From assembly GCF_002077175.1 (NCBI RefSeq), contig NZ_CP014943.1:3782001-3846000 (forward strand): a stretch of 64,000 nt of DNA, in the 5' to 3' direction. The DNA comes from Colwellia sp. PAMC 21821. GTDB taxonomy: Bacteria; Pseudomonadota; Gammaproteobacteria; Enterobacterales; Alteromonadaceae. Position numbers and translations under genes: made by a program. This document shows, piece by piece, positions 1-64,000 of the stretch. Under the pieces are notes generated by a model. The model worked only from the letters and a program-made list of their open reading frames with translations. It ran no database searches and was not told where the DNA came from. Every line of letters starts with the position of its first letter. Positions within the stretch are counted from its first letter, which is position 1.

Positions 1-607
1 GGGTATCATAGTAGGGCACATAAATTATATCGGGTTGTCTTGATTCAATAATGATTGTTTTCGTTTCACGAACAACGTTAACGTTGTTCATGTTTTTAAG
101 GTTTCCTGCTTGATCTGCTTGTTGACGCAAGATTTGCACACTGGCAAGCACTTGTGCCTCATCTTGCAAAAAAGCATCACCTAAATTACGCATCCAATGC
201 AAATCATCGCTTAATTTCTTCAGTACGTTTGGAAACGGTAGAAGGGCTTTAACGCTGGCATCCCAATCTTTATCATCTGCAGCGTCGGCAAGTGCCTGTG
301 CGCTTAGTTGACTGTTTTTACTTAACCATCGTTCAGCGTCAACAACTTCAATTGGGTATGTTGTCGCAATAAGGATATGGGTCAGTAACGTGTCTGGGTA
401 TAATGCAATGGGGGCCAGCATTTGCTCAAGCTCAGCATGTGTAAAATCACTAGTGATTGTTTGTTCTGATAAGGTTGAATCACTATTTGGACCATAGTAA
501 GTTTTACTAGAGTTTTCTGCGCTAAAGCCTGGTGTGGATAGCACTAGTGCACTTGATAGAGAAAAAAGTAAGTGACTGAGTGACCTTTTAAAATTAACGT
601 TTAGCAT
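1..607 (-). CDS. DUF3300 family exported protein (partial, runs off left edge)
   Basis: The reading frame starts at the ATG complementary to 605-607, behind a strong AAGGAGA ribosome binding site, and stays open to the edge of the window (about 202 codons visible). The N-terminus looks like a signal peptide ending near PGFSA. About 35 residues further on comes the segment LAPIALYPDTLL followed by TTYPIEVVDAERW, which is the hallmark of the DUF3300 family of exported proteins of unknown function. The C-terminus is missing because of the window edge, not because the gene is broken. It lies downstream of the PhoP/PhoQ-like genes, but a separate promoter with a PhoP-like box sits between them, so it is probably its own transcription unit. 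Confidence 0.85.
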   Translation of the reverse strand, partial: MLNVNFKRSLSHLLFSLSSALVLSTPGFSAENSSKTYYGPNSDSTLSEQTITSDFTHAELEQMLAPIALYPDTLLTHILIATTYPIEVVDAERWLSKNSQLSAQALADAADDKDWDASVKALLPFPNVLKKLSDDLHWMRNLGDAFLQDEAQVLASVQILRQQADQAGNLKNMNNVNVVRETKTIIIESRQPDIIYVPYYDT

Positions 608-700
608 GTTATCTCTCCTTAAAACCGGATGATTAAAACGTCGCCTTTGTAAAACAATAAATGCAGAATTGTGCAGGTGACTTTTTAAGTTATGCTTGCA

Positions 701-735
701 ATATTAACAGCTGTAAACTGAACGTTAGCTGAACA
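701..735 (-). promoter_or_regulatory. PhoP-box-like direct repeat and -10 upstream of the DUF3300 gene
   Basis: Reading the minus strand, TGTTCA (735-730), five bases, CGTTCA (724-719), then exactly 12 bases and a TAATAT hexamer (706-701). A partial third repeat (GTTTA) follows at the next 11-bp step. The enterobacterial PhoP box is a (G/T)GTTTA-N5-(G/T)GTTTA direct repeat, typically about 12 bp upstream of the -10. The orientation suits the DUF3300 gene and predicts a leader of roughly 90 nt. The same layout occurs at two other promoters in the first 5 kb. Confidence 0.65.
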
Positions 736-742
736 AACATGT

Positions 743-2125
743 TTATAAAGGAAAGTTAAGCGTAAATTTTGCGCCTTTTAGTTGCTTTGACGATTCGATG
801 TGCATACTGCCTTGGTAACTTTTAACCAAATCTCGCACAATTGCCAAGCCAATGCCATGACCATGTTGATAGGTATCTGCTCGAGTTCCGCGTTGTAATA
901 TCTCTTCTCTAAGTGTTGGGTCTATGCCAACACCGTCATCTTGAATAATAATAGTCATGCTATTTGCACTAAGCTTAATTTCCAGGTGAACTTGTTTTTT
1001 TGCCGCTTTACAGGCGTTGTCTAACAAGTTACCCAGTATTTCTAATAGATCGGATTCATCGCCTTTAAAGTTGCATTCAGGCGGAATGTTGACAGTGAAT
1101 AGTAGTTCTTTGTCTCGATATATTTTAGTTAAACTATTAAGTAATTTATTCGCTATTGGAGCGACTGCAGTGCCTAAATACCATGATGATTGTCCAGCAC
1201 TTTGTGCTTTACGAAGCTGATGCTCAATAATCACATTAATAATACTGAGTTGCTCTTGGGTCAGTACCGATAACTCTTTTTGAGTTTGCATAACCGCTAA
1301 CGGAGTTTTTAGGCTATGAGCAAGATCAGAAAGTGCATTACGATAGCGCTGACGCTGTTTTTGTTCAGCATTTAGTAACAAGTTCAACTGCTCTGTTACT
1401 TGATTTAACTCAGTTGGATAAGTCCCCGTAAGTCGTTCGCTTTTACCCTGTTCAACATCGCTAAGTTCGGTGCTTAAATTCTTTAAAGGCTTTAAAGTCC
1501 ATATTGACCACAGATATTGAATCAACAAAAGCACCAGCATTAAACCCGCTAACCCTAGCATAAGTTGGCGGTGAAACTCTGCCATCATGTGAGTTAAGTC
1601 GTTTTGCTGTTTTATAATATGCAATGTCATGGGAAAAGGTTGTTCTTCACTGCCATAACTGACACTTAAGCTGTAGATATAATGTGCCTGGGCATCAATC
1701 TCAGCTTGATAAAAAGCACTTTCTCCTAAGCTAGGTTGTCGAAAAGTTGTTGTTTGCCATGGTGCTAGTAATGATTGAGAGCTCCAAAGCTTGATTGATT
1801 CAGTCGCGGGGTTTGGCGCTGAGTAGTTTTGTATTGTGGTTGAGCTAGTTGTTAGAACTGCATATAAGCCAGATTGACTGACATTAAATTGAGTCTCCAA
1901 TAGCTGTTCAGGCATAACAAGCGTGTTATTTTCAACTTCAATAATAGCTAAAATAGAGTAGGAATAAGCTGAAAGTTCATTTTTTAAACTCGCCACCATA
2001 TGTTTTTCATAGGCATTACTGATGATTAACCCGACGATAGGTAATAAGATAAAAATCATCAGTAAAGCACTAAATAGCACTCTTGTTTTTAATGAGTTCA
2101 AGGATTTTTTCAGCGAATTAAACAA
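743..2125 (-). CDS. phoQ: PhoQ-like sensor histidine kinase
   Basis: A 460-residue inner-membrane sensor kinase, partner of the response regulator just upstream. It has a membrane segment near residues 17-37, a periplasmic sensor of about 150 residues, a second membrane segment near 188-208, a HAMP-like linker, a dimerisation helix with His270 in DLAHSLKTPLAV, and an ATPase domain with DNACKAA (N box), DDGVGID (G1) and GHGIGLAIV (G2). The H-box is the version typical of PhoQ rather than EnvZ or QseC, but the sensor domain is too diverged to infer the signal. The longest frame starts with a TTG (2125-2123) preceded by AAAGGC. There is a 70-nt gap to the regulator gene. Confidence 0.8.
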   Translation of the reverse strand: MFNSLKKSLNSLKTRVLFSALLMIFILLPIVGLIISNAYEKHMVASLKNELSAYSYSILAIIEVENNTLVMPEQLLETQFNVSQSGLYAVLTTSSTTIQNYSAPNPATESIKLWSSQSLLAPWQTTTFRQPSLGESAFYQAEIDAQAHYIYSLSVSYGSEEQPFPMTLHIIKQQNDLTHMMAEFHRQLMLGLAGLMLVLLLIQYLWSIWTLKPLKNLSTELSDVEQGKSERLTGTYPTELNQVTEQLNLLLNAEQKQRQRYRNALSDLAHSLKTPLAVMQTQKELSVLTQEQLSIINVIIEHQLRKAQSAGQSSWYLGTAVAPIANKLLNSLTKIYRDKELLFTVNIPPECNFKGDESDLLEILGNLLDNACKAAKKQVHLEIKLSANSMTIIIQDDGVGIDPTLREEILQRGTRADTYQHGHGIGLAIVRDLVKSYQGSMHIESSKQLKGAKFTLNFPL

Positions 2126-2195
2126 CTAAGATTGCCTTTTATAAGTTTTATATATTTTATAAGCTTTAAATTAATGACTTACTTCTTTAGTTAAA

Positions 2196-2885
2196 TCAGC
2201 CTAAATTAAAGCTAGATAAGTCTTTTAATAAGTAGCCTTGACCTCGTAAAGTCTCAATAAACTGATATTTATTTTCGGGATCAAGTTTCTTTCTTAATCG
2301 TCGAATAAAAACTTCAATAACGTTTGAGTCCAAGTCGAAGTCTTGATCATAAATATGTTCAGTAAGCTGAGCTTTAGACTTTACTTCACCTAAGTGGTGC
2401 ATCAAGTATTCAAATAGTTTGTATTCATAACTACTCAAAGAAATGGTTTTTTCATCAACGCTAACTTGCATACTTGAGGTGTTAATCGTAAACGGACCAT
2501 TTTCGATCAACGGGCTTGCTTGTCCAGCACTGCGTCGAATTAATGCATTTAATCTTGCGAGTAGCTCTTCAATATGAAAAGGTTTCGTTAAATAGTCATC
2601 AGCACCAGCATCTAATCCTGAAACTTTATCTTGCCAACTACCTCGGGCCGTTAATATTAATATGGGGAATGTAAAACCTTGTTCACGTAACGATTTAATA
2701 ACGCTTACGCCGTCAAGCTTTGGTAGACCTAAGTCAATAATTGCGGCATCGTAAGGAAACTCTTGACCTTGAAATAACCCAGACTCACCATCACCTGCAA
2801 CATCAACACTATATTTAGCGGCCATTAAATGTTCTTTAACGTGTGCTTGCAGATTTTTATCGTCTTCGACAAGTAATATTCTCAT
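2196..2885 (-). CDS. phoP: PhoP-like OmpR-family response regulator
   Basis: A 229-residue transcription factor. The receiver domain (about 1-115) has the acidic pair EDD at 7-9, phosphoacceptor Asp51 in IIDLGLP, Thr79 and Lys101 in TKPFHIEE. The C-terminal winged-helix domain (about 130-225) ends with the usual RRLRKKL and RGQGYLL segments. The runs SWQDKV and AGADDYLTKPFHIEE closely match PhoP of enterobacteria. It is the middle gene of PepSY-regulator-kinase, only 6 nt after the PepSY gene. The PhoP-like box upstream of that operon suggests autoregulation. Confidence 0.85.
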   Translation of the reverse strand: MRILLVEDDKNLQAHVKEHLMAAKYSVDVAGDGESGLFQGQEFPYDAAIIDLGLPKLDGVSVIKSLREQGFTFPILILTARGSWQDKVSGLDAGADDYLTKPFHIEELLARLNALIRRSAGQASPLIENGPFTINTSSMQVSVDEKTISLSSYEYKLFEYLMHHLGEVKSKAQLTEHIYDQDFDLDSNVIEVFIRRLRKKLDPENKYQFIETLRGQGYLLKDLSSFNLG

Positions 2886-2891
2886 TGATTA

Positions 2892-3200
2892 TTATCCTGA
2901 TATACGGCCCGATTGGGCGTCAACACTGACTGAAATTACATGGCCATTGTCTTTAAGTAGTTTCACTCGGTAGCTTGGATTTTTTTTAGAACCACTATTG
3001 TTAACCTTTAATACCTTACCGCCAAATTTGTTTTTAACTATTCGGGCAGCTTGTTGAGCAGTGATTGATTTATTGTCACTCGCTTGACCATATTTAGCCT
3101 TTACAATCATCATACTATTGGGTGCAGCTTCAATTTTAGCAAACACTGGGGCTGCTATTAATAAAGCTATTACGCTTAGAATAAATAATTGTTTTTTCAT
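2892..3200 (-). CDS. Small exported PepSY-domain protein
   Basis: A 102-residue protein with a clear signal peptide (MKKQLFILSVIALLIAAPVFA) and a single C-terminal PepSY domain: ITAQQAARIVKNKFGGKVLKV, then YRVKLL and a final VSVDAQSGRISG strand. PepSY domains are often found next to two-component systems and are thought to inhibit proteases or modulate sensors in the periplasm. It is the first gene of the operon with the PhoP/PhoQ-like pair, so it may feed back on the kinase. That role is inference from position only. Confidence 0.8.
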   Translation of the reverse strand: MKKQLFILSVIALLIAAPVFAKIEAAPNSMMIVKAKYGQASDNKSITAQQAARIVKNKFGGKVLKVNNSGSKKNPSYRVKLLKDNGHVISVSVDAQSGRISG

Positions 3201-3270
3201 TTAAGTACCTTCTTAAAATTACCTTATTAGACAGTGTAAAATAATGATTGCTGTAATCCAAGTAACCGTT

Positions 3271-3305
3271 ATTTTAAAATAGCCAAGCTGAATGCTTTAT
3301 GAACA
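3271..3305 (-). promoter_or_regulatory. PhoP-box-like direct repeat and -10 of the PepSY-phoP-phoQ operon
   Basis: On the minus strand TGTTCA (3305-3300), five bases, CATTCA (3294-3289), then exactly 12 bases and TAAAAT (3276-3271), a 5/6 match to the -10 consensus. The spacing is identical to the boxes at 701-735 and 4760-4794. It lies about 70 bp upstream of the PepSY start and fits autoregulation by the PhoP-like regulator. Confidence 0.65.
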
Positions 3306-3461
3306 TATTATATTCATTGTTTAATTTCCATATCGTAGGCCTTTAAGATATCAGCCGTCAGTTGATGAACTTTTGATAGGCTTGTGCTCTAGCTGATAGC
3401 TAAAATGTTAACATCGCAGAGATTCCAACGAAGTTGACATCGCGGGTATGACCCCGTTGGT

Positions 3462-3484
3462 AAAAAGGGCATCAAATGATGCCC
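3462..3484 (-). terminator. Terminator of the DUF1499 gene
   Basis: Perfect 7-bp stem GGGCATC/GATGCCC with an AAAT loop (3467-3484), followed on the minus strand by five Ts (complement of 3462-3466). It lies 44 nt past the DUF1499 stop codon. The rest of the 3201-3527 gap holds only the PepSY operon promoter. Confidence 0.8.
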
Positions 3485-3527
3485 TTATTTTAATACTGGT
3501 TGTGATAATCAGTGATTGTATTTTTAT

Positions 3528-4256
3528 TTATTTATCAGAGAAAACCGCGATAAATTTTTCAATACGAGCAGCATTAGCACCCAGATCTGTACCGCCAATA
3601 CGTGAAATTGAACGCAAATCTACTTTACTACCTGTCCCTAATGCTTGAACACGAATAGCAATATCATCTTTAAATGCCCATAGTGCCGTAGTTTCAACCG
3701 CTTCAATAAGGCCTTGTTGCTCATTTTTAGCGATAACTTCCCAGCCTAAATTTAAGGCAACTTCAAGGGCTTTAGCAAACGCTTGCTCTTTATTTAATTG
3801 ACTAAGTATTGGCTTTAATTCTGGGTATGCAGCTAATTGTAGTGGCGCAAGCTTTTCTTGGTCATAAGCTAGCGGATTACTGTTTTCGCCACGCAAGGCT
3901 ATAATGGCGTTAAATTTAGGTAAATTAACCGTATCAGTAGTCACTTGATGTAGAAAAGGTAGTGATTTCGCTTTAGAAGCTTGCATCGACAAACCTATAA
4001 CAGGTATTGCAGATAATATCGCAATAAAAGCACAACGTTTTGCCAATGGATATTGTTTCTTAAAGAGAGTAAAAAACCCAATCAATATCGACACTGCTAA
4101 TACAGCAATACTGGCATAACCCGTATATTTAATAATTTGAAAAGACACTCCCATCGGCCATAATTCCATTCGATAAGCGATCACAGCGATAGGAAACCCT
4201 AACAGCAAAGGAATAACAACGGCCTTACAGGCTTTGGTGATGGTGTTAATTAACAT
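3528..4256 (-). CDS. DUF1499 family membrane protein
   Basis: A 242-residue protein of unknown function. Three hydrophobic segments occupy roughly the first 105 residues, followed by a soluble DUF1499 domain. The conserved C-terminal part reads DIAIRVQA, DLRSISRIGGTDLGANAARIEKF, typical of the family. I chose the ATG at 4256 because AGGA sits five bases upstream; a TTG at 4268 would add four residues but would overlap this binding site. It is transcribed alone and ends in the hairpin at 3462-3484. No PhoP-like box is visible upstream of it. Confidence 0.8.
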   Translation of the reverse strand: MLINTITKACKAVVIPLLLGFPIAVIAYRMELWPMGVSFQIIKYTGYASIAVLAVSILIGFFTLFKKQYPLAKRCAFIAILSAIPVIGLSMQASKAKSLPFLHQVTTDTVNLPKFNAIIALRGENSNPLAYDQEKLAPLQLAAYPELKPILSQLNKEQAFAKALEVALNLGWEVIAKNEQQGLIEAVETTALWAFKDDIAIRVQALGTGSKVDLRSISRIGGTDLGANAARIEKFIAVFSDK

Positions 4257-4759
4257 AAATATCCTCAAGTTTTTGATATGGCGTACTAATTACAATTGGT
4301 TTCGTAAGTCTAAACGTCAAAAGCCATGTTTAGTGCATTGAACAACAGCCGGCATTTTGACACTTATACTGACATATAAAAAGTGCTTTTCACTTAAACG
4401 CTAACGTTAGCGATAGTAAAAATAAATACCGTAAATTAATGACTAACGACCTATATATATTATCCAAAGTACATACGTAAATATGTCAGTATTGGATCTT
4501 AAACTTTAAATTAAACATCAATCTCTTTTCTAATGTCTGCAATATCTGAATACTTGCCATTATAAATGTAAATATAAGTCTTAAGGCCTGTTTACGTATT
4601 AAGACGAGCATTCATTGAAAAAAACTGATGGTGAATATAAAGGGTGTTTGGTGGTAAACGTAGATGTTATTTAATGGTAATAATGCCTATTAAGAATCAG
4701 CAAATTTATTGTGATTAAGTGACAAAGCTAAGGTAATTATCTACAAATTAAGTGAACAT
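4257..4759. other. Long intergenic region between divergent genes
   Basis: About 500 bp with no convincing gene on either strand. It must hold the promoter of the minus-strand DUF1499 gene. It contains a perfect 12-bp palindrome GCTAACGTTAGC at 4400-4411, a possible operator. I see no tRNA, long repeat or mobile element. Confidence 0.5.
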
Positions 4760-4794
4760 TGTTCAGCTTCGGTTCAGAATAACTCTGGTTAAAT
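4760..4794 (+). promoter_or_regulatory. PhoP-box-like direct repeat and -10 of the GlyGly-CTERM protein gene
   Basis: TGTTCA (4760-4765), five bases, GGTTCA (4771-4776), exactly 12 bases, then TTAAAT (4789-4794). Transcription would begin near 4801. That excludes the upstream in-frame ATG at 4793 and supports the ATG at 4826 as the start. Confidence 0.65.
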
Positions 4795-4825
4795 GACAGT
4801 CATACCCAATTTAAAGGCTGTCATT

Positions 4826-5650
4826 ATGTTTAATATACTATTTAAGAAAACTTTTAATAAAAAGTTAACCATCAATTTAACAGCAACATTACTTTTAGTA
4901 AGCCAAATATCTCTTGCACAAACATCGACAACAATTGAACAGGTAAGTAACTCTGTTGGCGGGACAAAAAGTAATATTGACTCTATAAAATCAGACGGTA
5001 AATCCCAGAGGACCTTAGCATTTAAAGGCATGAATAGAACGGAGGTAACACTTGCTCGCCAACAAAAAGAAAAAAACCTTGCGTCAACATCTTCAACATC
5101 ATCTTCAAGCCAAAGTGTTGTTTATAGTTCTAGTTTTTATCACAGTTTTTCAATTTACACTGGCTATAGTCAACTTATTACGGATATAGACGAAGATGGC
5201 TATTATCAGACATTTAGCGTTGTTTTCGATGCAGATTTATTATCACCAATGGCTAATGAACAAGCGGTTGTTTATGCCGACTTATACCTAAGTCAAAATG
5301 GTGGTCCTTGGGTATTGTATTTCTCTACTGACGATTTTGTTATAACGGGGGAAAATACAGACGATGAGTTTGAGGTGGTTACGGAATTAGATTCTGGCTA
5401 TGTACCCGACTATTACGACGTGTTAATTGACTTGTATGAAGTAGGTTATAGTGATGTGGTGGCTACTTACAGTTCAAATGACAGTAACGAACTTTATGCA
5501 CTGCCATTAGAAAGTAGTGACTATGATCCTGAATACATTGAAGTCGAATATGTTGAGGTTGAATACTACGAAAAACACTCAGGAGGCGGTATTTGGTTAT
5601 TGTTTGGCGCGCTATTAGTATTAGGAGTACGCCTGATTAAATTGAAGTAA
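4826..5650 (+). CDS. Exported choice-of-anchor-H-like protein with GlyGly-CTERM-like tail
   Basis: A 274-residue protein. The N-terminal signal peptide ends near ISLAQ. A Ser/Thr-rich linker is followed by an acidic domain rich in Tyr, Asp and Glu, ending in SDYDPEYIEVEYVEVEYYE. The C-terminus is a short Gly-rich motif (SGGGIW), a hydrophobic helix and a final RLIKLK, resembling GlyGly-CTERM sorting signals that are cut by rhombosortase. The overall plan resembles proteins annotated as choice-of-anchor H family. The start at 4826 has AAAGG eight bases upstream; an ATG at 4793 lacks a binding site and overlaps the predicted -10. The molecular function is unknown. Confidence 0.75.
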   Translation: MFNILFKKTFNKKLTINLTATLLLVSQISLAQTSTTIEQVSNSVGGTKSNIDSIKSDGKSQRTLAFKGMNRTEVTLARQQKEKNLASTSSTSSSSQSVVYSSSFYHSFSIYTGYSQLITDIDEDGYYQTFSVVFDADLLSPMANEQAVVYADLYLSQNGGPWVLYFSTDDFVITGENTDDEFEVVTELDSGYVPDYYDVLIDLYEVGYSDVVATYSSNDSNELYALPLESSDYDPEYIEVEYVEVEYYEKHSGGGIWLLFGALLVLGVRLIKLK

Positions 5651-5818
5651 TAACAATAAGTTAAGATATTTGCGGTCATATCATGATGATTCCCGTCAAT
5701 GGCTATATTTACGCCTATATATTTCGCCTAGTAATATAATTTGACCTGATTTCAACTATCCTGATATGGTGAACCGATAAAAATAACAAAAAATCGCACC
5801 ATTTATGAGGGACTCTAG

Positions 5819-6469
5819 ATGTCATCAGAAGCCATTGACAAAAGTAATGTCGATATAAAAGCAGCTTATCTATCAGCTCAAGACTTAAAATTAGCCGCAT
5901 CGTTGTTATACCAAGCCTATCATGACGATCCGGTATTTCTGGAAATATTTGCATCTGATAAAAGTGATTACGAACAGCGCCTTCGTGCTGCTATTCGTGA
6001 AGAGCTAAATGCTTTTTGGCAAGCAAAGCAGCCAATGATAGGCTTGTATTTAGGTGAAACAATAGTGGGCGTTGCCTGTTTGAATGACCCTGAAGAAGGT
6101 GTATCATCTGAGCGATTTTGGCATTGGCGTCTGAAAATGATGCTGGGTGCAGGGTACTTTAGTACCAAACAAATGATTGAAAAAGAAAAGGTTGTTTTAT
6201 CTTCGGTGCCATTGAAGAAATTTCACATGTTATCTTTTATTGCCATACATCCTTTACATCAACATCATGGTTTTGGTCATTATTTAATGGCGGCCGTAAA
6301 TACTATTTTGGCAGAACATAAAGATAGTGAAGGTGTTGCTGTTTATGCTACGAGTAAAAAATATAAAGCCTTCTTTAAAGATGTGAACTATCAGTTCATT
6401 AAAGAGGTTGCTGTGGGTAATGTATCGGGTTCTTTGATGGTTTATTATCGAGAAACAGCCGAAAGTTAA
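5819..6469 (+). CDS. GNAT family N-acetyltransferase
   Basis: A 216-residue predicted cytoplasmic acetyltransferase. The conserved acetyl-CoA-binding region is HMLSFIAIHPLHQHHGFGHYLM, with the Q-x-x-G-x-G-like turn HHGFGH, followed by a helix and a C-terminal strand with YKAFFKDVNYQF. GNAT enzymes acetylate amines on small molecules or proteins, and the substrate cannot be read from sequence. The ATG follows a GAGG ribosome binding site. It is a lone gene upstream of the SMR transporter; about 95 bp separate them, with no obvious terminator. Confidence 0.75.
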   Translation: MSSEAIDKSNVDIKAAYLSAQDLKLAASLLYQAYHDDPVFLEIFASDKSDYEQRLRAAIREELNAFWQAKQPMIGLYLGETIVGVACLNDPEEGVSSERFWHWRLKMMLGAGYFSTKQMIEKEKVVLSSVPLKKFHMLSFIAIHPLHQHHGFGHYLMAAVNTILAEHKDSEGVAVYATSKKYKAFFKDVNYQFIKEVAVGNVSGSLMVYYRETAES

Positions 6470-6565
6470 TCATTAGCAGTTTAAGCCCAATTTTCTGCAG
6501 TAAAGTAACGCTACACTAGTATATAATTATCCTTTATTAATATTTATTATTTCAAAGGAGTGATT

Positions 6566-6895
6566 ATGGGCTATTGGTATTTAGCGTTAGCAATTGGTTC
6601 TGAAGTTATAGCTACAATGGCACTAAAAGAGTCAGAAGGCTTTTCTCATGCTACTTCTAGCACCGTTTGTGTTATTGGTTATGCAGCCGCATTCTATTTT
6701 TTATCATTAGTCCTCAAAACTGTGCCAATAGGCGTTGCTTACGCCATATGGGCGGGTATGGGAATTGCCTTAATTGCCACTATCAGTGCTATTTTGTATG
6801 AAGAAATTCCAGACTTACCCGCGTTAATCGGTATGTTTTTAATTATTTTAGGTGTAATAATTATTAATGTCTTTTCAAAAACTGTTAGCCATTAA
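6566..6895 (+). CDS. SMR family small multidrug efflux transporter (EmrE/SugE type)
   Basis: A 109-residue protein of four membrane helices, the normal SMR length. Helix 1 carries the essential membrane-embedded Glu in LAIGSEVIATMALK; helix 3 has VAYAIWAGMGIA and helix 4 ends in GVIIINVFSK. These dimeric inner-membrane proton antiporters export cationic compounds. I start it at the ATG 6566 because AAAGGAG ends five bases before it; the GTG at 6560 lies inside that ribosome binding site. The WAG motif in helix 3 fits the multidrug or guanidinium subgroups, which I cannot separate here. Confidence 0.9.
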   Translation: MGYWYLALAIGSEVIATMALKESEGFSHATSSTVCVIGYAAAFYFLSLVLKTVPIGVAYAIWAGMGIALIATISAILYEEIPDLPALIGMFLIILGVIIINVFSKTVSH

Positions 6896-7014
6896 TCTAT
6901 AAATAATATGATGCTAATTCGTCAAATTTAGTGTTGATGGAAAATACCAGCTAAACACTACTTCAAATAACATTTTTTTCCTTATTTTATAATTGCCTAA
7001 ATGTACTTAAACAA

Positions 7015-7032
7015 TGTAAGACATGTCTCACA
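7015..7032 (+). promoter_or_regulatory. GacA/UvrY/VarA box upstream of the CsrB-like RNA
   Basis: TGTAAG-ACATGT-CTCACA, one mismatch from the palindromic TGTAAG-N6-CTTACA box bound by GacA-family regulators. It lies about 170-185 bp upstream of the predicted RNA start, the distance typical for csrB/rsmZ genes. Confidence 0.75.
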
Positions 7033-7166
7033 TTGTTGTGCGAGATAATGTTTTTGATGGGGGGATATACTAATAACTTTATTGTAAGTTATTGTTTTAA
7101 ATGCTTTTGTTTTTATTTTCTGTGAGTGGCGTTTGTTTGTAGTTAAATTATTGAAAATTACCTGCT

Positions 7167-7196
7167 TTGAAAAGTTTGCATTTAGTCTACTATTAT
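7167..7196 (+). promoter_or_regulatory. Sigma70-like promoter of the CsrB-like RNA
   Basis: TTGAAA (7167-7172), 18-bp spacer, TATTAT (7191-7196). The predicted start is about 7201-7204, at GTCAGGA, where the run of GGA motifs begins. Confidence 0.7.
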
Positions 7197-7200
7197 ACCT

Positions 7201-7505
7201 GTCAGGAAGACAAAGGGATTACGAATAACGGTATGGATATACCAACAGGATGCTTAGATTAGCAAAGAGATAGGATGTCTCGCAAGGATAGAAGGAAAAA
7301 ATTGTCACGGAATGATCGTCAGGATGATGAATATAGACAATTGATGTAACTAGGATAGTTACTTTTATGGATAATGAGGACAGCAAAAGGTTTGCTAGGA
7401 AAGGCTAGGGATGGCTCTTTATGGATGAAGCGGGAACATTATATATTTATGCAGGATGCATATAAGCTAGTTATAGAAATGCGGTTCATTGAACCGCTTT
7501 TTTTT
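7201..7505 (+). ncRNA. csrB: CsrB-family CsrA-sequestering small RNA
   Basis: A stretch of about 300 nt without a credible ORF, carrying about 17 GGA motifs, many as AGGA or AGGAT. Several GGAs lie in hairpin loops, the form bound by CsrA: GGTAT-GGAT-ATACC (7230-7243), TAACTA-GGA-TAGTTA (7347-7361) and TATGCA-GGA-TGCATA (7448-7462). It ends in a strong terminator and begins just after a good promoter with a GacA-type box upstream. CsrB/RsmZ RNAs titrate CsrA away from mRNAs, controlling motility, biofilm and carbon metabolism. The csrA gene is not in this window. The family assignment rests on architecture, not on sequence alignment. Confidence 0.88.
7481..7505 (+). terminator. Terminator of the CsrB-like RNA
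   Basis: Perfect 7-bp stem GCGGTTC/GAACCGC with an ATT loop (7481-7497), followed by eight Ts. Confidence 0.92.
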
Positions 7506-7649
7506 GCCTAAAATTTACTAAACTACCCTCCCTAAAAATGCCGATATGATTATACCAACCTCATTAGTGCTTGAACATTTATACGGATTGCTCTTCCAGC
7601 GCATAACGTTGGGCATGTCAGTTAATTTATAACCATTAATTGTATTTGA

Positions 7650-8768
7650 TTAATATTCAATTAAGTGAGCATAAAATTCCGATTTTCCTAAGGTTGCTTG
7701 ACTACCTTTTAGCGAGAAATTATAGCCGCAGAGAGTGAAGTTGTTTTTAAAAGCGATATTTTTAATTAATGCTTTAGTGTCTAATGGCGAAAAGTAGGCA
7801 TAAAAACCATTATCAATTGCGCTAACACGATAAGTTCTAATAGCTGCTTCTTTATTAAATGCAATCTCTTGACAGCTTTTATCGCCCTGAGCAGAGCCTA
7901 AGGTCCATCTGTCTTGGTTATCTTCTACATTGGCTGGCCAGTGGATAACAATCGCGTTTTCGGCGGCGATCATAATGGAAAAGTTGTCTTGTAGCGTTAG
8001 TTTATGTTGAAAACTAGCTTTTGCTTCTGTTGCTTCGCTTATTTGCTCAATTTGAGGCGTTATTGGCGTTGGACCTGAAAACATAAAAGGTAGTGCCAAT
8101 GCTAATACCAATAATAAACTAAAAAATGAGATAGTGATTCGAGCATATTTTGTATTAAACAGTGCTAATCGAATTGATTCACCAAGCTCTAACTTGTGTT
8201 GTGCATTCGCGCTAGCGTGGTTTGCTGCATTAGCTGAAGTTGCATGTTCAACGTTATCGGTAAAAGTTGTAGGCTGACTTGTAATTGCCGATGGTTGATT
8301 AACATGTATACCATTCATTGTCGGTTCAACACGTTTGTTATTCTGAGCACTGGTTTTTTCTACTTTTTGAAAATCTGATAAATTAACTGGACCGTTATAG
8401 CCAAGTATATAGCGGCTTTGGTTTTTACTTGGGTAAGTTAATAACAATAAAGCGAAGAAAAAAGGAATTAATAATAACCAATAGGCACTGGTAAGCCCGG
8501 TAAAAATAATAATTAAACCTGTGACTAAAAAGCTCCCTGCAGGGGCTAGGAGTAAATTGTTATGAAATTTTGCATCATTAAGTCGGCGTCTAGCCGTTAC
8601 TAAAGATATGGATGAGCAAAACAGTAGTATGGCAATAGCAGCTACTTTAAAATCAGTAAAGCTCTCGTTAAGCATAATGAAAACAAGAACACTTGAAAGA
8701 TTAATGACCATAAAACGTAGTCGGTTATCAAAACCCTGCCAGCAAAATAGTGACTTGATAAGTTGCAC
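7650..8768 (-). CDS. DUF805-like membrane protein with C-terminal extracytoplasmic domain
   Basis: A 372-residue protein of unknown function. The N-terminal 115 residues form about four membrane segments with a conserved-looking ARRRLNDAKF between helices, resembling DUF805 proteins (usual motif RRLHD). A polar linker rich in Asn, Thr and Ala follows, then another membrane helix near residues 208-230 and a C-terminal domain of about 140 residues that I do not recognise. It is transcribed alone, and its stop codon faces the end of the CsrB-like RNA. The DUF805 call is by motif and topology only. Confidence 0.6.
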   Translation of the reverse strand: MQLIKSLFCWQGFDNRLRFMVINLSSVLVFIMLNESFTDFKVAAIAILLFCSSISLVTARRRLNDAKFHNNLLLAPAGSFLVTGLIIIFTGLTSAYWLLLIPFFFALLLLTYPSKNQSRYILGYNGPVNLSDFQKVEKTSAQNNKRVEPTMNGIHVNQPSAITSQPTTFTDNVEHATSANAANHASANAQHKLELGESIRLALFNTKYARITISFFSLLLVLALALPFMFSGPTPITPQIEQISEATEAKASFQHKLTLQDNFSIMIAAENAIVIHWPANVEDNQDRWTLGSAQGDKSCQEIAFNKEAAIRTYRVSAIDNGFYAYFSPLDTKALIKNIAFKNNFTLCGYNFSLKGSQATLGKSEFYAHLIEY

Positions 8769-9171
8769 AAAACCCCCGGAAATAAGTAATTTGTATCAAT
8801 GTAGATACTCGTTTTAAAAATATTAAAATAAAACGTCAATGAGAATGGGCAAGGGTAACCAATTTTATCTGTAAAGTCAGTCTATCTAAGAGATTTGTTT
8901 ATTCTTTGAAAGGTATCGATCGCCATTGATAGCAATTGTTCGGTTAATAAACTGGATTTTTATAGTCATCGTAAAACTATAGAGTTAAATAGCAATATTA
9001 CTCATGATCTGCTCATTTTTACTGAATAACCCCGTGAACTACAACATTATCGTTCTGTTATTTTTAGGACTTAACGTAAATGATTGATTTTATGGGATTT
9101 GTTCTAGTAAAGCCCCTTTGATTAATCAACTTGGTATAATTATATTTCACAAATCAAAAGTATTTAAAATG
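8769..9171. other. Intergenic region with a repeat-end fragment
   Basis: No gene is visible. The left part must contain the promoter of the minus-strand DUF805-like gene. Near 9117-9139 the sequence TTGATTAATCAACTTGGTATAAT resembles the right end of the MITE-like repeat at 10778-10944 and may be a relic of a copy. Confidence 0.4.
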
Positions 9172-9196
9172 AAAAAGCGACATTACGTCGCTTTTT
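9172..9196 (-). terminator. Terminator of the DUF3549-DUF3301 operon
   Basis: Perfect 10-bp stem AAAAAGCGAC/GTCGCTTTTT with loop ATTAC. It lies 20 nt past the DUF3301 stop and has T-runs on both strands, so it could act in both directions. Confidence 0.88.
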
Positions 9197-9216
9197 CTGT
9201 GTCTGCTGGTTTATTT

Positions 9217-9516
9217 TTACACTCGATAGGGCGGCGTGTCGATATTATCAAGTTTGTAACCACGTAATGTCATGGTGCCATGGTATGTTGATTCGCCATC
9301 ACCACTGAATTCAAAATCGAAGTTGCTGATCCAATGGGGTCCAAAGCGTTTAGAAAATCTAAAGCGACTTGATAGACGTCCTATCGCTAAGAATTGTAAA
9401 TTTTCTTGTTTACAATAACTATCAGCATGGGAGCGCGCATACTCAGCAACTTTTCGCAAATATACGAAATACCAGAAGAGTAGCCCGATAAAAAGTAAAT
9501 AGTAAATATTTTCCAT
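9217..9516 (-). CDS. DUF3301 family protein
   Basis: A 99-residue protein with one N-terminal membrane helix (IYYLLFIGLLFWYFVYL), then a conserved stretch with AEYARSHADSYCKQENLQFL, RFRFSKRFGP and a final FEFSGDGESTYHGTMTLRGYKL. This matches the DUF3301 family found in marine gammaproteobacteria beside DUF3549 and truC, as here. The short spacing (8 nt) after the DUF3549 gene indicates one operon. The function is unknown; topology suggests a membrane-anchored protein with a small soluble domain. Confidence 0.8.
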   Translation of the reverse strand: MENIYYLLFIGLLFWYFVYLRKVAEYARSHADSYCKQENLQFLAIGRLSSRFRFSKRFGPHWISNFDFEFSGDGESTYHGTMTLRGYKLDNIDTPPYRV

Positions 9517-9524
9517 GAGAATGC

Positions 9525-10565
9525 CTATTGTTTAAAAAGTATGCCTATGGCTTTTGCCAAATTAGGGCTGCGTTTTGGTGAGCGAATAGCTTGCAATATT
9601 ACGGGGCGTATCATTGGTATTGCAACTAAATCTTTAAATATTGCCGTAAATAACTCGTAATCATTATCTTTTATCAATTGTTCTAAATAGACAAAAAGAA
9701 TATCTTCATCATTCAATATCGGCCATAAACGACCCGCGATAATAATGAGTACTTCATCTTCTAGGGCATTATCTTTGATTAATGTAATGAGAAATTTTTG
9801 ACTAATAGGATGTTGTGTACTTGATGCAAGTGCACGTAGCAATGCAACAGCAGCGGTGTTGTTTTTATTAGCTTTATCTTGTTGATAACGTGTTATTATT
9901 TGTGTAATAACTTCTGCTGGTAAAGTCATGTTTTCAAGCGCTGAACATAATGGTACTAGTACTTGTTCAGGCACAAAATTAATAGCCTTGACTAAAATTT
10001 CGCTATTGTTTGTTTCATTTAATCGAAAAGAAAAGTCGGATAACCCTTGCACGCCAATCTCTTGCCAAGCATCCCATCCGTTTTCACCCGACAAGTAACT
10101 TTGTGCAGGTGCATAAAACTTGCTGGCAGCTTGTTTAAGCGATGTTGATACAACACTGTTTACTGCCGCTAACTTGTACTGCGCGGGTGTAAAATGATAA
10201 GGATTTTTCTTAAGTAAAGCCTCTTGTTGTTCGGTTGGACTTACCGTGAGGTTTTCACCTAGTGCTTCAATAATAATGGCAATAAAATGATTTCTGGCAC
10301 CTTGGTTTAATAAGCCACGCTCGTCTAATGGCAGTTTGATAAACCATAAGTAAGGGCTAGAGGATTGCTTTTGCCAAAACGCAATAGCAAGCAGTGCATG
10401 ACCTTGGGTCGGAAATGGGTAGGGGAGTTCGGCCGCTTCAATTTTTTCAAATTGTTCTTTTGATATTTTATCTATACGACGACCAATATCGAAAATACGA
10501 TATTGAGAGTCAGATAAGCTCAGTAATGCTGATATTGAAGAAATAGTTTCCGAAGATTTACTCAT
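9525..10565 (-). CDS. DUF3549 family protein
   Basis: A 346-residue soluble protein of unknown function. The N-terminal region reads ISALLSLSDSQYRIFDIGRRI and later AFWQKQSSSPYLWFIKLPLDERGLLNQ, characteristic of DUF3549. The C-terminal half is helical and Leu-rich, possibly a HEAT-like solenoid (VLVPLCSALENMTLP, AVALLRALAS, EVLIIIAGRLWPIL). It is co-transcribed with the DUF3301 gene and is divergent from truC, a neighbourhood recurrent in Shewanella and Colwellia relatives. No catalytic motif is evident. Confidence 0.8.
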   Translation of the reverse strand: MSKSSETISSISALLSLSDSQYRIFDIGRRIDKISKEQFEKIEAAELPYPFPTQGHALLAIAFWQKQSSSPYLWFIKLPLDERGLLNQGARNHFIAIIIEALGENLTVSPTEQQEALLKKNPYHFTPAQYKLAAVNSVVSTSLKQAASKFYAPAQSYLSGENGWDAWQEIGVQGLSDFSFRLNETNNSEILVKAINFVPEQVLVPLCSALENMTLPAEVITQIITRYQQDKANKNNTAAVALLRALASSTQHPISQKFLITLIKDNALEDEVLIIIAGRLWPILNDEDILFVYLEQLIKDNDYELFTAIFKDLVAIPMIRPVILQAIRSPKRSPNLAKAIGILFKQ

Positions 10566-10777
10566 AGAATAATACTGTCGCCATTAAAAGTTGATAGAAT
10601 TAAGTACCCATTGTTAAGGCGCATTATTATAGAGATAATAGCGCTTTAACTCCACCGTTAATCATTTATACCCATTAACAGCGGTCGCTTTTCTAGTATT
10701 TGTTTGCAATGAACCGTTGATGTTTAATCGCATCGAGCAAGTGCTGTATATTTACAGGTTTTGTACAACCACTTATA

Positions 10778-10944
10778 TAATACCAAATTGATTAATTAGC
10801 AGCTCATTTTTAATGGCTCAAATTAATAACGACGGCGTTATAAAATTTATAAGTAGCATATCTACTGACCACATTTTATGCCTTGTCATGATCCATTTTT
10901 CCTCATGAAAAAGTAGAACACGCAATTAATCAAATGGGTATAAT
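10778..10944. repeat. MITE-like element with terminal inverted repeats
   Basis: About 165 bp bounded by imperfect inverted ends: TAATACCAAATTGATTAATT at the left and the complement of TATTATACCCATTTGATTAATT at the right, differing at a few positions. The interior carries no ORF. Its right half includes AAAGTAGAACAC-N2-AATTAAT, which recurs at 16299-16319. Non-coding repeats with TATACCAA-type ends are common in Alteromonadales; I saw no transposase. The remainder of the 10566-11084 gap has no other recognisable feature. Confidence 0.6.
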
Positions 10945-11084
10945 ACATTTATAGAGAGATACTGAATTGGCATAACAGTACTCGTATCAAGGTATTCGTT
11001 ATAACATTTACATCAATGAATAATAATAGCTGTCACTGAAAGGGTCGCTAATGACAATCACTAATATGAGAAGAATGCACTCGC

Positions 11085-11843
11085 ATGACAATTAAAAATG
11101 CCGGTACGGTAATTGTTGAAAAACCTGTATTAAAAATTTTATATCAAGATGAGTACCTAGTCGCGGTTGATAAACCCGCGGGACTTTTCGTCCATCGTAG
11201 CTTTATGGACAAGGATGAAATTTACTTTGCCTTGCAGCTTTTACGCGATCAAATTGGCCAATATGTTTATCCTTTACATAGACTTGATAGACCCACATCA
11301 GGTGTTTTGCTCTTTGCTTTAACGCAAGACGTTGCGCGCTTGATGGGCCAGGCTTTTAGCGAGAGAGAAATACAAAAAACCTACTATGCGTTAACACGAG
11401 GCCATTTACTAGGTGATGGTATAATTGACTATCCGCTAAAAGAAAAGCTTGATGATTTAGGGGATAAAAATGTTAGTCGTGACAAAGAAGCGCAAAGTGC
11501 AACCACTAATTACCAGTCGGTTGCCACAGCGTCATTACCGTTGCCATTAGGTAAGTATTCAAGCGTCCGGTATTCGTTAATTAAATGTCAGCCACAAACT
11601 GGGCGTCGTCATCAAATTAGGCGTCATCTCGCGCATTTACGTCATCCCATAATCGGTGATATAAATTATGGTGATAATAAGCAAAATCCATTTTTTGGTG
11701 AACACTTCGGTTTTAAGCGTTTAATGCTGATAGCTAAACAAGTCAGTTTTCTGCATCCAGTTACAGCGCAAACGTTGACGATTGAAGCTGAATTCGATAC
11801 CCAATGGCAGCAAGTATTTAGTGAATTTGATTGGTCATACTAA
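11085..11843 (+). CDS. truC: tRNA pseudouridine(65) synthase TruC
   Basis: A 252-residue enzyme of the RluA/TruC pseudouridine synthase family. The catalytic Asp68 lies in YPLHRLDRPTSGVLLFA. The N-terminal ILYQDEYLVAVDKPAGLFVHRS and the C-terminal QTGRRHQIRRHLAHLRHPIIGD match TruC, which isomerises U65 in the acceptor stem of several tRNAs. The length fits TruC (about 260), and there is no S4 domain, unlike RluC or RluD. It is divergent from the DUF3549-DUF3301 operon, a conserved arrangement in related genera. Confidence 0.92.
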   Translation: MTIKNAGTVIVEKPVLKILYQDEYLVAVDKPAGLFVHRSFMDKDEIYFALQLLRDQIGQYVYPLHRLDRPTSGVLLFALTQDVARLMGQAFSEREIQKTYYALTRGHLLGDGIIDYPLKEKLDDLGDKNVSRDKEAQSATTNYQSVATASLPLPLGKYSSVRYSLIKCQPQTGRRHQIRRHLAHLRHPIIGDINYGDNKQNPFFGEHFGFKRLMLIAKQVSFLHPVTAQTLTIEAEFDTQWQQVFSEFDWSY

Positions 11844-11881
11844 ACACGTTTAATACCTCATAAATCGCATTCAGTAATCAT

Positions 11882-11925
11882 ACCTTTGAAGTTGAACCCT
11901 TTGAAGTTATACCCTTTAAAGTTAT
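11882..11925. repeat. Short tandem repeat, three 15-bp units
   Basis: Three successive copies of ACCCTTTGAAGTTAT (11882-11895, 11896-11910, 11911-11925), the first one base short and the third with one change. A fourth unit seems to begin (ACCCG). It lies between the convergent truC and lipoprotein genes. Confidence 0.8.
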
Positions 11926-11935
11926 ACCCGCCGAA

Positions 11936-12286
11936 TTAATTCGGGCCACTAATTTGCACAGAGTTAAAATCTTGGGCAATTAATTTACTATAACTGTGTG
12001 TGGGTCTTGTTTTGTATTCCCCATTGAAGCCGTTATTGAACTCATTATTTTTTGGCCCTCTAATGTCGACTGCGTTGACAAAATATGGGCTTTGATAACT
12101 TGCTCGATGTGCTGCAAAAGCTAACATCATTTGTTGGTCTTGCGTTATTTCACGGTTTAACAAACTCAGCATTAAATAATGGTCTGATATAAGAGGTTTT
12201 TTCACAATGACTACTTTCGGTGTTGAATTACATGCCGATAGTAACGTAATAATTAAAATAGCGATCAGTATGGGTAATTTTTTCAT
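11936..12286 (-). CDS. Small hypothetical lipoprotein
   Basis: A 116-residue protein with a type II signal peptide: MKKLPILIAILIITLLSAC, with Cys19 as the lipidation site, followed by Asn and Ser, which allows outer-membrane sorting. The mature part has no domain I recognise; it contains HYLMLSLLNREITQDQQMML and ends with VQISGPN. It stands alone between truC and dapD. The long leader-to-dapD gap contains no other gene. Confidence 0.7.
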   Translation of the reverse strand: MKKLPILIAILIITLLSACNSTPKVVIVKKPLISDHYLMLSLLNREITQDQQMMLAFAAHRASYQSPYFVNAVDIRGPKNNEFNNGFNGEYKTRPTHSYSKLIAQDFNSVQISGPN

Positions 12287-12532
12287 AAAGTTTGTTTGGA
12301 TTAAGAATACTAATAATCACTATCGCAAAGGTTATGCCAATTGTGATTTTGACTCAGTATAGATTGTTTTTTATAAGGGAGGGTTTTTGTTAACTTAATG
12401 ATTTTATGTTTTATTTTATTGTTTTAAAGTTGAGTGTAAAATTTAAAGACTATTATTTTTGGTGAGATAACGAGCAAGTTTTGTTTGGTTAATAGAAGTG
12501 ATAAGTGATGTGTCAAAAAAACAGCACTTGGC

Positions 12533-12572
12533 AAAACCACACAATAATATAGAAAATAAAACTGTGTGGCTT
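12533..12572 (-). terminator. Probable terminator of dapD
   Basis: Stem CCACACA (12537-12543) with TGTGTGG (12563-12569), a long AT-rich loop, and a short T-run on the minus strand. It starts 19 nt after the dapD stop. The rest of 12287-12590 shows nothing further. Confidence 0.5.
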
Positions 12573-12590
12573 TGTTATAAAAGTGGCTAG

Positions 12591-13421
12591 TTACTCTTCA
12601 GAAACAGAGCGTAGCAAAGCATTAATACCTACTTTTGCACGGGTTTTAGCGTCAACTTTTTTAACTATAATTGCAGCATATAAACTATAGGTGCCACATT
12701 TAGATGGTAAGTTACCTGGAACGACTACTGAGCCTGCAGGTACTCGACCATAATGAACTTCGCCCGTTTCTCTATCATAAATACGGGTACTTTGACCTAT
12801 GTAAACACCCATAGAAATTACTGCGCCTTCTTCCACTACTACGCCTTCTACAATTTCAGAGCGGGCACCAATAAAACAGTTGTCTTCAATAATGGTTGGT
12901 CCCGCTTGCAAGGGTTCAAGTACGCCACCAATACCAACGCCACCTGATAAATGTACGTTTTTACCAATTTGAGCACAAGAACCGACAGTAGCCCATCCGT
13001 CAACCATACAGCCTTCATCTACGTAAGCGCCGATGTTAACAAAGCTTGGCATTATCACAACATTCTTACCAATATAGCTACCAGTACGCACAGAAGCACC
13101 CGGTACAACTCTAACACCGTCAGCAACAAAGTCAGCGTGGCTATAATCAGTGTATTTCATCGGAACTTTATCGAAAAATTTACTTTCTGCTCCGTCGATT
13201 ACTTCATTGTCCCAAATTCTAAATGACAGTAATACCGCCTTTTTAAGCCATTGGTGAACAACCCATTCACCGGCGATTTTTTCTGCTACGCGAGCTGAGC
13301 CATTATTTAATGCGGCTAATGCATCTAATACTGCTTGTTTTACTTCAACGGAAACACTGGCTGGGCTAATGTTCATGCGATCTTCGAACGCTTGCTCAAT
13401 AATTGTTTGTAACTCTAACAT
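12591..13421 (-). CDS. dapD: 2,3,4,5-tetrahydropyridine-2,6-dicarboxylate N-succinyltransferase
   Basis: A 276-residue cytoplasmic enzyme of the lysine and meso-diaminopimelate pathway, transferring succinyl from succinyl-CoA to tetrahydrodipicolinate. The N-terminal helical domain (1-100) precedes a left-handed beta-helix of hexapeptide repeats: [61 protein letters not shown]. The length equals E. coli DapD (274). It follows glnD by 14 nt, so the two are probably co-transcribed, the standard gammaproteobacterial arrangement. Confidence 0.97.
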
Positions 13422-13435
13422 TATAATTCCTAATA

Positions 13436-16078
13436 TTAATTTGGTAAAATTTGTCGCTGGCTATCATTGCAAAGCATAGCCTCTAATGAGGCTTTTTGCG
13501 CATCAGTTAATGATTGATTGTCATTGTTTGAAATCGTAAATACATCTTCAGCTTTTTCACCAAATGTGGTGATTTTAGCTGAATGTATTTGTATATTACA
13601 TTTTTGAAAAATAGCCGCAATATTTGCTAACAAACCAGGATGGTCTAAGGCTACAATTTCTAGCATAGTGCGGTTTTTCCCCGCCCCTTTAATATAGCTG
13701 ACATGTGTTGGCACTTTAAATTGTCGAAATCTTTTTGCCAGTGGTTTTGGCTTTATTCTGATTTGCTTTGAGGCTAATTTAACACTTAAAGAACGCGCTA
13801 TACTCAAGGCTCTCGCGCTATCATTAATGGCCTTGTTACGATTGTCTAACACAACAAAAGTGTTGGCTGTGTAGCCCGATTTATTGGTCGTGATTTTTGC
13901 ATCATGAATTGAGAGTTTTTTCGCACCCAGCAATGAGACAATATTGTAAAATATATTGGGTTTATCTTTTGTATAAACGAATACTTCTGTACCACCACGA
14001 TAAGGTTTCGGGCTAATAATGACCAAAGGCTTATCTTTGTTGTGTGACAATATATGTTTAAAGTGCCAAGCAATCTGTTCAGGTGAATAGCGTAAAAAAT
14101 AATCCGCTTTAAACTCTTTCCACAATTGCTTTAATCGTTCTTGATCTATAGTTTCCGCTTTTAAAATAGCAATGGCTTGTTGTTGGTTTTCTCTAATTTT
14201 TGCTCTTAAATCCACCGGTTTTTCAAGGCCACGTCTAAAGGCGCGCTTCGTACTGTAATATAAATCTTCTAGTAAGTTAGCTTTCCAACTATTCCACAAA
14301 CTTTCGTTGGTAGCTCTCATGTCGGCAACCGTTAAACAATACAAATAGTCAAGATGAGCTTCATCACGCACAATTTCGGCGAAAGTTTTAATCACTTCCG
14401 GATCAGATATATCTCTTCGCTGAGCGGTAACTGACATTAATAAATGTTTTTCTACTAACCACGCTATTAAGCGTCCATCGTGATCACCCAGTTTATGGAT
14501 TTTAGCAAAATCTAATGCGTCAATTGCGCCAAGTTTTGCATGGTCGCCGCCTCTCCCTTTGGCAATGTCGTGAAAGATTCCCGCAAAATATAACAATTCT
14601 GGTTTTCGTACACGTTGGACAATTTTGCTACACAATGGGTATTCTTTATTGTGTTCAACTTGGCTAAAACGATACAAGTTTTTCAATAGACGAAAGCTAT
14701 GCTCGTCGACAGAGTAGGCATGAAATAAATCGAACTGCATTTGGCCTACAATGTTGCGCCAAAGTGGTAAATAGGCACCAATAATAGAATGTCGGTGCAT
14801 TAGGGTAAATGCTAATCCTAAGCCGCGAGGGTGCTTGATCAGGGCGATAAATATTTCGCGGCAGCGTTCATAGTCGATCATGCCTGACACCAGACGGCGT
14901 CGGGCATTACGCATTAAACGCAAAGTCTCAGGGTGTAAATCGGTAATTTCTTTATGTTGAGCAATCAGTAAAAACATTTCCATGATCATGGTAGAACGGG
15001 TGAAAACCCGCTTATCACAAACCTTGATTTGGCCATCGATTATGACAAAGTCATCATTGAGTACAATTTCTTTACTGTGTTTCTTTTCGTTTAAAATGGC
15101 GTATTCGAAATGCTGTAATAGCATTCTATTAAGCTCTGAAACTCTTGATATTATGCGGAAAAAGCGTTTCATCATACGCTCAATAGCGAGCTTGCCACCG
15201 TCACCAAAGCCCATTAGCTCAGCAACATCGGCCTGATAATCAAAAAGTAAGCGGTTTTCATTACGCCCAGCGATAAAGTGCAAAGCACAACGCATACGCC
15301 ACAGGTAATCTTGACATTCGAGTAGTTCGAAAAATTCATTACTGGTTAAGTAATGATGGTCAATAAGCTGCTCTAGGGTATCAGCCATAAAGTGGCGTTT
15401 GGCAACCCAACCAATAGTTTGAATATCACGCAAACCACCAGGATTAGATTTAAGGTTAGGTTCAAGCGTGTACGATGCACCATGGTATTGCTGATGGCGT
15501 TGGTATTGTTCATTACGTTTGGCAATAAAGAATTTTTCAGACGTCCAAAATATGTCTTCAATTAACAAGGGTTGTAATTGAGTTACTAAGGCATGATTAC
15601 CACAGATTTGTCGCATTTCAAGCAAGTTTGTGGCGATGGTTACGTCATCTATAGCTTGATTTAAACATTCTTTAATACTGCGAACGCTATGGCCAATATC
15701 AAGTTTTACATCCCATAGCTGAGTAATAAAGGCCGATATTTTATCGGCTAAGTCATCAGCGATGACATCTTGGGTAATTAATAAGATATCAACATCAGAG
15801 TAAGGATGAAGTTCTTTTCGGCCATAACCACCAACAGCAACTAAACTGATTTGAAATTCATCTAAATGGTGCTGACACCAAAGTTTGGTTAAAATGAGGT
15901 CGACATAAAAAGCTCTTGCTGCTACGAGTGAGGTAACCTCACTAACGGGGAATTGCTCTTTTTGCCATTGATGAAATTCATTACCTAATGAACAAATTTG
16001 CGAACTACTTAACGAAGGGGCACTAATGGCAAGAGCGTCACTGTATTTTTCTGGAATTAAAGATGTAGTATTCAACAA
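13436..16078 (-). CDS. glnD: Bifunctional [protein-PII] uridylyltransferase/uridylyl-removing enzyme GlnD
   Basis: An 880-residue nitrogen sensor. It uridylylates PII proteins when glutamine is low and removes UMP when glutamine is high. The nucleotidyltransferase domain has [17 protein letters not shown]; the HD hydrolase domain has [20 protein letters not shown]; two ACT domains follow at the C-terminus ([21 protein letters not shown] and [27 protein letters not shown]) for glutamine sensing. The start is a TTG at 16078 with GAGAG just upstream; its length agrees with the family (about 890). Confidence 0.97.
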
Positions 16079-16367
16079 TAAACTCTCATATTTTTAATTA
16101 AGATTGCCATTAGCCGCTAATGTAAACTGGCTTCACGCACTTTGTGATCATTTCTACAAATTTTAAGGGCTAACTATATCGTTATTAACTTTATAACTAT
16201 TTCAGCATAAATACAGGTTATGTAAGTAGTGCAGGCACATATTGTCCTGCACAATAGTGATAAAATTAGTCCCTAATTTTTAGTTATTCCCAGTGTAGAA
16301 AGTAGAACACCTAATTAATGACACTGGTATTGCATTAAGGCTATTAACTTACTGTCTGATAAGTACT
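16079..16367. repeat. Intergenic region with a repeat fragment
   Basis: The map-glnD gap. At 16290-16327 CCAGTGT pairs with ACACTGG around AAAGTAGAACAC-N2-AATTAAT (16299-16319), the same string found in the right half of the repeat at 10778-10944. This looks like a degraded or shortened relative of that element. No gene is visible. Confidence 0.45.
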
Positions 16368-17156
16368 TTAATTGTGCAGTATACGCGCTATGGTATCATC
16401 TTTACGTAAGGTTAATATTTCACAGCCCGTTTTGGTTACTACAACGGTATGTTCCCATTGCGCTGATTTTTTACCATCTAAAGTATATACCGTCCAATTG
16501 TCTTCTTTATCAAGCAAAGTATTGGCACGACCTAAATTAATCATAGGTTCAACGGTAAAGCACATGCCTTCTTGCATTTTTTCACTGTCATTATTTTTAT
16601 AATGAACAATTTGTGGCTCTTCATGAAATTCTTTGCCGATACCGTGACCACAATATTCTTTTACTATTGAATAACGACCCGATTTTTTAATGAATTTTTG
16701 AATTGCCGTGCCGATTTCGCCAAAAGTATTGCCTGGCTTAACTTTTTTAAGGCCAACATAGAGTGATTCTTGGGTGATTCGACAAAGACGATTATCTTCA
16801 GCAGACGTTTCGCCTATTAGAAACATTTTACTGGTATCGCCATGGTAACCATCTTTAATAACCGTAATGTCGATATTGATAATGTCACCGTCTACTAAAG
16901 GCGTATCATTTGGAATACCATGACAAACCACGTGGTTAACAGAGGTACAAATGGACTTTGGAAAATTGTGGTAATTTAAAGGTGCAGAAATTGCATTTTG
17001 CACCTTATCCGTATATTCCGCACATAGGGTATTAAGCTGATCAGTGGTAATGCCTGCTTGAACATGAGGTTCGATCATTTCCAATACATCTGCAGCAAGC
17101 TTCCCCGCAATTCTCATTTTCTCTATTTCTTGCTGATCTTTAATCGTAATTGTCAT
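16368..17156 (-). CDS. map: Type I methionine aminopeptidase
   Basis: A 262-residue cytoplasmic metalloenzyme removing the initiator Met from nascent proteins. The metal-ligand segments are all present: VCHGIPND, INIDITVIKDGYHGDTSKMF (two Asp), CGHGIGKEFHEEP (His), FTVEPMIN (Glu) and AQWEHTVVV (Glu). Length and lack of an N-terminal extension indicate the bacterial type Ia enzyme. It is divergent from rpsB with the DsbA-like gene between them; in E. coli, map and rpsB are adjacent and divergent. Confidence 0.97.
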   Translation of the reverse strand: MTITIKDQQEIEKMRIAGKLAADVLEMIEPHVQAGITTDQLNTLCAEYTDKVQNAISAPLNYHNFPKSICTSVNHVVCHGIPNDTPLVDGDIINIDITVIKDGYHGDTSKMFLIGETSAEDNRLCRITQESLYVGLKKVKPGNTFGEIGTAIQKFIKKSGRYSIVKEYCGHGIGKEFHEEPQIVHYKNNDSEKMQEGMCFTVEPMINLGRANTLLDKEDNWTVYTLDGKKSAQWEHTVVVTKTGCEILTLRKDDTIARILHN

Positions 17157-17352
17157 AAAACCTCAAATGTGACGCTGTAAATAATGTAATAAGGGTAAAT
17201 TAAATAACGACTTAATCAATATTCTCAATATCATGAAAAAATATGATTATGTAGTTAAAAATTAATTATCGCTGATTTTACCTGTTTTTTATACCTTTGC
17301 CCAATCGTAAAACGTTAGCGTTAATAATTAGATGGTATATAGAGAGTATTTA

Positions 17353-17398
17353 ATACTTATTTGATTAATTAGATCACTTAAATTAATCAAATAAGTAT
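17353..17398. repeat. Perfect 18-bp inverted repeat
   Basis: ATACTTATTTGATTAATT (17353-17370), a 10-base spacer, and its exact complement (17381-17398). The TTGATTAATT core is the same as in the ends of the element at 10778-10944, suggesting a minimal derivative made of two element ends. It lies in the 17157-17573 gap upstream of map; nothing else is seen there except AT-rich sequence. Confidence 0.7.
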
Positions 17399-17573
17399 AA
17401 CAAGCAAAGCGCTCGCATAATGTCGTTAGGTAAAGTAGATGGGGCGGCAGAGAAAAAATAAAAACCATTTCAGTGCTATTAGTTAACTATTCCGCTAAGC
17501 GCTTTGATTAATTGCTGTAAATCTTTGGCGTTAAATAATGATTGATGGCAATGGTTGATTGCCATCATATTTA

Positions 17574-18200
17574 TTATGCTAAGTTTTCTAGCTCAAGCTT
17601 AACCGCATCAATGATAGATTCAGGGCTTTCTAGATAAAGGTTGTGATTTAACAACACTAAATTTTCATTACAAGCTAAAAGCATTGCTGGAATAGCTTGC
17701 GTACCAATTATTTCCTGAATTTCAAAAATATCATGAATAGCAAACTCAGCATCTTTAGTCAGTTTGTTAGATTGAAGACATTTTGCTGGTGGTGACAATT
17801 TCAGTTCGTCAATAATATCATTCACGCTTTCTTGATCAGTTAATTCATTACCTAATACAAAGTGTGCGTATTGCAACTTAGTCAATAACTCAAAGGCCGA
17901 TTTTGCCGATTTGTTTTGCACCCAAGCCATTAAGTTAGCCGCTAATGTAGAATCTTTAGCATAATTGAGGGTATCAATGTAATTGGCACCAAAAGTTACC
18001 TGACTTAATTCTCGAACGGCAGTAATAGTAGTGGGTGATACTTTATTGTCACCATCGTAATAACCTACGTGCATAGCTCTAAGTGTAATAGATGGAAAAG
18101 CACTTAAGACTTTTTCAACTAATACTGTAGAGGCATAGCTCCAAGGACAATGACTATCGTAAATATAAAAAAGTTCTGCGTTTGGTGTATTCAATGACAT
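17574..18200 (-). CDS. DsbA-family thioredoxin-fold protein (cytoplasmic)
   Basis: A 208-residue protein with a thioredoxin-like start (ELFYIYDSHCPWSYAS) followed by an alpha-helical insertion, as in DsbA/FrnE relatives. The active-site motif is CPWS, with the second Cys replaced by Ser. No signal peptide is present, so it is probably cytoplasmic. The GTQAIPAMLLA segment supplies the cis-Pro loop. A CxxS site suggests an isomerase, glutathione-dependent or non-redox role rather than disulfide oxidation. The substrate is unknown. It is transcribed divergently from rpsB. Confidence 0.75.
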   Translation of the reverse strand: MSLNTPNAELFYIYDSHCPWSYASTVLVEKVLSAFPSITLRAMHVGYYDGDNKVSPTTITAVRELSQVTFGANYIDTLNYAKDSTLAANLMAWVQNKSAKSAFELLTKLQYAHFVLGNELTDQESVNDIIDELKLSPPAKCLQSNKLTKDAEFAIHDIFEIQEIIGTQAIPAMLLACNENLVLLNHNLYLESPESIIDAVKLELENLA

Positions 18201-18328
18201 GATTTAATTAGCTTGATGAAAAAAGTAAGGTAATTTTAACTCGCTGGTATTAAAGATCCTAGTCATTAGCAAAATAAAATATTATTCAGGTAAAATTCAG
18301 GCTAAAAGCTAGTCAATTGCTTGTGTTT

Positions 18329-18551
18329 ATGGTATAAAGTGCGCCGTTAAATTGTTTGTCTGAATCTCTAATGGTTTTTTCAAATATTTTTAGCATTAAA
18401 AGGGTATTGAAAAAATTCAATACATTAAAACTAAACTCACATACATCTAGCAAAGATATACCGGGGTGCTCAGCGAATTTACGATAAGTAAAGCGCAATA
18501 AGGGTCGTGTATATTGGATGTATGAACGCTTAACCCCACAAAGGAAAAAAC
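18329..18551 (+). promoter_or_regulatory. rpsB promoter and S2-responsive leader (t44-type)
   Basis: An extended -10 promoter, TATGGTATAAA (18329-18338), is followed by a GC-rich discriminator GCGCCG, typical of stringently controlled ribosomal genes. About 200 nt of untranslated leader precede rpsB. In gammaproteobacteria this region is the t44 RNA, where ribosomal protein S2 represses rpsB-tsf. Just before the start, GGGGTGCTCAGCG and CGCTTAACCCC (within 18463-18540) could pair, followed by the AAAGGA ribosome binding site. The fold is not computed here. Confidence 0.65.
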
Positions 18552-19280
18552 ATGCCAAACGTTTCTATGCGCGATATGCTTAAAGCAGGTGTTCATTTCG
18601 GTCACAAAACCCGTTACTGGAACCCAAAAATGAAATCATACATTTTTGGTGCACGTGATAAAGTTCATATCATCAACCTTGAACAAACTGTTCCAATGTT
18701 CAACGAAGCTCTTGCTGTATTAAGCAATGTTTCTTCGAAGAAAGGTAAAGTTTTATTTGTTGGTACTAAACGCGCAGCAAGCGATGCTATAAAAGAAGCA
18801 GCAATAAAATGTGATCAATTCTACGTAAATCACCGTTGGTTAGGTGGTATGTTGACTAACTGGAAAACAGTTCGTCAATCAATCAAACGTTTAAAAGATC
18901 TTGAAGCTCAAAGCTCTGACGGTACTTTTGAAGCACTTACTAAAAAAGAAGCTTTAATGCGTACTCGTGAAATGGAAAAACTTGAGAAAAGCCTTGGTGG
19001 TATCAAAAACATGGGTGGTTTACCTGATGTTTTATTCATCATCGATGCAGATCACGAGCACATTTCTATTAAAGAAGCTAACAACTTAGGCATTCCAGTA
19101 ATTTCTGTTGTTGATACAAACTCAAATCCAGATGGCGTTGACTACATCGTTCCAGGTAACGATGATGCGATTCGCGCTGTGACCTTATACTTAGATTCAG
19201 CTGCTAATGCTGTTCTTTCTGGTCGCGAGCAAAACATCGCAGTACAAGCTGAAAAAGACGGTTTTGTTGAAACTGAATAA
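18552..19280 (+). CDS. rpsB: 30S ribosomal protein S2
   Basis: A 242-residue ribosomal protein. It begins with [25 protein letters not shown] and contains [34 protein letters not shown] and [27 protein letters not shown], all canonical for S2. It binds 16S rRNA at the head-body junction of the small subunit. AAAGGA lies just upstream of the ATG. It forms an operon with tsf. Confidence 0.98.
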
Positions 19281-19310
19281 ATTCAGTTTTAAGTAACGTT
19301 TTATGCTGTT

Positions 19311-19342
19311 ATTACCACAACAGCCAAGGTTGTTGTGGTAAT
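19311..19342 (+). promoter_or_regulatory. rpsB-tsf intergenic hairpin
   Basis: Perfect 12-bp stem ATTACCACAACA/TGTTGTGGTAAT with an 8-nt loop GCCAAGGT, between rpsB and tsf. No T-run follows, so it is not a classic terminator; it may attenuate transcription or mark an RNA processing or stability site that sets the S2:EF-Ts ratio. Confidence 0.75.
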
Positions 19343-19374
19343 TACTGAACACTTTTTATATTGAGGAAAATTTC

Positions 19375-20247
19375 ATGGCAATTACTGCTGCACAAGTTAA
19401 AGAATTACGTCAACGCACAGCTGCGGGCATGATGGATTGTAAGAAAGCTTTACAAGAAGCTGATGGCGATATGGAACTTGCGATTGAAAATATGCGTAAG
19501 TCTGGCCAAGCGAAAGCGGCTAAAAAAGCAGGTAACATTGCTGCTGAAGGTACTATTTTAATTAAAACTGAAGCTGGCGTTGCTGCTTTAGTAGAAATTA
19601 ACTGTCAAACTGATTTCGTAGCAAAAGATAACAACTTCCTAGCGTTTGCTAATGAAGTTGCTGATGCGGCTGTTGCTTCTAAAGTAACTATCGAAGAGCT
19701 ACAAGCTCAATTCGAAGAAAAGCGTATTACACTAGTGACAAAAATTGGTGAAAACATCAATGTTCGTCGCGTAGAGTACATTGAAGGCGCTTCATTAGCT
19801 ACTTATAGTCACGGCGCTAATATTGGCGTTGTTGTTGCTGGTGAAGGTGATGCTGAATCTCTTAAGCATATTGCTATGCACGTTGCTGCAAGCAAGCCAG
19901 AATACATCAACCCTGCAGATGTTCCTGCAAGCGTAATTGAAAATGAACAACGTATTCAATTAGATATTTTAAAAACTGAAAACGATGCGCTTGAAGAAAG
20001 TAAGAAAAAGCCAGTTGATTTACTTGAAAAAATCATCATCGGCCGTATGAAGAAATTTACTGGTGAGATTTCTTTAACAGGCCAAGCTTTTATTATGGAA
20101 CCTAAGAAAACTGTTGGTGCTATCTTAAAAGAGAAAGGCTTAACTGTTTCTTCATTTGTTCGTTTAGAAGTTGGTGAAGGTATTGAGAAAAAATCAGAAG
20201 ATTTTGCTGCTGAAGTAGAAGCACAAATCGCTGCAGCTAAAGGTTAA
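19375..20247 (+). CDS. tsf: Elongation factor Ts
   Basis: A 290-residue guanine-nucleotide exchange factor for EF-Tu. The N-terminal UBA-like domain is [20 protein letters not shown] followed by [15 protein letters not shown]; the core has [19 protein letters not shown], whose TDFVAKD loop contacts EF-Tu. Further signatures are [12 protein letters not shown] and [10 protein letters not shown]. Length and motifs are normal. GAGG precedes the ATG. It is the second gene of the rpsB operon and is followed by a strong terminator. Confidence 0.98.
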
Positions 20248-20280
20248 TTTACTACGGTGAATTGATATTAGCTCAATTGA

Positions 20281-20307
20281 AAAAGCGCCAGTAGGCGCTT
20301 TTTTTTT
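20281..20307 (+). terminator. Terminator of rpsB-tsf
   Basis: Stem AAAAGCGCC/GGCGCTTTT with AGTA loop, followed by a run of Ts to 20307. Confidence 0.93.
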
Positions 20308-20437
20308 GGCAAAAATTCGTGGCTTGATAGGCTTTTTTTGTCTGAGCCTTTTTATTATCATGAAATAGCGTTCAATAATTACACTATTTCAACAGTAATA
20401 AAGGATAAATAGCTTCTACTTTAGACTTTTTTCATAT

Positions 20438-20468
20438 TTGACTTTCGAACCGTGGCTAAACGTATTAA
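20438..20468 (+). promoter_or_regulatory. Possible pyrH promoter
   Basis: TTGACT (20438-20443) and TATTAA (20463-20468) separated by 19 bp, about 65 bp upstream of pyrH. The spacing is longer than ideal. Confidence 0.4.
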
Positions 20469-20531
20469 AATAGCTGCGGTCGATCAGGCCTAGACTATTT
20501 TAATTTAAAATTCTTAAGGAATGTTTATTAC

Positions 20532-21272
20532 ATGAGCATCAATCCCAAACCAATGTATCGTCGAATCCTTTTAAAACTTAGTGGTGAAGCCCTAATGGGC
20601 GAAGAAGGTTTTGGCATAGATCCAAAAGTCTTGGATCGTATGGCGCAAGAAATAAAAGAATTAATCGAAATGGGCATTCAGGTCGGCTTAGTTATTGGCG
20701 GTGGTAATCTATTTCGTGGTAAAGGCTTAGCAGAAGCCGGTATGAACCGAGTGGTAGGCGACCAAATGGGTATGCTAGCAACCGTAATGAATGGCTTAGC
20801 TATGCGTGACGCTTTACATCGTGCTTTTGTCAATACGCGCCTAATGTCGGCTATAGATCTTGCCGGTGTTTGTGACCGCTACAACTGGGCTGAAGCCATT
20901 AGTTTATTGAAGTCTGGCCGTGTGGTTATTTTTAGCGCAGGCACAGGTAACCCGTTTTTCACAACCGACTCAGCAGCTTGCTTACGCGGCATTGAAATTG
21001 AAGCTGACGTGGTGTTAAAAGCGACGAAAGTTGATGGCATTTACTCAGAGGATCCGGTGACCAATCCAGATGCAACTTTGTATAGTCATTTAACTTATCA
21101 AGATGTTTTAGAAAAAGAATTACAAGTGATGGATTTAGCAGCCTTTACGCTCGCACGTGACCACAGCATGACGCTACGTGTTTTTAACATGAATAAACCG
21201 GGTGCGTTAAGGTCTGTTGTTATGGGTGGTGATGAAGGTACAACAATCGATCACGCCAAAAATTTAAATTAA
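20532..21272 (+). CDS. pyrH: Uridylate (UMP) kinase
   Basis: A 246-residue amino-acid-kinase-fold enzyme phosphorylating UMP to UDP, the first committed step toward UTP and CTP. It shows [13 protein letters not shown] (phosphate loop), [55 protein letters not shown] and [13 protein letters not shown], all typical of bacterial PyrH hexamers inhibited by UTP and activated by GTP. AAGGA sits upstream of the ATG. It is followed after 19 nt by frr, and the pair is probably co-transcribed. Confidence 0.98.
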
Positions 21273-21291
21273 TTAGTGCAGGAATAAAATA

Positions 21292-21849
21292 GTGATAAAC
21301 GAAATAAAACAAGACGCTCAAGACAGAATGGCGAAAAGTATCGATTCATTAAAAATTAGTTTGAACAAAGTACGTACAGGGCGAGCACATCGTTCTTTAC
21401 TTGATAATATTGTTGTTGAATATTACGGTATGGACACGCCACTTAGTCAAGTAGGCAATATTTCTGTGCCAGACGCTCGTACGTTAGCGATTACTGTATT
21501 TGACAAAGGCATGATTGGTGCTGTTGAAAAAGCTATTCTAAAGTCTGATTTAGGCCTTAACCCATCATCACAAGGTACGCTAATTCGTATTCCTTTACCT
21601 GCGTTGACAGAAGAGCGCCGTAAGGACTTAGTTAAAGTCGTTCGTGGTGAAGCCGAAGGCGGTAAAGTTGCTATACGTAATATTCGTCGCGATGCAAATA
21701 CAGATATTAAATCACTGAATAAAGAAAAAGAAATCAGTGAAGATGAAATGCACCAAGCAGAAGATGAAATACAAAAAATCACTGACATGTTTATTAAACA
21801 AGTTGATGATATTTTAGGCAATAAAGAAAAGGAATTAATGGAAATTTAA
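21292..21849 (+). CDS. frr: Ribosome recycling factor
   Basis: A 185-residue tRNA-mimicking factor that, with EF-G, splits post-termination ribosomes. The conserved features are [60 protein letters not shown] and a C-terminal helix with [16 protein letters not shown]. The length is exactly that of E. coli RRF. It starts at GTG 21292 with AGGA upstream. A strong terminator follows at 21872-21900. Confidence 0.98.
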
Positions 21850-21871
21850 AGTTTTCATTGCTTAATCCATG

Positions 21872-21900
21872 ACGCCGTAGATAATGACTACGGCGTTTTT
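21872..21900 (+). terminator. Terminator of pyrH-frr
   Basis: Perfect 9-bp stem ACGCCGTAG/CTACGGCGT with loop ATAATGA and five Ts. Confidence 0.92.
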
Positions 21901-22035
21901 GCATATAAGGGCATGTCTATTATGCTTAAGCATGATTTAATTTCTTCGCTTAGCGATGAAATTGCATGTTAATGTGCAACGGATATACCCAAATTATATT
22001 TTACTACTCAGCGTTAAGCTTACAATGGAGAGTAT

Positions 22036-22824
22036 GTGAGTAAAACAGATAATCAAACTAATCAATTGCTAACAGCAGAAGCCAAAATACCTCAACATGT
22101 TGCCATTATTATGGATGGCAATGGCCGATGGGCTCAGTTAAGAGGTAAAAAGCGCGCTGCAGGTCACAAATCTGGCGTTGAGACGGTGAGAACTACTGTC
22201 GCTGCAGCAGCAAAAAATGGTGTAAAGGCGTTAACGTTATTCGCTTTTAGTAGCGAAAACTGGCAACGTCCAGAAAGCGAAGTTAGTGTTTTGATGGACC
22301 TCTTTATGTTTGTCTTAACGAGAGAAGTTAAGCGATTACATAAAAACGGTATTAAATTTAATGTAATAGGTGATTTAAATAAATTTTCTAGTAAATTACA
22401 GAAAATGATAAAAGAATCAGAAGCATTAACCGCAGAAAATACAGGTATGGTATTATCGATTGCTGCTAATTATGGTGGGCGATGGGATATTACTCAGGCA
22501 GCAAAAAAATTAGCTGAAAAAGTAGCGCGCCAAGAGATCACGGCTGAAGAGATAACGGAAGATTCACTTAATGAATATACCTGTCTAGTGCAATTACCTG
22601 AGTTAGATTTATTAATTAGAACAGGTGGCGACTATCGCATTAGTAACTTTTTGCTTTGGCAAGCAGCCTACGCAGAATTATATTTTACCGATGTGCTTTG
22701 GCCAGATTTTAATGAAATAGAATTCACTAAAGCAATAACTGTGTTTGACCAACGAGAACGACGTTTTGGCCAAACTGGTGAGCAAGTAACTAATAAAAAA
22801 TTAAAAAAATTAAAAAATACTTAA
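22036..22824 (+). CDS. uppS: Undecaprenyl diphosphate synthase (ditrans,polycis)
   Basis: A 262-residue cis-prenyltransferase condensing eight isopentenyl diphosphates onto farnesyl diphosphate to make the C55 carrier lipid for peptidoglycan and O-antigen. Asp27 lies in [10 protein letters not shown], the pyrophosphate-binding signature; [14 protein letters not shown] and [25 protein letters not shown] are also present. It starts with GTG at 22036 behind GGAG. In the usual motif the residue after GGD/E is often R-x-S-N-F-L-L-W, as here. It heads the envelope-gene block uppS-cdsA-ispC-rseP-bamA. Confidence 0.97.
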
Positions 22825-22900
22825 GGGTATTGAACTTTCAGGTTATAACTATAAGCAAAATGGAAGCTCTACAAACCCGTGCATTATTAAGGAATAACGT

Positions 22901-23767
22901 TTGTTAAAACAACGCATCATCACTGCATTAATACTCGCACCCGCTGCGATTTCGGCGATTTTTTACTTATCTCTATTTAACTTTGCAGCAGTCATGTTGG
23001 TTGTAATGGCCATTGGCGCATGGGAGTGGGGTCCACTGATGGGCTGTGCTAGCAAACGTTATCGCATCGCTTTCGTTAGTATCACCAGTATATTAATCGC
23101 AACATTATGGTTTTTGATACCCCTCGAAGAATTATGGGATGCGCCAAAACACTTAATTGAGCAAGCTAATATAGTATTATGGCTGGCAGTTGCATGGTGG
23201 CTGTTATCAGCTGGCTTAACATTCTTGTATCCACGCTGTAGTAAGTTTTGGTCAAGTCATCGTTCTGTTCGTGGGCTTTTTGGTTGGTTGACCTTAGTGC
23301 CGACATGGCTAGCTTTTATGGCACTGAGAACCAGCGAGTACCAAGTTGATAATTATCATGGCGCACAGCTGCTGATGTTTCTATTCTTAATGGTTTGGAG
23401 TGCTGATGTAGGTGCGTACTTTGTCGGTAAGTCAATTGGCAAGCGTAAGCTTTTACCAAACGTTAGCCCAGGTAAAACCCTCGAAGGATTTTTAGGTGGT
23501 GTTGTGTTCGCCTGTATTATGGTAGTGATTGCCGGTTATTTTATTGACTGGACAATGGCACAATATCGCATAGTTATACCGGTAACGATTTTAATTACCA
23601 CGATTTCTGTGCTGGGCGATTTAAATGAAAGCATGTTTAAACGTCAAGCGGGTGTAAAAGATAGTGGCACTATATTACCAGGACACGGTGGTATTCTAGA
23701 TCGTATTGACAGCCTAACGGCAACAGCTCCTATATATGCGCTTTGTTACGCTTATTTGGGTTGGTAG
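22901..23767 (+). CDS. cdsA: Phosphatidate cytidylyltransferase (CDP-diglyceride synthase)
   Basis: A 288-residue inner-membrane enzyme with about eight hydrophobic segments, converting phosphatidic acid and CTP to CDP-diacylglycerol, the precursor of all phospholipids. The C-terminal signature is [19 protein letters not shown] followed by [14 protein letters not shown], and [12 protein letters not shown] precedes it. The start is a TTG at 22901 with AAGGA 8 bases upstream; no ATG lies near. It ends 5 nt before the ispC start, so the two are translated together. Confidence 0.96.
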
Positions 23768-23772
23768 ATAAA

Positions 23773-24972
23773 ATGCAAAAATTGTGTATTTTAGGCTCTA
23801 CCGGTTCAATCGGTAAAAGCACGTTAGATGTTGTGCGCTTACATCCTGAAAAATTTGATATCGTAAGTTTGTCTGCTTATTCAAGCGTTGATGACATGCT
23901 TGCGCAATGTCTAGAGTTTCGTCCAACCAAAGTTGTTATGGTCTCAACACAACATGCCGAGGCACTTGCTCGTAAACTAATGACAGCAAACCTTAGCGAT
24001 ATTGTGGTGACATCAGGCACTTGTGCCCTAGAAGATATAGCAAAAAACTCTGCTACAGATACTGTGGTAGCAGCCATTGTTGGTGCCTCAGGTTTACTAC
24101 CGACATTAGCGGCTGTCAAAGCAGGTAAAAAAGTATTACTGGCGAATAAAGAAGCTTTAGTGACATCCGGGGCGATATTTATTGACGCGGTAAAAAAATC
24201 CGGTGCTCAGCTCTTACCTATTGATAGTGAACACAATGCGATATTTCAGTGCCTACCGCTAACGGCGCAGCAACAACCTGGTTATTGTGATTTAGCCAAT
24301 GAAGGGGTCAGTAAAGTGTTATTGACAGGTTCAGGAGGTCCTTTTAGAACCTGGACACTCGAAGAACTAGAAAATGTTACGCCAGCACAAGCATGCGCTC
24401 ATCCAAATTGGGATATGGGCCGAAAGATATCGGTTGATTCCGCTACCATGATGAATAAAGGCTTAGAATTCATTGAGGCTAAATGGTTGTTTAATATTGA
24501 ACCCGAAGACATTCAAGTCGTGTTGCATCCACAAAGTACGATTCACTCGATGGTGCAATATAAAGATGGTTCGGTACTTGCCCAAATGGGTAATCCAGAT
24601 ATGCGAACACCCATCGCACATGCCTTAAGCTTTCCGCAACGCATTGAATCAGGTGTTGAACCCTTTGACTTTTTCTCGGCAAAATCCTTTGAATTCGAAG
24701 CGGTAGATCTTATCAAGTATCCCAATTTAAAATTAGCAATAGACGCTTGTAAAAGCGGTCAAGGGGCATGTACAGCGTTAAATGCCGCCAATGAAATTGC
24801 TGTTGATGCTTTTTTAAACGAAAAAATTAAATTTACTGATATTGCAAAAATAAATGAAACTTCTGTGAATAAATTTGTCTCAGAAAAGGTGACATCAATT
24901 GAAGATGTTGTTGCGCTAGATAAAAGTGTCAGAGTTTTTGCACAATCATTAATTACTAAAACCCAACATTAG
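23773..24972 (+). CDS. ispC: 1-deoxy-D-xylulose 5-phosphate reductoisomerase
   Basis: A 399-residue NADPH-dependent enzyme making methylerythritol phosphate in the MEP isoprenoid pathway. It begins with the NADPH-binding [17 protein letters not shown] and contains [27 protein letters not shown] (metal-binding Asp and Glu), [31 protein letters not shown] take the ATG at 23773, which gives the family length (E. coli 398). An upstream TTG at 23743 would overlap cdsA and add ten residues not found in the family. Confidence 0.97.
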
Positions 24973-24992
24973 AGCAATTATAGAGTAGTAGC

Positions 24993-26348
24993 ATGATAGA
25001 GTTTATTTGGAATCTAGCGTCTTTTGTCGTTGCATTGGGTATATTGATCACCGTTCATGAATACGGTCACTTTTGGGTTGCACGGAAAAATGGTGTGCAA
25101 GTCGACCGCTTCTCTATTGGTTTTGGTAAAGCGATTTGGCGAAAAGTTGATCGCCATGGCACTGAGTTTGTTATTGCGATGATACCACTAGGTGGTTACG
25201 TTAAAATGCTCGATAGTCGCGTTGATGATGTCAGTGAAGCGCAAAAAGATCGCACATTCAATGCCAAGTCAGTTTATCAACGTATTGCGATTATAGCAGC
25301 GGGACCGTTTGCTAATTTTGGCTTTGCCATTGTCGCTTTTTACTTAATGTTTTTAATTGGTGTACCTAGTGTTAAACCGATTGTTGGCGAGGTTACTGTT
25401 GGCTCAATTGCTAGCGAAGCTCAACTGCCTAGCAATAGTGAAATAATTGCAATCTCAGGGAAAAAAACAGTAGATTGGCAAGATGTTAATTTAGCCTTAG
25501 TCAGTGCTATAGGCGATGAAAACATTATCTTTACGGTAAAGTCTGTAGGCAGAACATCAAGCCAAGACTTTAACTTAAATACCAAAAATTGGTCTTTTGC
25601 ACCGGAAAAAGAATCGGCGATGGCAAGCCTAGGTTTTATGCCATATCGCGCTAATGTGCAGGCCAAATTAGCCTTAGTTGCAAAAGGCAGCCCGGCTGAG
25701 AAAGCAGGATTAGAGGTTGGCGATGAATTACTGTCTATTGCTGATGAAAGCATTAATGGTCAATGGCAGAAATTTTCAGATGAAATTAAACTGTACCCAG
25801 AGCAGAGTGTGCCCGTCAGTGTTATGCGCAATGGAAAAGCATTAACCCTTAATGTTCACCCTGAAGCAAAAAAAATTCAAGATAAGGTCGTAGGATATTT
25901 AGGCGTACAGCCGGTATCAGATCCCTATCCAAAGGAATATTTATTTGACCAAGCTTATGGTCCAATAACAGCACTTGAGCAAAGTGCGTTAAAAACATGG
26001 AATTTAGTGGTTTTAAGTTTTGATATGATCGGTAAATTAATTACCGGTGATGTCTCAGTGAAGAATTTAAGTGGCCCAATATCTATTGCACAAGGTGCGG
26101 GTAATAGCGCTGATTATGGCTTTGTCTACTTTTTAGGCTTTTTAGCCTTAATTAGTATCAACCTTGGCATAATTAACCTTTTACCTTTGCCGGTTTTAGA
26201 TGGAGGACACTTATTTTATTATTTTATCGAGCTTTTAACGGGGAAACCCGTGCCAGAAAAAATACAAGAAATAGGTTTTAAATTTGGTACTATAGCGCTA
26301 CTAAGCTTAATGAGTATCGCCATATTTAACGATTTATCGCGATTATAA
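24993..26348 (+). CDS. rseP: RIP zinc metalloprotease RseP (S2P family)
   Basis: A 451-residue inner-membrane site-2 protease. It has the zinc motif HEYGH at residues 22-26, GFGKAIW, two central PDZ domains (about 120-310, with GSPAEKAGLEVGDELLSI) and the third zinc ligand in LPLPVLDGGHLFYY. In E. coli it cleaves the anti-sigma factor RseA after DegS, releasing sigma E for the envelope stress response, and removes signal peptides. It lies between ispC and bamA as in most gammaproteobacteria. Confidence 0.97.
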   Translation: MIEFIWNLASFVVALGILITVHEYGHFWVARKNGVQVDRFSIGFGKAIWRKVDRHGTEFVIAMIPLGGYVKMLDSRVDDVSEAQKDRTFNAKSVYQRIAIIAAGPFANFGFAIVAFYLMFLIGVPSVKPIVGEVTVGSIASEAQLPSNSEIIAISGKKTVDWQDVNLALVSAIGDENIIFTVKSVGRTSSQDFNLNTKNWSFAPEKESAMASLGFMPYRANVQAKLALVAKGSPAEKAGLEVGDELLSIADESINGQWQKFSDEIKLYPEQSVPVSVMRNGKALTLNVHPEAKKIQDKVVGYLGVQPVSDPYPKEYLFDQAYGPITALEQSALKTWNLVVLSFDMIGKLITGDVSVKNLSGPISIAQGAGNSADYGFVYFLGFLALISINLGIINLLPLPVLDGGHLFYYFIELLTGKPVPEKIQEIGFKFGTIALLSLMSIAIFNDLSRL

Positions 26349-26377
26349 CTAAAAGAAGTATATAAAGTTAATATTTT

Positions 26378-28852
26378 ATGATTATTAAAAAACTTGCCCT
26401 GGCGGTATTATTAGGTAGTTTGGGAACATCAGTGCATGCCGCTGAAGATTTTCAAGTTGAAGATATTCAAGTTAAAGGCTTGCAGCGTGTAGCGCTGGGA
26501 GCAGCATTAACGCATATCCCATTCAATGTCGGCGATAACTTAAACGAATTTCGCGTCTCACAATCGATTAAAGCACTTTATAAATCGGGTCACTTTAGTG
26601 ATGTTGTGGTGTCAAGAGATGCCAACACTGTTATTTATCGTGTTCGAGAAAGAGCAACGATAAGTGCTATTACCTTTGATGGTAATAAAGATTTAAAAGA
26701 AGAACAATTAACCGAAAGCCTTGATGGCAGTGATATTCGCGTGGGTGAAACGCTTGATATGACCGTTATTTCAGGTATTGAAGTTGGTTTGGAAGACTTT
26801 TATCACAGTGTGGGTAAATACAATGCTGATGTAAAAGCCAATGTAACTCACTTGCCTCGTAACCGCGTTAACATTGATTTTGTTTTTAAAGAAGGTGATG
26901 CGGCGGCGATAGAGCAAATTAATATCGTTGGTAATGAAAAGTTTTCAGATGCTGAGTTGTTAGAGCGTATTGAGTTAACTTATGATTCACCTTGGTGGGA
27001 CTTTATGGCGCAAGATCGCTATCAAAAGCAAACCTTGCAAGGCGATATGGAAACCATTCAAAGCTATTACCTCGACCGAGGTTATTTGCAATATAAAGTG
27101 GATTCAACACAAGTTTCAATGACCCCAAATAAAGAAGCGGTATATATCACGCTTAACGTAACTGAGGGTGAGCTTTATACCGTTAGTGAAGTTGACTTTA
27201 TTGGTGATATGGCCGGCTTTGAAAAAACTATTCGCGCTATTACCCCAATTAAAACTGACGCTTTATATAATGGCGCCTTAGTGACTTATTCAGAAGAATT
27301 GGTCAGTAAGTTTTTAGGTCGCTATGGTTATGCTTACCCTAAAGTGGTGACTATTCCAGAAATTGACGAAGAAAATAAAACCGTAAAATTGGTTTTGTCA
27401 GTCGACCCTGGTAAACGCGTTTATGTAAATCGCATTAATTTTAAGGGTAACAATGTTACCGCCGAGCATGTTTTACGCCGTGAAATGCGTCAAATGGAAG
27501 GTGCTTGGTTATCAAACAACCTGGTAGAAGGCTCAAAAGCTTGGCTACAACGTTTACCATATATGGAAACGGTAGAGTTTGAAACGAATCAATTACCGGG
27601 TGAAGACGACTTGGTTGATATCGATTTTACAGTAAAAGAACAACCATCAGGTTCATTTACTGCAGGTATTGGCTATGGTTCAACCACACAGTTAAGTTTA
27701 AATGCCGGTATACAACAAAATAACTTTTTGGGGACGGGTAATCGCTTAGGTTTTAGCATTAATACTTCTAGCTACTCAAAAAGTGCCAATGTTTCTTACA
27801 CTGACCCATATTTTACGGTTGATGGTGTTTCGTTAGGTGGTAATATTTTCTATCAGGAATTTGACGCCGGTAACGCTAACCTTGTTGAATATAATAATAA
27901 AACCTATGGTGTCGGTCTGACTTTAGGTTTTCCTATTAATGAATATGTGCGTTTAAGCTTTGGCTTAGGTTATAAAAATAATGGTATTACTCGCTTAGAA
28001 ACTTACGAGCAAATTCAGAAGTTTTATGAATTATATTCAGATCCAAACGATCCTGATGGTGGTTTAACTTTTGAAAACTTTGATATTAACGCCGCAATAT
28101 CACGTTCTACGCTAAACCGCGGAACATTTCCTACTGCTGGTTCGCAACAAAGTTTATCTTATAAGATGACTACGCCTAATTCAGACGTAAATTACTTTAA
28201 AGTTAACTTAGATACTAAGTGGTATTTCCCGTTAACCCGAGACCAGCGTTGGACCGTTTTAGCTAAGTTTCAGCTAGGTTATGGTAACGGTTATGGCTCA
28301 GTAGATGGTAACGATCAAGTATTGCCGTTTTGGGAAAACTTTAGAGCTGGTGGCTCAGGTACGTTAAGAGGCTTTGAATCGAACATTGTTGGACCACGTG
28401 CGATATATCGTAGACCAACCTCAATTCCTGGGACACCTGATTCAGTTGGCTCTGGAAGCGGTTGTTGTTTAGGGCCTGATCACGACTTTATTCAAACGTC
28501 TACGCGATCTGTTGGTGGTAATGCTATTGCCATAGCAGGACTTGAACTTATTGTACCAACACCATTTCTAGATGAAGGTTTTAGTAACAGTGTTCGCTCA
28601 AGTATATTTATTGATGCGGGTAATGTTTGGGACACTGAGTTTAATTTAGACGACTATGCCGATTTGAATAGCGTTGAAAGTGACAAAATTGCAGACTACT
28701 CAGATGTTGGTCGTTACCGAGCATCTGCGGGTTTATCTGTGCAATGGTTATCGCCGATGGGACCGATGATTTTTAGTTTCGCTAAAACGTTGAAAGAAGA
28801 AGAGGGTGATGATACTGAATTCTTTAGCTTTAATATTGGCCAAACTTTTTAA
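26378..28852 (+). CDS. bamA: Outer membrane protein assembly factor BamA
   Basis: An 824-residue Omp85 protein, the core of the beta-barrel assembly machine. The signal peptide ends at SVHA-AED. Five POTRA domains fill about residues 24-425, then a 16-strand barrel. The loop-6 motif is LRGF (in GSGTLRGFESN), with IGPRA-like VGPRAIY after it, and the last strand ends in SFNIGQTF with a terminal Phe. Loop 6 holds two adjacent Cys (SGCCLGP) where E. coli BamA has two Cys spaced nine residues apart. It is followed by skp and lpxD. Confidence 0.98.
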   Translation: MIIKKLALAVLLGSLGTSVHAAEDFQVEDIQVKGLQRVALGAALTHIPFNVGDNLNEFRVSQSIKALYKSGHFSDVVVSRDANTVIYRVRERATISAITFDGNKDLKEEQLTESLDGSDIRVGETLDMTVISGIEVGLEDFYHSVGKYNADVKANVTHLPRNRVNIDFVFKEGDAAAIEQINIVGNEKFSDAELLERIELTYDSPWWDFMAQDRYQKQTLQGDMETIQSYYLDRGYLQYKVDSTQVSMTPNKEAVYITLNVTEGELYTVSEVDFIGDMAGFEKTIRAITPIKTDALYNGALVTYSEELVSKFLGRYGYAYPKVVTIPEIDEENKTVKLVLSVDPGKRVYVNRINFKGNNVTAEHVLRREMRQMEGAWLSNNLVEGSKAWLQRLPYMETVEFETNQLPGEDDLVDIDFTVKEQPSGSFTAGIGYGSTTQLSLNAGIQQNNFLGTGNRLGFSINTSSYSKSANVSYTDPYFTVDGVSLGGNIFYQEFDAGNANLVEYNNKTYGVGLTLGFPINEYVRLSFGLGYKNNGITRLETYEQIQKFYELYSDPNDPDGGLTFENFDINAAISRSTLNRGTFPTAGSQQSLSYKMTTPNSDVNYFKVNLDTKWYFPLTRDQRWTVLAKFQLGYGNGYGSVDGNDQVLPFWENFRAGGSGTLRGFESNIVGPRAIYRRPTSIPGTPDSVGSGSGCCLGPDHDFIQTSTRSVGGNAIAIAGLELIVPTPFLDEGFSNSVRSSIFIDAGNVWDTEFNLDDYADLNSVESDKIADYSDVGRYRASAGLSVQWLSPMGPMIFSFAKTLKEEEGDDTEFFSFNIGQTF

Positions 28853-28994
28853 GCTTTATCTAAATAAAGGCTGATAATTGCTAAAATTAGGCAACCTTTA
28901 AATAAATAGGCTTGAACCAAATTAACTGAGACGGTATAACTACCGCATAAATAAAAAAATACAAAAATATTTAAAAATATTTTAGGAGTAAAAA

Positions 28995-29513
28995 TTGAAA
29001 AAATTGATTAAATCTATCGCAATCGCTACGGCAGCATCAGGTTATATATTAGCAAGTTCAGCTATGGCTGCTGACCAAAAAATTGGCGTAGTAAATTTCC
29101 AAGAAGTTATGGGTAAAATCCCTCAAACTGCGGCAGTAATGAAAAGCTTAGAAGAAGAGTTTAAAGACGAAAAAGCCGTACTTGCACAACTTGAACAAGA
29201 TATTAAATACCTTCAAGAAAAGCGTAAGCGTGATGGTTCTTTAATGAGTGCTAAAGATATTGAAGAATTAGAAGGCAAAATTGGTGTTCTTTTTCAAGAT
29301 TACCAAACCAAAGGTAAAGCTTTTCAACAAAGCACTGGTGCTAGAAAAAATGAAGAAACTAACAAGATTATCGCATTAGTTCGTCAAGCAATTGATAATA
29401 TTGCTGCTAAAGGTGATTATGATTTAGTGCTTGAACAAAGTGCTGTTGTTTATTCAAAACCAGATACTGCGATCACTGAAGAAGTCGTTAAACAAGTTAG
29501 CAAACTGAAATAA
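28995..29513 (+). CDS. skp: Periplasmic chaperone Skp (OmpH)
   Basis: A 172-residue periplasmic trimeric chaperone that delivers unfolded outer-membrane proteins to BamA. The signal peptide ends near SSAMA-ADQK, then IGVVNFQEVMGKIPQT starts the mature body, followed by a long charged coiled coil (about 45-125) typical of the jellyfish-like Skp tentacles. It starts at a TTG (28995) with a strong AGGAG six bases upstream. Position between bamA and lpxD is universal in gammaproteobacteria. Confidence 0.95.
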   Translation: MKKLIKSIAIATAASGYILASSAMAADQKIGVVNFQEVMGKIPQTAAVMKSLEEEFKDEKAVLAQLEQDIKYLQEKRKRDGSLMSAKDIEELEGKIGVLFQDYQTKGKAFQQSTGARKNEETNKIIALVRQAIDNIAAKGDYDLVLEQSAVVYSKPDTAITEEVVKQVSKLK

Positions 29514-29578
29514 TAATTTATTTTCAGGTAAAGTGAATAAAATCAACTCGGTTTTATTCTTTGCTTCCTCGTCTATTT

Positions 29579-29608
29579 AATATTCCGAATCAACTGATTC
29601 GGAATATT
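29579..29608 (+). other. Perfect 14-bp hairpin between skp and lpxD
   Basis: AATATTCCGAATCA and its exact complement TGATTCGGAATATT, separated by only two bases. There is no following T-run, so it is not a clear terminator. It may stabilise the skp mRNA 3' end or reduce read-through into lpxD. Confidence 0.7.
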
Positions 29609-29696
29609 GCGTTTAGCCCTAAGGTGGTTAACGCTTTTCTTTAAGCCCATACTTTAAAATTATACTTTAGAGCACATTTAAAAGAAGTTTATTCTT

Positions 29697-30719
29697 ATGA
29701 GTTACATTCTCGACGATATAGCAAAAAAAATAGGGGCTGTTGTTCAAGGAGACGGGCAATGTGAGATATTTAGTATTGCCACCTTAGTCGCAGCTAAATC
29801 TGGACAAATCGCTTTTTTAGCCAATAGTAAATACAGTGAACAACTGGCAACAACTAAGGCTAGTGCGGTTATTGTTACTGAGGCCGAAGCAGAAAAATGT
29901 CATACTAACGCCTTAGTCATGGCCAATCCCTATATGGGATATGCCTTAGTTGCACAGTTACTTGATACAAGCCCTAAACCTGCTAATAGCATTCATGCCA
30001 GTGCCGTTATCGATGATAGCGCTATTATTGGCGAGGATGTGACTATAGGCGCTAATGCGGTCATTGAAGCCGGTGTTTGTCTTTCAAATGGTGTCAGTAT
30101 CGGCGCAGGTAGTTTTATTGGTATTGCTGCTCAAATAGGTGCTAATTCAACTATTTGGTCAAACGTAAGTGTTTATCATGGTGTGGTTATCGGCGAAAAT
30201 TGCTCAGTACATGCTAATACGGTTATTGGCTCTGACGGCTTTGGTTATGCGAATAATAAAGGTAGTTGGGTTAAAATTCCGCAACTAGGTACGGTAATTA
30301 TTGGTGATAATGTTGAGATTGGTGCCTGTACCACCATAGATCGCGGCGCTTTAGGTGACACCATTATTAAAAACGGTGTTATTTTAGATAATCAAATACA
30401 GATTGCTCATAATGTTGTAATCGGAGAGAATACAGCCATGGCTGCTTGTAGTGTAATAGCGGGCAGTACTGAGATTGGTAAAAATTGTGTTATTGCCGGA
30501 CTCGTTGGCATCAACGGGCATATTAGTATTGCTGACGGTTGTGTGTTTACCGGTATGACCATGGTGACAAAATCATTATCAGAGCCTGGTGTATACTCGT
30601 CTGGTATGCCATGCCAACCTAATAAAGAATGGCACAAAAATAATGCTAGAATCAAAAAACTAGAATCGTTAACTAAACGGTTAAATATTTTAGAAAAAGC
30701 TAGCAAGATGACGTCATAG
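29697..30719 (+). CDS. lpxD: UDP-3-O-(3-hydroxyacyl)glucosamine N-acyltransferase
   Basis: A 340-residue enzyme of the third lipid A step, adding an N-linked hydroxyacyl chain from ACP. The N-terminal uridine-binding domain (1-100) is followed by a left-handed beta-helix of many hexapeptides ([42 protein letters not shown]) and a C-terminal helical tail. The catalytic His lies in [15 protein letters not shown]. The length matches E. coli LpxD (341). It is joined with fabZ, lpxA and lpxB in one tight operon. Confidence 0.97.
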
Positions 30720-30742
30720 TTAAGTCAATAGAGGAACAAATT

Positions 30743-31195
30743 TTGGAATTGCAAAATAATATTATCGATGTCGAAGAAATTAAAACATTAATACCACACC
30801 GTTACCCGTTTTTATTAGTTGATCGTGTACTAGATTATACGCCTGGAAAATCAATCCATGCGATTAAAAATGTCACGGTTAATGAGCCCGCATTCATGGG
30901 GCATTTTCCAGGCTATTCAATTTTTCCAGGTGTACTTATTCTTGAAGCGCTAGCTCAGGCTAGTGGTATTCTCGGCTTTAAATCTGTTGCCGATAAAACC
31001 GAAGGTGAGTTGTTTTTGTTTGCCTCAATTGATAAAGCCAAATTTAAAAAGCCGGTTCATCCTGGCGATACTATGCATTTGCATTTAGAGTTGATAAAAG
31101 AACGTCGTGGCATGTGGAAGTTTTATGGTGAAGCGCGAGTAGACGGCAAAGTAGTCTGCTCTGCAGATTTAATGTGTGCAAGAAAGGCATTGTAA
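30743..31195 (+). CDS. fabZ: 3-hydroxyacyl-ACP dehydratase FabZ
   Basis: A 150-residue hot-dog-fold enzyme dehydrating 3-hydroxyacyl-ACP in fatty acid elongation; it competes with LpxA and LpxD for hydroxymyristoyl-ACP. Signatures are [15 protein letters not shown], the catalytic His in [14 protein letters not shown] and the Glu in [10 protein letters not shown]. The start is TTG at 30743, seven bases after GAGGA. It sits between lpxD and lpxA, as expected. Confidence 0.97.
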
Positions 31196-31196
31196 T

Positions 31197-31985
31197 ATGG
31201 TGAATTCAACGTCATTGATACATCCGCAAGCTATTATTGAAGATGGTGCGGTTATCGGTAAAAATGTAAAAATTGGCCCATGGACTCATATAGCAGCCAA
31301 TGTTGTTATCGGAGATGATTGTCATATCAGCTCGCACGTAGTTATTAATGGCCCAACTACCATTGGCAAAGGCAATAGAATTTTTCAATTCGCTTCTATT
31401 GGTGAAGATTGTCAAGATTTGAAATATGCCGGTGAATTGACCGAATTAGTCATCGGTGACAATAATACCTTCCGCGAAAACTGCACTGTGCATCGTGGTA
31501 CGGTTCAAGATAAAAGCTTGACCCAAATAGGTAGCAATAACTTATTCATGGCCTACACCCATGTTGCTCATGACTGCATGGTGGGTAGCAACTGTATTTT
31601 AGCTAATGGTGCCTCAATTGCAGGTCACGTGCATGTTGGTGATCATGTTATTATTGGTGGTATGGCAGGTGTGCATCAGTTCTGTCATATTGGTGCGCAT
31701 TGTTTTGTTGCGGCCAATTCATTGATTCTTAAAGATGTACCTCCTTATATTATGGCCTCTGGTCAACCGGCAAAACCTTTTGGCTTAAATAGTGAAGGAT
31801 TAAAGCGTCGAGGATTTGATCCAGACGTTATTTTGCAAATCAAACGTGCCTATAAAGCGATTTATCGTCAAGGGTTAACGGTTGATGAAGCGATAGCAAA
31901 AATAAAAAGTGCTGAAAACGATTTGGTTGAATTGACCTTGTTTACTGACTTTATTAAAAGCTCTAGCCGCGGCATTGTCCGATAG
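31197..31985 (+). CDS. lpxA: UDP-N-acetylglucosamine O-acyltransferase
   Basis: A 262-residue enzyme of the first lipid A step, exactly the E. coli length. It is a left-handed beta-helix ([21 protein letters not shown]) with the catalytic His in [14 protein letters not shown] and [14 protein letters not shown] for substrate binding, and a helical C-terminus with LKRRGFD. I chose the ATG at 31197, one base after the fabZ stop and nine bases after AAAGG. A GTG at 31176 inside fabZ would add seven foreign residues. Confidence 0.97.
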
Positions 31986-31995
31986 TGATCTGATC

Positions 31996-33198
31996 ATGGC
32001 TGTAAATTCAACACGCATAGTGAACAACCATTTGTCATCTAATCAAACTATGAATAATTCAACAGTTACTTTCGCTATTGTCGTTGGCGAGCATTCCGGC
32101 GATACCTTAGGTGCCGGTTTGATGCAACAACTTCTACTGACTCACCCAAACGCTAAGTTTATTGGTATTGGTGGCCCTAAAATGCTCGCTTTAGGCTTTG
32201 AAAGCCTATTCGACATGGAAGAGTTGTCTGTCATGGGCGTGTTTGAAGTGTTAGGTCGACTGCGCCGATTATTACATATACGAAAATCATTATGTGATTT
32301 CTTTATTGCTAATAAACCGAACGTTTTTATCGGTATTGATGCACCTGATTTTAATATAACCTTAGAAGCTAAGTTAAAAGCTCAGGCGATTAAAACTGTG
32401 CATTATGTCAGTCCTTCAGTGTGGGCTTGGCGTGAAAAGCGTGTGTTCAAAATTGCCAAAGCGACTAATATGGTTTTATCATTATTACCTTTTGAAAAAG
32501 CGTTTTATGATAAGCATCAAATTCCATGTACTTTCGTTGGTCATTCGCTAGCAGATGATATTCCTTTGGTTTCAGACAAGCTTTTGGCCCGACAAGCGCT
32601 TTGTCTGCCTGAGTCAGCTAAAATACTTGCACTGATGCCCGGTAGTCGAGGTGGCGAACTTTCAAGATTAGTTGAACCGTTTCTTCTGACAGCGAAAAAA
32701 TTATTAACGACAAAGCAAGCCAACGGCGTTGAGCTTAGATTTGTTGTACCTATGATCAGTGAGAAAAGAGCACAGCAATTTAATTTACTGCATCAAAAAA
32801 TAGCACCAGATTTACCTGTTAGCGTTATTATTGGTAAAACTCAACAGGTAATGGCTGCGAGTGACTGCTTATTGACGGCTTCTGGCACAGTAACCTTAGA
32901 AGCAGCTCTAGTAAAACGGCCGATGGTTATTTGTTATAAATTTCACCCATTGACGTACCACATGTTTAAAAGTTTTGTTAAGTTAAAGTGGTTTTCATTA
33001 CCCAATTTACTGGCCAATAAAAGTTTAGTCCCTGAACTATTGCAATCAGATGTTACCGTCGCCAATATTCTTCCTTTAATTGAAGAACGCTTGTTTGAAG
33101 ATCAGTCAACGTTAAATCAAGCCTATACTGATATTCACTTAATGCTTAAGCAAAACGCCAGTGAACAAGCCGCGAAAGCTGTTATCGATTTATTATAA
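31996..33198 (+). CDS. lpxB: Lipid-A-disaccharide synthase
   Basis: A glycosyltransferase joining UDP-2,3-diacylglucosamine and lipid X into the lipid A disaccharide. It shows [15 protein letters not shown] at the N-terminus, GIGGPKML, the [13 protein letters not shown] [20 protein letters not shown] and the donor-binding GSRGGEL. The start is uncertain: ATG 31996, just past the lpxA stop, gives 400 residues; ATG 32050 gives 382, exactly the E. coli length, and begins right before the conserved core. Neither has a strong ribosome binding site. Confidence 0.95.
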
Positions 33199-33216
33199 TA
33201 TTGAACCCGAGTAATT

Positions 33217-33864
33217 ATGCCTGCAGTTAAAAAAGTTTTTCCGCCTTTTGAATATCCCGTAGCCTACTGTATCGCCGGTGTTGACGAAGTTGGACGAGGA
33301 CCCTTAGTGGGTGATGTTGTCACCGCGGCCGTTATATTAGATCCTGATAATCCTATTGAAGGTTTAATGGACTCAAAAAAGCTTTCAGAAAAAAAGAGAC
33401 AGCATTTATCGGGAGAAATTAAGCAACGTGCTATTGCTTGGTCGATTGGCCGTGCTTCTCCTGAAGAAATTGATACGCTTAATATTCTTCATGCCACCAT
33501 GTTGGCGATGCAACGCGCTGTGCAAGGTTTAAATGTGACTCCTGATTATGTGTTGGTCGATGGTAACCGTTGCCCAACATTTGCCCATGAAAGTGGTAAT
33601 ATTGCCAGTCAAAGTGTAGTAAAAGGTGACGCGCGCGTATCAGAGATTAGTGCCGCATCTATTTTAGCTAAAGTCGTTAGAGATGACGAGATGGTCGCAT
33701 TAGACAAACTTTATCCCTATTATGGTTTTGCACAGCATAAAGGTTACCCGACAAAAGCTCATCTAGAAAAAATTATCGAGCATGGGGTGCTCGACTGTTA
33801 TCGTAGAAGTTTCAAACCTGTCGCGAATGTACTCGCTAATACAGCAACGCATAATAATAATTAG
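33217..33864 (+). CDS. rnhB: Ribonuclease HII
   Basis: A 215-residue endonuclease that cuts RNA in RNA-DNA hybrids and removes single misincorporated ribonucleotides. It has the conserved [15 protein letters not shown] (catalytic Asp and Glu), [18 protein letters not shown] and the third acidic residue around [20 protein letters not shown]. Placement between lpxB and dnaE is standard. It has a slightly extended polar C-terminus. Confidence 0.97.
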
Positions 33865-33872
33865 AGCACTAA

Positions 33873-36800
33873 ATGTCTGAATCTGAGTCTACAATAACCA
33901 TCGCTGAATCTGATGTAATGCCAGCCCAAAGTGATCCGAAGTTTATTCATTTAAGAATACACAGCGATTATTCAATGTCGGACGGTTTAAAGAAAGTTAA
34001 GCCGATTGTTGCCCGTGTTGCCGAACTGAATATGCCTGCGATGGCATTAACTGACCAAACAAATTTATGTGGCCTTGTTAAATATTATCATGCTGCACAT
34101 GGTGCAGGTCTAAAGCCTATTATTGGTTGCGACTTCTGGGTTAAAAGTGATGCGCTTGAAGGAGAGTTGTCTCGTCTCGTTGTCTTAGCTAGCAGCAATG
34201 TAGGGTATAAAAACTTAACAGAATTAATTTCGAAAGCGTATTTGCGTGGTCATATTCAGGGCAAAGCGGTATTAGATAGAGACTGGTTAATTGAGCGTGC
34301 AGAAGGCTTAATTTTGCTATCTGGTGGCCGAGAAGGTGACGTAGGTAAAGCGCTGCTAAAAGGTAATCGAGAGTTTGTTGAAGAAATGCTCGCGTTTTAT
34401 CTGCAATATTTTCCTAATTGTTATTACATTGAGCTGATCAGAACCAACCGTAATGATGAAGAAAACTATATTCACCTTGCCGTTGAACTTGCCGCGAGTC
34501 ATGACCTGCCTGTAGTTGCCACCAATGAAGTGATGTTTTTAAGTCCTAATGACTTTGATGCCCATGAAATTCGTGTCGCCATACATGACGGTTTTACTTT
34601 AGATGATAAACGCCGTCCGAAAAAATATTCTAAAGAACAATACCTGCGATCCGAAGAGGAAATGGTCGAGCTTTTTGCTGATATTCCCGAAGCGCTGGCT
34701 AACTCAGTAGAAATAGCAAAACGCTGTAATGTTACCGTCCGTTTAGGTGAATATGTATTACCTGACTTTCCTACTGAAGGTTTGTCGATTGAAGACTATT
34801 TAGTCAAAGTATCAGAAGAAGGTTTACAGGAAAGATTAGAATTCTTATTCGATAAAGACGCGCCTGACTTTGCCGAGAAACGGAAACCTTACGATGAACG
34901 TTTAGCCATTGAGCTCAAAGTTGTCAATAATATGGGTTTCCCCGGTTATTTCTTGATCGTGATGGAATTCATTCAATGGAGTAAAGATAATAATATTCCT
35001 GTCGGTCCTGGTCGTGGTTCAGGGGCTGGTTCATTGGTTGCTTATGCACAAAAAATTACCGATCTTGATCCGCTCGAGTATGATTTACTTTTTGAGCGAT
35101 TTCTAAACCCTGAACGTGTTTCAATGCCTGATTTCGATATCGATTTTTGTATGGATAGGCGCGATGAGGTTATTGATCACGTTGCTGAGTTGTATGGCCG
35201 TGATGCGGTATCTCAAATCATTACCTTTGGTACCATGGCGGCAAAAGCGGTCATTCGAGATGTGGGTCGAGTACTGGGTCATCCATATGGTTTTGTTGAT
35301 CGTATTTCCAAATTGATCCCACCCACGCCGGGTATGACATTAGCGAAAGCATTTGAAGAAGAGCCAAAGTTACCTGAGGTTTATGCGCAAGACAGTGATG
35401 TAAAAGATCTGATTGATATGTGCCGAATTTTAGAAGGCACAACTCGAAATGCCGGTAAACATGCTGGTGGTGTAGTTATATCACCGACAACAATCACCGA
35501 TTTTGCGCCGCTTTATTGTGATGAAGAAGGGAAAAACCCGGTAACGCAATTTGATAAAAATGATGTTGAAGATGCCGGCTTAGTTAAGTTTGATTTTCTT
35601 GGTTTACGTACTTTAACAATATTGCAGTGGGCCATTGAAATGGCAGACGAAAAATTGTTAAAACAGGGTAAAGAACCGATCAATTTAGCCGGAATTGACC
35701 TCGAAGATAAAGCCAGTTTTAAAGTCCTATTAAAATCGGAAACAACCGCGGTTTTCCAACTTGAGTCTAGCGGTATGAAATCGCTGATCGCAAAATTAAA
35801 ACCTGATTGCTTTGAAGATATTATTGCATTGGTGGCGCTGTTTAGACCTGGGCCTTTGCAATCAGGCATGGTTGATAACTTTATCGAACGTAAACATGGC
35901 CGTGAAGCTATTAGTTACCCAGATGAAACTTGGCAACATCTTGACTTAAAACCAATTCTTGAACCGACTTACGGTATTATTCTTTATCAAGAACAGGTTA
36001 TGCAAATTGCGCAGGTACTGGCCGGCTATTCATTAGGTGGCGCCGATATGTTACGTCGTGCCATGGGTAAGAAAAAACCAGAAGAAATGGCAAAGCAGCG
36101 AGCGGGTTTTGAAGAAGGGGCGATAGGTCGAGGTGTTGATGGCGAGCTAGCCATGAAAATCTTTGATTTAGTTGAAAAGTTTGCGGGTTATGGTTTTAAT
36201 AAATCGCATTCTGCCGCTTATGCCTTAGTGTCTTATCAAACTCTGTGGATGAAAACTCATTTTCCGGGGCCTTTTATGGCCGCGGTAATGTCAGCTGATA
36301 TGGATAACACCGAGAAAATTGTTACCTTAGTTGACGAGTGCAGCAACATGGGGCTTGATTTATTGCCGCCGGATGTAAACCGTGGGCAATATAAATTCAC
36401 GGTTAATGATGAAGACCAAATTATTTATGGTATCGGTGCTGTAAAAGGCGTTGGTGAAGGTCCAATTGAAGCAATAATCGCTGCGCGTGAAAGTGACGGC
36501 GAGTTTATTGATTTATTTGATTTTTGCGCTCGGGTTGACTTGAAAAAGATCAATAAACGGGTGTTAGAAAAATTAATTAAGTCGGGAGCTATGGATGCCC
36601 TTGGACCCAATGCCAAAGATGGTCCTCATCGTGCGGCTTTATTTGAGTCTTTACCCGAGGCGTTAAAAGCAGCTGAACAACATGCTAAAGCGCAAGCTAT
36701 TGGGCAAAATGATTTGTTTGGCTTAATAAACGAAGAGCCAGCAGATAATAGACAAGTTTATAAAGAGGTTGCTAAGTGGCCTGAACAACGATGGTTAGAT

Positions 36801-37427
36801 GGCGAAAAAGAAACTTTAGGTTTATATTTAACGGGTCACCCTATAAATCGTTATTTAAGTGAAATTAAACGTTATGCAACAGGACGTTTAGTGAGCTTAC
36901 AACCAACAAATAAAGATAAAACTACCGTTGCTGTAGGTTTGGTACTTGCTGTGCGGGTTTTAGTGAATAAACGTGGTCGTCGTTGGGCATTGGTAACATT
37001 AGACGACAAAAGTGCCCGAATGGATATTCGTTTATTCCCAGATGACTACGATAGGTTCGCAGAATTGCTTATTTCTGATGCAATTTTAGTCTGTAGCGGA
37101 CAGGTCAGCTTTGATGATTACTCTGGGGGTATTACAATGACCGCTCGAGACATAATGACCATTGCTGATGCACGTGAGAATTATGTCACGTCATTAGATT
37201 TACAAATCGATAAAAATCAGCTTTCGGGACGATTTATCGAGCAGTTTACACAGGTACTTACGCCCTATAAAGATGGTATTTGCCCAATTCGTGTTTTTTA
37301 TCAAAGAGATGAAGCGAAAGGTATGCTAGAGTTAGGGGTACAGTGGCGCGTATCGCCAACCGACATGCTATTATACGATTTGAAAACCCTATTGGGTGAA
37401 GAGCAAGTCGAGTTAAAATTTAAATAG
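33873..37427 (+). CDS. dnaE: DNA polymerase III alpha subunit
   Basis: A 1184-residue replicative polymerase (E. coli 1160). It begins with a PHP domain ([19 protein letters not shown]), then the C-family polymerase palm with [15 protein letters not shown] and the catalytic acidic motif [16 protein letters not shown], the fingers with [11 protein letters not shown], and [14 protein letters not shown]. The C-terminal part carries helix-hairpin-helix and OB domains ([23 protein letters not shown]) and the clamp-binding region. The gene starts 8 nt after rnhB. Length and motifs are intact. Confidence 0.98.
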
Positions 37428-37477
37428 GTAGCGTTTTAATAACGGTACTCAAAGACAACATAGGTAAGAATAATCAT

Positions 37478-38434
37478 ATGTCATTAAATTTTTTAGATTT
37501 TGAGCTTCCAATTGCGGAACTTGAAGCGAAAATTGAAGAATTGCAATTGGTCAACAATGGCCAAGAACTCGATCTTGATTTAGAAGATCAAATTTCTCAG
37601 TTGCGAGGGAAAAATAACGAGCTAACTAAAAAGATTTTCGCTAGCTTAGATCCTTGGCAAACGGCACGAGTTGCACGTCATCCGCAACGTCCATATACCT
37701 TAGATTATTTGCCACGTATTTTTACTGAGTTCGATGAACTCGCTGGTGATAGAGCGTATGCCGACGATAGAGCTATTGTTGGTGGTACTGCCCGTTTAGA
37801 TGGCCGACCGGTAATGGTCATTGGTCACCAAAAGGGTCGTTCTACTAATGAAAAAGTAAAACGTAACTTTGGTATGCCTCGTCCTGAAGGTTACCGCAAA
37901 GCCTTACGTTTAATGAGAATGGCAGAGCGTTTTAAAATGCCTATTATCACTTTCATTGATACGCCAGGTGCCTACCCAGGTATTGGCGCGGAAGAACGTG
38001 GCCAAAGTGAAGCCATTGCGATGAACTTAAAAGTGATGTCTCGATTGAATGTGCCAATCATTTGTACCGTTATCGGTGAAGGTGGTTCTGGCGGCGCACT
38101 TGCCATTGGTGTTGGCGATAAAGTTAACATGCTTGAGTATTCAACTTATTCTGTTATTTCTCCTGAAGGCTGTGCTTCTATTTTGTGGAAGACTGCTGAG
38201 AAGGCACCAACAGCAGCAGAAGCTATGGGTATTACGGCTAAACGTATCAAGGAATTAGGTCTTATTGATAGTATCGTTGAAGAACCCCTAGGTGGTGCTC
38301 ATCGTGATATGGACCAAATGGCTGCATTTCTAAAGCAAGCATTAAAATCTGATCTTGCGGAGCTTGATAAACTGTCTAACGAAGAGCTAATTGAAAGTCG
38401 TTATGACAAGTTAATGTCGTTCGGCTACTGTTAA
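37478..38434 (+). CDS. accA: Acetyl-CoA carboxylase carboxyltransferase subunit alpha
   Basis: A 318-residue subunit that with AccD transfers the carboxyl from biotin to acetyl-CoA, giving malonyl-CoA for fatty acid synthesis. The N-terminal [18 protein letters not shown] helix is followed by [39 protein letters not shown] and [17 protein letters not shown], and it ends near LMSFGY. Length equals E. coli AccA (319). It is downstream of dnaE as usual and ends in a strong terminator. Confidence 0.98.
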
Positions 38435-38445
38435 GTTCAACATAA

Positions 38446-38468
38446 GCGACCTCAACAGGTCGCTTTTT
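38446..38468 (+). terminator. Terminator of accA
   Basis: Perfect 7-bp stem GCGACCT/AGGTCGC with CAAC loop, followed by five Ts. Confidence 0.92.
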
Positions 38469-38524
38469 ATTGTCTTTACTAACATAACCCTCGCAACAAC
38501 ACTTTTACCTAATATTTTGAACCT

Positions 38525-39901
38525 GTGAATATAATTGAATCAACGCTGGTGCAGTTTTTTAAAAGCACACCAGACAAAACTATTATTATTGCCTATAGCG
38601 GTGGCGTAGATTCACAAGTGCTATTGGTGGCATTGGCAAAATTAAAACAACAGGGGCAACTTCCTAACCCTGTTGTTGTTTGTCATGTTAATCACGGTTT
38701 AAGTCCTCATGCCGATACTTGGCAAGCTTTCGCTCAACAGCAGTGTGATAGTTTTGCGCTACCACTGATCACGCATAAACTACATTTAAAGAAACAAGCC
38801 CAACACAGCTTAGAAGCGATGGCACGTGATGCACGTTATCAAGTGTTAATTAAAGCAAGTGCGGAGCCAGCAATTATTGTGACGGGCCATCATCTTAATG
38901 ATCAAGCCGAAACATTTTTATTGGCATTAAAGCGTGGCGCAGGGGTTAAAGGTTTATCGGCAATGCTGGTAAGTTCGACATTAGCACAGCACACATTAGC
39001 TCGTCCGCTGTTAACCGTTTCACGTAACGATATAGTTGACTACGCAAATCAACAAAAGCTAAGCTGGATTGAAGATGAGTCTAATACTGATGAGCACTAT
39101 GATCGAAACTTTTTGCGTCATCAGATTTTACCTAAACTAAATGAACGTTGGCCAAGTATCAATAAGACCATTGCGCGCAGTGCAGAGCATTGTGTTGAAG
39201 CGCAACAATTACTTGATGAGTTAGCCCAGCAAGATTTAGCTGACTGTCAGCTTTCAGCTTGCAAGCTTTCGGTTGCGCATTTAAATAAGCTAAGCGAGCC
39301 ACGCCTTAAAAATCTTTTACGCTATTTTTTATCTAGTTATAATTTTTTAATGCCCACTCGTCAGCAGTTAGCACAAATATGCCAACAACTTAATGCTGAT
39401 GTTGATAAATCCCCCGTTATTCAACTCGCTAATTGTTGTTTTAGACGCTTTCAGGATAACTTGTACTTAACCCCTATTTATCAGGATATTACATCATGGC
39501 AACACAGCGTAGACTTGGGTTGCCAACCGGATAAAAGCCGGTTAACTGTTCAGCTTCCAGATCAGTTAGGCGTATTAAATTTCTCGATAAATTCAGCGCA
39601 AGTTACAACACAAAGTAATTGGCAAACTGCAATAAAGCAGCCCACTGCTAACCAACTAGTCAGCGTTAGGTTTTCTCATGATAATCCGACATGCTTACCG
39701 CAATATCGACAGCATTCACGGGCTTTAAAAAAGGTTTTACAAGAACTTGCTATTCCACCATGGCAACGAAAAAGGTTACCGTTTATATATTATGATGATG
39801 AATTAGTTGCCGCAGTAGGGCACTTTGTTTGTAAAGCTTTTTTAGCAAGTAGCTCTGAAATGGCGTTGATTGTTTCCTGGGACAGCGAACCGTCTTTTTA
39901 A
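38525..39901 (+). CDS. tilS: tRNA(Ile)-lysidine synthetase
   Basis: A 458-residue enzyme that ligates lysine to C34 of tRNA-Ile with CAU anticodon so that it reads AUA. The N-terminal ATP pyrophosphatase domain has the PP-loop SGGVDS (residues 25-30), HVNHGLSPHAD, TGHHLNDQAETFLLALKRGAG and WIEDESN. The C-terminal TilS-C domain contains KKVLQELAIPPWQRKRLPFIY. Start is GTG at 38525. A downstream lone position after accA is typical. Confidence 0.95.
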   Translation: MNIIESTLVQFFKSTPDKTIIIAYSGGVDSQVLLVALAKLKQQGQLPNPVVVCHVNHGLSPHADTWQAFAQQQCDSFALPLITHKLHLKKQAQHSLEAMARDARYQVLIKASAEPAIIVTGHHLNDQAETFLLALKRGAGVKGLSAMLVSSTLAQHTLARPLLTVSRNDIVDYANQQKLSWIEDESNTDEHYDRNFLRHQILPKLNERWPSINKTIARSAEHCVEAQQLLDELAQQDLADCQLSACKLSVAHLNKLSEPRLKNLLRYFLSSYNFLMPTRQQLAQICQQLNADVDKSPVIQLANCCFRRFQDNLYLTPIYQDITSWQHSVDLGCQPDKSRLTVQLPDQLGVLNFSINSAQVTTQSNWQTAIKQPTANQLVSVRFSHDNPTCLPQYRQHSRALKKVLQELAIPPWQRKRLPFIYYDDELVAAVGHFVCKAFLASSSEMALIVSWDSEPSF

Positions 39902-40008
39902 AGCAACCATACAACGAATATACTAGACAGTAACCGTAATAAAGTGGTAAAAAATCGGCTCGACACGTTAGCGTGATCATACGTACAACAACTCAAATAA
40001 GAAAAATT

Positions 40009-41232
40009 ATGACAACAGAAAATCATTCACTTTTTAGTAAGCTAAAATCTATTAACATTGTAAATCAAATTATCATTGCCATTATTTTTGGGATTTTTAT
40101 AGCACTTATTTCCCCAGATTTAGCGATGTCATTTTCCATATTAGGCAGCTTATTTGTCAATGCATTGAAAGCGGTTGCCCCTATTTTGGTTTTAGTATTA
40201 GTTGCTTCGTCTATTGCGAACCAAAAGCCTAATAGCGAAGCCAACTTAAAGCCTATTGTAGGCTTGTATTTAATCGGTACTATCAGTGCTGCATTAGTCG
40301 CAGTTGCCCTAAGTTTTATGTTTCCTGTACAACTTACATTAGATATTGTTGGCGCTAGTGCTAATCCGCCGCAAGGCTTAGGTGAAGTTTTAACAACGTT
40401 GGCATTTAAAATTGTTGATAACCCTTTTAACGCGGTTATTACCGGGAACTTTATTGGTATTTTAGCCTGGGGCTTAGGTTTAGGCTTTGCGCTGAAAAAG
40501 GGCAGTGATTCAACCAAAGTGATGGTGCATGATTTTGCCGAAGCTATTTCAAGCGTAGTAAAATTAGTTATTCGTTTTGCGCCACTAGGTATTATGGGCT
40601 TAGTCGCTAATACGGTAGCGACAACCGGCTTTGACACCTTAGGTGAGTTTAGCCATTTAGTGTTAGTACTTTTAGGCTCAATGCTTATTATTGCCCTGAT
40701 AGTAAATCCGCTAATCGTGTATTTTATTATGCGTAAAAACCCGTACCCATTAGTGTTAACCTGTTTAAAAGAATCAGGCATTACCGCGTTCTTTACCCGT
40801 AGTTCAGCCGCTAATATTCCAGTAAATATGGAGTTATGTGAAAAGCTTGATTTACATGAAGATACTTATTCGGTTTCTATCCCTTTAGGTGCCACTATCA
40901 ATATGGCTGGCGCGGCTATTACTATTACTGTTTTAACACTTGCCGCCGCGAACACTTTAAATATTGAAGTTGATTTTGCTACGGCTATTCTACTGAGTGT
41001 TATTGCAGCCGTATCAGCGTGTGGGGCTTCAGGTGTTGCCGGTGGTTCATTACTGCTTATTCCATTAGCTTGTGGCTTGTTTGGTATTAATACTGATATT
41101 GCAATGCAAGTAGTCGCGATAGGATTTATTATCGGTGTAATTCAAGACTCAGCAGAAACGGCATTAAATAGCTCGACAGATGTTGTTTTTACTGCCGCAG
41201 CGTCGCACCATATCACTAAAAATCTAGATTAA
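40009..41232 (+). CDS. sstT: Serine/threonine sodium symporter SstT
   Basis: A 407-residue inner-membrane transporter of the DAACS (dicarboxylate/amino acid:cation symporter) family, importing serine and threonine with sodium. Eight or so membrane segments and two re-entrant loops are apparent; signatures include [37 protein letters not shown] and [22 protein letters not shown] start at ATG 40009 (MTTENHSLF), matching the E. coli SstT start; a GTG at 39973 would add 12 residues. A large hairpin follows the stop codon. Confidence 0.92.
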
Positions 41233-41244
41233 ATCCTGCTGACT

Positions 41245-41280
41245 AGCTTTGCTACTTTTACGTTTTAAAGTAGCAAAGCT
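41245..41280 (+). terminator. Hairpin after sstT
   Basis: Perfect 14-bp stem AGCTTTGCTACTTT/AAAGTAGCAAAGCT with an 8-nt loop. It begins 12 nt after the sstT stop. No T-run follows, so termination is plausible but not certain. Confidence 0.6.
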
Positions 41281-41422
41281 TGTGTATACCTTTAAAAATC
41301 TTATTAAAATCCCTTCATTAGATAAATTGCCATTGGCATTAATTTCCCTGCGTTAATAATCTGCACTTTTTAAATCGGTAAATTAAGAGCATAATAGCGA
41401 AAAAATTTAGGGAGAACCTTTT

Positions 41423-41992
41423 ATGCCAACAGAAAATGCTTTGAAAGCACGCAGCAATAATAGCTGTGAACTATGTACTTCACCTGCCAACTTATCGGTA
41501 TTTCCAGTACCACCAACTAGTGACTTAAGTGCTCAACAAAGTATTTATTTGTGTGATATATGTTTAGGGCAGGTTGAAGGCAATGCGGAACTTGATATTA
41601 ATCATATGCGTTGTTTAACTGACGCCATGTGGAACCAAGAGCCAGCAGTACAAGTAATGGCTTATCGTATGTTGCATAAATTGTCAGCTGAAAGCTGGGC
41701 GCAAGATGCCTTAGATATGATTTATCTAGAAGATGCTGTTAAAACTTGGGCTGAGCAGGGCATAGCAGCCGCAGAACGAGAAGGGCCAACACGCGATAGC
41801 AATGGCGCTGATTTGCAAGATGGCGATAATGTCACCCTGATTAAAGATCTAAAAGTTAAAGGCGCTAATTTTACCGCTAAGCAAGGCACTATGGTTCGCG
41901 GTATCAGCTTAACGGATAACCCAGAGCATATTGAAGGTAAAGTAAATGGTACGCGTATCGTGCTAGTTGCGAGCTATTTAAAGAAAGCGTAA
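41423..41992 (+). CDS. PhnA/YjdM domain zinc-ribbon protein
   Basis: A 189-residue protein. The N-terminal zinc ribbon has CELC and, after about 30 residues, CDIC. The C-terminal PhnA/YjdM domain is an SH3-like barrel: LQDGDNVTLIKDLKVKGANF followed by TAKQGTMVRGISL and IVLVASYLKKA. Despite the historical name, this family is not linked to phosphonate breakdown by evidence I know of, and its function is unknown. The central part (DAMWNQEPAVQVMAYRMLHKL) makes it longer than E. coli YjdM (111). GGGAGAA precedes the start. Confidence 0.82.
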   Translation: MPTENALKARSNNSCELCTSPANLSVFPVPPTSDLSAQQSIYLCDICLGQVEGNAELDINHMRCLTDAMWNQEPAVQVMAYRMLHKLSAESWAQDALDMIYLEDAVKTWAEQGIAAAEREGPTRDSNGADLQDGDNVTLIKDLKVKGANFTAKQGTMVRGISLTDNPEHIEGKVNGTRIVLVASYLKKA

Positions 41993-42056
41993 ACCTAAGC
42001 CTGAATAATTAATATCTTAAGCGCTAAGCTTTTAAAACCTAGATAACCAAAATCTT

Positions 42057-42098
42057 AAAAAAAGCACTAACAGCGCTATCGCTGGATAGTGCTTTTTT
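42057..42098. terminator. Bidirectional terminator between convergent genes
   Basis: AAAAAAAGCACTA pairs with TAGTGCTTTTTT, with a nested CAGCG/CGCTG stem inside the loop. It serves the PhnA-type gene on the plus strand and the methyltransferase-like gene on the minus strand. Confidence 0.85.
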
Positions 42099-42153
42099 GT
42101 TTAGTGCTTTTGTTTACGGCTTTTTTTAGGAACAATAAAATAACAGCTAAGGG

Positions 42154-42618
42154 TTATAGCCAACGTCGAACACTGTTTTTATAGTTAGTGTAATCTTGGC
42201 CAAAAAGCTTAGTTAGCATGCGCTCTTCTGGTGTAATTTGATATTTTCCTATATACCAAATAAAAAGCCCACAAATAAGAAACGTTAAAAGGTTTGTAAG
42301 ATAACAAGCATAAGCCAGTAATGCTAAAAGCATCGCCAAATACATTGGGTTTCTAGAATATTGATATATACCGCTATCAACCACCTGAGATGATGTTTCG
42401 GGTTTACTCGGATTGACCGTTGTTTGATGTTTTCGGAAGCTATAAATGGCAAGAAAGCCGATTAATATCGCAATAAAGACTAATAGCGTTACCAACGTTA
42501 AGTTGATGTTTGGATTAATAATATCGCTGTAGTTTAGCGTCGGTAAAAAGCCTTGTACTAGTGCCATTAATATCATGGCAATGACCACTTGCACAATAGG
42601 GATTACTTTTAGCTCCAT
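42154..42618 (-). CDS. Isoprenylcysteine methyltransferase-like (ICMT/PEMT) membrane protein
   Basis: A 154-residue protein with about four membrane helices. The C-terminal half carries GIYQYSRNPMYLAMLLALLAYA followed by EERMLTKLFGQDYTNYKNSVRRWL, the hallmark of the isoprenylcysteine carboxyl methyltransferase/phospholipid methyltransferase superfamily, which uses S-adenosylmethionine at the membrane. The substrate in bacteria is unknown. I take the ATG at 42618, with AAGGA six bases upstream. Longer frames begin before a plausible ribosome binding site. Confidence 0.8.
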   Translation of the reverse strand: MELKVIPIVQVVIAMILMALVQGFLPTLNYSDIINPNINLTLVTLLVFIAILIGFLAIYSFRKHQTTVNPSKPETSSQVVDSGIYQYSRNPMYLAMLLALLAYACYLTNLLTFLICGLFIWYIGKYQITPEERMLTKLFGQDYTNYKNSVRRWL

Positions 42619-42695
42619 TCTCATTCCTTGTGGGGGTTTAAAGCCTTGGAGCACTATAATGCTCCGATGAAGCTTTATTTGAAAGCAGATAAAAT

Positions 42696-42729
42696 ACAAA
42701 CGCCAAAGGCTTATGCGTTTGGCGTTTGT
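42696..42729 (-). terminator. Terminator of the DUF885 gene
   Basis: Perfect 12-bp stem ACAAACGCCAAA/TTTGGCGTTTGT with a 10-base loop, about 70 nt past the DUF885 stop on the minus strand. A second smaller hairpin GGAGCA/TGCTCC lies at 42648-42665, near the start of the next gene. Confidence 0.75.
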
Positions 42730-42800
42730 AAAGTTTATTATATTTTATACCTTATCTGATGATAAAATTAACAAATAATAGTATTGAGTGCTGAATAGTT

Positions 42801-44657
42801 TTAGCTATTATCCGCGATATAGTCATTAACCATATCTTCAAGCACGTTAAGTGGTACGGCACCATTTGTTAGTACAACATCATGGAACTCGCGAATATCA
42901 AATTTGTCGCCTAATTGTTGCTTTGCTTTTGCTCGTAGCTCAACAATTTTCAACATACCAATTTTATAAGCAGTTGCTTGTGATGGCATAACGACATGGC
43001 GCTCGACCATTTTTATCGCATCTGATTCGGCATTAGGTGTGTTACTGACGTAATATTCGATACCTTGGGCACGGTCCCATTTTTTATTGTGAATACCCGT
43101 ATCAACCACTAAGCGACAAGCTCGCCATAATTCCATCGCTAAACGACCAAAGTCAGAATATGGGTCTTGATAAAAGCCAATCTCTTTCGGGATCATCTCT
43201 GAATATAAACCCCAACCTTCGCTGTAAGCTGTGTAACCACCAAATTTTCTGAACTTTGGAATGCCTTCTAGCTCTTGTTTCAGTGCTATTTGCATATGAT
43301 GTCCAGGAATCCCCTCATGGTAAGCTAAAGCTTCCATTTGGTATGTCGGCATGGCTTCCATGTCATAAAGATTCGCGTAGTATATGCCTGGGCGTGAGCC
43401 ATCAGGTGCCGGTTGTTGATAAAATGCTTTACCCGCAGATTTCTCTCTAAACGCTTCTACTTTTTTAACTTTTAAATCTGCTTTAGGTTTGGTAATAAAT
43501 AGCTGATCCAATTCACCTTTCATGGTGTTAATTAATGCTGTTGCTTCAGTTAAATAACGCTGACGTCCGGCTTCATCTCCGGCATAATAAAACTGTGGGT
43601 CGTGTCGCATAAATTGGAAAAACTCATTCAACGAGCCTTTAAACCCTACTTTTTTCATGATTACGCGCATTTCATCGTGTATACGAGCGACTTCATCTAA
43701 GCCAATTTTATGAATTTCATCAGCAGTTAAATTAGTGGTGGTCGTGCGAGTTAAAGCATTGTTATAAAATTTATCACCGTTTGGAAACTTCCACGCGCCA
43801 TCAGTCGTGTCTGCTTGTTTTTCAAGCTCAGTTAAATAACGGACTAATTGCTGATAACCCGCTTTAAATTCAGAGGTTAAAGCCATTGATAATTCGGCGG
43901 TTAACGATTCTTTTTCTGTTTCAGCAATATCTAATTCTGCTATCTTTTTTGTAAAATCAGCATACAAGGTACTTTCTTCACCGTTATCAAAAGGCGCGCC
44001 AATCGTTAAGTTTTTAGAATCTCGGATCACATGACCAAAAACAAATTTTGGGGCGATAATGCCTTTATCTGCTCTTATTTTAAGTTGCTCTATTAATTGT
44101 TCAAGCAAGACTTTTGAGTTTTTTACGCGAGCAATATAGTCATGAGCTTGCTTAGTATCTTTAATACTGTGTTGGTTGATCAATAACGCTGGTATTTGAG
44201 AATGTACCCCAAACATTTGGTTAACTGGGTAGTTATGATGGCGCCAAGGGTAGTCAGCAATTTGTTGTTCTAATTTTTGTGATAAAAGCTCGTAACTTAA
44301 CGTTGTTTGCTTATCAAGATTGTTAAGGTTTATAACTTGTATACGTTGTAGTGCTTGTTTTGCAAAAGCCAATTCCTTCGCACTGTTTTCCTCTGAAAGG
44401 TTTTGCCACTTATCATAGTCAGTTTTGATGCCAAGATAGGTTTGTCTGACAGGGTTACGATTAACACCTTCCATAAAAATAGTGTCAAATAGCTCATTTG
44501 CTGCTTGAGAAGCGCTAACTGTGAGATCAGTTTTTGCTAATGCAGATGGCATTGCAAGTGCATTATTGCCTTTAGCTATTTGTGTCGTCTCATTACTGCA
44601 AGCAACAGATAATACCGCGGTAATTGAGATAACAATGAGTGATTTATTGAAGGTCAT
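42801..44657 (-). CDS. DUF885 family lipoprotein, probable metallopeptidase
   Basis: A 618-residue protein with a lipoprotein signal (VISITAVLSVACSNE; the Cys is about residue 20). The body matches DUF885: RQTYLGI near the N-terminus, DGSRPGIYYANLYDM, the zinc-like motif YHEGIPGHHMQIAL, then YSEGWGLYSE and RACRLVVDTGIH. HEGxPGHH with a downstream Glu resembles gluzincin peptidases, so it is probably a periplasmic or outer-membrane peptidase. The substrate is unknown. It is transcribed alone and divergently from an acetyltransferase gene. Confidence 0.85.
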   Translation of the reverse strand: MTFNKSLIVISITAVLSVACSNETTQIAKGNNALAMPSALAKTDLTVSASQAANELFDTIFMEGVNRNPVRQTYLGIKTDYDKWQNLSEENSAKELAFAKQALQRIQVINLNNLDKQTTLSYELLSQKLEQQIADYPWRHHNYPVNQMFGVHSQIPALLINQHSIKDTKQAHDYIARVKNSKVLLEQLIEQLKIRADKGIIAPKFVFGHVIRDSKNLTIGAPFDNGEESTLYADFTKKIAELDIAETEKESLTAELSMALTSEFKAGYQQLVRYLTELEKQADTTDGAWKFPNGDKFYNNALTRTTTTNLTADEIHKIGLDEVARIHDEMRVIMKKVGFKGSLNEFFQFMRHDPQFYYAGDEAGRQRYLTEATALINTMKGELDQLFITKPKADLKVKKVEAFREKSAGKAFYQQPAPDGSRPGIYYANLYDMEAMPTYQMEALAYHEGIPGHHMQIALKQELEGIPKFRKFGGYTAYSEGWGLYSEMIPKEIGFYQDPYSDFGRLAMELWRACRLVVDTGIHNKKWDRAQGIEYYVSNTPNAESDAIKMVERHVVMPSQATAYKIGMLKIVELRAKAKQQLGDKFDIREFHDVVLTNGAVPLNVLEDMVNDYIADNS

Positions 44658-44851
44658 GATGATTTCCTATTTTAATTTATAAGCTATATTGCCGTTATCT
44701 TGCGCTGACGATCAAGCATGCAGCGTTCAGTGGTATCTTTTTTGCGATAGCTTTCCAGAACTGTTGTTTATTTGCGGTGATCTATTTAGGGTTTACCTCA
44801 TATATCAACTTGCTATAGTAGTATCATTAATGGATAAATTATTCGCGTTCA

Positions 44852-45343
44852 ATGTCATCAATAAACAAAGTGCTGGAAAGTAAAAGTGTTAGTGAAAAGC
44901 GTGCCGCGATTATTAGTTTTCGACGGGCAATAGCAAACGATAGAGCTTTTCTTTTAACATTACGAAAAACATCGATGAATGCGCATTTAAAAGCGGCTGG
45001 AATTTATATCGATGATCATTCGCATATGCAACGCATTGATGAATTTTTTTCTGATTCGAACATTATTTTATACCAAAACAAAACCATTGGATTACTTAAG
45101 CTAGGCTTATTTTCCGATAAAATTCATATACGTCAATTCCAGTTAATACCTCAATACCAAGGCCTAGGTATTGGCAGTCGAGTGCTTGGGTTAGTGAAGC
45201 GTAAAGCTCAAGAAAAAAAGCTCGATATTACCTTAAATGTGCTGTTAAATAATCCAGCCAAAGAATTATATTTACGTCACGACTTTGTGGTTATTGATAG
45301 CAACGAACTTGAGTTTCAAATGCGCTGGCAGTGGGTGGGATAA
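44852..45343 (+). CDS. GNAT family N-acetyltransferase
   Basis: A 163-residue acetyltransferase with the acetyl-CoA motif QLIPQYQGLGIGSRVLGLVKRKA, where QGLGIG is the Q-x-x-G-x-G turn, and the C-terminal NNPAKELYLRHDFVVI typical of the family. The N-terminal stretch IISFRRAIANDRAFLLTLRKTSM matches the usual first strand and helix. The substrate is not predictable. The exact start is uncertain since no strong ribosome binding site precedes the ATG at 44852. It ends facing the M28 peptidase gene across a bidirectional terminator. Confidence 0.75.
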   Translation: MSSINKVLESKSVSEKRAAIISFRRAIANDRAFLLTLRKTSMNAHLKAAGIYIDDHSHMQRIDEFFSDSNIILYQNKTIGLLKLGLFSDKIHIRQFQLIPQYQGLGIGSRVLGLVKRKAQEKKLDITLNVLLNNPAKELYLRHDFVVIDSNELEFQMRWQWVG

Positions 45344-45373
45344 TTGTTGAATGCTAGACGGATTAGCAAAAAT

Positions 45374-45405
45374 CTAGCGCAGGGTTAATCTTGCGCTAGC
45401 TTTTT
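45374..45405. terminator. Bidirectional terminator between convergent genes
   Basis: Perfect 8-bp stem CTAGCGCA/TGCGCTAG with T-runs on both sides in the respective strands (CTTTTTA on plus, ATTTTTG on minus). Confidence 0.85.
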
Positions 45406-45462
45406 ATTTGGTTAGCAATTTAAGCTGATGTAAAGCTTATAACAGCTTTGAAGTTGTATACT

Positions 45463-46815
45463 TTAGTAAATTTTACCATTAGAACGCACTTGTGCTTTAT
45501 CAATACGCGTGGGTGTTACTGAACCGTCTACTAGCGCTTGTGTCGCTGTAGCTAATGTTTCAATTACCTTATGCATTGACGATAAATCTAAACTGCTAAT
45601 GTCGTCAGTTACCTTGTGGTAATGTTGGTCTTTATCAAGTTGAGTGCTACTAAAACTGTGAGCGGGAACGCCTAAACGCGCTAAAGTTGCATTGTCTGAA
45701 CGATAAAAAAGTCCTTGCTCTGGGTAAGGGTCTTGATAAATTTTTGTGTTAAGCGCAACAAGTTTATCATTCAAAAGCGTGCCTAAATTAGAGCGTTCCA
45801 TACCGGTCATCCAAAGGGTGCCGGCACCAAACTTTGATGGTTTACCTATCATTTCAATATTAATCATGGCGACTACGTTATCGGGATTGAGTTGCTGTGA
45901 AAAATACTTAGAGCCAAAGCCACCAATTTCTTCTGCAGTAAATGCGCTAAACATTAACGTGCGTTTGTTATTGCCTTTTTCTGCGTAATATTGCGCTAAA
46001 TTTAATACTGCAGTTGTGCCCGAGGCATCATCATCAGCACCATTATAAATTTGGCTACCATCTTCTGTTAACCCTAAATGATCATAGTGTGATGAGTATA
46101 AAACAATTTCTTTTGCGTTTTGTTTGCCAGGTAAAATACCAACAACATTGGTTAGCGACTGTTGAGTGATTTTTGCACTGGCATTGATCGCATAGTTTTC
46201 GATCTTATCATCGTCACTTAACACTAAAACAAGTGCACCAGGATGTTCAAGTGACAGCTTAGTTAAACCACGGTTAAAGTAATCTTGATAAGCTTTAAAT
46301 GATTTAGCGTGCGTATGATGGATAACCACAATATGTTGACCACCTTGTTGATTTAACTCACTTAAGGTTTTTCTCATATCATCATCTTTGCCAACAATCT
46401 GTACTTGAGCATTGATGTTTTGCCAATTTATTTTTTCTATCGTAGTCGCTATAGCAACATTTTCACTGCTGATACTTTTATTATTGAGTACAACATTCAG
46501 TGCTTGAGGTTGAATGTTGTGTACCGTAAAAGATTGCAGGAAGCTTTTATTATTAAGGGGTTTTAGACCAATGTCTTTAAAGCGCTTGGCAATATAGTTT
46601 GCCGCTTGGTCAATCTCAGGACTAAAGCTTGCACGGCCTTTTAAATCGTCTGACGCTAAATAGGTAATATCTTTAATAACTTGTTTTGACGATATTATTT
46701 CAGCAACGCTACAAAACGAGCTAGTAATAACGATCGCCGCTAATACAGTTTTGATTTTTAAGCTAAGGTTTTTTCGTGCATTGGGGTTAAATGTTATTAT
46801 CATAGTTTTAGGCAT
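45463..46815 (-). CDS. M28 family zinc metallopeptidase, exported
   Basis: A 450-residue exported aminopeptidase-like enzyme. A hydrophobic signal (KTVLAAIVITSSFCSVAE) follows a short basic N-terminus. The M28 core has the metal ligands in SSHYDHLG (His), GADDDASGTTAVL (bridging Asp), SAFTAEEIGGFGS (general base and ligand Glu) and a final PAHSFSS (His). A PA-like domain of about 100 residues appears inserted before the core. Such enzymes cut N-terminal residues from peptides in the periplasm or medium. Two in-frame ATGs (46815 and 46803) are possible starts. Confidence 0.88.
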   Translation of the reverse strand: MPKTMIITFNPNARKNLSLKIKTVLAAIVITSSFCSVAEIISSKQVIKDITYLASDDLKGRASFSPEIDQAANYIAKRFKDIGLKPLNNKSFLQSFTVHNIQPQALNVVLNNKSISSENVAIATTIEKINWQNINAQVQIVGKDDDMRKTLSELNQQGGQHIVVIHHTHAKSFKAYQDYFNRGLTKLSLEHPGALVLVLSDDDKIENYAINASAKITQQSLTNVVGILPGKQNAKEIVLYSSHYDHLGLTEDGSQIYNGADDDASGTTAVLNLAQYYAEKGNNKRTLMFSAFTAEEIGGFGSKYFSQQLNPDNVVAMINIEMIGKPSKFGAGTLWMTGMERSNLGTLLNDKLVALNTKIYQDPYPEQGLFYRSDNATLARLGVPAHSFSSTQLDKDQHYHKVTDDISSLDLSSMHKVIETLATATQALVDGSVTPTRIDKAQVRSNGKIY

Positions 46816-46933
46816 TGCTCAGCATAAGTTGTATCTAGACGTTTACTATCGAAGAACTACTAACATAAATCAAATAGTTTAAGATTATGGGGTATTCAGT
46901 AGATAAGCACTCATTAATATAAATAGCTTAAAT

Positions 46934-47467
46934 TTACTTTAACTTATCAAGTTCAATCAATAATGACTCTTCACCACTTGTCAGCCAAACTTGCCCGTCT
47001 TGGATACTCACTTGAAATTCCATTGAGCGATCGGCTAGTAATTCTAACGCTTGTGAAGTTTCTTCACTGAAACGCTCAATTGAGAGTTTATTAAATTGAT
47101 TTAGTTTACTTTTAGATTGCTGCCACCAAGTATCTACACTCGTGCCAAAGCAATATAATTTTACTTCTTGTGCGCGATTACAGGCTTTTTTAAGGCGCTT
47201 TTCATCAAGCTGGCCAAGTTCAATCCATAGCTCGATCACGTCACTATAATTTACTCGCCAAATTGCAGCTTCATCTTCGTCACTCACACCTTTGCCAAAT
47301 TGCAGATTTTCACTGGCGTTTAGCACATAAGCGATGAGTCTTATCATCATGCGACGATCATTCTCAGAAGGGTGCTGAGCTATGGTTAATTGAATGGTGT
47401 CATAATAGTTACGATCCATATCAGATAAATGGATTGTCGCTTTATTGATGGTTGATTTTAAGGCCAT
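46934..47467 (-). CDS. yaeQ: YaeQ family protein
   Basis: A 177-residue protein matching YaeQ along its length: MALKSTINKATIHLSDMDR, ENDRRMMIRLIAYVLNASE, FGKGVSDEDEAAIWR and a C-terminal WLTSGEESLLIELDKL. The fold is related to the PD-(D/E)XK nuclease superfamily. E. coli YaeQ was once proposed to affect transcription elongation, but its role remains unclear. It lies downstream of nth in the same direction with a gap of about 205 bp, so it is probably a separate unit. Confidence 0.9.
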   Translation of the reverse strand: MALKSTINKATIHLSDMDRNYYDTIQLTIAQHPSENDRRMMIRLIAYVLNASENLQFGKGVSDEDEAAIWRVNYSDVIELWIELGQLDEKRLKKACNRAQEVKLYCFGTSVDTWWQQSKSKLNQFNKLSIERFSEETSQALELLADRSMEFQVSIQDGQVWLTSGEESLLIELDKLK

Positions 47468-47672
47468 GAAAGTTCTGAGTAATATTTTGAGTAATTAATT
47501 CAGTATATTAACGTGTATTAAGCGTGCGTGATAGCTACTTATCATAAATTAAAGTAACAGAAGGAGCTTGATAAGCGTAATATGCGCTTATTTGTAAGCT
47601 CAGGTAAGCGCCATCCTTGCTATATATGTGTAGCGTAGAAAATATTGAGAATATAAGCCATTAGGTTACTGT

Positions 47673-48335
47673 TTAGTCTTCAGTCTTATCTTTGAACCCA
47701 CATAAATCTTCGATAATACAAGATCCACAACGAGGTTTTCTAGCTATGCAAGTGTAGCGACCATGTAGAATTAACCAATGATGTAAATTAAAAAAGAACT
47801 CTGTTTTTCGTGGCGTGTGTTTGACAATATTCTGTTCAGTTTCTTCTACTGTTTTACCTTTGGCGTAACCTGTGCGATTAGCGACTCGCTGGATATGTGT
47901 ATCTACGGCTATAAAGTATTTACCTTCATTGTCTTTTAGCCAGCCAAACGCGGTATTTAATACTACATTAGCGGTTTTTCTGCCCACACCGGGTAGGGCT
48001 TCAAGTGCGGCTCGGTTTTGTGGTACTTCACCGCCATGTAAATCAATTAACATTTGGCAAGTTTTAAGCGTATTTACCGCCTTGGTATTAAATAAACCAA
48101 TGGTTTTAATATACGACTTTAAGCCATCTAGACCAAGGTCAAGTAGTGCTTGTGGTGTATTTGCTATCGGGTAAAGTTTATCTGTGGCTTTATTGACACT
48201 TACATCGGTCGCTTGAGCCGATAATAAAACAGCAATTAATAACTCAAATGGGCTTGAAAAATTAAGCTCGGTAGTCGGATTTGGATCGTTGTCCCTTAAT
48301 CGAGATAGCATCTCTATTCGTTTTTCTTTATTCAT
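47673..48335 (-). CDS. nth: Endonuclease III
   Basis: A 220-residue DNA glycosylase/AP lyase that removes oxidised pyrimidines. The helix-hairpin-helix LPGVGRKTA contains catalytic Lys120, and Asp145 lies in AVDTHIQR. The [4Fe-4S] cluster uses Cys196, Cys203, Cys206 and Cys212 (C-x6-C-x2-C-x5-C). It is the last gene of the rsxABCDGE-nth operon, 46 nt after rsxE, an arrangement conserved from E. coli, and plausibly useful for an Fe-S enzyme next to a ferredoxin-linked electron-transfer complex. Confidence 0.97.
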   Translation of the reverse strand: MNKEKRIEMLSRLRDNDPNPTTELNFSSPFELLIAVLLSAQATDVSVNKATDKLYPIANTPQALLDLGLDGLKSYIKTIGLFNTKAVNTLKTCQMLIDLHGGEVPQNRAALEALPGVGRKTANVVLNTAFGWLKDNEGKYFIAVDTHIQRVANRTGYAKGKTVEETEQNIVKHTPRKTEFFFNLHHWLILHGRYTCIARKPRCGSCIIEDLCGFKDKTED

Positions 48336-48381
48336 CAGACTTATACTTCACTATTTTCAGACTTAACTTAAATACGCTAGT

Positions 48382-49086
48382 TTAACTTTCAAAGTTTACC
48401 CTAACACGTTCAATTGCTTGTTCTAATTTTTTGGGTTTAGCTTGGACTATTTTTTGGTCAATGGCGTTTTTACCTGCAATTAAAAAGCCCATGGCAATAA
48501 ACGCACCGGGTGGCAGTATGGCTAATAAAAATTGGCTATCAAGTTGGTAAATTTGTACTTTTAGCTGGGTCGCCCATGGTCCTAGAAGCAGGTTTGCACC
48601 ATCAAACAATGTACCTTGCCCTAATACTTCTCGTATCGCGCCTAAAACCATTAACACCGCTAAGAAACCAAGCCCCATCATTAAACCGTCGAAACTAGAT
48701 TGTTTAATCGGGTTTTTAGACGCGTAAGCTTCTGCACGACCAATAATGGCGCAGTTGGTGACTATAAGGGGGAGGAAAATTCCTAGCGACTGATATAAAT
48801 CGTAAGTGAATGCGTTCATTAGTAACTGCACACAGGTAACAAAAGTGGCGATAATGAGAACGAAAATTGGAATGCGAATTTCTTTTGGCACCCAATGCCT
48901 GATAGCAGACACAGTAGCGTTTGAACAAATAAGCACGAACAATGTTGCTACGCCTAAGCCTAAAGCGTTAACGACAGTTGACGTTACCGCAAGCAATGGG
49001 CAAAGGCCAAGCAATTGCACTAAACCTGGGTTGTTTTTCCATAAACCTTGCCAAGCCAACTCTTTATATTCGGGGTTTATTTTCAT
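48382..49086 (-). CDS. rsxE: Electron transport complex subunit RsxE (RnfE)
   Basis: A 234-residue integral membrane subunit with about six helices. It begins [32 protein letters not shown], typical of RnfE, and contains [16 protein letters not shown] in the middle. RsxA and RsxE form the paired antiparallel halves that hold a membrane [2Fe-2S] centre in the Rnf/Rsx complex. The gene overlaps rsxG by four bases, consistent with translational coupling. Confidence 0.95.
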
Positions 49087-49724
49087 GGTTCAACTCCACA
49101 ATTACTGGCAGTCGTAAAAATACGATCTTGATTGTTTTGAAAGTAGTCTATTGTTTTTCTGACTGTTTTTACCACTGCTCTGGGGGTGATGGTGGCGCCG
49201 GTAAATTGGTCAAACATACCACCGTCTTTAATAACAGCCCAGCGATTGTCATTTTCCTCTAGGAGTTTTTTTCCTGAAAATTTATCTATCCAATCACTTT
49301 TTCTTCGCTCGATTTTATCACCTAAACCCGGTGTTTCTTTATGTAGCAATGTTCTAACACCACTGACACTGCCATCGGTATTAATAGCGATTAATAATTC
49401 GATATTGCCACTGTAACCGTCTGGTGCCACTGTTTTTATAGCGGCTGCTGTTGGTGTGTTATTAAGTCGAGCACGATAAATTACATCGATTAATAAGTCT
49501 GAATTGCTATCTTTTGGGGCGAGAATGCAATCACGAAACATTTCATTATCATGGCTACTTGTTGTAATCACTTGGTTCAATTGTCGAATTAATTGTTGTT
49601 GTGCTTGCAGTTCAATGCGATCGGCGGTGAGAAGTTGAACTACAGCTACCGCAGCGGTGCACGTAATAGCAAATAAGGCTAATATTTTTGAGTTTTTGCT
49701 AATTGCTGGTGTTAATTCAGACAT
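49083..49724 (-). CDS. rsxG: Electron transport complex subunit RsxG (RnfG)
   Basis: A 213-residue protein with one N-terminal membrane helix and a periplasmic FMN-binding domain. The covalent flavin site is the Thr in [12 protein letters not shown] (consensus S/T-GAT). [20 protein letters not shown] is also typical of RnfG. It takes part in electron transfer between the membrane and periplasmic side of the complex. It overlaps rsxD by one base and rsxE by four, inside a compact operon. Confidence 0.95.
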
Positions 49725-50788
49725 TATTTTTTCACTCCTAAATCATGTCCGTAGGTACGCGGGCGGGTGTATTGGTCAATTAAAGGTGCTGCCATATTAC
49801 AAAGTAAAACGGCAAAAGCGATGGCATCAGGATAGCCACCAAATTTTCTGATCAAGTACACTAATAAACCGGCAAGCGCGCCAAAAACTAATCGTCCTCT
49901 GACACTGGTAGCACCGGAAACAGGGTCGGTTAGAATGAAAAATGCCCCTAACATTGTTGCACCTGTAAACCAGTGAAACATAGTTGATGCACTACTATCA
50001 GGACTGATGATAAAAGCGATAAAACTACAAACGAATAAGCTTAATAAAAAACTAAATGGTGTTGTCCAATGTATGGCTTTTTTATAGAGTAAAATTAAGC
50101 CACCAAGTAAAAAGCCAGCATTTATCCATTCCCAGCCAATACCAAAATGCTTTCCTATAACGGGGGCGTTCATGCTTTCAACTACTGTTAACCCAAGGGT
50201 GATGTTGGTTTTAACGGTATCAAGCGGGGTTGCCATGGTAAACCCGTCAATGTGCGTTCGAATTTGCTCAACGGAGTAGCCTTGAGGCGTATAACCAGAG
50301 AAAATAATCGCGAGCGTGTCATTAAATTGTATATCCATAGCCAGTAGTGACAGGGGTGGTTGCCATTGTGTCATTTGTACAGGAAATGAAATTAATAGCA
50401 TGACATAAGCGGCCATCGCGGGATTAAAAGGATTATGACCTAAACCACCATAGAGCTGTTTAACCACGACAATGGCAAATACACTACCAATAATAGTTAT
50501 CCACCATGGCGCTAAGGCAGGTAAGCTAATGCCAATCAACACCGCAGTTAATATGGCACTTCCGTCAAATAGTTGAGTCGTTATTTTCTTATCTCGTATC
50601 GATAAAACGGCAAATTCGGCAATAAGTGCGGTGGCTACGGCTAACGATATGTGTATTAAATTACCCCAACCAAAGAAGTACCACTGGGCAAATATGCCAG
50701 GAATAGTGGCGTAAATAACCAACCTCATCAGGGCCGATGTTTCACTTTGTTGATGATTATGCGGAGAACTTGCTATCCAAAATGCCAT
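49724..50788 (-). CDS. rsxD: Electron transport complex subunit RsxD (RnfD)
   Basis: A 354-residue integral membrane subunit related to NqrB, with about nine helices. It contains SPHNHQQSETSALMRLVIYATIPGI at the N-terminus, GHNPFNPAMAAYVMLLISFP, the probable flavin-attachment region DGFTMATPLD and FILTDPVSGATSVRGR. It is the core membrane channel of the ion pump. It lies 9 nt after rsxC and overlaps rsxG by one base. Confidence 0.95.
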   Translation of the reverse strand: MAFWIASSPHNHQQSETSALMRLVIYATIPGIFAQWYFFGWGNLIHISLAVATALIAEFAVLSIRDKKITTQLFDGSAILTAVLIGISLPALAPWWITIIGSVFAIVVVKQLYGGLGHNPFNPAMAAYVMLLISFPVQMTQWQPPLSLLAMDIQFNDTLAIIFSGYTPQGYSVEQIRTHIDGFTMATPLDTVKTNITLGLTVVESMNAPVIGKHFGIGWEWINAGFLLGGLILLYKKAIHWTTPFSFLLSLFVCSFIAFIISPDSSASTMFHWFTGATMLGAFFILTDPVSGATSVRGRLVFGALAGLLVYLIRKFGGYPDAIAFAVLLCNMAAPLIDQYTRPRTYGHDLGVKK

Positions 50789-50797
50789 GGTGCTTAT

Positions 50798-53278
50798 TTA
50801 CTCTGAAGTTGGTGATTTATCGGATGAAGCAGCCAGCTTTTTGGCTTTCGCTTTAGCGACTGCGGCTGCAATTCGCGCTTTTTTATTTGCAGCACTGGCA
50901 GCTTCTGTAGTCAGTGCTTGTTTATCGTCACTTTCATTCGTAGCTGATATCTTGCCTGCTTGTGTATCAGATGTTTGCTGAGACTTTGCTGCCAATTTTT
51001 TTGCTTTCGCTTTAGCCACTGCCGCCGCAATTTTAGCTTTTTTATCTAGGTTTGAACTGTCAATTACATTAACCGTCTGTGGTTCGCTTTTGTCTTCATT
51101 TTTGCTCGAATGGTCGATATTTACGGTTTCGTCTGCTGTTATATTTGCAGCTGTTACTTCAGTTTTAGTTGGCGTTTTTTCTGCACTTTCCAGCGATGTA
51201 TCAGTCATTAATTTGGCGTCTGCTTTTGCTTTCGCCTTTAACTTCGCTTTGGCAATTGCCGCGGCTACTTTAGCCTTTTTATCTACTGCTGGGCTGGCTT
51301 TTGCCTCTGTAGTCGACTCGTTGGTAATTACCTCAGGTTTTAATACCTTATTGGCTTCTTTGGTCGATTCAGTTTGAATTTTTTCACCGCTTTCACTACT
51401 TAATGCGGCTTCCGCTTGGCGTTTTTTTGCTTTAGCTTTAGCAATAGCGGCGGCAACTTTAGCTTTTTTATCGATAACAACGGGCGCTGCTTGCGCTGAT
51501 GACGTTGAGCTCGGCGATTCATTGTTTTGTAGCGTATCTAACGAATCTATTTTTGCTTGGTTACTTTGTGCTAACTTTTTCGCCTTTGCTCGTGCAATAG
51601 CATTAGCGACAGGGCTTTTACTGTCATCATTTTGTACTGCGGTCGCTGACGGCTCGGCGTTTGTATCCACAGGCTTATCAGCAGTATTGGTAGCTGCATT
51701 GCTAGATAAACTCGCTTGAGCTTTTTTAGCTTTTACACGAGCTAGTGCATCAGCTACCGCAGATTTTTCTGATTTTGCAGCCGATGTGCCTGAATTCATT
51801 CTGGCTTTGCGAGCTTCTGCGGCAATTTTATGTTTCTCTTCGCGGGCAATTTTTTCCCGTTCAAGTCTTAGTTTACGCGCTTCAAATCTTACCTTGGCTT
51901 TTTCAGCTTTAATGTCGAGTAATTTTTGTTGGCGAATTTCAGCTTTTGCCACACGGTAATAATGTACTAACGGAATTTGGCTTGGGCAAACGTATGCACA
52001 AGCGCCACATTCAATACAATCAAATAAGTTAAGCTTTGCCAGTTGTGGCTGATCTTTGGCTTTCGCGCTCCATTGTAATTCTTGTGGCAATAACTGAGCA
52101 GGGCATACATCGGCACATTGGCCACAGCGAATACACTCTACCTCTTTACTGCTAGTAGATGAAAAAGGTGACGCTATTTCAATTTCACTGGGTGCTAAGA
52201 TACAGTTAGTGCTTTTTATCACCGGTACTTGATCATGCGGCAAACTAAAGCCCATCATAGGGCCACCCATAATTAAGTGTCGTTTTTCACTGTTTTGGTA
52301 GCCACATTGGTTGGTTAGAAATCCAACGGGGGTGCCAATAAGTGCCCATACATTTTGTGGTTTTTCTAGCGCTTGCCCGCTAACGGTAACAACGCGTTTT
52401 ATGAGCGGTGTGTCGTTAATAACCGCATCAGCAATAGCAAAACAAGTCGCAACGTTTTGCATTACTATACCCAAGGAGCTAGGTAAAACGCCTGACGGTA
52501 CTTCTTGACCTGTTAATATTTGAATTAGCTGTTTTTCGCCACCACTCGGGTATTTTGTCGGTATAACACAAACTTGAATATGGTCGATGTCTGCTGTGGC
52601 CTTTTGTAAGGCATCTATAGCTTTAGGTTTGTTGTCTTCAATGCCAATAAGAATATGTTTTGGCGTTAGTAAATGGTCGACAATTTTAATACCGTCTAAA
52701 ATAGTTGGGCTATGCTCTTGGATCAATAAATCATCCGCTGTGATATACGGTTCACATTCAGCTGCATTGATAATTAAATAATCTATTTTAGCTAAAGTGC
52801 TTACTTTAACTTGTGTAGGAAAGCCTGCGCCGCCCATACCTGCTATGCCAGCATTTGCGATTTTTTCTAATATTTTTTCTTTACTTAATAATTGATAATC
52901 CGGACAGATCTGACGTTGTTTCCAGGTATCTTCACCGTCTGGCGTTAATATCACGCAAGTTTCGCTTAAACCAGAAGGATGCGGAATCGCCATCAATTTA
53001 ACGGCTGAAATGGTACCACTTGTCGGTGCATGAATAGGCAACGACATTGGGCTATCACTTTCAGTTAATACCTGCCCTTTGAGTACCTTGTCACCAATGT
53101 TGACAATGAGCTTACCCGCCTGTCCAATATGTTGGCGGATAGGAATGATTAACTGTTCTGGTATTTGTGCACTGGCAATGGGCTTAGTGCTAGTGAGAAA
53201 CTTTTGCTCAGGCGGATGAATGCCGCCATGAAACTGCCAAAAACTTCCTCGCTGTATTCGTTCAATTACCGATTCCAC
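50798..53278 (-). CDS. rsxC: Electron transport complex subunit RsxC (RnfC) with repeated C-terminal tail
   Basis: An 826-residue peripheral subunit that accepts electrons at the cytoplasmic face. It has an NADH/FMN-type fold (AGIAGMGGAGFPTQVK, INAAECEPYITAD, YPSGGEKQLI) and two [4Fe-4S] motifs, CIRCGQCADVCP and CIECGACAYVCP. The last roughly 320 residues are low complexity: a basic, Ala/Lys-rich coiled region with six copies of a motif like DKKAKVAAAIAKAKAKK separated by acidic or Ser/Thr-rich linkers. Such tails occur in gammaproteobacterial RsxC, and copy number varies between strains. Confidence 0.95.
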   Translation of the reverse strand: MESVIERIQRGSFWQFHGGIHPPEQKFLTSTKPIASAQIPEQLIIPIRQHIGQAGKLIVNIGDKVLKGQVLTESDSPMSLPIHAPTSGTISAVKLMAIPHPSGLSETCVILTPDGEDTWKQRQICPDYQLLSKEKILEKIANAGIAGMGGAGFPTQVKVSTLAKIDYLIINAAECEPYITADDLLIQEHSPTILDGIKIVDHLLTPKHILIGIEDNKPKAIDALQKATADIDHIQVCVIPTKYPSGGEKQLIQILTGQEVPSGVLPSSLGIVMQNVATCFAIADAVINDTPLIKRVVTVSGQALEKPQNVWALIGTPVGFLTNQCGYQNSEKRHLIMGGPMMGFSLPHDQVPVIKSTNCILAPSEIEIASPFSSTSSKEVECIRCGQCADVCPAQLLPQELQWSAKAKDQPQLAKLNLFDCIECGACAYVCPSQIPLVHYYRVAKAEIRQQKLLDIKAEKAKVRFEARKLRLEREKIAREEKHKIAAEARKARMNSGTSAAKSEKSAVADALARVKAKKAQASLSSNAATNTADKPVDTNAEPSATAVQNDDSKSPVANAIARAKAKKLAQSNQAKIDSLDTLQNNESPSSTSSAQAAPVVIDKKAKVAAAIAKAKAKKRQAEAALSSESGEKIQTESTKEANKVLKPEVITNESTTEAKASPAVDKKAKVAAAIAKAKLKAKAKADAKLMTDTSLESAEKTPTKTEVTAANITADETVNIDHSSKNEDKSEPQTVNVIDSSNLDKKAKIAAAVAKAKAKKLAAKSQQTSDTQAGKISATNESDDKQALTTEAASAANKKARIAAAVAKAKAKKLAASSDKSPTSE

Positions 53279-53290
53279 CCAAACCTCTTC

Positions 53291-53845
53291 TTAATCTAGC
53301 TGTACAACAGGAATACTATTTAAATCCCATTGCCAGTTTTGTGTTGTTGTAGCTAGTGGGATCATCTCTATACAATCTACAGGGCACGGTGCGACACATA
53401 GGTCACAGCCAGTACACTCGTCAGCAATTATCGTGTGCATTTGCTTAGTTGTACCGATAATGGCATCAACGGGGCAGGCCTGAATACATTTAGTACAGCC
53501 AATGCAATCTTCTTCAATAATAAAAGCAACTTTAGGTGAATTATCAGCTTCATGATTTCCATCTAAGGGCTGAACTTCGACTCCCATTAAGTCTGCTATT
53601 TTTTTTATGGTATCTTCACCGCCTGGGGCACACTTGTTTATGGCTTCCCCGTTGGCTACGGCTTCAGCATAAGGCTTACATCCAGGGTAACCACATTGAC
53701 CACATTGTGTTTGTGGCAGTAGGGCGTCTAATTGCTCAGCGAGTGGATCACCGATGACTTTAAACCGTACAGAGGCGAAACCTAATAAGGCTCCAAACAA
53801 AGCGGCAAGAACACCGACGACTAATATTGCGATGAGTGTACTCAT
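53291..53845 (-). CDS. rsxB: Electron transport complex subunit RsxB (RnfB)
   Basis: A 184-residue iron-sulfur protein with an N-terminal membrane anchor. The four-Cys motif [13 protein letters not shown] cluster comes first ([18 protein letters not shown]), then two ferredoxin-like [4Fe-4S] motifs [12 protein letters not shown] and [12 protein letters not shown]. It relays electrons between RsxC and the membrane subunits. It overlaps rsxA by one base and precedes rsxC by 12 nt. Confidence 0.96.
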
Positions 53846-54426
53846 TAAAACTTAACCAATCCTGTAAAGCCCATAAACGCTAATGACATTAAACCCGCGG
53901 TGATCATGGCAATTGCTGAACCTTTAAAGGGGCCTGGTACATCGGCATTGGCTAGTTTTTCGCGCATGGCTGAAAACATGATCAAGACCAATGAAAAGCC
54001 AACAGCAGCACCAAAACCGTAAACAATAGATTCGAAAAAATTATGCTGTTCTTGAAAGTTTAACAAGGCAACACCCAGCACGGCACAATTCGTGGTAATA
54101 AGCGGTAGAAATATACCTAATAAGCGATATAAATTGGCACTTGTTTTATGTACCACCATTTCGGTAAATTGCACAACAACGGCAATCACTAAAATAAAGG
54201 TCATGGTGGTTAAATACTCTAGGCCTAAGGGCGCTAAAACATAACTATTTACGATATAGCTTAATAACGAGGCTAGCGTCATGACAAATGTGGTCGCAAA
54301 AGACATGCCTATGGCGGTTTCAGTTCTAGACGACACGCCCATAAATGGACATAAGCCAAGAAACTTAACCAAGACAAAGTTATTTACTAATACTGTGCCA
54401 ACAAGTAGCAAGAGATAATCAGTCAT
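53845..54426 (-). CDS. rsxA: Electron transport complex subunit RsxA (RnfA)
   Basis: A 193-residue integral membrane subunit with about six helices, exactly the E. coli length. It contains [19 protein letters not shown], the half-site [19 protein letters not shown] and [16 protein letters not shown]. It pairs with RsxE around a [2Fe-2S] centre. It is the first gene of the operon rsxABCDGE-nth. In E. coli the complex also reduces SoxR; SoxR is not visible in this window. Confidence 0.96.
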
Positions 54427-54610
54427 TCGATCAATATTTTACCGTGAAAATTCGCACTATTATCCGTGTTTATCTAGCAATAAACAACATACGAACAGTA
54501 GGGATATTCATTTTAATGTTGAGTTATTTAAATGTGAGAGTGAAACTGTATTAAAGTTAACCAAGACTATGACAAAAAAATGCTTTTTAAACACCTTTAG
54601 TTACAGGTAT

Positions 54611-54646
54611 AAAAAATTAAAGCCACTAATATATAGTGGCTTTAAT
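54611..54646 (-). terminator. Terminator of the GGDEF-EAL gene
   Basis: Perfect 13-bp stem ATTAAAGCCACTA/TAGTGGCTTTAAT with loop ATATA (54616-54646) and six Ts next on the minus strand. The near-identical CAGGTATAA lies on both sides of it. The remainder of the rsxA upstream gap holds only promoter-type sequence. Confidence 0.85.
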
Positions 54647-54665
54647 TGCAGGTATAAGAAACGAA

Positions 54666-56552
54666 CTATACTGAAGATATAGTTCTGGGCTTACCAATAT
54701 AAAAACCCTGACAACCATCAACAAATAGTTTTTCAAGCATAAATTTCTCTTCTTGGCTTTCAACGCTCTCTGCCAATACACTAATACTTAACCTGTGCGC
54801 TAAGTCGACCATTAAGCGCATAAAATATTGATTGTTTTTATCTTCGTCTATATCACGGGTATAAGTGCTATCCATTTTTATAAAGTCAGGTTTTAAATCT
54901 CTGAAAAATTTAAATGAGGTTAAACCTATACCGAAGCGCTCAACGGTAATTCGGGCGCCAACTCTGTGGACCATATCAATAAAGTTTTTACTGGTTTTTA
55001 TGTTTTGCTGTAAACCACTCTCGGTAATTTCAAAAACAAGTTTTGAGGCAATTATGTTGTCACGCAATAAACGTCTTTCTAACCAAATCAAGAAGTGACC
55101 GTCGTTAATCGAGCGTGCGCTAACGTTAATACCAAAGAAGTTATCGTGCATGTTTCTGTTGGCAATTTCTTTAATTGCAGCTTCAATAATCATTTGGTCG
55201 ACAGCCACTATTTTGTCGAGTTTTTCTGCCATGGCAAAGAAAGACGCGGTCGGTAAAATATCGTCATTGCTATTTAAAAATCGTGTCAGGATTTCTCCAT
55301 ATACGCGATTGTTAGGGCTACTTGGCTTGATAGGTTGAACAAGTAAATTAACTCTTTGGTTTGCAATGACACTATCAATTTCTTGACGCCAATTTTGGTT
55401 ACCATAACTCGCGCTACTGTTGTCTAAAATACTGGTGTCAGTTTGGGCATACCAGGCGTTAACACTTTGGGTTTGCGCAACACTAATACCGGTATCAGCT
55501 AAGGCTAAAAGCTCACCTAAGGGTTTGTCATTATCAAAGTAAACTAAACCCGTGTAGCCCACAGAGTCGAGATCTAAGGCTTGTTGATATCTATTGAAGC
55601 TTGCGGTTAACTCTGTCGCAAATGTTTCAGCACTTTTTAAGCTAATATTAGGAATTAATGTCGCAAAGTCAGAGCTATTTAATCTAAAGACCTGCGCACC
55701 TTTATAGCGACTGATAGCATTTTTCATTATATCAGCAACTTTGCGAATATAATTATCACCTTCGTGGTAACCGTGAATTTGGTTAATAGTTTGTAATTCA
55801 GAACAACGAGTAATTGATAAAACACCGAAATCTGAACGGTTATCAGCATTTTCAAAAAATTGAACAAAGCGGTTACGGTTTTCTAATTTAGTGACTGGTT
55901 CAATGTAGGCGTCTTTTTCTAATAAGGCTGTTGCGGTAATTTTACTCGCCAAAAGCGCTCTAAGTGCTATTAAACTTTGCTCTATGTTAGGTAAAGTGAT
56001 TTCGTGCTTGTTAGCGTCATCAGTGTCTTCTTTGCCTTCAATAATCTGCGTAAGATCTTGTTTTACTTGCTTGTCAATTCTGTCTGCAAATTTACGCGAT
56101 CTTGCAATACTTAATGGGGCTGAAAAAATAGTAAATAATAGCGCAATAATAAATTCAGCTAATACGGTTGTGCGCAAAAAGATTAAATCAGCACTTGCAT
56201 CTAATTGAAATTGTATAATTAAGCTTGAATTAGGAAGGGTAACTTGGCTAACGGGTGACAAAATAAACTCGTCTATAAACGTAGGTTTATTTTGTTCGTT
56301 GACAATGACTTCACCTTCTATATTGATAATGTTTATAAAGTGATAAGGGTTAAATATAGGAAGTTGCTTAGCAAGTGACTCACTTTTCCCAAAATCTATT
56401 TGCTTGTCTAAAGTGAGTAAAACTTGTTGATGTTGGCTTTGCTGCGCTGATATTTGTGATGCCAATAACACAGCGCCAGCTAACGCTACGCAGGCACTAA
56501 AGCCGATAGCAAAAAGAAAGTTTCTTAAAAGTAATTGAGAATATGTATACAT
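54666..56552 (-). CDS. Membrane GGDEF-EAL domain protein with degenerate motifs (CsrD/LapD-like)
   Basis: A 628-residue inner-membrane protein: a helix near 10-30, a periplasmic region of about 100 residues, a second helix near 130-150, then GGDEF and EAL domains. The GGDEF site is replaced by NSSDF (in FRLNSSDFATLIPN), so cyclase activity is unlikely. The EAL domain keeps EIL, FEITES, and KMD but has ERFG where active phosphodiesterases have DDFG, so it is probably inactive. It may be a c-di-GMP effector like LapD or an RNA-turnover adaptor like E. coli CsrD, whose corresponding segment RSDFAALLP is similar. The choice between these is unresolved. Confidence 0.75.
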   Translation of the reverse strand: MYTYSQLLLRNFLFAIGFSACVALAGAVLLASQISAQQSQHQQVLLTLDKQIDFGKSESLAKQLPIFNPYHFINIINIEGEVIVNEQNKPTFIDEFILSPVSQVTLPNSSLIIQFQLDASADLIFLRTTVLAEFIIALLFTIFSAPLSIARSRKFADRIDKQVKQDLTQIIEGKEDTDDANKHEITLPNIEQSLIALRALLASKITATALLEKDAYIEPVTKLENRNRFVQFFENADNRSDFGVLSITRCSELQTINQIHGYHEGDNYIRKVADIMKNAISRYKGAQVFRLNSSDFATLIPNISLKSAETFATELTASFNRYQQALDLDSVGYTGLVYFDNDKPLGELLALADTGISVAQTQSVNAWYAQTDTSILDNSSASYGNQNWRQEIDSVIANQRVNLLVQPIKPSSPNNRVYGEILTRFLNSNDDILPTASFFAMAEKLDKIVAVDQMIIEAAIKEIANRNMHDNFFGINVSARSINDGHFLIWLERRLLRDNIIASKLVFEITESGLQQNIKTSKNFIDMVHRVGARITVERFGIGLTSFKFFRDLKPDFIKMDSTYTRDIDEDKNNQYFMRLMVDLAHRLSISVLAESVESQEEKFMLEKLFVDGCQGFYIGKPRTISSV

Positions 56553-56756
56553 ATAATTCCAAAGTGCCTGTGTGCTGTAATTAAGGTAGCAAATGCTTAG
56601 CCGCTAATGTTTTTTAACATAAACTGGACTAATTTACTAACTATCTGATAATGCCGCAATAATTATTATGCTTATGTTATCTAAAATTTTTGATATTTCT
56701 GCCTGATGATCTCGGTAAGTGAACAATAATAAGCTACACTGGCTTCGAAAATTAAC

Positions 56757-56785
56757 TTGCTATGGAAAGAGCAACTCTATATAAT
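56757..56785 (+). promoter_or_regulatory. Strong sigma70-like promoter of rimP-nusA-infB
   Basis: TTGCTA (56757-56762), a 17-bp spacer and a perfect TATAAT (56780-56785). Predicted start about 56792. The upstream part of the gap (56553-56756) holds the promoter of the minus-strand GGDEF-EAL gene and no visible gene. Confidence 0.75.
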
Positions 56786-56791
56786 TTGCGC

Positions 56792-57036
56792 AGCTTTAAT
56801 ATAGCAATATCTCACTGAAAAGATTTTTATCGAAGTTTGATAACAATCTAAGATGTTGTTGTACAGAACCAAGAGAGTTATTGCTTGGTTTACATCGTGG
56901 GTTCAGTGAATAAGCCCCGCGTATTGGGGCTTTTTTGTATCTTAACTTTGTGAAAAGGTGCAATAGCAGCAAGGTATATCGCTGGGCTTTAAGCCCTTTT
57001 TTTGTTTCTGGACTCTTCCAAATTGGAGAAAAGTGA
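56792..57036 (+). promoter_or_regulatory. rimP leader with two terminator-like hairpins
   Basis: About 245 nt of untranslated leader. Hairpin 1 (56912-56932) is AAGCCCC/GGGGCTT with loop GCGTATT and a T-run to 56936. Hairpin 2 (56984-56996) is GGGCT/AGCCC with loop TTA and seven Ts to 57003, only 34 nt before rimP. The arms are interchangeable: arm 1 can pair with the left arm of hairpin 2 and arm 1' with its right arm. A rimP-leader attenuator class has been predicted in gammaproteobacteria, and this fits it. Confidence 0.65.
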
Positions 57037-57498
57037 TTGGCTAAATTTGAACACAAATTAACCGCAATGTTACGTCCTGCCGTTGAAGAAACGGGTAAGG
57101 AATTATTAGGCGTTGAATTTATCAGTGCCGGCAACCATTCGGTTTTACGATTATTTATCGACCATGAAAATGGTATCGATGTTGATGACTGCGCAGAAGT
57201 TAGTCGTCAAGTAGGGGCTATTCTAGATGTAGAAGACCCGATCAGTAGTGAATATAGCTTAGAAGTTTCATCACCTGGGCTTGACCGCCCACTTTTTGAC
57301 AAAGCGCACTTCGAGGCGGTTGTTGATGAAACAGTAGAAGTAAAAATTTCTATGCCATTGAATGGCCGTCGTAAATTCAAAGGCAAATTAGTTGCCGTTG
57401 ACAACGATAGTTTAATTGTAATGGTGGATAACGAGGAATATGTACTTGTTATTAGTAACATTGACAAGGCACACCTTGTTTTTAACCATCGTAAATAA
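57037..57498 (+). CDS. rimP: Ribosome maturation factor RimP
   Basis: A 153-residue factor for assembly of the 30S subunit. It shows LLGVEFISAGNHSVLRLFID, the strongly conserved GIDVDDCAEVSRQVGAILDVEDPI and YSLEVSSPGLDRPLF, and an SH3-like C-terminal domain with INIDKAHL-type ISNIDKAHLVF. The start is TTG at 57037, nine bases after GGAG. It is the first gene of rimP-nusA-infB-rbfA-truB, downstream of the two-hairpin leader. Confidence 0.97.
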   Translation: MAKFEHKLTAMLRPAVEETGKELLGVEFISAGNHSVLRLFIDHENGIDVDDCAEVSRQVGAILDVEDPISSEYSLEVSSPGLDRPLFDKAHFEAVVDETVEVKISMPLNGRRKFKGKLVAVDNDSLIVMVDNEEYVLVISNIDKAHLVFNHRK

Positions 57499-57526
57499 AT
57501 TTAAATACTGAGAAAGGCTAACTAGC

Positions 57527-59023
57527 ATGAGTAAGGAAATATTACTGGTCGTAGATGCTGTTTCTAATGAAAAGGCATTACCACGTGAAAGCATTTTTGA
57601 AGCGATGGAAACTGCTTTGGAAACGGCGACAAAAAAGAAATATGAAGGCGACATTTTAGTCCGTGTAAGTATTGACCGTGCAACAGGCGAGTTTGAGACT
57701 TTTCGTCGTTGGTTAATCGTTGAAGAAAGCGATACGCCGATGGAGAATCCGTATGCTGAAATTAGTTTGGCAGCAGCGCAATATGATGAACCAGAATTAA
57801 ACGTTGGCGATTATGTTGAAGATCAAATTGAATCGGTTAAGTTTGACCGTGTAACAACACAAACAGCTAAACAAGTTATTGTACAAAAAATTCGTGAAGC
57901 AGAACGTGGATTAATTGTTGACGCTTACCAAGAACAAATTGGTGAAATTATTACTGGCGTAGTTAAAAAAGCTAGTCGGGATAGCGTAATTTTAGATTTA
58001 GGTAACAACGCCGAAGCGATTATTTATCGTGACGATATGTTACCACGTGAAAGCTTCCGTCCAGGCGATCGCATTCGTGGTTTACTTTATGAAATTAAAC
58101 CTGAAGCACGTGGCGCACAATTATTTGTTAGCCGCACAAAACCTGAAATGTTAATTGAACTTTTCCGCGTTGAAGTACCAGAAATTGGTGAAGAAATGCT
58201 TGAGATCAAAGGCGCAGCCCGCGACCCTGGTTCTCGTGCGAAAATTTCAGTAAAAAGTAACGACAAGCGTATTGACCCTGTAGGTGCGTGTGTTGGTATG
58301 CGTGGTTCACGTGTACAAGCCGTTTCAAGTGAGTTAGGCGGCGAACGTGTTGATATCGTTTTATATGATGACAACCCAGCACAATACGTGATCAATGCAA
58401 TGGCACCAGCTGAAGTGGCTTCTATCATTGTTGATGAAGACAAAAACACCATGGATATTGCCGTTGAAGAAGGCAACTTAGCCATGGCGATTGGTCGTAG
58501 TGGTCAAAATATACGTTTAGCTAGCCAGTTAACAGGCTGGGAACTTAACGTGATGACTGTTGCCGACATGAACGAGAAACACCAAGCTGAAAACGATAAA
58601 GTACTAACGCTATTTATTGACAAGTTAGATCTTGATGAAGATTTTGCTTTGATGTTAGTAGAAGAAGGCTTTACTTCGTTAGAAGAAATTGCCTACGTAC
58701 CTGTTGCCGAAATGCTAGATATTGATGGCATGGACGAAGACACTGTTGAAGAATTGCGCGAACGTGCAAAAGCGGCAATTACTACTCAAGCACTTGCAAG
58801 TGAAGAAACACTTGAAGGTGCAGAACCTGCAGAAGATTTATTAAATCTTGCCGGTTTAGAACGCCATTTAGCGTTTGTATTAGCAAGTCGTGGTATTACA
58901 ACTTTAGAACACCTTGCTGAACAAGGTGTTGATGAAATATCAGACATTGAAGAATTAGATGAAACCAAAGCGGGCGAGCTAATTATGGCTGCACGTAATA
59001 TTTGTTGGTTTAACGAAGAATAA
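57527..59023 (+). CDS. nusA: Transcription termination/antitermination factor NusA
   Basis: A 498-residue RNA polymerase-associated factor acting in pausing, termination and rRNA antitermination. It contains an N-terminal RNAP-binding domain ([25 protein letters not shown]), an S1 domain (around 133-200, [21 protein letters not shown]), two KH domains ([35 protein letters not shown]) and two C-terminal acidic repeats around 360-490, as in E. coli. Length and order are normal for gammaproteobacteria. Starts 28 nt after rimP. Confidence 0.98.
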
Positions 59024-59044
59024 CTCACCGGGAGAATTATATAG

Positions 59045-61732
59045 ATGGCAAACGTAACAGTAGAACAACTTGCCAAAGAAATCGGTACACCGGTGGATCG
59101 CTTAGTTAGCCAATTGGCTGACTCAGGCGTGAAAAAATCGGCAACCGATTCTGTTTCGCAAGAAGAAAAAGAAAACCTGCTTGATCATTTGAAAAAGCAA
59201 CACGGTGATGACTCAACTGCTAACCCAAGCAAAATGACATTGAGCCGTAAGAAAAAATCTACTTTGGTTTTAGGCCATGGTAGCAAAGCTAAATCAGTGC
59301 AAGTAGAAGTTCGTAAAAAACGTACTTATGTTAAACGAAGCGATTTAGAAGAGCAGCAACAAGCAGAAGTTGAAGCAAAAGCTGCAGAAGAAGCGCGTAT
59401 TCAAGCTGAAATTGATGCTAAAGCTAAAGCAGAAGCTGATGCTAAAGAGGCAGTAAATGCTCGTGCAGCAGCAGCAGCAAAAGCAGAAGTGCAAGCTGAA
59501 GCTAAAGCAGAAGCTAAAGTTGAAGCAGAAGCTAAAGCTAAGCAAGCCGCTATCGCTAAAGCAAAATCTATTGAAGAAGCGCCTAAGCCTGCGCCAGTAG
59601 TTGCTGAAACTGAAGAAGCGAAAAAATTACGTTTACAACAAGAAGCAGAATTAACAGCCAAAGCTGAAGAAGAAGCTAAGTTGTCTGCAGAAGTAGCACG
59701 TAAACTTGCTGAAGAAAACGAATCTCGTTGGAAAGAGCAGGAAGCTGAGCGTAAAGCGAAAGAAAAAGAAGTGGTACATTTAACGTCTTCTAAATACGCG
59801 CAAGAAGCTGAAGATAAAAGTGACTCTGCCGACGAAAGTGGTCGTCGACGTAAGAAGAAAAAACCTGCTGGCCAAGATAGAAATAACCGTGGCGGTCGTA
59901 ATGCAAGAGGCAAAGGCAAGTTAAGCTTATCTTCTCCTCAAAGCTTAAAGCATGGTTTCACTAAACCTGTTGAAATTAAGCTTAACGAAGTACGTATCGG
60001 CGAAACAATTTCGGTTGCAGAGTTAGCAAACAAAATGTCTGTTAAAGGCGCTGAAGTTGTTAAAGCTATGTTTAAAATGGGTGCTATGGCAACCATTAAC
60101 CAAGTAATTGACCAAGAAACAGCGGCATTAGTTGCTGAAGAAATGGGTCGTGAAGTGGTACTAGTGAAAGAAAATGCCCTTGAAGAAGCGGTACTTTCAG
60201 ATCGTGGCCATACAGGTGAAGCGATCACACGTGCTCCTGTTGTAACTATCATGGGTCATGTTGACCATGGTAAAACATCATTACTTGATCACATTCGTGA
60301 AGCAAAAGTAGCTGACGGCGAAGCCGGTGGTATTACTCAGCATATTGGTGCATACCATGTAGAAACAGGTCACGGAATGATTACTTTCCTTGATACTCCT
60401 GGTCATGCAGCGTTTACATCTATGCGTTCACGTGGTGCTAAAGCAACTGATATCGTTATTATTGTTGTTGCAGCCGATGATGGTGTTATGCCACAAACAG
60501 TTGAAGCGATTCAGCATGCTAAAGCATCTGACGCGCCAATTATCATCGCTGTTAACAAAATGGATAAAGAAGGTGCTGATCCAGACAGAGTTAAGAGTGA
60601 GTTATCACAACACGACGTACTTTCTGAAGAGTGGGGCGGAGACGTTCAGTTCTGTCATGTATCAGCTAAAACTGGTGAAGGTATTGACGACTTACTTGAC
60701 GCTATATTACTACAGTCTGAAGTTTTAGAGCTTACCGCTGTTGTTGATAAAATGGCTAACGGTGTTGTTGTTGAATCTAAACTTGATAAAGGCCGTGGCC
60801 CAGTAGCTACTGTACTTGTTCAAGAAGGTACATTGAACCAAGGTGATATCGTACTTTGTGGTTTAGAATACGGTCGTGTTCGTGCCATGCGTGATGAGAA
60901 CGGTAAGACTATTCAATCTGCAGGCCCATCTATTCCAGTAGAAATTATTGGCTTAAGTGGTGTACCAATTGCGGGTGATGAAGCGACAGTTGTTAAAGAT
61001 GAGAAGAAAGCGCGTGAAGTTGCTTTATTCCGTCAAGGTAAATTCCGTGATGTGAAACTTGCCCGTCAACAGAAAGCTAAACTTGAAAATATGTTTGCGA
61101 ACATGGCTTCAGGCGAAATTTCTGAAGTGAATGTAGTACTTAAATCTGATGTTCAAGGTTCACTTGAAGCGATTTCAGATTCATTGACTAAGCTTTCAAC
61201 TGACGAAGTTAAAGTACGCATTATCGGTAGTGGTGTTGGTGCTATTACTGAAACAGATGCAACGCTTGCTGCTGCTTCTAACGCTATCATGGTTGGTTTT
61301 AACGTTCGTGCCGATGCAACAGCGCGTAAAGTCATTGAAGCTGAGAAAATTGACTTACGTTACTACAGCGTTATTTACTCTTTGATTGACGAAGTTAAAT
61401 CAGCAATGAGCGGTATGCTTGCTCCTGAGTTTAAACAAGAAATCATTGGTTTAGCACAAGTTCGTGATGTATTTAAGTCTCCTAAAATTGGCGCAATTGC
61501 TGGTTGTATGGTTACTGAAGGTATTATCAAGCGTTCAGCACCAATTCGTGTATTACGTGATAACGTGGTTATTTACGAAGGTGAGTTGGAATCTTTACGT
61601 CGCTTTAAAGATGATGTACAAGAAGTTCGTAACGCTACTGAATGTGGTATCGGTGTTAAGAACTACAACGATGTTCGCGTTGGTGACCAAATCGAAGTAT
61701 TTGAAACAGTTGAAATTAAACGCACACTATAA
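59045..61732 (+). CDS. infB: Translation initiation factor IF-2
   Basis: An 895-residue GTPase that places fMet-tRNA on the 30S subunit. It has an N-terminal IF2-N domain, a long Ala/Glu/Lys-rich coiled linker (about 100-250, full of AEAKAKAEA-type repeats), a second IF2-N domain (about 315-370), then the G domain starting near residue 400 with [20 protein letters not shown] and NKMDK. Domains II-IV and the C-terminal fMet-binding domain end at VEIKRTL. Alternative internal starts, as known in E. coli, are possible but not shown here. Confidence 0.98.
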
Positions 61733-61758
61733 TCGCGTTTAGTTTTCATAGTTTAGTT

Positions 61759-61785
61759 AAAATGGGGGCTTAGCCTCCATTTTTA
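61759..61785 (+). terminator. Terminator-like hairpin after infB
   Basis: Stem AAAATGGGGGC/GCCTCCATTTT (one G-U pair) with TTA loop, followed by more Ts. It lies in the 136-nt infB-rbfA gap and may reduce read-through into rbfA. Confidence 0.75.
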
Positions 61786-61868
61786 TTTACAAAATATACC
61801 TAATATTTAAAGCTGATGATGGTTATACTTGTATCAATTTTAATTTAATTAGGTTGTAGGAATTATTT

Positions 61869-62276
61869 ATGGCCAGAGAATTTGCTCGTACTGATCGAGT
61901 TGCACAAGAAATTCAAAAAGAAATCGCGATGATTATTCAACGCGAAGTTAAAGATCCACGCTTAGGTATGGTAACGGTTAATGCAGTAGAAATTACTCGT
62001 GACTTAGCTTATGCAAAAATATTTGTTACTTTCTTCACTTTAGAAGGTCAAAATGTTGATGTTTCAATCGATGTTTTAAATGAAGCTTCAAGCTATATTC
62101 GTACTTTGCTAGCCAAGCGTATTAATGCCCGCATTATGCCAGAGCTAAGATTTATCTATGATAGCTCTATGGTTGAAGGTGTTCGCATGGGTAACTTAGT
62201 AGACAAAGCCGTAGCTGAAGACATGAAAAATCACGAAGGTGAAATTGACGAAGCACAAAAGCCAGAGAGTGAATAA
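61869..62276 (+). CDS. rbfA: Ribosome-binding factor A
   Basis: A 135-residue KH-fold cold-adaptation factor for 16S rRNA 5'-end maturation. It shows [43 protein letters not shown] and the basic [21 protein letters not shown]. The acidic C-terminal tail ([14 protein letters not shown]) is a feature of gammaproteobacterial RbfA. It ends 2 nt before the truB start, so these are coupled. Confidence 0.97.
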
Positions 62277-62278
62277 TA

Positions 62279-63223
62279 ATGGCTAAGAAAAGAAAAGGCC
62301 GTGCAATTAACGGTGTTTTGTTACTCGATAAACCTTACGATATGTCATCTAACAATGCATTGCAGCGAGTAAAGCATATTTACTTTGCACAAAAAGCAGG
62401 GCATACCGGTGCTTTAGATCCATTAGCAACCGGCATGTTGCCAATATGTTTAGGTGAAGGGACTAAGTTCTCTCAGTTTTTACTTGATACCGATAAAACT
62501 TACCAAGTTACTGCTAAATTAGGTGTTCGCACTACCACTAGCGATGCAGATGGTGAAGTGGTTAGCGAAAAGCCTGTTGATGTTAGTGCTGAGCAATTAG
62601 CAACAGCATTAGATTCATTTCGTGGCACAACGCAACAAATTCCATCAATGTATTCAGCATTAAAGTATCAGGGGCAACCTTTATATAAATATGCACGTGA
62701 AGGCATTGAAGTACCGCGAGAGTCACGTGACATTACGGTATTTAGGTTAGATTTATTGCGCTTTGAAGGTGATGAAGTTGATTTAGATATTCATGTATCT
62801 AAGGGCACTTATATCCGCACCATTATAGACGATTTAGGTGAGCTTTTAGGCTGTGGCGCTCATGTTGCCAACCTACGTAGAAGTGCGGTGGGTAATTATC
62901 CAACCGAGCGAATGGTGACAATGGCAGCTTTAGAGGCATTGTTAGCAAAAGCCGAGGCTGAAGAAGTAGCTCCATCGGTTTATTTAGACCCTTTGCTATT
63001 ACCTATGACCACAGCATGTGATGGTATACCGGCAGTATTTGTTGACGATATGTCAGCAAATTTTTTACGCCACGGTAATCCTGTGCAGTGCTCAGGCGGT
63101 CCAAGTGAAGGCTTAGTACAAGTTTTTATTGGTGATGATGTTGATACAGGTGAGTTTATCGGTGTTGGTGAAATAGATGACGACGGTTTAGTTGCACCAA
63201 AACGTATTACGGTTGTCGGATAA
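62279..63223 (+). CDS. truB: tRNA pseudouridine(55) synthase TruB
   Basis: A 314-residue enzyme making the universal pseudouridine 55 in the tRNA T-arm. Catalytic Asp47 lies in [14 protein letters not shown]; also present are [32 protein letters not shown] and [30 protein letters not shown]-terminal PUA-like region follows. The gene begins 2 nt after rbfA and ends 140 bp before rpsO. Confidence 0.97.
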
Positions 63224-63257
63224 TTATCACAGACAGCTGTAGAGTTATCAGTATAAG

Positions 63258-63285
63258 TTGCAATTAGAGTCATTGTTGATAGAAT
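63258..63285 (+). promoter_or_regulatory. rpsO promoter
   Basis: TTGCAA (63258-63263), 16-bp spacer, extended -10 TGATAGAAT (63277-63285), and a GC-rich discriminator ACGCGC typical of stringent ribosomal promoters. Confidence 0.7.
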
Positions 63286-63363
63286 ACGCGCTCTTAGAAC
63301 GTCTTGCTGATTTAGTGTTCGGCTTGACGCGATTTTTAAAACACTAAAATTAAGGTAAATATT

Positions 63364-63633
63364 ATGTCTTTAAACGCTGCTGAAAAAGCTGCTATCGTTG
63401 CAGAATATGCACAAGCTGAAGGTGATACTGGTTCTCCAGAAGTACAAGTTGCTTTGTTAACTGTACAAATCAACCACTTACAAGGTCACTTCAAAGAGCA
63501 CATCCATGATCACCACTCACGTCGTGGTTTATTACGCATGGTAAGCCAACGTCGTAAATTACTTGATTACTTAAAAGGCAAAAACGTTGAACGTTACACT
63601 GCTTTAATCGGTAAATTAGGTCTACGTCGTTAA
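63364..63633 (+). CDS. rpsO: 30S ribosomal protein S15
   Basis: An 89-residue protein, the normal length, binding the 16S rRNA three-way junction and an early assembly protein. It shows [49 protein letters not shown] and [18 protein letters not shown] precedes the ATG at 63364. In relatives pnp follows rpsO; here the gap after the terminator instead holds a repeat, and the next gene lies outside the window. Confidence 0.98.
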
Positions 63634-63658
63634 GACTAGATTTAAACAAAGAATATTC

Positions 63659-63687
63659 AAAGGAGCCTAATGGCTCCTTTTTTTTTT
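63659..63687 (+). terminator. Terminator of rpsO
   Basis: Perfect 9-bp stem AAAGGAGCC/GGCTCCTTT with TAAT loop, followed by seven more Ts. Confidence 0.93.
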
Positions 63688-63795
63688 GACTTTTTCAACT
63701 ACTTAAATTTAGTGAAATAGTTGTAATCTTCAGAAAAACTCTACAAATACAATTGTGCGTATATTTTTTTTAATTGCACTTTGGTTAGTCTATTT

Positions 63796-63954
63796 ATACC
63801 AAATGTAATAAGTTATTGACCAATTTTAAGCGAGGATAAATAGTTCAAGAATAAGGCGTTTGATTGAGTAATAGCGGGCTATTGAAAACAACGCAGTTAT
63901 TGACGATTTAAACCGCCTTAAAATGATCGATTATTTATTTCAATTGGTATTATA
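63796..63954. repeat. MITE-like element with long imperfect terminal inverted repeats
   Basis: About 159 bp. The left end starts TATACCAAATGTAATAAG and runs to AATTTTAAGCG; the right end read on the minus strand starts TATAATACCAATTGAAATAA and runs to CATTTTAAGGCG. The two arms match over about 35 bp at roughly 80% identity. There is no ORF or transposase. It resembles non-autonomous elements common in Colwellia and relatives and shares the TATACCAA-type end with the repeat at 10778-10944. The remaining 46 bp to the edge hold nothing recognisable. Confidence 0.65.
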
Positions 63955-64000
63955 TCTGATATCTTGGTTAAATAAATTTTTAATAAAAAGGCGTACCCAA

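Follow-up and report, generated by a model that had tools for sequence, protein, structure and literature searches.

Conserved PhoP-type promoter boxes beside a probable sister of the PhoP–PhoQ system in Colwellia sp. PAMC 21821

Genes and promoter boxes at the locus

The window, i.e. the whole stretch of DNA analysed, comprises 64,000 nt of Colwellia sp. PAMC 21821 (Bacteria; Pseudomonadota; Gammaproteobacteria; Enterobacterales; Alteromonadaceae in GTDB), and corresponds to positions 3,782,001–3,846,000 of contig NZ_CP014943.1 (GCF_002077175.1), forward strand. It opens with the start of a DUF3300 gene on the minus strand (1–607, continuing beyond the window; PF11737, 226.7 bits). On the same strand lies an operon whose first gene encodes a PepSY-domain protein (2892–3200; PF03413, 28.3 bits), followed by a response regulator related to PhoP (2196–2885; 44% identical with E. 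coli PhoP) and a sensor histidine kinase (743–2125). The regulator combines a receiver domain (PF00072) with a winged-helix effector domain (PF00486), as is characteristic of the OmpR/PhoB family, and is the proposed binder of the boxes described below. The kinase has a PhoQ-like catalytic half joined to a different sensor, its 35% identity with E. coli PhoQ being confined to residues 198–458; in a fold search with its model, the 50 matches listed included kinase cores as well as CpxA and the PhoQ catalytic domain, and none of them gave an identity for the sensor half. On the plus strand, a choice-of-anchor H gene (4826–5650; NF038116, 140.3 bits) encodes a protein whose C-terminus shows, by alignment, Gly-Gly followed by a hydrophobic stretch. 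We set its start at 4826, as a longer frame begins at 4793, within the −10 element, and its model gave weak fold matches only, the best being a GH2 hydrolase (E 1.6e-4) and the Omp28 domain 2r2c (E 2.1e-4). A DUF1499 gene (3528–4268, minus strand; PF07386) sits between two divergent promoters; a tblastn search of 80 loci gave no match to it at E<=1e-3 and, as far as seen, it stands outside the regulon.

Direct reading of the sequence located three promoter boxes, each with its own −10 element. The DUF3300 promoter (735–701, minus strand) carries TGTTCA (735–730), GCTAA, CGTTCA (724–719), 12 bases and TAATAT (706–701); that of the PepSY-regulator-kinase operon, which would be autoregulatory (3305–3271, minus strand), carries TGTTCA (3305–3300), TAAAG, CATTCA (3294–3289), 12 bases and TAAAAT (3276–3271); and that of the anchor-H gene (4760–4794, plus strand) carries TGTTCA (4760–4765), GCTTC, GGTTCA (4771–4776), 12 bases and TTAAAT (4789–4794). 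These sites agree base for base with the three TGTTCA-N5-NRTTCA-N12-(−10) promoters proposed in the initial annotation, including the strands and the 12-base gap at all three.

The enterobacterial PhoP box has the form (G/T)GTTTA-N5-(G/T)GTTTA and lies about 12 bp from the −10. Read directly, the E. coli phoP promoter is GGTTTA-N5-TGTTTA-N12-CATAAT, and the likeness in layout that had been claimed is borne out, as the 11-bp direct repeat and the 12 bp to the −10 are the same there and in the three window sites. The half-sites differ, being GTTTA in the enterobacterial box and GTTCA or ATTCA in all three window sites; a final G follows both half-sites in two of these and only the second half-site in the PepSY site. 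The recognition helices also differ, reading ESHTIDVLM in enterobacterial PhoP and DSNVIEVFI in the window regulator. The closer match is to Pseudomonas aeruginosa, where PhoP is reported to bind a GTTCAG-N5-RTTCAG consensus, given as (C)GTTCAGNNNNNRTTCAG (PMC3156716, PMC7916210): a logo of 83 sites from our loci reproduces its half-site, its spacing and the R of its second half-site. What separates the two systems is that the window regulator probably belongs to a sister clade, and that the targets at its locus are PepSY, DUF3300 and anchor-H. The suggestion that the half-site has shifted to NGTTCA in this organism does not hold, since this is the known P. aeruginosa consensus and the common state across the class, where the repeat stands upstream of the regulator, in sense, in 24 of 28 loci; enterobacterial GTTTA may instead be the derived form. 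The consensus reported for ColR differs from the window boxes (PMC2689224), and ColR was set aside. Work on V. cholerae VC1639 (PMC5636140) reports a comparable arrangement, in which a two-component system controls a small periplasmic protein in the response to polymyxin B, but there the target is visP/ygiW, whereas the window leader is a PepSY protein and not VisP.

Conservation of the boxes and their link to the regulator

In 39 related loci, the exact pattern at its N6 spacing occurs 80 times in 484 kb, against 1–15 times at gaps of 3–5 and 7–11, and 76 of these 80 boxes lie, on the right strand, upstream of the same three targets, i.e. the PepSY-regulator-kinase operon, anchor-H and DUF3300. 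The same count at control spacings placed 0–1 before the targets at five gaps, and 2 with the backwards pattern. The box before anchor-H was found in 38/39 relatives in exact form (39/39 relaxed), that before PepSY in 21/39 (35/39 relaxed) and that before DUF3300 in 16/35 (21/35 relaxed). These data show conservation at the orthologous genes, and they uphold the proposal that the three promoters form one regulon including the regulator's own operon. Further afield the exact pattern fades: in 41 more distant named loci it was not enriched (6, versus 2–11 at other gaps), and Pseudoalteromonas, Alteromonas and Rheinheimera have degenerate versions only.

We also built a matrix that includes the −10 and was trained on other genera, with Colwellia itself excluded, and scanned the 4.88-Mb genome with it. 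The window sites ranked 1, 2 and 4 among the 20 hits at E<=10: the DUF3300 site had the top score in the genome (22.9 bits), anchor-H came second (20.3 bits) and the PepSY site, the weakest of the three, fourth (14.5 bits, E 0.225). The full matrix is specific in a way that the bare pattern is not. Enrichment of the latter over shuffled DNA, suggested initially as a check, was absent: with up to 2 mismatches it occurs 50 times in the window versus 49.1 expected from shuffles, and its exact form occurs 7 times in the genome versus 6 for the backwards control, so that it was rejected as a genome-wide detector. A span of 4.1 kb contains three of those seven exact matches (Poisson, post hoc: 2.7e-8 for a single such stretch, 3e-5 when all stretches are counted). 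The remaining four (L001, L002, L003 and L007) are absent from the 20 matrix hits, three of them lying in open frames of more than 150 aa, and were discarded. That three such sites are hard to put down to chance, as had been argued, is confirmed by the matrix ranks together with the 76 conserved boxes.

The boxes follow the type of regulator. In a survey of 118 family genomes, DUF3300 and anchor-H genes were found by independent searches and scored against matrix hits at E<=0.05; the counts lean to close relatives, because the training loci of the matrix include the same family. DUF3300 carried a box in 38/41 cases with a close regulator, five of these away from the regulator (32/35 beside it and 6/6 elsewhere in such genomes, one of the latter being a contig break), versus 0/42 in genomes with a distant regulator or none. 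G076 was dropped as an example of relocated DUF3300, as the kinase lies directly before DUF3300 and the contig is merely broken. Anchor-H carried a box in 30/38 cases beside a close regulator, 3/4 elsewhere in such genomes and 2/48 in other genomes. At the stricter threshold of E<=0.005, matrix hits were present in 34/42 genomes with a close regulator, 8/59 with a distant one and 1/17 with none.

Of the 92 matrix hits at E<0.005 in these genomes, 69 are no more than 6 kb from the regulator. The 23 hits away from it include four before DUF3300, five before anchor-H and one before a SIMPL gene; four others (L183, L184, L185 and L198) fall inside open frames and were discounted as probably due to chance. 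In the Colwellia genome itself a further candidate, the fourth, stands ahead of a SIMPL gene some 0.62 Mb distant; the idea of a local regulon therefore stands for its three local sites, but not in the sense of a purely local one. Nine of the distant hits are unexplained, and lie at lpxC (L173), a TPR protein (L174), porins (L187, L199), L197 and four places in G020 (L192–L195).

Relationship of the regulator and kinase to PhoP–PhoQ

The system resembles PhoP–PhoQ in the identities given above, in the order of regulator gene before kinase gene and in the box at its own promoter, and the initial annotation took it for the phoPQ operon itself. If it were the true orthologue, the boxes would be the PhoP regulon of Colwellia. 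PhoP is indeed the best-scoring NCBIfam model for the window regulator, the promoter is built as in E. coli phoP, and the genome has no other strong PhoP-like regulator, the window protein ranking first of the 13 that match this model at E<=1e-20 (211.5 versus 137.9 bits for the next). In a tree, BasR, QseB and CusR fall outside a branch (100/98) that unites the window type with E. coli PhoP, and an earlier tree favoured orthology. However, the regulator scores 212 bits against the PhoP equivalog NF008078, whose curated cut-off is 336, and the kinase 211 bits against the PhoQ model, whose cut-off is 497. No match to the PhoQ sensor domain PF08918 was detected in the window kinase at E<=0.001 (E. 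coli PhoQ matches it with 291.8 bits, L262 with 24.6 bits), and the window operon has a PepSY leader gene.

In addition, four Shewanella-like genomes hold both a window-type regulator and a second regulator scoring nearer PhoP. In our trees, built with no named P. aeruginosa PhoP, L262 and the second Shewanella-like regulator fall together with enterobacterial PhoP (94/90 in a tree that included two of these four pairs, 95/89 in a second tree); support for the window clade is weak (90/52 and 89/43), and constraining enterobacterial PhoP to that clade was not rejected (p-AU 0.34). A p-AU of 0.0018 was dropped as evidence, as the constrained group was too narrow to test orthology. Within 300 bp upstream of 18 second-type regulators we found no 11-bp repeat common to two loci, and TTCA repeats occurred in 4/22 non-enterobacterial second-type loci. 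It is the existence of this second PhoP-like regulator that makes the phoPQ identity less likely, and we regard true orthology as rather unlikely. On sequence comparison, the regulator is probably a close cousin of PhoP and not PhoP itself, and together with its kinase most likely belongs to a widespread clade sister to PhoP–PhoQ.

Proposed regulation and its significance

Conserved across relatives, the three boxes mark the promoters of a single compact regulon, to which the regulator's operon itself belongs and which is most likely governed by the regulator encoded beside them, judging from genomic association. We consider it very probable that this sister-clade regulator (2885–2196) binds and activates the three PhoP-type promoters, and probably that of SIMPL. 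It would bind the 11-bp direct repeat GTTCAG-N5-RTTCAG in the −35 position, 12 bp before the −10, most likely activating transcription, possibly in response to an envelope signal, and would control the envelope genes DUF3300 and anchor-H as well as the PepSY-regulator-kinase operon that encodes it, with the distant SIMPL gene probably also under its control.

Repression from the same boxes would have a precedent in P. aeruginosa, whose PhoP reportedly represses retS from a box sited after the −10 and ahead of the start codon (PMC3156716 / PMC7916210). It is nevertheless improbable here: like the box of the E. coli phoP promoter, the window boxes stand upstream with 12 bp to the −10, a placement typical of activation. 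Control by another regulator of the genome, the adjoining one being incidental, seems very improbable. Twelve further regulators match the PhoP model at E<=1e-20, and 11-bp direct repeats are bound by many members of the OmpR family; yet the boxes track the presence and type of the adjoining regulator in the 118 family genomes, stand at its own promoter class-wide and fit the consensus reported for its relative PhoP. Chance coincidence in AT-rich DNA, which the lack of enrichment of the bare pattern might suggest, was rejected as next to impossible on the matrix ranks and because the boxes are conserved ahead of the same genes in 39 loci, and also where those genes lie away from the regulator.

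A broader reading, which we hold only tentatively as a whole, is that this is a widespread unnamed two-component system, an ancient sister of PhoP–PhoQ with a GTTCAG autoregulatory code across the Gammaproteobacteria; that GTTCAG was ancestral to both sisters, the enterobacterial GTTTA arising later along with the helix change from DSNVIEV to ESHTIDV; that both sisters were kept in some Shewanella-like genomes; and that, in Colwellia and Shewanella, a compact set of uncharacterized envelope proteins is under the control of the sister.

For protein families about whose function little has been described, the regulon supplies a defined binding code together with a regulator and a brief list of targets: DUF3300 is rarely named in the literature, the PepSY leader protein is likewise little described, and our literature search found no mention of choice-of-anchor H. 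The textbook view of the PhoP box may also be reversed, the enterobacterial half-site then being the exceptional one, and how a master regulator evolves its specificity would thereby become testable with one helix and one base. Where a Shewanella-like genome has both sisters, regulators of shared ancestry would have to be kept apart, and these paired relatives raise the question of how crosstalk is avoided.

Conservation of the box at orthologous genes

The three 11-bp direct repeats of the GTTCAG-N5-RTTCAG type do lie where the initial annotation had placed them, i.e. before the DUF3300 gene (735–701, minus strand), the PepSY–regulator–kinase operon (3305–3271, minus strand) and the choice-of-anchor H protein gene (anchor-H; box at 4760–4794, gene at 4826–5650, plus strand), each with exactly 12 bases from the second TTCA to a −10-like hexamer. 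As a bare word the pattern is not out of the ordinary: up to two mismatches gave 50 matches in the window against 49.1 expected, and the exact repeat occurs seven times in the genome (4.88 Mb, single contig) with six for the backwards control. Three of these seven exact matches fall within 4.1 kb with the −10 at an equal distance in each, and it is this clustering and common −10 distance, rather than word frequency, that is unusual.

Named genomes were scanned with the regulator (2885–2196, minus strand) as the query, the closest relative among them being that of Cognaticolwellia aestuarii (90% identical), and the best 80 of 589 loci were taken. In 39 of these 80 (Colwellia, Thalassotalea, Litorilituus, Shewanella and relatives), the PepSY, regulator and kinase genes occur with DUF3300 and a divergent anchor-H gene after or facing them; within the stretch fetched, anchor-H was present in 39/39 and DUF3300 in 35/39. 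GTTCA-N6-NTTCA occurs 80 times in the 484 kb of these loci, against 1 to 15 copies for gaps of 3–5 and 7–11, and shows no enrichment in the other 41 loci (six copies, where other gaps give 2 to 11). The proposed conservation at orthologous genes was borne out, in that 76 of the 80 exact boxes lie within approximately 420 bp upstream of PepSY (21/39 loci), anchor-H (38/39) or DUF3300 (16/35), on the same strand. Relaxing the first base of the half-site to A or G raised these counts to 35/39, 39/39 and 21/35 respectively, with 96 of 112 sites upstream and on the strand of the three targets, where five other gaps placed 0 or 1 and the backwards control 2. The logo of 83 sites (the 80 from the 39 loci plus the three of the window) reads TGTTCAGCTTNTRTTCAGYTT followed by the −10, of which the first T is kept in 88% and the last T in 96%.

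A DUF1499 gene (3528–4268) lies between the PepSY operon and anchor-H. As tblastn found DUF1499 in none of the best 80 of 589 relative loci, this gene apparently came to separate two divergent promoters, and both boxes survived.

Genome-wide specificity and association with regulator type

We built a sequence-only model of the box and −10 from 61 of the conserved sites, all with T at both −10 ends; the window and two loci of its own genus, L008 and L009, were excluded from it. In a matrix scan of the whole genome, the window sites ranked 1 (DUF3300, 22.9 bits), 2 (anchor-H, 20.3 bits) and 4 (PepSY, 14.5 bits, E 0.225) of 20 matches at E≤10. Rank 3 (17.7 bits; G000:C1:3158501–3158530 in the window's own genome, 1501–1530 of fetched locus L122) is a candidate box approximately 90 bp upstream of a gene for a SIMPL (DUF541) protein, some 0.62 Mb away. 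In two more of the four genomes sampled from the genus, SIMPL-like genes also have an upstream box, at 257 bp in G007 (gene identified by sequence only) and 81 bp in G091 (Pfam-checked).

In a survey of 118 family genomes, with stricter filters than the own-genome scan, 69 of 92 matches at E<0.005 lay within 6 kb of the regulator. Of the 23 away from it, ten are found before known target genes. G013, G061 and G095 have one before DUF3300 and another before anchor-H, while G008 has one before DUF3300 (at 15 kb from the regulator), G022 and G107 one each before anchor-H, and G091 one before SIMPL. At the level of the order (148 genomes), anchor-H or DUF3300 stood beside the site in seven of nine newly fetched match loci, and neither was beside it in L272 and L279.

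As the remote cases had been found via boxes, the target genes themselves were searched in the same 118 genomes, scoring a matrix match at E≤0.05 upstream of the gene and with at least 66% identity counting as a close regulator. DUF3300 carried a box in 32/35 cases adjoining a close regulator, in 6/6 elsewhere in such genomes and in 0/42 where the genome had a distant regulator or lacked one. Of the six, the case in G040 is on a separate contig with no kinase before the gene; that in G076 was rejected as a case of DUF3300 away from the regulator, being a mere contig break. The corresponding counts for anchor-H were 30/38, 3/4 (the one without a box being an additional copy in G101) and 2/48. 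Since these gene-first counts split by regulator, the box on DUF3300 and anchor-H tracks regulator type and the gene neighbourhood is unnecessary. Counted by genome, matches at E≤0.005 occurred in 34/42 with a close, 8/59 with a distant and 1/17 without a regulator, and at E≤0.05 in 41/42, 14/59 and 3/17, with a model that favours close relatives because its training loci include the same family. The sole genome without a regulator at E≤0.005, G107, is an incomplete assembly with its match before anchor-H at a contig end.

In addition, at locus L173 (genome G052, one genome only) a box with a high score lies 190 bp ahead of lpxC, which encodes the lipid A committing enzyme. Genome G020 (loci L192–L195), with a distant regulator, has eight matches at E≤0.05, and gene searches found neither DUF3300 nor anchor-H in it; its matches are possibly a different, larger regulon.

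Kinship with PhoP–PhoQ and the half-site

The regulator shares 44% identity with E. coli PhoP, and among 13 in its own genome it is the most PhoP-like by a wide margin (211.5 bits, next 137.9). The name phoPQ proper probably does not fit, as the regulator is below the PhoP cut-off (212 of 336) and the kinase below that for PhoQ (211 of 497). The kinase resembles E. coli PhoQ only from residue 198 onward, and a domain search did not find in it the PF08918 that E. coli PhoQ has. In an initial tree, E. coli PhoP and the window type fell together. Searching the order for PhoP then revealed four genomes (G305, G368, G400 and G438), Shewanella-like as inferred from the tree, with two such regulators, one of 246–249 bits and the other of 202–211 bits and adjoining boxes; the lower-scoring one was entered for G368 and G400 and fell with the window type in both. 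Clade A comprises enterobacterial PhoP, the second Shewanella-like regulator and that of locus L262 (support 94/90, rebuilt 95/89), and clade B the window type and many others (90/52, rebuilt 89/43), the two standing jointly apart from BasR, QseB and CusR (100/98). P. aeruginosa PhoP was absent from the tree. A sister clade of PhoP is thus the best reading for the window regulator, short of proof, because placing enterobacterial PhoP with clade B was not rejected (p-AU 0.34). The L262 kinase has a weak PhoQ_Sensor match (24.6 bits, cut-off 22.9), and ahead of the pair are tandem GTTCAG repeats and an ORF without a family match, which we take to be OprH-like.

The half-site had been read as apparently shifted to NGTTCA. 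The box of the window promoters is that of P. aeruginosa PhoP, reported to bind GTTCAGNNNNNRTTCAG (PMC3156716, in part), and a ChIP-seq motif, G/ATTCAG, agrees with that consensus (PMC7916210, in part), so the change is not new in this lineage. The E. coli phoP promoter, in contrast, reads GGTTTA-N5-TGTTTA-N12-CATAAT, and an exact GTTTA repeat was present at four of seven enterobacterial PhoP loci. Because clade B has GTTCAG repeats and, within clade A, they are present before L262 and at four of 22 non-enterobacterial loci (L293, L303, L308 and L309), the simplest reading, from few independent changes, is that the enterobacterial GTTTA would be derived. The exact GTTCAG-type repeat was not found at the other 18 of these 22 loci, an argument against clade A sharing one uniform code. 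The recognition helices agree with a derived GTTTA, being DSNVIEV or close variants in clade B, ERDPNVIEV in L262, DPNTIEV or DSNVVEV in other clade A members, and ESHTIDV in most Enterobacteria examined (ETHTIDV in L287).

Before the operon, the best sites of the 41 remoter named loci are degenerate, e.g. ATTCAG-N5-RTTMA; 18 of these loci have a TTCA repeat with an 11-bp step on one strand or the other. Class-wide, the regulator was present in 82/185 genomes at E≤1e-62, and 24 of the 28 best new loci (one without upstream DNA, and L225 with the same regulator as L069) had TTCA-N7-TTCA upstream in the sense direction, giving 26 sites, where the remaining gaps between 2 and 12 give 0 to 6 and the antisense direction 2. 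The full RTTCAG-N5-RTTCAG accounts for 21 of these 26, and in 24 TANNNT follows at a distance of exactly 12 bases. In the distant relatives L206 and L207 a glycine-zipper gene carries a box beside the regulator, and in L233 (2270–2821) such a gene is found upstream of the regulator; in the window this is the place of the PepSY leader. Loci L268 and L262 carry several tandem GTTCAG half-sites in 11-bp steps upstream of the regulator, which suggests multimer binding.

Proposed regulation and target proteins

We found no description of this regulon in the titles and abstract openings of the open-access matches listed, a search that left subscription literature mostly outside. The DUF3300 gene of E. 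coli, yacH, is reported to be CpxR-regulated and tied to cationic peptide survival (PMC9600279, in part). The anchor-H protein ends in Gly-Gly and a hydrophobic tail; the fold predicted for it contains many beta strands, with weak fold matches only, and a DxDxDG stretch, well kept in the alignment, might, at a guess, bind a cation.

PhoP acts as a dimer on a direct repeat in the place of the −35 element, recruiting RNA polymerase at such promoters. We propose that a dimer of the window regulator would occupy the direct repeat, replacing the −35 element, and recruit RNA polymerase. Two exported proteins would thereby be activated, and the PepSY–regulator–kinase operon would be under positive autoregulation, with a conceivable feedback of the PepSY protein on its kinase.
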